Origin: a virus
DNA: 33,961 nucleotides
IMG/VR virus record: IMGVR_UViG_3300037189_018126
Coordinates: 1-33,961 of that record
Reading direction: 5' to 3' (one strand)
In this document: one piece after another, positions 1-33,961 of the stretch
How positions within the stretch are numbered: position 1 is the stretch's first letter
How the letters are laid out: every line of letters begins with the position of its first letter
The notes under the pieces: model-generated
Databases searched by the model: none
Told to the model about the DNA's origin: nothing
Seen by the model: the letters and a program-made list of their open reading frames with translations, nothing else
Program-made: the position numbers and the translations under genes

Positions 1-87
1 GCCCACCTGTCCACGCCCCACAGCTGCGCCTCCCGCCGCTTGATGGCCTCGGCCAGTTGCGCCGTGGTGGCGCCGCGCAACTCCAGC
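1..87. repeat. Terminal direct repeat, left copy (circular contig overlap)
   Basis: The 87 bases here are identical to 33875-33961. The repeat lies inside the large terminase coding frame, and joining the two ends gives one uninterrupted frame. This is best explained as the overlap left when a circular (or circularly permuted) genome is assembled, rather than as a biological terminal repeat. Confidence 0.93.
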
Positions 88-1007
88 TCGTCCTCCACCA
101 CCAGCCGGTTGCCCTGGTAGTCCCACCACGCGAACACCACGCCGTGCGGGTCCCCGAAGCCGAAGTCCGCGCCCACGTAGCCGTCAAAGTGGGCAGGCCG
201 CGGCACCTCGCCCACGCATTCGGCCTGCGCCGTCTGCGTCCAGCCGGGCACGGCGGCGCGGGACTCCTCCTGCACCAGTTCCGCCAGGTACTCCCGGCGC
301 CAAAAGGTGGAGGCCTCCAACTCGGCCCCCGTCAGCCCCAGGCGGGCCGCCTCCTGCCGCATTAGCCGCGTCACGCCCTCGGGGCCAAGGCGGGGGTTGT
401 CGTGGACGCTGGCGTGGACGCCCCGGCCGGCCGCGCGGGCGGCATTCCACCGGCGGACAAAGGTATGCGCCACGGACTCGGGTGGGGTGGATAGGTACAG
501 CGCCCGGCCTTCCGTCGTCGTCAGTTGGGGCAGCAGGGCAGACTCCACCCGCTCCAAGTCTGCGTAAAAGGCCGACTCATCCAGCAGCACCAGGTGGGCG
601 CGGGGGCCGCGCAGTCGCTCAAACTGCTCGTTGTCCGTGCCCGCCCAGGTGAGGACGCTGCCATTGGGCCAGCGCACCACGCCCTCCAGCTCGGACACCT
701 CGGGGCGCACGTCCGTCGGGCAGTGCCGCAGCACCTGCGTCAGCGTCGGCAGGACGATGCCCTTGGCTGACTTCGCGGTGAGGGCCGCGTACCGGATGAT
801 GGCCCCCGGCTTTTCCACAGCCAGCCCACAGGCCAGCGACAACGCAGCGAAGGACTTGCCGCGCTGCCGGCCAATCATCCAGACGGCCGCCCCCTCGCCC
901 TGCCAGAAGGCGTCCACCCATTGTGCTTGGCCCTCATCCAGCAACCACGCCACGTCCCCCCGCCGCCAGAGTTCCGCCTGGGAGGCCCGCGCCACGCCTT
1001 CCGGCAC
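1..1007 (-). CDS. terL: Terminase large subunit, N-terminal two thirds (continues at 33874)
   Basis: This is the DNA-packaging motor: an ATPase that drives DNA into the prohead plus a nuclease that cuts the concatemer. Seen on the minus strand from a GTG at 1007: a Walker A-like GRQRGKS at residues 46-52, a Walker B-like HLVLLDE at 138-144, and the first nuclease Asp in GADFGFGDP near residue 281. The frame runs off the window at base 1 and resumes at 33874 in the same phase, giving about 503 residues, normal for the family. A TTG at 1019, overlapping the terS stop, is an alternative start. The gene directly follows terS, and the portal gene comes next, as in most tailed phages. The family is clear; the exact start is not. 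Confidence 0.93.
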   Translation of the reverse strand, partial: MPEGVARASQAELWRRGDVAWLLDEGQAQWVDAFWQGEGAAVWMIGRQRGKSFAALSLACGLAVEKPGAIIRYAALTAKSAKGIVLPTLTQVLRHCPTDVRPEVSELEGVVRWPNGSVLTWAGTDNEQFERLRGPRAHLVLLDESAFYADLERVESALLPQLTTTEGRALYLSTPPESVAHTFVRRWNAARAAGRGVHASVHDNPRLGPEGVTRLMRQEAARLGLTGAELEASTFWRREYLAELVQEESRAAVPGWTQTAQAECVGEVPRPAHFDGYVGADFGFGDPHGVVFAWWDYQGNRLVVEDELELRGATTAQLAEAIKRREAQLWGVDRW

Positions 1008-1015
1008 CCCGGGCT

Positions 1016-1453
1016 TCAATCGATGGCCCGTGCCAGCTTGCGGAGTTCCGCCGTGGTGAGCGCCGCCACCGCCGAGTCCGTCTGCACCGGGCCTCCGTTG
1101 GCGCCCGTCAGCTCGTGGCGGTCCTTGCGCCCCCATCGCTCGGGAAACTTGCGCTCCAACCACCACGCGGCGTGCTTGGCGTCATTCTCCGCGGCCTTCA
1201 TCAACAGGCCCACCGCCCGTATTTCAGCCGCTTGCTCGGCCTCCATGACGCGGCGGCGGAAATCGCGGAACGCCCCTGCCTTCTGCTCGCCGCCCTTCGC
1301 CATCCACTCGCGGAAGGTGCGCTCGCCTACGCCCGCCCACTCCACCGCCACGTTGCGGAAGTTTCCCGCCCGCAATGCCTGCAGCAGCTTGTCCACCGCC
1401 TCGGGCGTCATGGACGACGGGCGGCCTGCCTTAGCCTTGCGCTTACGCCCCAT
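1016..1453 (-). CDS. terS: Terminase small subunit
   Basis: Predicted DNA-recognition subunit of the packaging terminase, 145 residues. The N-terminus is basic (GRKRKAK) and is followed by a helix-turn-helix-like segment with VGERTFREWMAKGG, then a helical region and a short basic tail, as in many small terminases. The ATG at 1453 is preceded by GGAGG at about 7 bases. Its start overlaps the end of the ParB-methyltransferase by 11 bases, and its stop overlaps the possible TTG start of terL. Position immediately upstream of terL and overall build support the call. Small terminases diverge quickly, so sequence alone would leave some doubt. Confidence 0.85.
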   Translation of the reverse strand: MGRKRKAKAGRPSSMTPEAVDKLLQALRAGNFRNVAVEWAGVGERTFREWMAKGGEQKAGAFRDFRRRVMEAEQAAEIRAVGLLMKAAENDAKHAAWWLERKFPERWGRKDRHELTGANGGPVQTDSAVAALTTAELRKLARAID

Positions 1454-2735
1454 GGCCTGCCTCCAACTTCTCTGCCTTGCGGCCGGTGAAGGCCTCCCAT
1501 CGGTCAATCGCCACCTGAACATATTGCGGGGAAATCTCCATCAGAAACGAAGATTTGCCGAGCCGTTCATCCGCTATCATCGTGGTTCCCGTTCCCCCAA
1601 ACGGGTCAAAAACGCTCTCGGCCTTGTCGCACAATGTCCCCAGTGCCCATTCTGGCAAGTGTTCCGGCATGGTTGCCGCGTGAACTGCCGCCGCCTTGTT
1701 GTTGCGTTGCGGAGGTCCTTCGTAGACGGTTGAAACGGTCCCATGCCACGAAGAGCATGGGACAACTCGGCTCGCCTTTTCGCCGCCAAGAACTACCAGA
1801 AACTCAAACCGCGACGACATCACTCCGGGCGCCATTTGCGGAGCCGCATGGCCCTTGTCCCATACTGCAACATCACAAATGCGGCGCGCGTGTTCGTGCA
1901 TCCATGCAATCAAGTGGGATTTGTTTCCCGCGAGCATCTGCACATTCACCACGCCGCCATGACGGCACGCATCAAGGGCGCATCGCGTCCATTCGCGCAT
2001 AAGGCGCGGCCACTCTGCACTCTCGTCCTGGTGTTTGTCGTAAGCGTTTCCCCGAGCCGAAGCCGCCTTGTTGCCGCTAAGCGCCGCCGACTTGCCGAGC
2101 GCGTATGGTGGTGAGGTGAAAAAGATATCCGCCAGCGCGCCACCCATGAGACGACCCACGTCCTCGGCTTTCGTGGAGTCCCCGCACAACAACAGGTGGT
2201 CGCCAAGGCGGAACATGTCTCCCATCTTGATGTCCGTGGGCCGCTCTTCGGGCACCTCGTCCGGGTCGGTGTTGCCATTGGTGCCCGACGCCTCGCCCAG
2301 CAGCTTTTCCAGCGCCTCGGCGTCAAAGCCGGTGCCCTCCAACGCCTGCGCGTCGGCCAACTCCTTCACCAGCTCGGCCAGCGGCCCCTCGTCCCACCCG
2401 CCCGCAGCCGTCAACTGGTTGGACGCCAGCAGGTAAGCCTCGGCCTCCTGGTCGCTGCGGCTGGCCCAGCCGCGCAGCACCGGCACCAACCACTCGCCGT
2501 CCTTCTCGGCCACGCCAGCGGGTGGCGTGCCGCCTTTGGCCTTCATCAGTGACAACGCTTTGGCCCGCCCGTGGCCCGCGACGAGGCGCCCGGTGCGCTC
2601 GTCCAGCACGATGGGCTCCACGTAGCCAAAGCGGCCGATGGAGTCCCGCAGGGCGGGTAGGGCGTGCTTCTTGGGGTTGCGCTGCGCGGGCGTCAGCGCG
2701 GACAGCGCCATGGATTCCAGATTGGTTGCCGTCAT
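1443..2735 (-). CDS. ParB-like domain fused to beta-class DNA methyltransferase
   Basis: A 430-residue fusion. Residues about 5-110 look like a ParB/Srx-type domain, with the GHGRAKAL motif at 54-61. The rest is an amino-methyltransferase: catalytic TSPPY (motif IV) at 207-211 comes before the AdoMet-binding FDPFGGTGTT (motif I) at 376-385, the order seen in beta-class enzymes. It probably methylates exocyclic amines (N4-cytosine or N6-adenine) in phage DNA; TSPPY is common among N4-cytosine enzymes, but the target base cannot be told from the sequence. No partner nuclease is present, so protection of phage DNA or signalling is more likely than restriction. The ATG at 2735 has a GAGGG site and overlaps the RusA stop (ATGA). 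Confidence 0.9.
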   Translation of the reverse strand: MTATNLESMALSALTPAQRNPKKHALPALRDSIGRFGYVEPIVLDERTGRLVAGHGRAKALSLMKAKGGTPPAGVAEKDGEWLVPVLRGWASRSDQEAEAYLLASNQLTAAGGWDEGPLAELVKELADAQALEGTGFDAEALEKLLGEASGTNGNTDPDEVPEERPTDIKMGDMFRLGDHLLLCGDSTKAEDVGRLMGGALADIFFTSPPYALGKSAALSGNKAASARGNAYDKHQDESAEWPRLMREWTRCALDACRHGGVVNVQMLAGNKSHLIAWMHEHARRICDVAVWDKGHAAPQMAPGVMSSRFEFLVVLGGEKASRVVPCSSWHGTVSTVYEGPPQRNNKAAAVHAATMPEHLPEWALGTLCDKAESVFDPFGGTGTTMIADERLGKSSFLMEISPQYVQVAIDRWEAFTGRKAEKLEAGHGA

Positions 2736-3082
2736 GTGTCCCTCGGTTGCCACGGCTGCACATCCACCTCCAGCCGGGGGTTGGTTTTGTCGTCCAGGCG
2801 CAGGGCGTGAAGCTCCACCACTTGCGAGTCGTCGTCCCACGCCACGCCGTTGAGGGCGTCGAACGCGGCCTTCAGCGTGTTGTCCAAGTCGCCGCGGCGC
2901 TGCGGCCGGTACGCGGTGACATGCACCACCACCTCGCCCTGCAGGGGCTGGGTGTCATGCTTGCGGGCCTCCCACGCCACCTGCTGGGCGTACTGGCGCC
3001 CCTCCTTGGACTTGATGATGCGGCCGGCAAACACCCGCCAAATGCGGTTGACGCTGGGCGGGTAGGGGAGGGTCAGGCGCAT
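2732..3082 (-). CDS. rusA: RusA-family Holliday junction resolvase
   Basis: A 116-residue endonuclease predicted to cut Holliday junctions or branched DNA made during phage replication, recombination or before packaging. The family hallmark LPYPPSVNRIWR sits at residues 5-16. Acidic residues fall in GDLDN (Asp65, Asp67) and WDDDSQV (Asp83-85), matching the catalytic Asp70, Asp72 and Asp91 of the E. coli enzyme. Length matches the family (about 120). The ATG at 3082 has GGAGGT about 9 bases upstream, lies inside the end of the preceding methyltransferase frame, and the stop overlaps the next gene by ATGA. Confidence 0.93.
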   Translation of the reverse strand: MRLTLPYPPSVNRIWRVFAGRIIKSKEGRQYAQQVAWEARKHDTQPLQGEVVVHVTAYRPQRRGDLDNTLKAAFDALNGVAWDDDSQVVELHALRLDDKTNPRLEVDVQPWQPRDT

Positions 3083-3689
3083 TGGCGTTGTACCTCCAGC
3101 GCGCCCCACTGCTGCGCCATGGCCTCGGCAACCCCCTGGTACGTCTTGCTGCGCTCCTTCCATCTGTCGGCGGCAGGGCCGAGGCGATTCTGCCCACTGT
3201 CCGTCTGGTTTCCCCAGCGCGGCTTACCCTTCACCATGCGCGGCGGCACGCGGAGGGTTGGCACCAGTGGCGGTAGGTTCTTCAGCCAAAGACAGGTGCG
3301 CTTGCTGGCATCGTGTCCGTACTCGTGGGGCTGGATGCACTGGTTCGCTGGCCGGATGGCGGTTCCGATACGCCCCACCGGGTTTTCAAGCGCAATGCGG
3401 TGGATGGGAGCACTCAGCAGCAGGCGCACGAAGGCCAGCGCCTCCTGCGTCTTTGTCTCGCGCCCAGGCGTGCGCTTGTTCCAGTGAAGGCCAGAGCTGC
3501 AAAGGTAGGTGCAGGGAGGGTGGGCAATCATCAGGTCCCAGCCCTCGCCAAGGACGTTTCGCACGTCACCCCGGTAGTGCGGGCCGGTGCTGTCGCTCGG
3601 CAGCAGGTCGCAGGACATTGCGTCATGCCCCCCCGGATGAACGCGTCACGCACGGCGCCGCTGTACTCACACGCCACCAGCACCCTCAT
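3073..3689 (-). CDS. Small C5-cytosine DNA methyltransferase, split by a -1 frameshift site
   Basis: The reading frame from ATG 3689 opens with MRVLVACEYSG, an AdoMet-binding motif I-like start, and runs 21 codons to a run of seven G (plus-strand C at 3628-3634). It then goes out of frame and would stop at 3531 as a 52-residue product. The -1 frame carries the rest: HPPCTYLCSSG with the Pro-Cys of motif IV, and ALENPVGRIG resembling motif VI. At the junction the minus strand reads G-GGG-GGC (3633-3627), a slippery heptamer, and a -1 shift there gives one 205-residue protein of normal size for this phage family. It could therefore be programmed frameshifting, a slippage switch, an assembly error or a dead gene. 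The start overlaps the upstream gene (ATGA) and the end overlaps rusA. Confidence 0.75.
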
Positions 3690-3865
3690 GCCTCCCCCTT
3701 CAGCTTTCGCCACAGCGCCCGACAGCTGCGGTGCAGCTGGCGTGTCCGTCCGCGCTTTCCACTCGTTACGGGCTGCCCACAGGCCAGGCACGGCTGAATG
3801 CGCGGCCCCTCCGGCTTGGGCGGCTTGGGCAGGCGCTGCCCGCAGGCGTGACAGTTGGCGCTCAC
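3686..3865 (-). CDS. Small Cys-rich (zinc-ribbon-like) protein, copy 1
   Basis: A 59-residue protein starting at GTG 3865, which overlaps the upstream stop (GTGA). It shows CHACG near the N-terminus, then CLACG, then RQLHRSC: a C-x2-C, C-x2-C, H-x2-C arrangement likely to hold zinc. The second half closely resembles the 68-residue protein at 4164-4370, suggesting a duplicated pair. Its end overlaps the methyltransferase start (ATGA). Role unknown; a nucleic-acid-binding accessory factor is plausible from the basic tail. Confidence 0.75.
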   Translation of the reverse strand: MSANCHACGQRLPKPPKPEGPRIQPCLACGQPVTSGKRGRTRQLHRSCRALWRKLKGEA

Positions 3866-4167
3866 GGCCTCACCCCCACCAGCGGCGTGGCCCGCACCAC
3901 CCGGCCCAACTGGTCCCCCAGCGTGGGGTTGGCCGGATACCCACGGGCCACCCACGCACAGGCCTCCCGCTGCCCCTGTAGGGCCTTTAGGGCCACATCC
4001 ATGCCGAGGGCCGCGGCGGGGTGCGAAAGTCGCTCCTGGGCCAACTGGAGGGCCTTGGCGGTGGCCCTGACGCGGGCCATGTCCGGCTGATGGACCCCGC
4101 GCAACTCTTCCGGGGTGTAGGGTTGGGCGGCCATGGCCACCCGCCGCACGTCTTCCGCCGTCGTCAT
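3862..4167 (-). CDS. Hypothetical helical protein
   Basis: A 101-residue protein not recognised. The ATG at 4167 has an AGGAGGT site 6 bases upstream and overlaps the stop of the Cys-rich gene before it (ATGA). The sequence looks mostly helical, with an Ala- and Gln-rich middle and no membrane segment or Cys pairs. It lies between the two paralogous zinc-ribbon-like genes, all translated in series. Strong start signal and coupling make it a real gene; no function can be offered. Confidence 0.72.
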   Translation of the reverse strand: MTTAEDVRRVAMAAQPYTPEELRGVHQPDMARVRATAKALQLAQERLSHPAAALGMDVALKALQGQREACAWVARGYPANPTLGDQLGRVVRATPLVGVRP

Positions 4168-4370
4168 GGCCGCACCTCCTTGGCCTGCCGGCGCTGCTTG
4201 GCCAACGTGGCCAGCCGCGCCCGCCTACACTCCGGGTGCAACTGCCGAGGGCGGCCGAGGCCAAGGCCGGCCACCGGCTTGCCGCAAGCCAGGCATGGCT
4301 TCACAGGCGGGGCCTGTAGCGCATGCAGGCGCCGGTGGCAGGTGGGGCAGTAGGGCTTCTGGGGCTTCAT
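4164..4370 (-). CDS. Small Cys-rich (zinc-ribbon-like) protein, copy 2
   Basis: A 68-residue protein from ATG 4370, overlapping the preceding stop (ATGA). It has CPTC, then CLACGKPV, then a GRPRQLHPEC segment and a strongly basic tail. The CLACG to RQLH-x2-C block matches the protein at 3686-3865 almost residue for residue, including the Gly-Arg before RQLH. Probable zinc-binding, perhaps a DNA- or RNA-binding regulator. The paralogy is visible; the function is inference. Confidence 0.75.
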   Translation of the reverse strand: MKPQKPYCPTCHRRLHALQAPPVKPCLACGKPVAGLGLGRPRQLHPECRRARLATLAKQRRQAKEVRP

Positions 4371-4561
4371 GCCGCCTCCCCGCGCAGCCGCGCCACGGAT
4401 TGGCGGGACATGCCCACCTGCTGGGCCACCTGGTACAGCGGCAGCCCCTCGGCCAGCAGCGCCCGCGCCCGCTTCTCCTTCGCGGCCTGGGCCGCATCCC
4501 GCAGCGCCGCCGCCTCCTGCTGGGCGGCGCGGCGCTCCAGCGCGTCCGGGGTGGTCTTCAT
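4367..4561 (-). CDS. Small helix-turn-helix protein
   Basis: A 64-residue protein. An Ala- and Glu-rich helix is followed by a C-terminal helix-turn-helix: LPLYQVAQQVGMSRQSVARL. The ATG at 4561 has GGAGG 5 bases upstream and overlaps the preceding stop (ATGA). It is one of several tiny single-HTH proteins in this operon (see 6038-6202 and 6216-6422). DNA binding is likely; the target is unknown. Confidence 0.75.
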   Translation of the reverse strand: MKTTPDALERRAAQQEAAALRDAAQAAKEKRARALLAEGLPLYQVAQQVGMSRQSVARLRGEAA

Positions 4562-4794
4562 GACTTCCTCCCCAGCACGCGCTCCGCGCACCGCATTCCA
4601 GCCCGGCAGGCACCATCCCACGTCTTAGCCTTGCCCGCACTGGCGTCCCGGTAGCCGTCCCAGACACTGGGCGCCGCATCCACCCACCACACCCAGCCGT
4701 CCCGGCCTATGTCCGCGCCACACTGAACGTACAAACTGGCCAGCTTCTTGCCCGCCTCCAGCGTCAGCGAGGCATGCCCACCTTTCGTTTTCAC
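4558..4794 (-). CDS. Hypothetical protein
   Basis: A 78-residue protein from GTG 4794, which overlaps the stop of the upstream Cys-rich gene (GTGA). It includes a Trp-rich middle (GWVWWVDAAPSVWDGY) and two isolated cysteines, with a basic C-terminal end. Not recognised. Coupled translation with genes on both sides is the main support. Confidence 0.7.
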   Translation of the reverse strand: MKTKGGHASLTLEAGKKLASLYVQCGADIGRDGWVWWVDAAPSVWDGYRDASAGKAKTWDGACRAGMRCAERVLGRKS

Positions 4795-5156
4795 AGCTCT
4801 CCCCTTTCCAGTAGCCACAGCCGCACCTCTTCCCCGCTTCGCTCGCTCCGCTCGATGCATTCCCAGTGGCCCGCGTGCACCCGCCCGCAGAGGTCGCAAT
4901 AGGACGGAGTGCGATTGGCCTCAGTCGCCGCAAACACCGCGTGCTGCGGGGGCCGGCACTCCGCGCAGCGCGGCTCCGTCGCCTGGCTGCGGATGCGCGT
5001 GCCGCACCCACCGCACGACACCATCGGCCGCGTCCGGTTGGCGCTGGCGGTGTCCGGCCGCGGCTCGCACGTCGAACACACCGGCACCGCGCGCCGGCTG
5101 CGCATGCGCACGTTGCAGCGGACGCAGCGGGTATGCACATACGGAAACCGACTCAT
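4791..5156 (-). CDS. Multi-CxxC zinc-finger-like protein
   Basis: A 121-residue protein with five Cys pairs: CVRC, CSTC, CGGC, CAEC and CDLC, spaced through the whole chain. This pattern suggests two or three zinc-ribbon modules. The basic stretch RMRSRRA follows the first pair. Such proteins often bind nucleic acid or RNA polymerase, but no family is recognised here. The ATG at 5156 overlaps the stop of the replication gene (ATGA), so it is made together with the initiator. Confidence 0.8.
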   Translation of the reverse strand: MSRFPYVHTRCVRCNVRMRSRRAVPVCSTCEPRPDTASANRTRPMVSCGGCGTRIRSQATEPRCAECRPPQHAVFAATEANRTPSYCDLCGRVHAGHWECIERSERSGEEVRLWLLERGEL

Positions 5157-6034
5157 CCCGCCGCTCCCCGGTAGTGCGCCTCATGCTCGCGGGCATGGGC
5201 GTCACACAGCGGGTTGCCGTACGGGTTGCAGGTTGAGTCCGCGCCGCACTCGTCGTGGACGCAGGGCACCCGCAAAGGCACCACCGACGCGCCGCGGTCG
5301 TCGTACTTGCCCTCCAGCACCTTGGCGACGCTTCCGGGGCGCAGCAGCCAGTCCAAGTCAGCCACCCAGCCCTGGGCGCCGCCGCCGAGGCAGAAGCTGG
5401 ACGCGCCTAGGCGCACGATTGCTTCCTGCAGCTCCTCCAGCCGATGCTCTTTGAGGCGAGCGCGCAGCGCCGTCTTCCGGTTGGACGTCATGCTGCGGAC
5501 GCGGGCCAGCTTCGGGTGTGCCTTCTCGTTCCAGAAAGCCACCAGCGCGTCCGCTGCGCCTTCCGCCGCCGCAGGCGGGGGAGACGAAGTCTCTTCCCTG
5601 CTCCCTGCTCCTATCCCTGCTCCCTGCTCCCTGCTCCTAGGAGATTTCTCGCGAGGGCTCGCGAGGGCTCGCGAAAGCTCGCGAGGACTCTCCGACGACT
5701 CGGCCGGGGGCGCGGGCAGCTTGGAGGCCGACGGGTGGTCAATCTTCTGGTGTTTCCCGAAGTTGCGCACCCACACAAAGGACTCGCCGTCCGCCTGGTA
5801 CCGCTGGATGCGGCCTGCGGCCTCCAACTCCTCCAGCCAGCCCGCCACCTGCGCGTTGGTGAGGTCGTCGTAGGGGAAGAGGGCGCCGCGGATAAGGGCA
5901 GGGTGCCCCCGCAGGCGGCCCTCGTCGTCCGCGAGGTTGAGCAACCCGATGAATAACAGGCGGGCCTCCAGCCCCACCGTGGCCATGCGCTCGTCGCTCC
6001 AGTACTCCGGCTTGATGCTGCGGATGCGGGCCAT
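5153..6034 (-). CDS. Replication initiator / replisome organiser-like protein
   Basis: A 293-residue protein beginning MARIRSIKPEYWSDER, an opening typical of phage replication proteins with an N-terminal winged helix (about residues 1-95, ending in VWVRNFGKHQKIDHP). A low-complexity Ser/Arg/Glu linker follows (about 105-155). The C-terminal region (about 165-245), with FWNEKAHPKL and the WLLRPGSVAKVLEGKYD motif, matches the conserved end of replisome organiser proteins that bind the origin and recruit the host helicase machinery. The tail has several Cys and His residues. The linker DNA contains tandem repeats at 5595-5690 that may be the origin, as lambda's origin lies inside gene O. Coupled to the Cys-rich gene downstream. 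Confidence 0.85.
   Translation of the reverse strand: MARIRSIKPEYWSDERMATVGLEARLLFIGLLNLADDEGRLRGHPALIRGALFPYDDLTNAQVAGWLEELEAAGRIQRYQADGESFVWVRNFGKHQKIDHPSASKLPAPPAESSESPRELSRALASPREKSPRSREQGAGIGAGSREETSSPPPAAAEGAADALVAFWNEKAHPKLARVRSMTSNRKTALRARLKEHRLEELQEAIVRLGASSFCLGGGAQGWVADLDWLLRPGSVAKVLEGKYDDRGASVVPLRVPCVHDECGADSTCNPYGNPLCDAHAREHEAHYRGAAG
5595..5690. repeat. Two sets of tandem repeats inside the initiator gene (possible origin iterons)
   Basis: First set: five copies of CCCTGCT on a 7-bp step (5596-5609 and 5615-5635), split by a short spacer. Second set: four copies of TCGCGA on an exact 10-bp step from 5648 to 5690, with units such as GCGAGGGCTC. Between them is ATTT. A 10-bp period puts each palindromic TCGCGA core on the same face of the helix, as expected for cooperative initiator binding. 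Location in the linker of a replication initiator resembles lambda-type origins. The repeats are plain in the sequence; the origin role is inference. Confidence 0.6.
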
Positions 6035-6037
6035 GGG

Positions 6038-6202
6038 CTACTTCCCCCTCTTCACGCGGTTGACGACACTGGTGTGGATGCCGAGGGCGCGGGCCACGTC
6101 GGCTTGTTTCTCGCCTTGGGACAGCAGGTGACGGATGCGGGCTTCCTGCTCGGCCCGGGCCTTGGCCTTCAGCTGCCGCGTCTGGGCGAAGCCTTCAGCC
6201 AC
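6038..6202 (-). CDS. Very small helix-turn-helix protein
   Basis: A 54-residue protein from GTG 6202 (AGAGGT about 5 bases upstream). A basic, Glu/Ala-rich helix is followed by QADVARALGIHTSVVNRVKRGK, a clear helix-turn-helix at the extreme C-terminus. The frame stays open further upstream, but there it overlaps the neighbouring HTH gene, so the GTG is preferred. Likely DNA-binding regulator; target unknown. It ends 3 bases before the initiator gene. Confidence 0.65.
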   Translation of the reverse strand: MAEGFAQTRQLKAKARAEQEARIRHLLSQGEKQADVARALGIHTSVVNRVKRGK

Positions 6203-6215
6203 GGCAACCTCTGGC

Positions 6216-6422
6216 TTACGGGGCACGGGTGGCCCCCTTTGGCCGTGCCACCTTCCGCCAGGCATAGTTGGCCTGCCGGTAGGTGATGCCGAGGCGCTCG
6301 CAAACCTCGTCCGTGGTGAGCCCCTCGGCGCGCAACTCAAGGATGCGCAGGCCACGGCGCACGGTGGCAGCACGACGCCGGGAGCGCTGCGCCAACTCTC
6401 CCTCAGTGAGAGGGCGCGTCAT
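6216..6422 (-). CDS. Small helix-turn-helix protein
   Basis: A 68-residue basic protein from ATG 6422, which overlaps the preceding stop (ATGA). It has an Arg-rich first half (RSRRRAATVRRG) and a helix-turn-helix in LTTDEVCERLGITYRQANYAWRK. Its layout, basic helix plus one HTH, echoes the two other tiny HTH proteins in the operon. A transcription regulator is likely; no specific family is recognised. Confidence 0.72.
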   Translation of the reverse strand: MTRPLTEGELAQRSRRRAATVRRGLRILELRAEGLTTDEVCERLGITYRQANYAWRKVARPKGATRAP

Positions 6423-6619
6423 GGCCTCACCCTCAGTGCAGCGCGGATGCGGCCGCCCAAGCACCCGGGCTGGCAGCCGGGGTGACAGCGCCCGACGTAG
6501 TCCTCGGCCACCTCGCGCAGCAGGGCCTCTAACTGCCGCACCCGAGCCTGCAGGGCGTCCGCCTCGGCGTCGGCGGCGGCGTCCAGTTCGCCGTGCCGGG
6601 GGTAATAGGCCTCAGTCAC
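6419..6619 (-). CDS. Hypothetical coiled-coil protein
   Basis: A 66-residue protein from GTG 6619. An acidic, Ala-rich helix with heptad-like Leu spacing (ALQARVRQLEALLREV) is followed by CHPGCQPGC, three cysteines close together, and an Arg-rich end. Possible oligomerising, metal-binding protein. It overlaps the upstream small membrane-protein gene by 8 bases and the next gene by ATGA. Function unknown. Confidence 0.65.
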   Translation of the reverse strand: MTEAYYPRHGELDAAADAEADALQARVRQLEALLREVAEDYVGRCHPGCQPGCLGGRIRAALRVRP

Positions 6620-6791
6620 GGCGGCCCCCCTTCAGCAGTTGCAGCCGCGGCGGCTTGGCTTCAAGGACGTCCGCCAGCGTGGGCGGGCCAGTGAAGCGGA
6701 TGCGTTGGTGCCGTGCCCACGGATGGGTGTCCAGCCACGCGCCGAAGGCCACCGCCGCCACCAGCAACAGGGCAACAAGGAGGGACGTCAC
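6612..6791 (-). CDS. Small single-span membrane protein
   Basis: A 59-residue protein found by reading the frame between its neighbours. It starts at GTG 6791, overlapping the stop of the winged-helix gene (GTGA), and opens with the hydrophobic stretch SLLVALLLVAAVAFGAWL at about residues 3-20, then a basic soluble part. One membrane-spanning helix near the N-terminus is predicted. Not recognised; it could act at the membrane in early infection (exclusion, host takeover) or be a minor accessory protein. Confidence 0.65.
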   Translation of the reverse strand: MTSLLVALLLVAAVAFGAWLDTHPWARHQRIRFTGPPTLADVLEAKPPRLQLLKGGRRD

Positions 6792-7318
6792 TGGCGCACC
6801 TCGGCCCAGACGGGGAGGTCCAGTTGCTCGCGCGGGGCCTCAGTTGCGGCCAGCCGCGCCCGCAATAGGGCGTTCTCGGCGTCCAGTTGCTCCACCAGCG
6901 CCTCCAGCTGCTGGATGCGCTGCCGCGCCGTCAGCTTGCGGGGCAGGGGGCGCGGGGCGTTGCCGGTGGGTCGCCACGCGGTGGCCACCATTCCGGTAAC
7001 GCTGCAGGTGGTGTAGCCGGCGCCCTCCACCACGCCCTGGGCCTCCAACTCGGAAAGGCGGGCGTTGATTTTCCGCAGGCCGGACAGCCGCTCCAGCTCC
7101 CGGGCGCTGCAGCCGGGGTGGGCCGTCACCCAGCGCAGGGCCTCGGCGCGTCTGGCTGGGAGGTTTACCGCACTGAATGCCGCCCAGCTGACGTCAGCGC
7201 GGCCGAGAAGTTGCCCCACCTCCACCGGCGGGATACATCCTTCACCGGACAGTGCGTCGGTGTGGAGCTGGTGTGGAACTTGTGGCGCTTCCCGTCCGAT
7301 GCTGTCCTCTGATGACAC
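6788..7318 (-). CDS. Winged-helix protein with C-terminal coiled coil (first gene of the leftward unit)
   Basis: Up to 176 residues. The middle (about residues 48-110) looks like a winged helix: LRWVTAHPGCSARELERLSG, a recognition helix around INARLSELEAQGVVE, and a wing near GYTTCSVTG. The C-terminal part (about 130-160) has Leu heptads (IQQLEALVEQL, ENALLRARLA), suggesting a dimer. It is the first gene of the long leftward transcription unit and starts next to the attP region, so it may control lysis-lysogeny or early transcription. The GTG at 7318 has no clear ribosome-binding site; later GTG or TTG starts are possible. Not a recognised repressor family. Confidence 0.7.
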   Translation of the reverse strand: MSSEDSIGREAPQVPHQLHTDALSGEGCIPPVEVGQLLGRADVSWAAFSAVNLPARRAEALRWVTAHPGCSARELERLSGLRKINARLSELEAQGVVEGAGYTTCSVTGMVATAWRPTGNAPRPLPRKLTARQRIQQLEALVEQLDAENALLRARLAATEAPREQLDLPVWAEVRQ

Positions 7319-7434
7319 TCTCGGCCCCGTAGCTCAGATGGATAGAGCGGCGGTTTCCTAAACCGCCGGCCAGAGTTGCCCTTCCCTCTGACAGTGTCAA
7401 CTATACACCCACTTGATGTGAAAGTGGTGTGAAA
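7306..7434. other. Probable phage attachment site (attP) with flanking repeats
   Basis: The tRNA fragment at 7323-7370 is flanked by short repeats and lies directly upstream of the integrase gene. CCTCTGA occurs at 7306 and 7385 on either side. A perfect TGACA-G-TGTCA palindrome is at 7389-7399. CCACTT/AAGTGG arms are at 7409 and 7422. Direct repeats GATGTGAAA (7415) and GGTGTGAAA (7426) are 11 bp apart, with a related GGTGTGGAA at 7270. These are candidates for integrase arm sites or regulator operators. The role is inferred from position. Confidence 0.65.
7323..7370 (+). tRNA. 5' portion of tRNA-Arg(CCU), incomplete (attP core)
   Basis: The sequence matches a tRNA from the 5' acceptor strand through the D arm (GCTC/GAGC at 7332-7335 and 7345-7348) and a perfect 5-bp anticodon stem (7350-7354 with 7362-7366) around the loop TTCCTAA, anticodon CCT at 7357-7359. 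After the variable region the T arm and the 3' acceptor strand are missing: no GGTTCRA loop, and nothing pairs with the 5' acceptor strand. It is therefore not a working tRNA but fits a shared core between phage and a host tRNA-Arg gene. Confidence 0.8.
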
Positions 7435-7451
7435 ATCGACATGGGGCAAAA

Positions 7452-8504
7452 ATGGCCTTGAATCGGAAGGGCGGAAAGTGGGTCGGCGGGTACGTTTCCG
7501 TGGGGGACGACGGGCGGCCGCTCTATGTCATCGAGAAGATGCGGAAGGGGCGCCGGTACCACCTCAGCACGGGCGTGCATGACTGGGTGGAGGCGGCGAA
7601 ACAGTGGGAGCGCTTCCTTGCGGCCCCGGACGCCTACGAGCCGCAGCAGTCCGGCCCGGCTCGGCCGGAAGAGCCGCTCTATCTGACGGCGGATCTGGTG
7701 CTGGAGTACCGCCGATGGATGCTGTCCCGCACCAACTCCACCACCACGCGCCACGCCAACGAAATGGCCCACCGGCTGGCGGACTGGACGGAAGACCTTG
7801 CCGGCGTGGACCTGCGACGAGCCTCCCTCCGCGACGACCTCAAGCCCGCGGTGGAGCGCCGCGGCACTTCGCGGCAACACCGCATCATCGCCATCAAGGG
7901 GCTTTACGCCTGGCTGCGGCGAGAAAAGGGGCTGTTGACCTCCGCCCAAGACCCCTCGCTGGACCTCGCTGTGCCGCAGGCGCGCCCTGAAAAGCACCAC
8001 CGCCGCAAGGCCGTGGCGCTCGCGGACGTGCGTGCAGCGCTGGCCGCACTGGACGGGCCTTACCGAGACTGCCTACTGCTGCTCGCCTCCACCGGCTGGC
8101 ACGTCTCCGAGCTGGAGCGCTTCGTGCGCGACGAAGAGGCCCGCGTAGCACCAGGGGCGGGCGCGGTGCTCGGGGTGCTGCAGGTGCGGCATAAATCCGG
8201 GGAGACGACGCGCACGCCCGTGGTGGATTCCGAGGTGTTGGCCACCGCCAAGCGCCTGCGGGAGCGCGGCGAGGTGCCACGGAAGCTCAACGATGCCATC
8301 TACCGCGCGTGTGACTCGGCGGGCGTGGCGCGCTTCCCTCCCGGCGTGATGCGCCACAGCGTCGCCACCTGGGCCATTGAGGCAGGGCAGTCGCCCGAGC
8401 AGGTGGCCGAGTCCCTCGGGCACAAGAGCAAGTCCACCACGATGAAGTTCTACGCCGACGTGGCAGTCCCCACCGTGGCGCTCAGACTGCCGAAACTCAC
8501 TTAG
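7452..8504 (+). CDS. int: Tyrosine-type integrase
   Basis: A 350-residue site-specific recombinase for inserting the phage into, probably, a host tRNA-Arg gene. The N-terminal part includes an AP2-like arm-binding region (about 8-45) and a core-binding helical domain (about 75-165). The C-terminal catalytic domain shows Lys248 in VRHKSGETTRTPV, Arg301 in MRHSVATWAIEAG, His324 in SLGHKSKSTT and the nucleophile Tyr334 in MKFYAD. The usual Arg I in TGxRxSE is His217 (TGWHVSE), and the His of HxxR is Gly298. The ATG at 7452 has a GGGG site 5 bases upstream. It converges with, and overlaps by 8 bases, the HTH gene at 8497. Confidence 0.88.
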   Translation: MALNRKGGKWVGGYVSVGDDGRPLYVIEKMRKGRRYHLSTGVHDWVEAAKQWERFLAAPDAYEPQQSGPARPEEPLYLTADLVLEYRRWMLSRTNSTTTRHANEMAHRLADWTEDLAGVDLRRASLRDDLKPAVERRGTSRQHRIIAIKGLYAWLRREKGLLTSAQDPSLDLAVPQARPEKHHRRKAVALADVRAALAALDGPYRDCLLLLASTGWHVSELERFVRDEEARVAPGAGAVLGVLQVRHKSGETTRTPVVDSEVLATAKRLRERGEVPRKLNDAIYRACDSAGVARFPPGVMRHSVATWAIEAGQSPEQVAESLGHKSKSTTMKFYADVAVPTVALRLPKLT

Positions 8505-8913
8505 AGCGCCGCCGCAGGGCCGCGCGCAGCGAAGCAGCCTCGCCCGCGCCGGATGGCGCCTCGCGCCTCCTAGGGGCGGCCACCGGCCTTGGCGGGGCCT
8601 CTGCCGACTCCAGCAGGCGCGCGAGCTCCGATGTTGAGACCAGCACGCGGCGCCCCAGCTTCACCGTGCGGACCTCCCCAGACTTCGCCATGCGCGCCAG
8701 CGTGCGCGACGACACGCCCAACCTCTGGGCTGCCTGAGCCAGAGTGAGCGCACCCGGCAGTTGCTGGCGCCCAACGAGCGCGGCCAGCGCGTCCACCGCG
8801 GCCTCCAGTCTCAACAGCAATTCCTCGGCGCTCTTGGGCGATGAACTCATACCCAGCGTGCGTACCGCGGCGGTCTGACTTCCCAGGTCGGACAGGTTCA
8901 TGTCCGCTGGCAT
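8497..8913 (-). CDS. HTH_17/MerR-like DNA-binding protein, excisionase candidate
   Basis: The core LTLAQAAQRLGVSSRTLARMAK, followed by EVRTVKLGRRVLVSTSELARLLES, is the standard helix-turn-helix plus wing of excisionase-type (HTH_17) proteins. Before it is a Leu-rich helix, after it a Pro/Arg-rich tail. The start is uncertain: ATG at 8913 (138 residues), 8901 or 8850 (117 residues), none with a good ribosome-binding site. A run of ten C on this strand (8922-8931) lies just upstream of ATG 8913, and the open frame continues through it to 9108. Position tail-to-tail with int suggests a recombination directionality factor or regulator. Confidence 0.7.
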   Translation of the reverse strand: MPADMNLSDLGSQTAAVRTLGMSSSPKSAEELLLRLEAAVDALAALVGRQQLPGALTLAQAAQRLGVSSRTLARMAKSGEVRTVKLGRRVLVSTSELARLLESAEAPPRPVAAPRRREAPSGAGEAASLRAALRRRSK

Positions 8914-9008
8914 ACTGATGCGGGGGGGGGGCGGGGTAGCCTTGAGACTGCAGCACGTTGGCTGCGCGACACAGCGCGGCGCGGTCTGTCGCGCGGTGAA
9001 CGTATCGG

Positions 9009-9302
9009 CTATCGCTTGGGTTTCAGCAGGCTCTTCTTGAGCCGCTCCCACTCCTCGGGGTTGCGAGGCATCCCCTGCAGTCCGGCAGGCGCGCCCGCCT
9101 GCAGCCACAGGCCGTCCAGGCTGACGCGTAGCAGGCGCTCCGTGGTGTACGTGGCGGTGACTCCGTCGGGGTCTTCGCCGTCTCGCAGCGCCAGCAGGCG
9201 GAACAACTCCTGGGCAGCCTCGAGGCTCAAGACGAGGTCGCGCGGAAACCTGTAGTTAACGGCTTTGCGCTTCTGCGGCGGCGCTTTCCAGTAGTCCGAC
9301 AA
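9009..9302 (-). CDS. Hypothetical protein, possible small DNA-binding regulator
   Basis: About 97 residues from a TTG at 9302, chosen because GGAGGT lies 4 bases upstream. The N-terminal QKRKAVNYRFPRDLVLSLEAA, a basic strand followed by a helix, recalls ribbon-helix-helix proteins but is not a confident match. The frame is open upstream to 9506, with a Cys-rich extension (CQVC, CAGGCVSC), but that overlaps the control region and the next gene's ribosome-binding site. It diverges from the recombination operon across a region with an inverted repeat, so it may be its repressor. Confidence 0.55.
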   Translation of the reverse strand: MSDYWKAPPQKRKAVNYRFPRDLVLSLEAAQELFRLLALRDGEDPDGVTATYTTERLLRVSLDGLWLQAGAPAGLQGMPRNPEEWERLKKSLLKPKR

Positions 9303-9318
9303 GACGACCTCCAAGGGC

Positions 9319-9344
9319 GCAACGTGTTGCGACAGCCACGTTGC
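9319..9344. promoter_or_regulatory. Perfect inverted repeat, candidate operator or leader hairpin
   Basis: GCAACGTG (9319-9326) and CACGTTGC (9337-9344) form perfect 8-bp arms around a 10-bp spacer. The site lies 17-42 bases upstream of the TTG start at 9302, so a protein bound here could block that gene, or its mRNA could fold into a hairpin. No promoter for the leftward gene can be assigned with confidence. Confidence 0.45.
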
Positions 9345-9434
9345 CCGCTGCGCGCACGAAACGCAACCACCCGCGCATGTCAGGGCGTCGTGCGATGCGT
9401 CATTCACCGCGTAACACTTCTGCAACACACAAAC

Positions 9435-9463
9435 TTGACACCGAGATGCACGGCGTATTACAT
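9435..9463 (+). promoter_or_regulatory. Sigma70-like promoter candidate for the recombination operon
   Basis: A consensus -35 TTGACA at 9435-9440 is followed 17 bases later by TTACAT (9458-9463), a weak -10. TATTAC at 9456 is an alternative with a 15-base spacer. The bet-like start codon is about 40 bases downstream. The good -35 and correct position support it; the poor -10 lowers confidence. Confidence 0.4.
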
Positions 9464-9504
9464 CCAGTGTGTGCCCGATTGGCGGGCGCCCCAGGAGGCA
9501 GCAC

Positions 9505-10470
9505 ATGAGCGGAGCGATTCAGAGGGCAGCAGAGGCGCAGTCGTTCTTCACCACGGACCAGCTGCAGATGATTCGGACCAGCTTCCTGAGTGGGGCGTCC
9601 GAGCAGGAGGCGGGCGTGCTGCTGGAGTTGGCGCGCCTGCGCCGCCTCAACCCCATCACCCGGCAGATTCACTTCGTGAAGCGCTGGGACGGCCAGAAGC
9701 GCTGCGAGGTGTGGGCCGCCCAGGTGGGTATCGACGGGTTCCGCGCCATTGCGGAGCGCACCGGCCTGTACGACGGCCAGGACGAGGCCGAGTTCGAGTA
9801 CGACGCCAAGGGCGGGCTGAAGCTGGCCCGGGTGCGGGTGTACCGGAAGGACTGGAGCCGCCCGGCGGTGGGCGTGGCGCACTATGCCGAGTACGTGCAA
9901 CTGACGAAGGACGGCAAGCCCACCCACATGTGGGGCTCCAAGGTGCACGTCATGTTGGGCAAATGCGCCGAGGCCATCGCGCTGCGCAAGGCCTTCCCTG
10001 AGGACACCAGCGGCCTGTACTCGCCCGAGGAAATGCCCGAGGCCGAGGCACCGCGCACCGTGGCCCCGCCGCCCCCGGCCGTGGTGGCGCCGGTGCCCGA
10101 GCACTCCAAGCCCAAGCGCGAGCAGGGGCCGAAGGCCAAGGCCGCCCCCAGGGTGGTGGAGGCCGAGGTGGTGCAGCTCAACCCCGCCATCGCCACGGCC
10201 AAGGAGAAGGTGATGGCCGCCCTGGGCTGGAGTCCGGAGCCCCAGCACGAGGAACCGCCCGCGCCCGAGCTGGAGCCGGTGGACTTGGAGGTGGTGGACG
10301 ACCTCTCCCCCGCCGAGAAGGTGCTGGCCCGTATTGCCGAGGCGCAGACGCTGGCGGACCTCGCGCCGGTGGTGAAGTCCATCACCGAGCACGGGCTCAC
10401 CAAGGACGCCGGCATCCGGCAGGCGTACCAGGCGAAGCAGCGCGACCTGCGGCAGGCGGGGGGGCGGTGA
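9505..10470 (+). CDS. bet: Redbeta-type single-strand annealing recombinase (Bet)
   Basis: A 321-residue homologue of lambda Bet, which anneals complementary single strands in phage recombination and replication. Family features run from about residue 15 to 185: SEQEAGVLLELARLRRLNPITRQI, then AAQVGIDGFRAIAERTGLYDG, and CAEAIALRKAFPEDTSGLYSPEEM. The C-terminal third is a Pro/Ala-rich linker and a small helical end, longer than lambda Bet (261). The ATG at 9505 has AGGAGG 6 bases upstream. The stop overlaps the start of the nuclease gene (TGATG), giving the classic annealase-exonuclease pair. Confidence 0.92.
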   Translation: MSGAIQRAAEAQSFFTTDQLQMIRTSFLSGASEQEAGVLLELARLRRLNPITRQIHFVKRWDGQKRCEVWAAQVGIDGFRAIAERTGLYDGQDEAEFEYDAKGGLKLARVRVYRKDWSRPAVGVAHYAEYVQLTKDGKPTHMWGSKVHVMLGKCAEAIALRKAFPEDTSGLYSPEEMPEAEAPRTVAPPPPAVVAPVPEHSKPKREQGPKAKAAPRVVEAEVVQLNPAIATAKEKVMAALGWSPEPQHEEPPAPELEPVDLEVVDDLSPAEKVLARIAEAQTLADLAPVVKSITEHGLTKDAGIRQAYQAKQRDLRQAGGR

Positions 10471-11621
10471 TGAGCCTCCCTACCGCCTCGGGCCTCACCC
10501 GCGCCCTCAAGTGCCCCGCCAGCTGCCGGCTGCCGCAGGCCACCCGGGAGGCGGGCGCGCCCGCCGTCACCGGCACGCAGGTGCACTCGTTCCTTGAGTG
10601 TGTGGCGCAGCTGGGCCGGGACGCCGCGCTGGAGGCCGTCACCGACGAGCGGGCCTACCGCATCTGCGCCGCCCTGGACTTGGAGACGCTGCCGGTGGGC
10701 GACGGCACCAGCTGGGCCTCGGAAGTGGCCTTTGGCTGGGACCTCGCCACCGGCGCCGCCCGGGAGGTTGGCCGCAACGTGGGCCGCGGCTACCCGGTGA
10801 AGCCCGGCGAGCTCTACGGCACCGCGGACCTCGTCGCCCTCAGCGCGGACCGCCAGACGGCCATCGTGCTGGACGCGAAGACGGGTCGCGGCTGGATGCC
10901 CACGGCGGCCGAGTCCGCCCAGCTGCGCTTCCTCGCCCTGGCGGCGTGCGCCACCTACGGCTGCGCCTCTGCCGAGGTTGGGCACCTGCACGTCCGCGAG
11001 GACGGCAGCACGTGGCTGGAGCGGGCCAGCCTGGACGCGCTGGAGCTGGACCTCTTTGCCGAGCAGCTGCGGGTGCTGGCCGCCCAGGTGGAGGCCCGGG
11101 AGGGCGCGCTGGCCGAGGGGCCGTGGTGCCGGTACTGCCCGGCGTTCGCGTCCTGTCCGGCCAAGGCCGCGCTGGCGTGCGCTTCCGTGCAGGCCCCAGC
11201 CGAGTTGACGCCCGAGACGGTGGCGGCGGCATGGCTGCGGATGAAGGAGGTGCGCCAAGTGCTGGACCGCATGGAGGAGACGCTCAAGGAGTACGCCGCC
11301 CTGCAGCCGGTGGCCTTGGGCAACGGCATGGTGCTGGGGCCGGTGGAGTCCTCCCGGGACGAGCTGGACGGGGCGAAGGTGTACGCCACTATGGCGCGGC
11401 TGTACGGCTCTGAGGTGGCGCAGGCCTCGGTGGAGCTGGACGCCTCCAAGAAGTCCGTGGACCGTGGCGTGCGGCTGGTGGCCGAGCAACTGAAGGCCAA
11501 GGGCGAGAAGGCCACCCTGAAGGACTTGAACGCCAAGGCCCTGGAGGCGGTGCGGCAGGCCGGAGGCGTCCTCACCAAGACGCGGGTAGAGGTGCGCGAG
11601 CGCCGGGAGGTGGAGCCGTGA
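10470..11621 (+). CDS. PD-(D/E)XK nuclease (DUF2800-like), partner exonuclease of Bet
   Basis: A 383-residue protein predicted to chew DNA ends to single strands for the annealase. The nuclease core shows Glu85, GTAD with Asp120, and DAK (Asp135, Lys137) with QLRFLALA at 151-158, the Q-L-aromatic motif of RecB-type nucleases. A WCRYCPAFASC cluster (Cys220, 223, 229) follows, typical of the DUF2800 group and possibly holding metal or an iron-sulphur cluster. The C-terminal half is helical and basic. The ATG at 10470 overlaps the bet stop; a GTG three bases earlier is possible. Confidence 0.87.
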   Translation: MSLPTASGLTRALKCPASCRLPQATREAGAPAVTGTQVHSFLECVAQLGRDAALEAVTDERAYRICAALDLETLPVGDGTSWASEVAFGWDLATGAAREVGRNVGRGYPVKPGELYGTADLVALSADRQTAIVLDAKTGRGWMPTAAESAQLRFLALAACATYGCASAEVGHLHVREDGSTWLERASLDALELDLFAEQLRVLAAQVEAREGALAEGPWCRYCPAFASCPAKAALACASVQAPAELTPETVAAAWLRMKEVRQVLDRMEETLKEYAALQPVALGNGMVLGPVESSRDELDGAKVYATMARLYGSEVAQASVELDASKKSVDRGVRLVAEQLKAKGEKATLKDLNAKALEAVRQAGGVLTKTRVEVRERREVEP

Positions 11622-11809
11622 ACATTACCCACGTCATGGCCGCCCTGCAGCGCAGCGTGCAGGAGCTGGAGGCCGAGCGGCTGCGGCTGAGGGAGGTGTT
11701 GGAAGCGGTGGGCGAGCACCCCTGCGCCCACGCCGACGACTGCCAGGGGCGGAAAGCGAAGTGTCCGTCCTGTCTCGCCCACGCGGCGCTGGCGGGCACT
11801 GAAAGCTAG
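11618..11809 (+). CDS. Small coiled-coil, Cys-containing protein of the recombination operon
   Basis: A 63-residue protein from GTG 11618, overlapping the nuclease stop (GTGA). The N-terminal half is a coiled-coil-like helix (LQRSVQELEAERLRLREVLEAV). The second half has Cys and His residues (HPCAHADDC, CPSC) that could bind zinc. Coupling suggests a role with the Bet-nuclease pair, but none is known to me. Its end overlaps the convergent gene at 11806. Confidence 0.65.
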   Translation: MNITHVMAALQRSVQELEAERLRLREVLEAVGEHPCAHADDCQGRKAKCPSCLAHAALAGTES

Positions 11810-12000
11810 GCCCGGTTCTCCAGCCGCCCGTCGCTGCCCAAGTCGTAACCGCAGCGCAGCCAGGCCAGTTGCAGCCGCCGCCAGTAGGCGTCCGGCGCCA
11901 CCGTCCACCGCGGCAGGGCAGGCGGCTGCGGCCCCACGGCGGGCATTCCTGCGGGCTCCACCGCCACATCCTGCGTGGGCGGCGGGTGCGCGTAGCGCAC
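11806..12000 (-). CDS. Hypothetical protein, last gene of the fibre block
   Basis: A 64-residue frame from GTG 12000, 2 bases after the stop of the large fibre gene. The first half is Pro-rich, the second has APDAYWRRLQLAWLRCGYDLG, which looks helical. There is no clear ribosome-binding site. Its place after the fibre gene could suit a fibre-assembly factor, but nothing in the sequence confirms this. Confidence 0.5.
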   Translation of the reverse strand: MRYAHPPPTQDVAVEPAGMPAVGPQPPALPRWTVAPDAYWRRLQLAWLRCGYDLGSDGRLENRA

Positions 12001-12002
12001 GG

Positions 12003-13961
12003 CTAGTTGAAGCCCTTGCGGACAACCAAGTAACTGCCCACCTTGGCGGTCATGGTATACAGCGCGTTAGAGCTACGCAGGCGGATTGAGAACGCTCCTG
12101 AGCTGACAGCGCCCGTTAGCAGAACACCGCGAATGGTGGCCACATAGGAGGTTGTTGCCGCTGTAGTGGTGGCGAGCGCCGCCATAGCGTCTGCCGCAGT
12201 GTCATGGCGCGTCGTCATAGTACCGCCCGTGGCGTTAGCGAACGTCTGGTAATCCACCGTGTAATCCAGCACGCTGATAGTGCCGGTAGAACTTACGCTG
12301 AAGCCGGGACCGCCCGCCGTATTGCTGGACTGCCAGATGATACGGGCTTCAAAAATCCAAGGCTGAAGCAATCCAACCGAATGCGTAAGGCCAGTGATAT
12401 CGACAAAGCCAGTGCTTGTAGTCGTAAAATCAGAGGTTAAGCGGTAGATGGTGCCCGCATTGGTGTTCATTCCGGTAAGGTCTGGGAAAACAAGCGCATT
12501 CCCACTGGTTGGCGTGCTAAGCGTAAAGTTTCCCTGATTTGAGATTTTTGCACGCTCAGTTAGCGTAGTTGTCCCATCTGCCGCCGTTCTGAATGAAAGA
12601 GAACCTGGCATGTCCGAGGCTCCGGGCACGGCATCTACAATGCCATAAATGGCGGCATTGTCTCTGTACGCGGAGCCGTCATACCCGCTAAAAATCACGC
12701 CGCCTTGAAAGTCTCCGTTAGAGAGGATGGTCGGCGCATCCACTGTTCCGCGTGCGCGCTGGAGCTGCACATACGAGCCAGCCGAGGTGCCAGCGGAGCG
12801 GCCGGTGTAGTTGGCAAACCCGTCTTTGGCCGCTGAGATAGTTGAAAGCGGGGAGCTGCCAACGCCAAAGCCAGTGGCGTTAAACAAGCTGTGTCTTGTG
12901 GAACCCCCCCAAACGGCAAAGCCATTGGCATTGCTTAGGTAATCAACATAGAACGCATTCCGCTTATCGGTTGCTCCGTGAGTGCGACCGCCGTATCCAA
13001 TGGCGGCTTGTCTGGCGTTGTCGCCATCATCAAAGAAATCAACGCCGCCATATCCGGTAACAGAACCACTAAGCGTTTTGATGCTACCGCCGCCGTTTTC
13101 CGTGATGGCATTGCGAGCAACTACCGCATATGTGGTTGTTGCGTAGCCGTTGACTGAGCCAGTGTCAGTGGCCGCCGCTCCGACGTGCAACCGGTTATTT
13201 GTGGCATCGTAGGTGTAAGTTGATTCGCCAGACAGCCCGTAGGTGCTGGTCCAATAGGTTGCTTGGCCAGCCGTTCCGCTGCCGTTAACGCCCTGGCTGC
13301 AGCTGTAAGCGGTGCCGTTGCTGCTCAAAAACTGCGCCGTTCCACACGTCAAGGCTCCAGTGCCGGTGCCGCCATTTGGCTGCGGCAATGTGCCAGCTAC
13401 GTCGCTTCCCAACTGCACGGCGCTGCAGCTCGGCGCGGCGTTGTCATTGACGCCACGCACAAACTGGTTTGTGCAGACACCAACACCGCTGTAGTTGCTC
13501 GCCAGCTCTGCGTCCGAGACACACCCGCTACAGTTGAGGTCTGAAGCGGTAATGGTGGACGTGCATTGCAGGGTGGAGGTGCTGGCCGTAGTCAGGGCCT
13601 GCCCGCTGGTGCAAGTCAGGCCATGTTGCCAATCCAACTGCGCTTCACCGGCCGTGGCAAAGTCCGTAACGGTATAGTTGCCGTTAGAAAGCACCCGCTC
13701 ATTGGACAGGCCGGGGTCAGCGTACCAAGTTACAAAACCAGCGTCCGAGAGCGCGCCGCCGCCGCCCGCCACATTGACGCTAACAGTTCCGTTACCGCCG
13801 TCGACGCTGCAGGCAAGGCCTGGACTAAGACAGTTAAGGTTCCACACAGGCCCCTGGTCCACGCCGTTCTGCAACAGGCCCCAGGGGTAATCACTGTACA
13901 TGGGCGACTGCGCCACAGCCAAAGCCGCGACGAGCGCCAGCGCAACGGCGGCTACTCGCAT
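12003..13961 (-). CDS. Large tail fibre / adhesin-like protein with N-terminal signal peptide
   Basis: A 652-residue protein. It opens with MRVAAVALALVAALAVAQS, which reads as a Sec signal peptide with a cut near AVAQS. The rest is Gly, Ser, Thr and Asn rich beta-type sequence: LPQPNGGTGTGALTCGTAQFL matches the NGGTG motif common in phage fibres, followed by YDATNNRLHVG and a long middle section. Several Cys pairs in the first 250 residues suggest disulphides, fitting export. The ATG at 13961 has AGAAGG upstream. The DNA is AT-richer than the rest of the phage. Probably a receptor-binding fibre or secreted adhesin; the signal peptide is unusual for a virion protein. Confidence 0.75.
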   Translation of the reverse strand: MRVAAVALALVAALAVAQSPMYSDYPWGLLQNGVDQGPVWNLNCLSPGLACSVDGGNGTVSVNVAGGGGALSDAGFVTWYADPGLSNERVLSNGNYTVTDFATAGEAQLDWQHGLTCTSGQALTTASTSTLQCTSTITASDLNCSGCVSDAELASNYSGVGVCTNQFVRGVNDNAAPSCSAVQLGSDVAGTLPQPNGGTGTGALTCGTAQFLSSNGTAYSCSQGVNGSGTAGQATYWTSTYGLSGESTYTYDATNNRLHVGAAATDTGSVNGYATTTYAVVARNAITENGGGSIKTLSGSVTGYGGVDFFDDGDNARQAAIGYGGRTHGATDKRNAFYVDYLSNANGFAVWGGSTRHSLFNATGFGVGSSPLSTISAAKDGFANYTGRSAGTSAGSYVQLQRARGTVDAPTILSNGDFQGGVIFSGYDGSAYRDNAAIYGIVDAVPGASDMPGSLSFRTAADGTTTLTERAKISNQGNFTLSTPTSGNALVFPDLTGMNTNAGTIYRLTSDFTTTSTGFVDITGLTHSVGLLQPWIFEARIIWQSSNTAGGPGFSVSSTGTISVLDYTVDYQTFANATGGTMTTRHDTAADAMAALATTTAATTSYVATIRGVLLTGAVSSGAFSIRLRSSNALYTMTAKVGSYLVVRKGFN

Positions 13962-13963
13962 GG

Positions 13964-14320
13964 CTAGACCTTCTTGCGGATGCCAGGGGAGGCAATGCCG
14001 AAGACAGCCAGCACAGCCACCACCGCGTGGCCCACCGAGGCCACCCACGGGGGCAGCACGCCGGACTCCGAGGCCGCAATGGCCGCCGCAGCCACCACGC
14101 CAAGCGCGGCGAGGAGCTGCACGTGTGGCTGGGCGAGGATGGCGCCAGCGGCGGGCTGGGCAACAGGTGCGGCTTCAGTGTTGGGCGTGTCAGACATGGC
14201 CTGTCTCTCTTCCGGGGTGAGGTGTAGCGGTTTGAGGTTGGCGTCCAGCCCACGCAGGCGAAGCATGCCGATGCGCTCCGCTTCGCCCAGGTTGGGCAGG
14301 GGCTTACGCGGGAGCGTCAT
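13964..14320 (-). CDS. Holin-like membrane protein
   Basis: Up to 118 residues from ATG 14320. A second start, ATG 14197, gives 77 residues. Two hydrophobic segments follow: HVQLLAALGVVAAAAIAASE and VASVGHAVVAVLAVFGIAS, joined by a short turn, then a basic end (GIRKKV). Two membrane helices and a charged tail fit a class II-type holin, which forms holes that let the endolysin reach the cell wall. It follows the endolysin gene directly, with a small overlap if the longer start is used. Confidence 0.7.
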   Translation of the reverse strand: MTLPRKPLPNLGEAERIGMLRLRGLDANLKPLHLTPEERQAMSDTPNTEAAPVAQPAAGAILAQPHVQLLAALGVVAAAAIAASESGVLPPWVASVGHAVVAVLAVFGIASPGIRKKV

Positions 14321-14756
14321 TGCGGAGGGGGTTGCGTACAAAGCCCAGCACGTCCTTGCGGGGCTTGAGGCGGCGCTGCACGGCCGCGCCCTTGGTGGGC
14401 TTCAGCGTTTTGGAGTTGCCGCCGATAGCGCCGAAGCAGTCCCCGCCCTCCAGCACCACCTCGACGTGGCTGCATTTGGCGGGCTGGCCGTAGCAGATGA
14501 TGTCCCCGGGCTGCGGCTTCTCCACCCGCGGCCACGTCGTCCACATCCGGTGGGCGTTGAACTCCACCCGGGGCGTCCACCCGCAGCGCCGCAGCGACCA
14601 GGTGATGAGGCCGCTGCAGTCAAACACCAGCCGTTGATTGCCGTTCTCGTAGGTGAAGGCGTGGCGCTTGCCGGCCACGTACTCGCCCTTGCCTCCCCAG
14701 ACATAGGGCGCGCCTTCCTGCGCCAGCACCGCCTCCACGAAGCGCTCGATGCTCAC
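14304..14756 (-). CDS. NlpC/P60-family endolysin
   Basis: A 150-residue cell-wall hydrolase. PYVWGGKG (residues 18-25) and the catalytic FDCSGLITW (Cys47) are the standard NlpC/P60 signature. The His is in CSHVEVVLEGG (His97), with GDIICYG before it, as in the family. It should cut peptide bonds in peptidoglycan at the end of infection. No separate binding domain and no signal peptide are visible, so release through a holin is expected. The ATG at 14756 overlaps the upstream stop. Confidence 0.9.
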   Translation of the reverse strand: MSIERFVEAVLAQEGAPYVWGGKGEYVAGKRHAFTYENGNQRLVFDCSGLITWSLRRCGWTPRVEFNAHRMWTTWPRVEKPQPGDIICYGQPAKCSHVEVVLEGGDCFGAIGGNSKTLKPTKGAAVQRRLKPRKDVLGFVRNPLRNDAPA

Positions 14757-14992
14757 GGGGCCTCGCGGGAGGACTCGCGCAGCTTGGCCAGTTCCAGCTC
14801 CACGTGCGTCAGTCGGACGTGCAACTCAGCCAGCCGCACCTGCATCTGGTTGTCCGTGGCGGTGAGGGCATCCACCTTCGCGGACAGCCCATCAAGTTTG
14901 CTGTCCAGATTGGCCACGTTGCGGTTGAGGCTCCAAATCAACAGCCCCGTGACGCCGCCCGTCACCAGTTGCGCGATGAGTTCGTTGCTCAC
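14753..14992 (-). CDS. Membrane-anchored coiled-coil protein of the lysis cassette
   Basis: A 79-residue protein from GTG 14992, with AGGAG 8 bases upstream and a GTGA overlap with the preceding stop. A hydrophobic segment (IAQLVTGGVTGLLIWSL) near the N-terminus is followed by a long heptad helix (LDSKLDGLSAKVDALTA and onward). This build fits a holin/antiholin accessory or an inner-membrane spanin-like protein. Position just upstream of the endolysin supports a lysis role. Confidence 0.68.
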   Translation of the reverse strand: MSNELIAQLVTGGVTGLLIWSLNRNVANLDSKLDGLSAKVDALTATDNQMQVRLAELHVRLTHVELELAKLRESSREAP

Positions 14993-15534
14993 TGAGGGCA
15001 CTCCTGTGGCCAGCTACTGACGCCAGCAAACTCCACACAGGACTTTGGCAGGCACCCGGCGCCCTGCCATTGGCCGTGGCCGAGGGTGATGCCCTGGGCG
15101 GCAGGGCTGCCGTCGTTACGGAGGCAGGTGGCGTCCTTAGCGCAGGCGCACAGGTAGGGGGCGGTGGCGTCCCCCTGTAGCCACACCCTCACCTGCGGGC
15201 CGCCGTCGTAGGCCTCGGGGCCGCGCTCCTCGTACTCCGGCAGTACGTCGTAGCCGGGCGGGAGGGGTTGCACGCCGGCGTCCTTGTCCTGGGCAGGGTT
15301 GGCGCAGGCACGCATCACCGCGTAGCTGCCGCCGCCGTCCCAGCCGGGAAACCACTGCGCCACCACCTCGGCCGAGGCCAGCCCGCTGCGAAAAACGCAC
15401 TGAGCGCCAGCGTCCAACCCATAGCCCGGAACAGCTTCGACAACGCCAGGCTGGGAAGGAGTCAAAGCGCCAGAGGCAAGCAAGGCAGCTGCAGAAGCAA
15501 CAATGGCCGCGGCGGCTATCCGGTATCTGTTCAC
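14989..15534 (-). CDS. Secreted or membrane-anchored Cys-containing protein
   Basis: A 181-residue protein from GTG 15534, overlapping the fibre stop (GTGA); a TTG at 15543 is possible. It opens with a basic start and a hydrophobic run (AAAAIVASAAALLASGA), a signal peptide or anchor. The exported part has about eight cysteines (CACAKDATC, CLPKSC and others), which suggests disulphide bonds in the periplasm or outside. Not recognised. It sits between a fibre-like gene and the lysis genes. Confidence 0.65.
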   Translation of the reverse strand: MNRYRIAAAAIVASAAALLASGALTPSQPGVVEAVPGYGLDAGAQCVFRSGLASAEVVAQWFPGWDGGGSYAVMRACANPAQDKDAGVQPLPPGYDVLPEYEERGPEAYDGGPQVRVWLQGDATAPYLCACAKDATCLRNDGSPAAQGITLGHGQWQGAGCLPKSCVEFAGVSSWPQECPQ

Positions 15535-16793
15535 GGTTCGCAATCTCCAGTGGTTGCGCCCAATCGGATGTTAGCAAGCCACCCATTGATGGATTGCGAA
15601 CCGGAAGCATCTATCCCAAATCTTACAGTGCTTCCAATCATGCTGCTTGTGTAGGTGGTGGTGCTTGTTGTTCCGTTGACCACAAGCGCAAGCTGATTGG
15701 CGCTGGTTGACCACCTGACAATCACATCAAGCAATGTCGCAAACGTCGTCCGGTAATCAATGACAAAGTTTGAAACCGTGGCGGCGTAAACGTTACTTCC
15801 CTGGGCGATAACAATTCCATTTCCAGACTGAAGAATGCGCGGATTTCCTCCAGAAAAGACTGCGGATGCCTTGAATGCTTTTGCGGCAATACATCCAAGG
15901 TCCGTAGCAAATCCAGTGGGTGTGTTTACGTAGGCCACCTCCCCAAGCCGTGTGACGCTTGTTCCGTCTGTAAAGATTGGGGATGTTGGCGTGTCTATAA
16001 AGTTTAGGCTTTCGTCCTGCACTGCGTCGAAAATGAAAGCGTCATTTTCCGAGTTGGTGCGGAATCCGACAGTTGGATTTGTGACGGTGCTGTAGACGTA
16101 GCAGCGGCTCCATGTACTGCTATTGATGGATTGAGCCGCATACGTTGTGGCGTTGTAGCAGTTGCTGCTGTTAAGGGTTGTCCAACTTCCACCGTTGTTG
16201 CGCGTCATTTCCAGCGCAGAGGTTCCGGCAGCGCGCTTAACGTATACGCTTGTGACTCTTGATCCAGAGGCTGTTAGGCTCTGCGTTACGGTTCCCAAGA
16301 ACGTAGATATTCCGGTGGTGCACGTTGTGGCGCTGTTGGGGACCCCCGTGATGCCGGTCGCATCTCTAAGGCATGTTAGGTTGGTGCGACTCCAGGCTGC
16401 GTTTGCAAGGTCGCGGCTGCGTAGTGCCAGGTTTGTGGCCTCCTGCTCCACCAGTATTGCGGGCTGCCCAATGAGGCTGGATACGCGCGGCTGATTGCTG
16501 GTGACGGAAACCCACGTCCCATCTGCCTTCTGGCAGTTGGCTGAGCTGGCGCGGCTGAAGTTAATGGATTCTCCACGGGTGCCGGTGACCGTCTGGCCAC
16601 TGCACTCGCCGCCAGGAATGGATGCGGTGGACGGTAAGAAACGGAGCAGGGAGGCGTCTGGAGCGGCAGACGTTCCCGAACTAAGGCGGTCGCGCCTGTC
16701 CAAGCGCCAGTATCCCCCGAGGCGGTTGAGGACGCGCGGGGAGGCGGCAGCCACCTCTGCCGTCGCCAGCAGGGCCAGCAGCGCAGCGCGCAT
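15531..16793 (-). CDS. Fibre/head-spike-like protein with signal peptide
   Basis: A 420-residue protein. MRAALLALLATAEVAAASP reads as a signal peptide. The segment from about residue 75 (SINFSRASSANCQKADGTW, then QPRVSS, ILVEQEATNLALRSRDLANAAW) matches the phage spike/fibre domain usually written as a TRAST, EPR, L-I-E, A-R-T-N-L pattern. The C-terminal half resembles a LamG/concanavalin-type beta-sandwich that could bind glycans. DNA here is AT-richer than its neighbours. Receptor binding is likely; the signal peptide is unusual. Confidence 0.75.
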   Translation of the reverse strand: MRAALLALLATAEVAAASPRVLNRLGGYWRLDRRDRLSSGTSAAPDASLLRFLPSTASIPGGECSGQTVTGTRGESINFSRASSANCQKADGTWVSVTSNQPRVSSLIGQPAILVEQEATNLALRSRDLANAAWSRTNLTCLRDATGITGVPNSATTCTTGISTFLGTVTQSLTASGSRVTSVYVKRAAGTSALEMTRNNGGSWTTLNSSNCYNATTYAAQSINSSTWSRCYVYSTVTNPTVGFRTNSENDAFIFDAVQDESLNFIDTPTSPIFTDGTSVTRLGEVAYVNTPTGFATDLGCIAAKAFKASAVFSGGNPRILQSGNGIVIAQGSNVYAATVSNFVIDYRTTFATLLDVIVRWSTSANQLALVVNGTTSTTTYTSSMIGSTVRFGIDASGSQSINGWLANIRLGATTGDCEP

Positions 16794-16796
16794 CCG

Positions 16797-17153
16797 TCAG
16801 CCCTCGGTGCCGCTGCGCTCGAAGACGCGGCAGTTGGCGGTGCCCGAGGCGGAAACTGCCGCCACGTAGCCTGCGCCGGCCGAGCTGGAGGGCGTCGAGG
16901 TGGTGAAGAGTTGGTCCGCCGCCACCTTGATGCCGTTGGTGGTGGTGGCGCTGCAGCTTGTGTTGTTGGCGCACACCAGCACGTAGGCCGTGGCATCACA
17001 CTGCACCGACAGCTTGCCGCCCGCCGGAATGGCAAACGGGCTGGCGGTGTCGGTGTTGTTTTTGGTGGTGGTGGCAACGATGGTGCCCAGGTAGCGTTCG
17101 CCAGCCAGGGCAGGCGAAGCAACCAGGCACAGGACAGCAACGAGGCGGCGCAT
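16797..17153 (-). CDS. Small exported protein, first gene of the fibre/lysis block
   Basis: A 118-residue protein from ATG 17153 with AAGGAG 7 bases upstream. MRRLVAVLCLVASPALAGE is a textbook signal peptide with an ALA-GE cut. The mature part is Thr/Ser rich, with paired cysteines (CANNTSC and others), and looks like a small beta-sandwich. Not recognised. It is the third exported protein in this block and could decorate the envelope or the virion. Confidence 0.65.
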   Translation of the reverse strand: MRRLVAVLCLVASPALAGERYLGTIVATTTKNNTDTASPFAIPAGGKLSVQCDATAYVLVCANNTSCSATTTNGIKVAADQLFTTSTPSSSAGAGYVAAVSASGTANCRVFERSGTEG

Positions 17154-17201
17154 CGGGCGTCTCCTTGCCGGACAAGCCGGCATGGCGGTATGCGACAAGC
17201 C

Positions 17202-17474
17202 ATGGCACCCAAGACTGCGGCGGACAAGGTCAAGGCAGACACCACGACGCCCACGTCGATGGTGGACCAGCACCTTGCCGGCGAGGTGATGTGGCTGGGC
17301 TTCCGCCGCCACGGGGACGGCAAGTTCACCCGCTACCAGGCAGTGACGCGGGACGGCCGCTTCGTCGCCGTGGACTCCGAGCGCAACGAAGGGCTCGCCA
17401 GCTTCAACCGCGACTTCCGCGCCATGGTGGGCAAGGCGCTGCAGTTCGTCTTCAACCCCCTGAAGCGCAAGTGA
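17202..17474 (+). CDS. Hypothetical basic protein (rightward island, gene 1)
   Basis: A 90-residue soluble protein from ATG 17202 (or ATG 17190). It contains VMWLGFRRHGDGKFTRYQAVTRDGRFVAVDSE, which looks like a small beta-rich fold, and a basic end. No family recognised. It diverges from the exported-protein gene at 17153, only 48 bases away, so both promoters must lie in or near that gap. It overlaps the next gene (GTGA). Confidence 0.6.
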   Translation: MAPKTAADKVKADTTTPTSMVDQHLAGEVMWLGFRRHGDGKFTRYQAVTRDGRFVAVDSERNEGLASFNRDFRAMVGKALQFVFNPLKRK

Positions 17475-17701
17475 CTGCCCTTGTCGTCATTGCTGCCGCG
17501 CTGGTGGCTGCAGGCGTGGCCGTGGGCGTGGCCGCCTGGCAGGCCCGGCTGGCTCTTTCCATGTGGCTGGCCCACCAGCGGCAGCTGCAGCAGCCCCCGC
17601 CGGCCGCGCCCCCTGCGCCGGACGAAGTGTTGCGCCGGCTGGACGCCCTAGAGCTCAAAGTGGCCCAGCACGACGTCGCGCGGTTGACTGGCCGACGTTA
17701 G
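17471..17701 (+). CDS. Small membrane protein (rightward island, gene 2)
   Basis: A 76-residue protein from GTG 17471, coupled by GTGA to the gene before it. The N-terminus is one long hydrophobic helix (ALVVIAAALVAAGVAVGVAAW). Then comes a Gln/Pro-rich linker (QLQQPPPAAPPAP) and a short heptad helix (VLRRLDALELKVAQHDV). A membrane-anchored coiled-coil protein of unknown role; exclusion of other phages or a lysis accessory are possibilities. Confidence 0.62.
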   Translation: MTALVVIAAALVAAGVAVGVAAWQARLALSMWLAHQRQLQQPPPAAPPAPDEVLRRLDALELKVAQHDVARLTGRR

Positions 17702-17748
17702 GCGGCGGGGAAGTTGCCTGCACCCCTCGGTGGCAGCAGGCTCGCTGC

Positions 17749-18018
17749 ATGCTTGACGCACTGCTCTACTTCGCGCTTGGAGCTGCGGCCATGTACGCTT
17801 TCACGTACTTGGCTGTGAGTGGGCACTTCATCCAGATGGATGCCCGGGTGGGGCTTGGGCAATACGAGATTTCGAAAGCACTGAAAGAGTCCTCCGACAA
17901 GACCGCAAGGGAAATGGAGTTGCTGAAGCGGTCTATCGACGAGTTCAACAGGTGTCCCGAATGCCAGCGAGGTGTGGAGGTCGCCAGAAGGCTGGAGCGA
18001 TTCAGCGGGACTGAGTAG
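17749..18018 (+). CDS. Membrane protein with cytoplasmic coiled coil and CxxC (rightward island, gene 3)
   Basis: An 89-residue protein from ATG 17749. An N-terminal membrane helix (LLYFALGAAAMYAFTYLAV) is followed by a charged helix and RCPECQRG, a CxxC pair. There is no good ribosome-binding site, so the start is less certain. Its end overlaps the convergent ejection-protein gene by 17 bases. Not recognised. Confidence 0.58.
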   Translation: MLDALLYFALGAAAMYAFTYLAVSGHFIQMDARVGLGQYEISKALKESSDKTAREMELLKRSIDEFNRCPECQRGVEVARRLERFSGTE

Positions 18019-21000
18019 CCAGTTCCTTCTGCGCTTCCTCGTCCATCTCGCGGAACTTCTGATCGCGGGTGTGCATCAGGTAGTAGCCCACCGCCGCCGA
18101 AGCCGGCGTGGCCCTGGACATGTCCTTCAAAAACCAGCCGTACTCGTTGAACATGGCACTGGATGCAGGGCCGGCCTCTGCACCGGCACGCAGATACTTG
18201 GACAGGCGGTCTGAGTAGATGGCCACCGACATGCTTTGCTTGCGCAGCTTGTTGTTGGCTGCGGCGCCGACGACAGCCAGGGCTGCCTTGGCTTTGCCGG
18301 ACAGCCCCTCACCGGCCAGCGCGGCGGTCGCGCCGGTGGCGTAGTCGGACGGGCTAATGGCCCGGTTGCCAAGCTCGCGCCGCGTTCCGCGGGTGGCCCA
18401 GTTGGTGGCCATGCTGGCTGCGCCGAAGGCGTCTTTGGTCTTCTGGTACTCGGCCAGCTTCTCTGGGCCAAGTTGCCCCAGCACTGCGTCCTCCACGGCA
18501 TCGTCGTAGATTCCAGCGACTGCTTTTTTCATTGCCTGCGTCTTGTTGGCGTCCTTTGCATAGTTGAGGTTTTCCGTGATGCTCGTCTTCCATCCACGCA
18601 GCTCGGCCGCAGTCATCCCCTTGCGAGCGTTCTGTCGAAGAGTGCGAATCGTGTTGAGGATGTAGGCAGCATTCCCGCGGTCATCATGCGAGCGGTAGTC
18701 CGCCAGCATCTCGTTGAGACGCGCCACCACCGGCTCAACATCCAGTCCCACGTTATGCAGCAAAACATCATCCGGCGGCACCGGCGGCGCCTTGGGCTCC
18801 GGGTACATGATGCGCTGGTTGAGCGCCCCCTCAATGGCGGGCTTCTGCTCCTTGGACGCCTTGCCCACCACGGGAGCCAGGGCGGGGTCCACGCCTTCCT
18901 GCGCCGCCAGCCTTCTTCGGGCGATATCCTCCAGCACGGCCTTGCGCTGGTCTGGCGCCAGTCCGCGCACGGCCTCCAGTTCCTGCTCCAGAGGCGGCGG
19001 CCTCGGCACTCTCGTCTCTGCCAAAGACGTTAGCGCAGACGCGCGCTCGCGCTTCCCAGCACCCATCAACTGCAACACCTCGGGTTGGATGCCTTCGGTG
19101 GCTGTCGGAGACACCTCAAGGTCGGCCATCTGCTGGGCCAGCTGCGCCAGCGCGGCCTTGCGCTCCTTGGGTGGCAGGGCCGCAATGCGCTGGAGGTCCT
19201 CGGGCAATGCCGGGGCAACAGCAGGACTGCGCACGCGCGCCAACTCTTCCACTGCCTTGTTGCGAGCCTTGCCAGACGTGACCACTAGCGCCCGCGCGGC
19301 CTCATCCTCCAGCAAGCGCCCCACGGTTGCAGCCCGTGAGTCTCCCTTGACGATAAGCTCCATGGCGAGGGCCTCAACGCCTTTGGCCTTCTCCGCATCA
19401 GGCTTCCCCATCAACCCGCCCAATCCCTGCACCTGGTTGCGGCGGAAAGGCAGGGTAATGAGGGTTTCCCGCGGGATGGCGCCAACGCCCGCCGCCACCT
19501 GGTCGTCCGGTGACAGCGTCCAAGGGCGGTTCCCTTCCAGTGCATCGAGTGTGTTGGCCAGCTTCTGGGCCAACAGCCGCTTCTGAACATCCACCGTTGC
19601 CGCTTGCTTGCTCAAGTCCGCTTGAGTGCCGATGCGAGCCGCGGCCGTGGCAGCCTCGGCCTGCTGCTGGCTGCTGGTGATTGTTTGCGCCAAAGCCTCC
19701 TGCTGCTGGGCAGCCACCTGCTTTATCTGCTCCACGCGCTGTCTTGCCGCGTTTTCGACTGCGGCCAACTGCTGCTCTAGCGCGGCCTGCTCTGCCTGAA
19801 GCTGGCCGCTGTATGCCTCCCCGCTGGCGTTGGCGGCGGACACGGACTCGTCCAGCTGCTTCACCAGTTCCGCATGCCTTCCTTCAAGCTCCTGCAGTTC
19901 ACCCTCCAATCTGCGCCGAGCGGACTGGAAAGCCATACCCAGCCGCGTCTGCTGCTGCAGAAGCGCATCCTCGCTTGCCTCGCGCGCCGCAGAACGGCGG
20001 GCCATTCGCTCGGCTCGGATGGATGCAAGGTCGCCAGACTCCAAGCCGACGCGTCCGCCCATGGCATCGTCGGTAGCTCGCTCAAGGCCGCCCTGCGCAG
20101 CTCCCTCCCTCTCGGCCATCTCCTGAAACTTGGGCAGCAGCGTTTCGGGCGTGTCTCCTGGCTTGGCCACCTCGGCGTCCAGAAGCAGCCCGGTAAGCAT
20201 GTCCTCGCGCTCGCGGGCCTTGGGGTCAATGGCGAGGTCCTGCTGGATGGCCCCTGCGCCCTTCTTGTAGCGGTTGATGGCTCGCTGCCTTAGCCAATCG
20301 GCCACGGCCTTGGATGCTTCCGGCGCCATCCGTGCCGCACCGACCCGCGACAGGTCGATGAGTGCGCCCCCGGCCTTGACGCCACCGACCAGGCCGAGGC
20401 TGAGGCCGCCGCCAAACGCCATGCCGGTGGGCACGTCCTCAGCCTCGCCCTTGCCGTAGGCCATCATCCCACCAGCAACGGCGCCCGGCACCACCACCTG
20501 GTCTGCGAGCGTCACCGCGCCCTTGAGGCCGGCCTCCACGCCCTTGCGCGGCACCTGCAGGGCCGTCTTGACGCCCGCCGGAAGCATACGCGCAATGGGT
20601 GCCGCCCTACCGATGACGGCGGCCACGGGGTTCAGGACGCCTCCGGCCACCTCCGCGCCCACTGAAGCGGCTGCGTAGGGGCCTTGGTCGCCCGTCCAGC
20701 GGCGTGCTTCGGCCTGCTGGCGGGCCTCGTCAAAGGCGTAGCCCAGCGGCACGCTCGGGCGCTGCGGCACGCCATCTGGATACGTCAACGCCCCGGCGCG
20801 CTCGCCCAACTCCTCCAGTACGCCGCCAACGCCCGCGAGGCGCCCAGACAGACCGCCGGTGTACCCCTCGAAGAAGGCGCGGCCCGTCGTCTCCAAGAAG
20901 CCGGGGAGGTCGGTGTCAGGCTTCGCTTGGGTGGGAGTGGCGCCCTCTGGGCCGGGGGCGGGGACTTCGCCCTCCGGCAGCGCACGAGCCTTCCAGCCGG

Positions 21001-21064
21001 GGACCGCCGACGGGTCGGGCTCCACCGGAGCCGCGGGGATGGCGCGAGACTTCCAGTTGCTCAC
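18002..21064 (-). CDS. Large internal virion (DNA ejection) protein
   Basis: A 1020-residue protein from GTG 21064. The N-terminal 60 residues carry a duplicated motif (NWKSRAIPA and GWKARALPE). Then there are Gly/Ala-rich hydrophobic stretches (about 135-245) that could enter membranes, a very long coiled-coil region rich in Gln, Ala and Glu (about 330-510), and a helical C-terminus. This build and its place after the tail genes match the internal virion proteins of podoviruses, which leave the capsid first and form a channel across the envelope. No lysozyme motif was found. Confidence 0.75.
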   Translation of the reverse strand: MSNWKSRAIPAAPVEPDPSAVPGWKARALPEGEVPAPGPEGATPTQAKPDTDLPGFLETTGRAFFEGYTGGLSGRLAGVGGVLEELGERAGALTYPDGVPQRPSVPLGYAFDEARQQAEARRWTGDQGPYAAASVGAEVAGGVLNPVAAVIGRAAPIARMLPAGVKTALQVPRKGVEAGLKGAVTLADQVVVPGAVAGGMMAYGKGEAEDVPTGMAFGGGLSLGLVGGVKAGGALIDLSRVGAARMAPEASKAVADWLRQRAINRYKKGAGAIQQDLAIDPKAREREDMLTGLLLDAEVAKPGDTPETLLPKFQEMAEREGAAQGGLERATDDAMGGRVGLESGDLASIRAERMARRSAAREASEDALLQQQTRLGMAFQSARRRLEGELQELEGRHAELVKQLDESVSAANASGEAYSGQLQAEQAALEQQLAAVENAARQRVEQIKQVAAQQQEALAQTITSSQQQAEAATAAARIGTQADLSKQAATVDVQKRLLAQKLANTLDALEGNRPWTLSPDDQVAAGVGAIPRETLITLPFRRNQVQGLGGLMGKPDAEKAKGVEALAMELIVKGDSRAATVGRLLEDEAARALVVTSGKARNKAVEELARVRSPAVAPALPEDLQRIAALPPKERKAALAQLAQQMADLEVSPTATEGIQPEVLQLMGAGKRERASALTSLAETRVPRPPPLEQELEAVRGLAPDQRKAVLEDIARRRLAAQEGVDPALAPVVGKASKEQKPAIEGALNQRIMYPEPKAPPVPPDDVLLHNVGLDVEPVVARLNEMLADYRSHDDRGNAAYILNTIRTLRQNARKGMTAAELRGWKTSITENLNYAKDANKTQAMKKAVAGIYDDAVEDAVLGQLGPEKLAEYQKTKDAFGAASMATNWATRGTRRELGNRAISPSDYATGATAALAGEGLSGKAKAALAVVGAAANNKLRKQSMSVAIYSDRLSKYLRAGAEAGPASSAMFNEYGWFLKDMSRATPASAAVGYYLMHTRDQKFREMDEEAQKELATQSR

Positions 21065-22365
21065 GGCTTCACCACCTTGTACCCGTCCTTCGCGGCATCG
21101 GGCACGTCCTGCGGGTCGATGTAGAGCGTCTCGCTGCCGTTGCTCACGGCAACCTTGCCTGCGGGATTCCCTCCCGTTTTCGGTCGGATGACCACGTCTT
21201 CAGGGTCTGCGCCGGACTTCTTGGCAATGCCGCTGTAGCGCTCGGCAGCGGTGTTGAGTTGCTCGGCGTGGGTGTCGTACAGCTGCCGCGCTCGGCCGAG
21301 GAAGTCCTTGCGCTGGTCCGGGGTAAGCCGCTGCCCGTCCACCACCTGGTTGTAGGCGGACGCCACCTTGTCATCCACGCCCCCCGCATTCTGCGCGTTG
21401 GCAAACTCACCTTCGCGGACCGTGCTGCCCGGGTCCAGCATCTTCATGTAGCCGAAGATGAGCGACAGGTCCCCGGCGGCGCTTGGGCTCTCAGAGGCAC
21501 GCTTCATCTTCCCGTAGGCCGCGTCTACGTCGTTGAAGTCCTTGACGACAGGCAGCCCGTTGAACTCCTTGCGCAGCGTCTCCGCGGCCTTGTTTAGCTT
21601 TGGGCCGGTGTCGGCGGGCTTTGCTTGCTTACCCGTGCGCGGCTGGTTGCGAGCTGCAATGCGGCCCGCCAAGTCCGTCAGTTTGAGGCCGTGCTCGGCG
21701 TCAAACTGCTCCTGTGTAAGCCCGGGGCGAGTGGTTTGCGGTTTTCCGTCAGCCATGCGCTTCAGCAGGCCGCGCTTGTACTCGGCGTCCACGCCCGCCG
21801 TCTCGTCGTCCCGCTTCTGCTTGAGGTACTCGGCCACCACCGCCCGGCGCTTCTCCTCCTTGGATACCTCGGAGGGCATGTCCCCCAGCGGCTGAGCCTT
21901 GTAGGCGCCGCGGCTGGTGATTTCCGCAAGCTGCTGGCCCGAGTCATAGACGCGCCGCATGCCTGCGGAGAGGTCATCCATTTTCTGGGCGCGCCGCAGT
22001 GCAGCCAGGTATCCGCCGCCGCTGCCCTCGTCGTTCGGCGCAGGCACGCCCCGGCCGGCCGCCAGCGGGCTGAAAGTGCCCGCCTCGCGCGGCGCAAAGA
22101 CGCTGTCTTTGCCCAGCCGTCGTCCCGCCATGTCGGCCACGTCGTCCGCCGCATCGCGCTCCAGCGCCACGTCGGCCTCGGCCTGCAGTCGGGGCGCGTC
22201 CAGCCCAGCCATCAGGTTGTCAAAGCGGGGGCGCTCGCGCAGGGCCAGCGGCTCCGGGGACAGGCTGCGGTCCATGTCGCCGGGGTCCGAGGACTCCACG
22301 TCCTCCTCCTCCATCGCCAGCGGCTGCCGCCGGCGCCGCAGGTACTCCTCCAGTTGAGCGTCCAT
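21061..22365 (-). CDS. Probable internal virion / DNA-transfer protein
   Basis: A 434-residue, highly charged protein. The first half looks disordered. The second half contains GDLSLIFGYMKMLDPGSTVREGEFANAQNA, a segment that recurs in structural proteins of many podovirus-like phages, and a helical region after it. Starts ATG 22365, overlapping the previous stop by one base. Likely ejected with the neighbouring proteins; exact role unknown. Confidence 0.72.
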   Translation of the reverse strand: MDAQLEEYLRRRRQPLAMEEEDVESSDPGDMDRSLSPEPLALRERPRFDNLMAGLDAPRLQAEADVALERDAADDVADMAGRRLGKDSVFAPREAGTFSPLAAGRGVPAPNDEGSGGGYLAALRRAQKMDDLSAGMRRVYDSGQQLAEITSRGAYKAQPLGDMPSEVSKEEKRRAVVAEYLKQKRDDETAGVDAEYKRGLLKRMADGKPQTTRPGLTQEQFDAEHGLKLTDLAGRIAARNQPRTGKQAKPADTGPKLNKAAETLRKEFNGLPVVKDFNDVDAAYGKMKRASESPSAAGDLSLIFGYMKMLDPGSTVREGEFANAQNAGGVDDKVASAYNQVVDGQRLTPDQRKDFLGRARQLYDTHAEQLNTAAERYSGIAKKSGADPEDVVIRPKTGGNPAGKVAVSNGSETLYIDPQDVPDAAKDGYKVVKP

Positions 22366-23195
22366 CAGATGAGCCCTCCTGTCAGCGCCATGAGTGCAGT
22401 GTCACCCAGCTTGCCGACGGTGCCGCCCACCGCCTGCGTGGTGGCCGCCGTGCGTCCGGCAGCTGCCTCGCGCTCCTTCGCCTGCTGCTCGTAGGACTTG
22501 GCCATGCGGTCCCCCTGTTGAGCGCGGGCGTCGTAGACGGTTTGCGCCTGCCTCCAGCGGGCGTCCGCGTTGAAGCGGTTGATGGAGTCCTGCGCCTGCG
22601 CCCTGTCCCGCTGCAGCTGGTAGTCACTGCTGCGCAGCTGGGTGCCCATCTGCCCTTGCATAGACAGCGCCTCCAGTGCCCGCCGCCGAGCATCCGCCGC
22701 CACCTGCAGGCTGCGTTGGTTGGCCGTCTGGGTGGAGGCCTGTGCCGCGTCCTGCTGGGCTGCCAGGGCGAGGCCAGAGGTGGCCCCGGCGCCGCGCTGG
22801 GCCAGCCGCTGCAGGGCTGCCATGCGCACGCCGCGCTCGTTGGCGGCGGCCTCCTGCTGGGCCTTGGCGTATTCGGCCGCACTCTGCGGGTCATCCTCAT
22901 TGGAGATGGCCTGCAGGCGCTCCAGCGCCATCTTCTGCGCCTGCCGGCCCTCGGGGGCCTCGGTGATGCTGGAAAACGCGCTGTCGCCAATCTCGGCCTT
23001 CACCTTGGCCAACTCGTCCGGGTTCAGCTTGGCAAGTTCCGCGTATGCCTGCTGGCGCAGCTTTTCGGCCTTCTCGTAGTCGCCCTGGGCAAGCGCAACG
23101 CCCAGTGCGGTGGCGAGGCCGCCCACCACGGTGCTGACGAGTCCGCCCTTACCCAAGGCGGACATCGCGTCCTGTCCTGACAGTGTCGATTCCAT
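22365..23195 (-). CDS. Probable internal virion protein
   Basis: A 276-residue protein with a hydrophobic N-terminal segment (LVSTVVGGLATALGVALAQG), then a long Ala/Gln/Arg-rich helical region without beta signals, and a Gly-rich end. This resembles short ejection proteins of podoviruses. The ATG at 23195 has GAGGAGG upstream. It sits in a run of four similar helical genes. Confidence 0.68.
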   Translation of the reverse strand: MESTLSGQDAMSALGKGGLVSTVVGGLATALGVALAQGDYEKAEKLRQQAYAELAKLNPDELAKVKAEIGDSAFSSITEAPEGRQAQKMALERLQAISNEDDPQSAAEYAKAQQEAAANERGVRMAALQRLAQRGAGATSGLALAAQQDAAQASTQTANQRSLQVAADARRRALEALSMQGQMGTQLRSSDYQLQRDRAQAQDSINRFNADARWRQAQTVYDARAQQGDRMAKSYEQQAKEREAAAGRTAATTQAVGGTVGKLGDTALMALTGGLI

Positions 23196-23204
23196 GTGGC
23201 CTCC

Positions 23205-23936
23205 TCAGTACGCCGGCTGCTTGCCGTTGCGGACCCACTCCTCAAGCGTCATCCCGTTTCGCTCGGCCCACTCTTGCGGCGAAATGCTGCGCACCTCACT
23301 GCCGCGGATTCGCCGGGCGGACTCGCCCTGCTGGCGAAGGCGCGCCACCTCGTCCTGGACGCGCTTCTCTTCGGCGGCTTTTTGCTCGCGCTGGAGGCGC
23401 TGGCCTTCCGCATTCATCCGGGCTTGCATTTCCGCAGAACGAGCCGCGCCGGACTTGTTCAAGGCGGACATGCGGGACTGAGCGCCGGCTCCGTAGTCTC
23501 TCTCCAGCTGCCCAAAGTAGTCGCCCCCGGCCCCGCCAGCCAAAGCAGCGTCCAAATCCGTCACTTGCGCCGCCTTACCGTAGGCGCGCTGCAGCAGCGC
23601 CTGCCGCCCCGCGTCCGCCTTGAGGTTGCTGACGCCGCCGCCATTCATGGCCGCCTGCCCGGCCTGCATGGCCATGCGGTTGGCCACGTCCTGATTGGCC
23701 GCCAGCTGCTGGCCAAAGCCCACAAAGCCGGTGGGGCCTGCGCGGGCGGGCTCCTCCACCTGCACCGGCGCCTCCGGCGGCCCCATGTAGTTGTTGGCGA
23801 GGGGTTTGGGCTGTCCAGCAAGGGGCACACCCTGCATAGGCTGCTGGCCCTGCTGCATGCCCATTGCTTTCTGCTGCTGGGCGCGGCGGGCGCGCTCGTC
23901 CATCTCCTGCGGCTGCTGTGGGAAGTTGGGCGGCAT
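23205..23936 (-). CDS. Probable structural protein, Gln-rich
   Basis: A 243-residue protein from ATG 23936 (GGAGGGAG upstream), overlapping the previous stop (TGATG). The N-terminal 60 residues are rich in Pro, Gln and Met, then helical repeats with many Arg, Glu and Ala. The end reads ISPQEWAERNGMTLEEWVRNG. No family is recognised; its place between the tail-nozzle and ejection genes points to a virion component. Confidence 0.62.
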   Translation of the reverse strand: MPPNFPQQPQEMDERARRAQQQKAMGMQQGQQPMQGVPLAGQPKPLANNYMGPPEAPVQVEEPARAGPTGFVGFGQQLAANQDVANRMAMQAGQAAMNGGGVSNLKADAGRQALLQRAYGKAAQVTDLDAALAGGAGGDYFGQLERDYGAGAQSRMSALNKSGAARSAEMQARMNAEGQRLQREQKAAEEKRVQDEVARLRQQGESARRIRGSEVRSISPQEWAERNGMTLEEWVRNGKQPAY

Positions 23937-24319
23937 CAGTCTCCCTCCACCTTCAACGTGATGGCCCAGTTGGCGGGGGCGTACGCGCCCGACATGAGGC
24001 CGGTTAGGTAGCGAATGGTGATGCCGGTGGGCGAGGGCCGCCAATCACAGAAGACGGCCTGTGTATGAAGTTGCGTCTCCGGCACGTCAAGGTTGCGCAC
24101 CGCTCCCACCAGCACCACCCGGGGGCGGAAGCCGTCCGGCAGCGCCACTTCCATGGGGAAGGCTGACTGGTTGGTTTGGCCGGTGCGGATGGTGAGGTCA
24201 CAGAAGACGGTGCGCGGCACGTCCGCAAAGACGCCACGCAGCGTGGCCATGAGTTGATTCCACGCGAGGGGAAGGTTTTCCCCGTCCCGCAAGGTGCGCG
24301 TGGGAAAACTAAGGCCCAC
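23936..24319 (-). CDS. Hypothetical virion-associated protein
   Basis: A 127-residue protein from GTG 24319, overlapping the nozzle gene end by 11 bases. It opens VGLSFPTRTLRDGENLPLAWNQL and looks beta-rich (PDGFRPRVVLVGAVRNL, ITIRYLTGL). Not recognised. It may be a small tail component. Confidence 0.6.
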   Translation of the reverse strand: MGLSFPTRTLRDGENLPLAWNQLMATLRGVFADVPRTVFCDLTIRTGQTNQSAFPMEVALPDGFRPRVVLVGAVRNLDVPETQLHTQAVFCDWRPSPTGITIRYLTGLMSGAYAPANWAITLKVEGD

Positions 24320-26747
24320 GGGTGAGCCTCGGGCCATAGGGGCGGAAGTGCAGCGCCATGCCTGCCACGTCGAAGCCAAGCGACAACTCCGCAGAGGCCA
24401 GCGTCACCGCCATACGTGCTGCGCGCCCGCAGTCCCGGCCTACCGGCAGCCGGTGCATCTTGTTGTTGACGGGCGTGGAGTAGGTGGTGGTGACGGATGC
24501 CGTCTCCTCGGCCGTCGTGGCTGCCTGCGTCTCGGTGGCCAGTGTCACCGTGACGGCCCGGGGTCGGTCATCCCCGAAGAGGAACTGCACTTCCCGCCAG
24601 TGCTTGCCGGCGGCGGCGTCCCCGGCGTCCTGGTAGGCCCACGTCACCGAGCGCTTGATGGTGGTGGTGGCTCCCGCGTCGGTGCTGTCCGCGTAATCAT
24701 TCTTGGAGAAGGCGCGGCGCTCGATGAAGCACCAGCCGTCTGCCGTGGCGTTGCCACCCAGCGTCATGCCCACCGCCGTGGGGCCTCCCTGCGAGTAGCA
24801 CCCACAGCTGTGCGTCTGCGCGGAGGCCAAGTCCGATGCGGTGCGATACCAGCGGGACCAACTGCGCGCCCGCCGGTCGTACACGTAGGCGTAGCTGCAG
24901 GCCGTAGCGCTGACGCTGGCGGGCAGCCAGAAGAGGACACGGTGGTCCAGCAGGTGCGCCACCGCGAAGGCGTACAGCGCCAGCGGGCGCCCGCCGGTGC
25001 TGGGGTTGTACAGCAGCGACTGCAGCACCGTGCGCAAGTCGCTGTCGATGTCCCCGCTGATGTAGCTGACGCTGCCCTCCGTCACCTCCACCGCGCCCTG
25101 GCTGGTGAGGAAGAAGAGGCTGCCGTCCAGCGTGCAGCACGTTTCCGGGGCCGCGCAGATGCACGTCAGGTCCACCGGATTCACGTCCCAGTTGGTGTAG
25201 TCGCTGCCCAGCACGCGGTACAGGCCCGCATCCGTCACCACGTACAGCTGACTCCCCAGCGGGATGATGCGGAGGATATTGCTGCCCGTCGGCCCCACTT
25301 CGAGGAAGTTGACGACGGGCACCGCCTCGGGCTGCCCCGGCTTGCTGAAGTAGAGCCGGTTTCCTGCACCATCCGCGGTGGAGCTCGCCGCGGTGGACAG
25401 CGCCGGCACGTAGGCAGTGCCGTTGGCAGAGGCCTGCGCGGTAAAGATGCTGCCCGTCTCCAGCCGGGACTCCACCAGCACCTTGCCCGGGGCGTCCGGG
25501 GCGCTGCCGCTGATGTAGTAGGCGTAGACGCTGGTGTTGCTGGCCGACTTGTTGATGGCTGCCACCAGGTTGGTGGCCGTCGCCTCGATGTTGGCCGAAG
25601 CCGTGCCGGACGTCTCCACCACGAATTGGTTGGCCGTGGGCGTGCCCGGGGCAATGGCTGTATACGTCACGCCGGCAATGGTGAGTGTCTGGCCGGCTGC
25701 CAGCCCGCCAGTGCCGGTGCCGAGGATTTGAAACACCAGCCGCTGGCGGCCCGCTGCCTCGGTGCCCCGGCTTCTGTCCACGTACCAGGCGCAGTCTCGC
25801 CACATGGCCACGTCCCACGACGTCAGCGGGGGCGTATTGGCGTTGAGGGCACCCACCCGCACACCCTCCTCGCCGGTGTTGGGGTTGGTGTAGAGGTACG
25901 CTCCGCGCAGTGAGTCCGGCTGCTTGTCCGTGACGTCCACGTAGCCGTTGGAGATGTTGGTGGCAGTGAGGTAGGCCTCGTAGACAAGCTGCATCTCATC
26001 CGAGGGCGTTTGGCCGTTGGCCACCTGCCCGCTGCGGTACAGCTGCACGAAGTAGGACGTGGTGAGGGCGGTGGAGGCGGTGTTGTTGGCCTTAGGCAGC
26101 AGCACCCGCACCACCACGTTGCGCGCCACGCCCGCGGCGTAGCCGGTGGTGCCGGTGGCGTTAGCCACCACGTTGCGGCCGCCCGGGGCGCCCAGTTGGA
26201 TGTTTCCCCCCGCGCCCCGGCCAACCACGGCGCGGTAGGCCGCGCACTGGCCGTCCGCAAGGAAGCCGCCGGTGTCCACCAGTACGTTGGTGGGGCCGTA
26301 CCTGTCGATGCCGATGCACTTGGGCAGGCCGGCGGGGATGAGGGTGGCGCTGGTGAGTTTCTGCACCCCCTGCTGGCAGGTAAGGTACAGGCTGCCCAGG
26401 GCCTCGGCCCCGTGCATTCGCTCGCCCAGGCTGGGGTCATTGCTGACGCTGCCGGACACCGCCATCCACGTCCCGGTGCCGTCGCTGCTGTTGTTGGTGC
26501 GGAGGTTGGCCGCACCTCCGGCGGTGCCGTAGTTGGCCACCACCTGCTGCAAGTAGGGCACCACGGCCCACGTCTGGCCGCCCACGCCGTAGGTGTAGCG
26601 CTTCAGCCCGCGACGACTCTGGATGTACCCGGGGCGCTCAAACACCACGTTGTCAGCCACAATGAGGGCGTCGCGTGGCACCAACAGCGGGTTGGGGGCC
26701 GTCACCAACCCCCGCGCATTCACCTGCAGGACGGAGGCGCTGGGCAT
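24309..26747 (-). CDS. Tail nozzle protein (T7 gp12-like)
   Basis: An 812-residue protein. It opens with VTAPNPLLVPRDALIVADNVVFERPGYIQSRRGL, the start typical of podovirus nozzle (tail tubular B) proteins. Beta-propeller-like strands follow, with LYVVTDAGLYRVLG (about 525-540) and RRARSWSRWYR among them. It forms the lower tail tube through which DNA leaves. A Cys-rich patch (CICAAPETCC) is unusual. Position next to the adaptor gene supports the call. Confidence 0.8.
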   Translation of the reverse strand: MPSASVLQVNARGLVTAPNPLLVPRDALIVADNVVFERPGYIQSRRGLKRYTYGVGGQTWAVVPYLQQVVANYGTAGGAANLRTNNSSDGTGTWMAVSGSVSNDPSLGERMHGAEALGSLYLTCQQGVQKLTSATLIPAGLPKCIGIDRYGPTNVLVDTGGFLADGQCAAYRAVVGRGAGGNIQLGAPGGRNVVANATGTTGYAAGVARNVVVRVLLPKANNTASTALTTSYFVQLYRSGQVANGQTPSDEMQLVYEAYLTATNISNGYVDVTDKQPDSLRGAYLYTNPNTGEEGVRVGALNANTPPLTSWDVAMWRDCAWYVDRSRGTEAAGRQRLVFQILGTGTGGLAAGQTLTIAGVTYTAIAPGTPTANQFVVETSGTASANIEATATNLVAAINKSASNTSVYAYYISGSAPDAPGKVLVESRLETGSIFTAQASANGTAYVPALSTAASSTADGAGNRLYFSKPGQPEAVPVVNFLEVGPTGSNILRIIPLGSQLYVVTDAGLYRVLGSDYTNWDVNPVDLTCICAAPETCCTLDGSLFFLTSQGAVEVTEGSVSYISGDIDSDLRTVLQSLLYNPSTGGRPLALYAFAVAHLLDHRVLFWLPASVSATACSYAYVYDRRARSWSRWYRTASDLASAQTHSCGCYSQGGPTAVGMTLGGNATADGWCFIERRAFSKNDYADSTDAGATTTIKRSVTWAYQDAGDAAAGKHWREVQFLFGDDRPRAVTVTLATETQAATTAEETASVTTTYSTPVNNKMHRLPVGRDCGRAARMAVTLASAELSLGFDVAGMALHFRPYGPRLTRGP

Positions 26748-26750
26748 GCC

Positions 26751-27713
26751 CTAGAACCACCTTCCCACGCGGGCGCGTGGACGACTCAACAGGCGGCCCA
26801 CCACCTTCTTGGGCTCACCCTCCACCCGGTTGGCAATGATGCCGATGGCGTCTTTCTCCATTTGGGCCGCATTGGCCTCAGCGGCCTGCAGGGCCTCCAA
26901 GTCACCAATAGACTGCAGAACGCGGCAGAGGGTGCGCTGGTACAGCAAGTTGTGCAGCTCTGGAGGCAACTGCACCACCGGCGTGGTTTCCGCTGCCGAC
27001 AGGTAGTCCCCGGCACTATTGGCGGTGGAGAAGTCCGAGGGCAAGTCCGTGGCATTCACCACCACATAGCCAGCGCCCGAGGACACCGGCACCGCGCCCA
27101 CCATGAGGGTGCGGAAGCCAGGGCGGCCCATCACCACATCCAGCCGTTGACCGCCCAAGTCGTCCCCGGTGGCGCTGTGGTTGATGCGGGTGAGGCCGGC
27201 GCTGGGAGTGTTGGCCTGCACCGTCGTCACCGTGGGGGTGGCCGAGGCGCTCACCGGCACCAGCCAAGACGGCCGCAGCAGGTACTTGAGCACCAGCGTG
27301 GCTGCACTAGTGGTGGAGGGCGTCGGCACCAGCATCACGCTGTCAGACTCAAGGAAGAAGGCCCACGGGTACACCGAAGGGGCCGTCGTCATCATCTCCG
27401 GGTAGGCCTCCGGGGCGATGCGGGCAAGGTTCTGCAGGCTGCCGTCACTCAGCTGCAGCAGCACGTCCCGCAGCTTGTTGCCGATGCCACGGGATGGCAC
27501 CCGGTAGCCCTGCTGGTTGCCCACCAGGGCGGTGCTGTACGGCTGGACGTAGAACTCCTCGCGCACGGCCATGACGAGGGGCAACAGGCGGGCCTGTAAC
27601 TCCTTGTTGGCGTGCGCGAGGATGTCCGCGTCCGAGACACCGGAAGGCGCCGAGTCCGGCAGCATGCCGCTGCGGCGAACGTCCGCCAACAGCTCTGTGG
27701 TTGTCCACGCCAT
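26751..27713 (-). CDS. Tail adaptor protein (T7 gp11-like)
   Basis: A 320-residue protein. The N-terminal helices (TTELLADVRRSGMLPDSA, DADILAHANKELQARLLPLV) and the later LPPELHNLLYQRTLCRVLQSIGD are typical of adaptor/gatekeeper proteins that join portal to tail nozzle. The middle is beta-rich. It lies between the head genes and the nozzle gene, as in podoviruses. Confidence 0.78.
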   Translation of the reverse strand: MAWTTTELLADVRRSGMLPDSAPSGVSDADILAHANKELQARLLPLVMAVREEFYVQPYSTALVGNQQGYRVPSRGIGNKLRDVLLQLSDGSLQNLARIAPEAYPEMMTTAPSVYPWAFFLESDSVMLVPTPSTTSAATLVLKYLLRPSWLVPVSASATPTVTTVQANTPSAGLTRINHSATGDDLGGQRLDVVMGRPGFRTLMVGAVPVSSGAGYVVVNATDLPSDFSTANSAGDYLSAAETTPVVQLPPELHNLLYQRTLCRVLQSIGDLEALQAAEANAAQMEKDAIGIIANRVEGEPKKVVGRLLSRPRARVGRWF

Positions 27714-27729
27714 GTGCCGGCCTCCTTGG

Positions 27730-27996
27730 CTACTTCAGCTGCTCGTAGAGGGCGCGCAGCAACTCCGCGTCCTCGTCGGGCAACTCATTCTCCTTGGACT
27801 TGGGCTTGGCGCCGTCCTCCAGCGAAGCCTCGGCCGCCTCTTCCTCGGGCGACTCCTCGCCCTGGTAGGCCTTGCCCAGCTTGGCCTTCAGCTTGGCCGC
27901 CATCATCTGCTTGAAGAGGCCGGCCATCTTCTCCTTGGCCTTCCCAGCGGCTGCCTTGTCCGTCTTCATGTAGGCCATGGGGTTGTCCAGGGGCAT
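27730..27996 (-). CDS. Hypothetical charged protein in the head-tail block
   Basis: An 88-residue protein: first a Lys/Ala helix (KAAAGKAKEKMAGLFKQMM), then an acidic end (SPEEEAAEASLEDG, LPDEDAELLRALYEQ). No clear ribosome-binding site; ATG 27996 or 27978 may be used. Not recognised; a small structural or assembly protein by position. Confidence 0.6.
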   Translation of the reverse strand: MPLDNPMAYMKTDKAAAGKAKEKMAGLFKQMMAAKLKAKLGKAYQGEESPEEEAAEASLEDGAKPKSKENELPDEDAELLRALYEQLK

Positions 27997-27999
27997 GGC

Positions 28000-28521
28000 T
28001 TAGAGAGTCACCACCACGGGGGTGTTGCTGCCGCCTGCGCCGCTCGCCAACCGCGCACCCGAGGCCGTCGCCGTACCAACGGAGGCCGACGCAGCCAGGG
28101 TGATGCAGTTGCCGGTGATGCCCGGCTGCAGCGCCACGATGGTGACGATGGGGCCGACGGCCACCGCGGACACCAAGTAGCGCACCAGCGGGTCCACGCT
28201 GGCGTTGATGGCCGCCGCCAGCAGCGCCGCCGTCGCCGTGAGGGACGTGGCGTAGGTGACGGTGACGGCCACGCCGTTGATGGTGGCCGTATAGGTGCCG
28301 CTGCTGCCGGTGGCCAGCGTGACGGTGCCCGTGGCGGGCGCCAGCGCGGTGGTGGCCGTGCCTGCGTTGATGGTGAGGCTGGTGCCCTTCTTCGGGCCAG
28401 CCACCAGTGCGCGGACAAAGCCAATGACGAGCTGCACAGCCGCGTTGCCGCGCCGGGCCGCGCCGTTGACGCCCAGGTTGAAGGGCGAGGGGTGGTTGAT
28501 GCTGATGATGGTGTTTGCCAT
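28000..28521 (-). CDS. Probable head decoration or minor head protein
   Basis: A 173-residue protein from ATG 28521 (GGAG 9 bases upstream). It is rich in Ala, Val, Thr and Gly, with a beta-rich pattern (TATINGVAVTVTYATSL, then a helix, then GPIVTIVALQPGITGN). This Ig-like or jellyroll-like style and its position after the capsid gene suggest a capsid decoration protein, but no specific family is recognised. Confidence 0.6.
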   Translation of the reverse strand: MANTIISINHPSPFNLGVNGAARRGNAAVQLVIGFVRALVAGPKKGTSLTINAGTATTALAPATGTVTLATGSSGTYTATINGVAVTVTYATSLTATAALLAAAINASVDPLVRYLVSAVAVGPIVTIVALQPGITGNCITLAASASVGTATASGARLASGAGGSNTPVVVTL

Positions 28522-28607
28522 GTGCGAAGTCTCCAGAGGGTTGGAGTTACGCAACAGCAGGGTGGCCGCATGGGGAGGGACGGCCACCCTGCCGTCGCAA
28601 CTACGCG

Positions 28608-29870
28608 CTAGGCGTAGGTGATGCCCGCAAGGACGGTGGTGCGCCGGGGGGCCTCAACGAAGAGGGCCTGGTTGGCGTAGCACCGCATTTCCGCGCCGGC
28701 CGAGTTGGCCAACTCAAGGATGAGCGCCTCCTCGGTGCCGCGGCGGCTGATGAAGGTGAGGTCCGTGGCGCCGATGCGCTTGGCCTCGTCCGGGTTGAAG
28801 ACGTGGCACAGGCCGTCCTTCTGGAGCGGGTGCGCCAGAATCTCCAAGCTGCCGTTCTGGTAGTAGTACTTGATGCTGCCGAACCCGTTCTCGCCCTTCT
28901 TGCCGTAGGACGAGTCCAGCATGCGCAGCGCCGCGAGGTCCGTGTTGAGCACCTCGAAGGCCTTCGGGCTCACCACCGCGAGGTATTCGCCCTCGGCGCC
29001 GAACGCCACCGGGGACGCCATCGCCTCCAGCAGCTTGCCCATCGAGATGGTGCCGGTGCTGGTGGAGTAGATGTTGCCCGCCCACGTCTCGTAGGTGGCT
29101 GCGTCCACGTTGAAGAGGGTGCCGGTGTTGCGAAGAATCTTGTCGAGGCCCGCCATCTCCGTGGTGGGGCTGGAGGACTCAAAGAAGAGGTGCTGCCCCG
29201 CCGCCAGGCCGGAGGTGTTCCAGCTGGACGACGAGACGTTGACCGTCTTGTTGTTGATGTCCACCGAGGTGACGACCAGCTTGTTGCTGTTCACCTTGGA
29301 GCCGGTCAGGGTGGAGGCGAAGACGTCCAGCGTGGCGCCCACGCAGCCCGCCCAGATGCCCGATGACCACGACTCGTCCGTGACGACGATGGCCGCGGTG
29401 TACGGGCCAGAGCCTGCCGAGGTGACGGACGAGATGGCGCCGATGCCGCGCTGGCCGTGCAGCATGGACAGCTCCAGCCGCTTGGCGGTGGAGGTGGCCA
29501 GCCGCTTGACGATGTGCTTGGTGGCGTTGCCGAAGGCCTTGGGGCCGGCCTGTGCGGCGCGGTAGATGGACTCGTAGTCCACCTGGGCGCGGCCGAAAAT
29601 CTGAGCGCCTTCCACCTGGGCGTCCTGCAGCACGCCGGCCACGGGGTCGAGCAGCGTCACCGGAGCCGAGGCGTTGGCTTGGCTATAGGTCACACCATGT
29701 TCCATGGCGACCGTCACGGGCTGGTGGTACTTGGAACCGACCATCGTCGCCTCGCTGAACTTCACGCGGTTGGCGACCTTGAGGATGGGGGCGGTGAGGT
29801 CCTTGACCTCATTGGCGTAGACTTCCTTGAAAAACCCGACGAGAGACGACGTGCTGTTGATGGCAGGCAT
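28608..29870 (-). CDS. Major capsid protein
   Basis: A 420-residue HK97-fold-like coat protein. It opens with STSSLVGFFKEVYANEVKDL; YHQPVTVAMEHGVTYSQAN and the segment ending in TKHIVKRLATSTAKRLELSM are typical of podovirus-type coat proteins; a central insertion is beta-rich. The ATG at 29870 has GGAG 8 bases upstream, and this site sits at the base of a long inverted repeat in the leader. It follows the scaffold gene and precedes the decoration gene. Confidence 0.85.
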   Translation of the reverse strand: MPAINSTSSLVGFFKEVYANEVKDLTAPILKVANRVKFSEATMVGSKYHQPVTVAMEHGVTYSQANASAPVTLLDPVAGVLQDAQVEGAQIFGRAQVDYESIYRAAQAGPKAFGNATKHIVKRLATSTAKRLELSMLHGQRGIGAISSVTSAGSGPYTAAIVVTDESWSSGIWAGCVGATLDVFASTLTGSKVNSNKLVVTSVDINNKTVNVSSSSWNTSGLAAGQHLFFESSSPTTEMAGLDKILRNTGTLFNVDAATYETWAGNIYSTSTGTISMGKLLEAMASPVAFGAEGEYLAVVSPKAFEVLNTDLAALRMLDSSYGKKGENGFGSIKYYYQNGSLEILAHPLQKDGLCHVFNPDEAKRIGATDLTFISRRGTEEALILELANSAGAEMRCYANQALFVEAPRRTTVLAGITYA

Positions 29871-29879
29871 GATGAAACT

Positions 29880-29977
29880 CCGAGAGAGGGCGCCGGTGGC
29901 GCGAAAGGAGAGAGAGAAAGCCGGTGCTGCGCTCGCTCCGTCGGTGTCGCTTTCGCGCCTCCCGGGTGGCCTCTCGG
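29880..29977 (-). promoter_or_regulatory. Long inverted repeat in the capsid gene leader
   Basis: Outer arms: CCGAGAG (29880-29886) pairs with CTCTCGG (29971-29977). Inner arms: GGCGCGAAAG (29898-29907) pairs perfectly with CTTTCGCGCC (29950-29959). In the leftward mRNA the last outer arm contains part of the GGAG ribosome-binding site, so folding could reduce capsid translation or mark a processing site. There is no T-run, so a simple terminator is unlikely. The remaining 185-base gap (29871-30055) shows no other feature. Confidence 0.55.
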
Positions 29978-30055
29978 CGCCACGGTCAGCAGCTCTGACG
30001 AGTCTTCGGGGCTATTGTCATGGCAGTGAGCCTGCCGTTTGCTGCAAAGACAAGG

Positions 30056-30994
30056 TCACGCCCCGTAAGGGTCCTCATCCCAGAAGCTGCGCCGCTTCTT
30101 CTGGGCCTGCCGGGCCGCCTCCAGCGGGTCCTCGCTGGTGGGGCGCTTGTCTGGCTTGGCTTCCTGGCGCTGCTGCGCCTTGGGCGCATTGCCGCCGCGC
30201 AGTCGGGCCAAGTCCGCTTTTCGGATTTCGTTGGCGATGTCGTCACCCAGGAAGCGCAGCAACTGGTCGCCCTTCAGTTGCTTGGCGAAGTTGGACAGCT
30301 TCGCCTGCTGGTCCTGCATGTACATGCCCATGATGTCCTCAGACACCGGGTCCAGCCCCGCCTCCAGCGCCTGCTCGGCGTAGGGCATCATTTCCCGCAA
30401 CACCAGCGGCGCCAGCTCTGGCCCCCAGCCCAGCTTCTGCATCACCTCGGCGGCCGTCTTGGCGTACTGCTGGGCGATGGCGTCCGCCTGCGCGTCCAGC
30501 TCGGCCTCCTGCTTGGCCTTGGTGGCTTGGGCTTTCTCGGCCTCATAGGCCTGCAGCTTGCGCTCGTAGTCCTGCATCTTCCGCTGCTCGGGGGACAGCT
30601 GCTGGGGCGCAATGCGCTTGGCGTAGAGGGCCTCCTCCATGAAAGCCAGCGTGGCCTCCTCGTCCCCCAACGTCTCCGTCAGCAGCGCCAGGCGGTCCTC
30701 CAGGCTGCCGCCGCGCAGCTTCTCCAGACGGGACGCCTTAGACTCGGCCTCCTCGCGCATCCTCTTGGCCTGCTCAAATACCTCGGTGGCGCCGCGTCCC
30801 ATCTGTGCCCAGCGGGCCAACTGGTCCAGGTCGTCAACCGTCTCCTCTTTGCCCTTGAACTTCAGCTTGACGGGGGAGGGCAGCTTGCGCGGCGCGGCCT
30901 CGGTGGCCTCCTGCGCGGGCTGGCTGGGGGTGGACTGCTCGGAAGGTGCTTCAACTGCGGTGGCTTCGGTGGCGGCAACGGCCGCGTCGCTCAT
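30056..30994 (-). CDS. Scaffold protein
   Basis: A 312-residue protein with no cysteines or beta pattern: a disordered acidic start, VKLKFKGKEETVDDLDQL (about 40-58), a long coiled coil (KMQDYERKLQAYEAEKAQ region), and a basic disordered tail ending in RRSFWDEDPYG. This is the usual build of podovirus scaffolds that template the prohead. Located between portal and coat genes. It overlaps the preceding zinc-finger gene (ATGA). Confidence 0.82.
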   Translation of the reverse strand: MSDAAVAATEATAVEAPSEQSTPSQPAQEATEAAPRKLPSPVKLKFKGKEETVDDLDQLARWAQMGRGATEVFEQAKRMREEAESKASRLEKLRGGSLEDRLALLTETLGDEEATLAFMEEALYAKRIAPQQLSPEQRKMQDYERKLQAYEAEKAQATKAKQEAELDAQADAIAQQYAKTAAEVMQKLGWGPELAPLVLREMMPYAEQALEAGLDPVSEDIMGMYMQDQQAKLSNFAKQLKGDQLLRFLGDDIANEIRKADLARLRGGNAPKAQQRQEAKPDKRPTSEDPLEAARQAQKKRRSFWDEDPYGA

Positions 30995-31224
30995 GGCTTC
31001 CCCTGGCTTCCGTCCACTGGGCAGACGTCCCCGGTGGCCTCATTCCCGCAGACAAGACAGCGCCACGACGCACCCTGCGGGCAATGCGCGGCGGCTTCGG
31101 GCGCCACCGGCGGCGCCTCACTCCCCTGCAACTCAGGCTTGGCCTTGGGTTGGGCGCGGGACGTCCGCACGCTGGCCACCTTGGCCTTGATGGCGCGCAC
31201 CACGTCTGCAGGCTTGCGCGTCAC
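30991..31224 (-). CDS. Small zinc-finger-like protein between portal and scaffold
   Basis: A 77-residue protein from GTG 31224, which overlaps the portal stop (GTGA). A basic N-terminus (MTRKPADVVRAIKAKV) and a Pro-rich middle are followed by CPQGASWRCLVCGNEATGDVC: four cysteines likely to bind one zinc. Not recognised; an assembly or packaging accessory by position. Confidence 0.68.
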   Translation of the reverse strand: MTRKPADVVRAIKAKVASVRTSRAQPKAKPELQGSEAPPVAPEAAAHCPQGASWRCLVCGNEATGDVCPVDGSQGKP

Positions 31225-33332
31225 GCATTCACCCCGGCGATGGGCGGCACCTCACCCTGCGGCCCCGGCGTCTTGGGCAGGCTGGGCATGCGGATGTCCG
31301 GCCGCACCTGGCTGTTGGGCGGGCCAGCCACAGACATGCCCCCATCGGGCGGCGGCGGGCCTCCGGCGGGCGCGCCGGGGCTGGGAGGCGGGGCGCCCAT
31401 CATCGGTGCCATCCCGGGCGGCGGCAGCGGCATGGGGGCGGGCTGGCCCTTCAGCACCGCAATGAGGGCGGGGTCCATGCTGCGCCACAGCGCCAGCTGG
31501 TACTCCACCACGTCCGTGACGGCCTGCACCACGTCCGGCCTTTCCCGGGCATCCGGCATGGCCAGCACCGCCAGGTACTCGGGGATGTCCAACCAGTGGG
31601 TGTCCGTCTTCAGCGGCCGCACATGAGGCTGGCCGTCGTCGGCAAACTGGGCCAGCCCGCTGACAACATCCACCAGCGGCAGCCCGTCCGGCCCGATGGC
31701 CACCGGGGGCAGGCCCACGCCCTGCTGTAGCATCTCCTTGTTGCGCCGGATGCGCATGAGGTTGGCCTCTTCGCCTTCAAAGAGGGGGTCCATGCGGCCG
31801 GTAGTGATGAGGGTGATGTACTGCTGCGGCTGCTGAATGAGGCCCTTCTGCAGCAGCTCGTCCGCAATGGCCTTCTTGCCGGCCAGCGTGCGCAGGGCGG
31901 GGTTGACCTCTTCCACGGTGACGCGGTCGATGTCGCGCAAGTCGTCGGAGGTGAACTCCTTGCGCATCCAGCTGGTGGCCTTGCCGGCGATGAGTGCCAC
32001 CCGCTTGCTGTTGGCGTAGCGCTTCAGCAACTCAATGTTGGCCGTCCGCACCTGCTCGCGCATGCGCAGGAAGGCCCGCTGCAGCCCGCTGTGAAACTGG
32101 ATGGCCTGAGCCTGCAGGAACGCCATGGCCTGCGCCGGCATGCCCTTCTCCGGGTCGCCACGCACGGCCGAGTTGATGCCGCTGATGGCCTGCATCCAGC
32201 CCACGTACTGCCCGGCCCAGCGCCCCACCTCCGGGGACATGGCCACGCCGTTGAGCGCCTCGGGCTTCACCGGGCTGGAGATGAAGTTCATCCCCCCGGA
32301 CAGCTGGCGCACGTTCAAGTCATTGGCCGACGGCGCCCAGAAGTTCACCACGCCGCCGGCCTGCAGGTTGGTGGTGGCGATGGTGGCGCACATGTCCAGG
32401 GCCTGCTGCATGCCCAGTAGGTCGAAGGTGCTGGTGTGGCCCGCCGCCACGCCAATCGTCTCGTCGGGCTGCATCCCGTAAACGGGCACGTCGTCGTAGG
32501 GCAGGGGGCCGTCAAACAGCCACGTCTTGCCGTCAAGGAACGTCACCAGCCGCCCGTTGGGCACCGCCGGGGACGTCGGGACGTACAACTCGTAGACGGT
32601 AACGGTGTCGTCGGACACCTTGCGCTGCTCCAGCGTCCACGTCATCCAGTCGTACTCATCCCGGCCGCCCTCGCTGCCGAGGATGTCGTCCTTCTTCTCC
32701 GGGTACTGCGCCACCAAGTCCCATTTGTTCCGCTTGGTTTGCAGCAGCATCCAGGGGCGCTTCCCCTGTGTGGCGCTGACGTCGTAGGCCACATCCAGCG
32801 GACTGAAGACACGGAAGGCCAAGTCCCCTTCGCGCACCGGACGGCCGGACTCGGGGTCCACCGCATAGGTGTCCCCGGCCTCCACATCCCACGTCACCGA
32901 GACGTAGCCCTCGCCCATCAGCAGGGCGCGGAAGGCGGCGGCGCCCTCAATGTCCGAGACGTGCAGCTTGCGGTCGTAGTGCTCCAGCAGCCCGTCGGCC
33001 AGCTGGGCCTGCGCCATACTCTTGTAGTCCGAGTTCCCAGCGACGGCCTTGAAGGCGGCTCTGTCCGAGGTGATGAGGACGAGGGCCTGCCGCACCAGGG
33101 CGGCAAAGTGGTTGACGGCAAGGTCCGCCATCTCGCCTTGCTCGCCGGTGGAGAGCACCATGGAGGTGTCCCCGTCCCCCATGGGCGTGTAGCCGTAGTA
33201 GGCGCGCAGGCTGCGGCCCATGCGGCCCACGCGGCCGGTGCGGGCCAACCAGTCCCGGTACTGGCGGCGCTTCTCCAACGCGGCGCTGATGCACTTCTCT
33301 GTCTCGTCTGCCGCCCAGTAGGTGTCCGCCAT
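31221..33332 (-). CDS. Portal protein
   Basis: A 703-residue protein forming the ring at the DNA entry vertex. RAYYGYTPMGDGDTSMVLSTGEQGE and HFAALVRQALVLITSDRAAF near the start, the core with FRVFSPLDVAYDVSA, and the long helical segment with MQALSGINSAVRG-like sequence (written MQAISGINSAVRGD here) fit portals of the podovirus type. The C-terminus is Pro/Gly-rich and probably disordered. It lies next to the large terminase, with which it forms the packaging machine. Confidence 0.85.
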   Translation of the reverse strand: MADTYWAADETEKCISAALEKRRQYRDWLARTGRVGRMGRSLRAYYGYTPMGDGDTSMVLSTGEQGEMADLAVNHFAALVRQALVLITSDRAAFKAVAGNSDYKSMAQAQLADGLLEHYDRKLHVSDIEGAAAFRALLMGEGYVSVTWDVEAGDTYAVDPESGRPVREGDLAFRVFSPLDVAYDVSATQGKRPWMLLQTKRNKWDLVAQYPEKKDDILGSEGGRDEYDWMTWTLEQRKVSDDTVTVYELYVPTSPAVPNGRLVTFLDGKTWLFDGPLPYDDVPVYGMQPDETIGVAAGHTSTFDLLGMQQALDMCATIATTNLQAGGVVNFWAPSANDLNVRQLSGGMNFISSPVKPEALNGVAMSPEVGRWAGQYVGWMQAISGINSAVRGDPEKGMPAQAMAFLQAQAIQFHSGLQRAFLRMREQVRTANIELLKRYANSKRVALIAGKATSWMRKEFTSDDLRDIDRVTVEEVNPALRTLAGKKAIADELLQKGLIQQPQQYITLITTGRMDPLFEGEEANLMRIRRNKEMLQQGVGLPPVAIGPDGLPLVDVVSGLAQFADDGQPHVRPLKTDTHWLDIPEYLAVLAMPDARERPDVVQAVTDVVEYQLALWRSMDPALIAVLKGQPAPMPLPPPGMAPMMGAPPPSPGAPAGGPPPPDGGMSVAGPPNSQVRPDIRMPSLPKTPGPQGEVPPIAGVNA

Positions 33333-33369
33333 GCCTCGGCGGTAGCGACAAAGTGTTGCAGAGACTAGG

Positions 33370-33961
33370 TCAGCGCCTACGCAGCCCGCCCAGCGCCTTC
33401 AGCGTGTCCATCGGGTCCGGGGCCTCGGGCAGCCACAGGTTATCGGTGTTGCCCCCGGCCATGGCGCGCCGCTGCTCCAACTCGGGCCGGGGGTCACGGT
33501 GCCGGTGGACGTTGCGGTGCAGGTACACCAGGGCGTCCAGCAGGTCCCCGTGGTCCTTGTCGGTGCGCTGCCACTCGGTGCGCCCCTTGTTCCAGGTGGT
33601 GCTGGCCAACTGCTCGATGAGGCGCCGGCAGCGGGGGTGCACCCGGATGCGCCGCTGCCGCACCGCCTCGTCCAAGTCACTGACGGCAAGCGCCTTGTCG
33701 TCCTTGCGGGTGGGGAGGACGGCCAAGCCGTGCTGCCCGTGCAAGTCCGCCAGCGTCAGCGGGTCGTTGTCCCCCACCCGCAGGTAGGGCTGGCGCGGCA
33801 CGTCGTTGGCCGTGCGGGCCGCAGACAACATCCACGCGGGCGTCTCCGAGGCCTTGGCCCCCAACAGCGTGCCCGCCCACCTGTCCACGCCCCACAGCTG
33901 CGCCTCCCGCCGCTTGATGGCCTCGGCCAGTTGCGCCGTGGTGGCGCCGCGCAACTCCAGC
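33370..33961 (-). CDS. terL: Terminase large subunit, C-terminal part (continues from base 1)
   Basis: The end of the large terminase. It reads in phase with the piece at 1-1007 once the 87-base overlap is joined. It holds the rest of the nuclease domain: GDNDPLTLADL and the later HGDLLDALVYL, whose Asp residues (about 446 and 449 in the joined protein) match the last acidic site of the terminase nuclease. The stop is at 33370, 37 bases before the portal start. Confidence 0.92.
   Translation of the reverse strand, partial: LELRGATTAQLAEAIKRREAQLWGVDRWAGTLLGAKASETPAWMLSAARTANDVPRQPYLRVGDNDPLTLADLHGQHGLAVLPTRKDDKALAVSDLDEAVRQRRIRVHPRCRRLIEQLASTTWNKGRTEWQRTDKDHGDLLDALVYLHRNVHRHRDPRPELEQRRAMAGGNTDNLWLPEAPDPMDTLKALGGLRRR
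33875..33961. repeat. Terminal direct repeat, right copy (circular contig overlap)
   Basis: Identical to bases 1-87. The overlap length matches a de Bruijn assembly k-mer rather than a typical phage end, so the true circle is about 33,874 bp and the physical ends of the packaged DNA are unknown. Confidence 0.93.

Follow-up and report, generated by a model that had tools for sequence, protein, structure and literature searches.

A methyltransferase gene broken at a recurrent poly-G tract points to a phase-variable, phage-encoded C5-type DNA methyltransferase

Introduction

Several phasevarion methyltransferases owe their switching to a simple repeat within the reading frame, and programmed −1 ribosomal frameshifting is known, for example, from phage tail assembly chaperones. 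Phase-variable DNA methyltransferases and phasevarions have been described in bacteria, including the type III ModM and ModH and the type IIG Cj0031 (PMC6902483, PMC5700931, PMC4889913). Poly-G phase variation affects the receptor-binding proteins of Campylobacter phages (Sorensen et al. 2021 Cell Rep 35:109214, as cited in PMC10877375 and PMC11868660), and a 2025 review states that how phase variation is distributed among phage lineages has yet to be mapped (PMC11868660). Phage-encoded methyltransferases such as PamA are already known (PMC13076061).

The window, i.e., the whole stretch of DNA that was analysed, is an IMG/VR virus record of 33,961 bases with a GC content of 67%. It carries a methyltransferase gene that is one base out of frame at a poly-G tract. 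Based on the lengths of the corresponding tracts in other viral contigs, we propose, with a probability of roughly 0.78, that the phage encodes a solitary C5 cytosine DNA methyltransferase whose expression is phase-variable and would switch by slipped-strand mispairing, with the window in the OFF state.

The split methyltransferase gene and its neighborhood

The methyltransferase gene is read on the minus strand from an ATG at 3689, a start that is credible because it overlaps the stop codon of the upstream ORF, and the overlap likely couples the translation of the two (Table 1). Codons 19–21 are CGG GGG GGC, with a run of exactly seven G and no more. Frame 0 ends at a stop at 3531–3533 after 52 residues, and one base back from the run the sequence continues into HDAMSCDLL and is open up to the stop at 3073–3075. 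The initial annotation had described this arrangement exactly, and its statement that the joined protein fits the family was borne out, as the 205-residue two-frame join matched PHROG 757 'DNA methyltransferase' over residues 1–201 (E = 1.3e-60). Pfam and NCBIfam profile searches of the window methyltransferase gave no matches. Both HPPC (PPC being motif IV) and ENP (motif VI), which are invariant or nearly so in the relatives, occur in the window protein. Judging from these motifs and from the modeled fold of a family member, the gene product is predicted to be a C5 cytosine methyltransferase with the corresponding activity. After the break, 181 codons are open, with an identity to a relative of up to 77%. 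On its own, the part encoded in the −1 frame is expected to be inactive because it would lack the N-terminal strand and helix of motif I, which were assigned from the model of relative L092 and by inference.

Table 1. Features of the methyltransferase locus in the window
Feature	Position	Strand	Basis or remark
Solitary C5-type DNA methyltransferase gene (predicted), phage-encoded, one base out of frame at a poly-G tract	3073..3689	−	PHROG 757 and fold of a family member
Poly-G tract G7 (C7 on the plus strand), site 1, out-of-frame length, turn between helix A and strand 2	3628..3634	−	
Truncated product of frame 0 (putative OFF product), 52 residues	3531..3689	−	
Rest of the enzyme, −1 frame, 181 aa when started at an internal ATG	3073..3618	−	
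Upstream ORF, function unknown	3686..4264	−	Stop overlaps the methyltransferase start (ATGA)
Downstream RusA-like Holliday junction resolvase	2732..3082	−	PHROG 34, E = 1.4e-31; overlaps the methyltransferase 3′ end

Phage-like genes of the window include those for portal, head, internal virion protein, tail fibre, replication initiator and RusA. An 87-base direct terminal repeat (1–87 and 33875–33961) suggests a complete genome, either circular or terminally redundant. A PHROG search with the upstream ORF gave no matches, and no restriction gene was recognised among the searched neighbors of the methyltransferase gene. The longest run in the window is G10 on the plus strand (C10 on the minus strand) at 8922–8931. 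It precedes a small helix-turn-helix (excisionase-like) gene, with ~ 18 nt between run and ATG, and may represent another variable tract, in this case in a 5′ region. Further seven-base G/C runs are found at 10458–10464 and at 12904–12910, the latter inside a tail-fibre-like ORF (12003–14048).

Poly-G tracts at site 1 in other viral contigs

A scan for at least six G ahead of the HDAxSCD codons (site 1) identified 46 other viral contigs with G6–G10 at the same codons as in the window. The in-frame tracts mostly contain 8 G (FIRGG-HD) or 9 G (FIGGG-HD); the off-frame tracts contain 7, 8, 9 or 10 G and are shifted by one in both directions. When near-copies were collapsed and the alleles counted by hand, 12 of 37 site-1 alleles, including the window, were off frame (OFF), compared with none of 64 for runs of 3–5 G (Fisher p = 1.6e-6). 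One contig, L113, starts at the contig end and was left unscored. A file-order sample contained 43, 12, 9, 1, 2, 6, 5 and 2 runs of 3, 4, 5, 6, 7, 8, 9 and 10 G, respectively, a bimodal distribution with a minimum at 6–7. Among 51 contigs with Gly-Gly before HD, 46 encode it by six or more consecutive G; therefore it is the tract that recurs rather than the amino acids. The occurrence of ON and OFF lengths at the same codons in relatives strongly supports the phase-variable G-tract length that the initial annotation had listed among its alternatives.

Judged against the frameshift counts of homologues with and without a tract (see below), the break of the window gene at G7 is more than chance. 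Seven G is the short end for a hypermutable tract, and L091 has G7 in frame, i.e., a run without a break. Beyond the break, the gene remains open in the window, as it does in almost every other OFF copy; one exception is L107. This contig has an off-frame tract of 9 G at site 1, followed ~ 60 nt downstream by another frame change at a G7 run in the HYRGGDV region.

Site 2, further tract sites and the structural model

A second poly-G site (site 2) immediately precedes the WD-[LM] strand leading into motif IV. Here, G9 is in frame in 24 contigs, G8 is off frame in 4, and G10 is off frame in L284 and L346. Gly-Gly with mixed codons is found at this site in 49 further contigs (several of them near-copies), all in frame except L346, which is broken at its own G10. 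In L344, a sibling of the G9-tract contigs L298 and L306, synonymous codons (GGT GGG GGA) break up the tract, which resembles a locked-ON form.

Runs were also observed elsewhere in the gene. The L253 homologue is broken near 676 at a G9 run after HFAKKK, which constitutes a third site, and L025 contains an in-frame C9 at a fourth place. Near the C-terminus, L133 has a G9 run and L046, L156 and L233 have G7, where a change of length would alter the tail only. Overall, 6 long G/C runs were counted in 77 kb of methyltransferase gene vs. 10 in 541 kb of flanks, a modest excess (p = 0.01).

For the ON relative L092, an AlphaFold model (pLDDT 92, 34 sequences) places site 1 in a turn at residues 20–22, between helix 11–19 and strand 23–28, and site 2 in a turn at residues 48–50, just before strand 53–56. 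Glycine-tolerant turns would plausibly be suitable places for tracts. The best solved matches of the model are C5 DNA methyltransferases (DNMT3, M.HhaI, M.HaeIII and a Cp-933R prophage enzyme), with a best E of 5e-5 and a TM of ~ 0.5; a search of solved structures by the sequence of the methyltransferase found none. The OFF products lack most of the methyltransferase fold.

Tract length in near-identical phages and the possibility of assembly error

Comparison of closely related contigs located the difference in the tract itself. At site 2, L287 (G9, ON) and L300 (G8, OFF) differ over 5149 nt by a single G in the tract, and a single tract G is likewise the sole difference between L287 and L293 over 3633 nt. 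Together, L283, L287, L293 and L300 comprise ON and OFF forms of one phage. At site 1, L092 (8 G, ON) and L100 (9 G, OFF) share 95.5% identity over 3346 nt; their alignment contains one gap, and the length difference sits at the tract. Tract length differs in 19 of 39 homologous pairs (85–99% identity) vs. 5 of 46 for other long runs, which are nearly all A/T runs of length 7, other G/C runs being too few for a strict error control.

Homopolymers are prone to error, and a homopolymer assembly or sequencing error would mean that in the actual phage the tract keeps the frame and the gene is intact. The window is moreover a single contig without a close relative, and some contigs (L085, L104 and L214) carry long poly-G/poly-C junk at their ends, which is probably a sequencing artefact. 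However, tract length agrees in 25 of 29 contig pairs at ≥ 98% identity, some of which may share related samples, and three contigs have the same OFF length; because of this agreement, the tract length of a contig is mostly not assembly noise. About one-third of the distinct site-1 alleles are off frame, which is above such an error rate. We therefore regard an error as an unlikely explanation of the broken gene, with the phase-variable tract remaining the preferred one.

Relatives, phylogeny and the possibility of gene decay

Searches for close relatives of the window, which may omit records very near to it, returned only the distant homologue L082 with a gapped pattern, none with the window's replication protein, and no near-DNA matches of positions 1–25000 in phage records. 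Because no close relative was found, the window's own ON form was not seen. Site-1 tracts are few in cellular genomes (L134 and L154, both ON, the latter from a prophage of Pseudoxanthomonas dokdonensis), and a scan of ~ 790 cellular genomes of two orders yielded one tract only, which was already among those found. Homologues of the methyltransferase are also listed from plasmids.

The tracts are scattered on the tree. In a FastTree phylogeny of 151 columns with many open forks, parsimony requires 15 changes for site 1 and 14 for site 2, and well-supported branches alone account for no fewer than 7 per site. On this tree, the tracts have arisen repeatedly.

Accessory genes of phages decay, and the window gene carries a lone tract within a clade without tracts, with its nearest kin on the tree being tract-free. 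It is thus conceivable that the gene is a decaying pseudogene, in which a random frameshift in a dispensable gene happened by chance to fall in a short G run. Against this, the codons that follow the break are open, with up to 77% identity to a relative, and the break coincides precisely with a site whose length varies in many other phages. Of the 82 homologues with a tract at site 1 or 2, 15 are frameshifted, vs. only 2 of the 229 that have no such tract (Fisher p = 6e-8; near-copies not collapsed), and one of these two, L253, breaks at its own G9. Decay is accordingly a very improbable account of the locus. The initial annotation had left both sequencing error and decay as alternatives, and both are weakened, since near-identical contigs agree on tract length and the broken gene stays open.

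The possibility of programmed frameshifting

The main claim of the initial annotation, a slippery heptamer repaired by −1 shifting, was not upheld. The heptamer G_GGG_GGC is present in the window in the register of X_XXY_YYZ, so that programmed −1 ribosomal frameshifting could yield the full enzyme from the seven-G gene, and ribosomal or transcriptional slippage on the G run may give some full-length product. In the 80 closest viral relatives (57–74% identity), the corresponding segment reads F-x-x-x-G-H-D within a single frame, and a G run of more than five was absent from the 72 of these 80 that were parsed by the motif search. The 83 nt of RNA downstream, folded without pseudoknots, showed no more structure than shuffled sequences did (z-score −0.51). 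The breaks in the homologues need −1 and +1 shifts in similar numbers, and the common tract lengths (8 or 9 G) need no shift. With the heptamer not conserved, no unusual RNA and homologues broken in both directions, programmed FRAMESHIFTING was rejected for the window methyltransferase as highly improbable. Since the length of the G run differs by one between close relatives, an ON/OFF switch is the reading that we prefer.

Discussion

Based on these comparisons, we suggest a switch of the following kind. An in-frame G run at site 1 would encode the glycine turn that joins helix A to strand 2, and slipped-strand mispairing during replication would add or remove a single G in the tract. Tract lengths that keep the frame would lead to the full-length enzyme (ON), and the remaining lengths, including that of the window, to a short truncated peptide (OFF). 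Switching would be frequent and reversible, and mixed populations of methylated and unmethylated phages may be beneficial, for instance as a hedge between restriction enzymes that are blocked by methylation and type IV enzymes. The mixture of states could act in this way because methylation shields DNA from many restriction enzymes and exposes it to methylation-dependent ones. That many phage lineages have repeatedly evolved hypermutable poly-G switches, with methylated and unmethylated virions as a bet-hedge or with the tract as a switch of phage or host expression, is a tentative proposal to which we give somewhat less than even odds.

If true, poly-G switching that recurs at several sites of a phage DNA methyltransferase would bring phase-variable methylation to viruses; the methylation of virions would be heterogeneous, offering a testable model of phage hedging against restriction. 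Split methyltransferase genes in phage annotations may then be OFF alleles, rather than pseudogenes or errors. No report of a phase-variable phage methyltransferase was found in the literature searched, which held few subscription journals and no preprints.

The locus shares features with several known systems and differs from each of them. With programmed −1 frameshifting it has in common a slippery heptamer in the right register, and it is set apart by the absence of conservation, the ordinary downstream RNA and the breaks in both directions. The solitary phage methyltransferases of PHROG 757 (e.g., those of Bcep1-12, cyanophage gp12 and the Pf-phage DNA cytosine methyltransferase) belong to the same family by sequence; six isolate-phage enzymes of this family, reached through two tract-centred queries (Piku, Shambre1, PfAC20, 54-4, Tillums and Swim), have no long G tract, unlike the window and the tract-bearing contigs. 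Bacterial phasevarions likewise involve switchable expression of a DNA methyltransferase; however, these enzymes are bacterial, mostly adenine-specific and of the restriction-modification type, whereas the gene described here encodes a short C5-type enzyme of phages. The receptor-binding proteins of Campylobacter phages resemble the methyltransferase in having poly-G in a phage gene with tract length as the switch. In those phages, switching of a receptor-binding protein has been demonstrated, whereas here the proposed switch would act on a DNA methyltransferase, at two or more sites and in many unrelated phages, and its operation is deduced from sequences.
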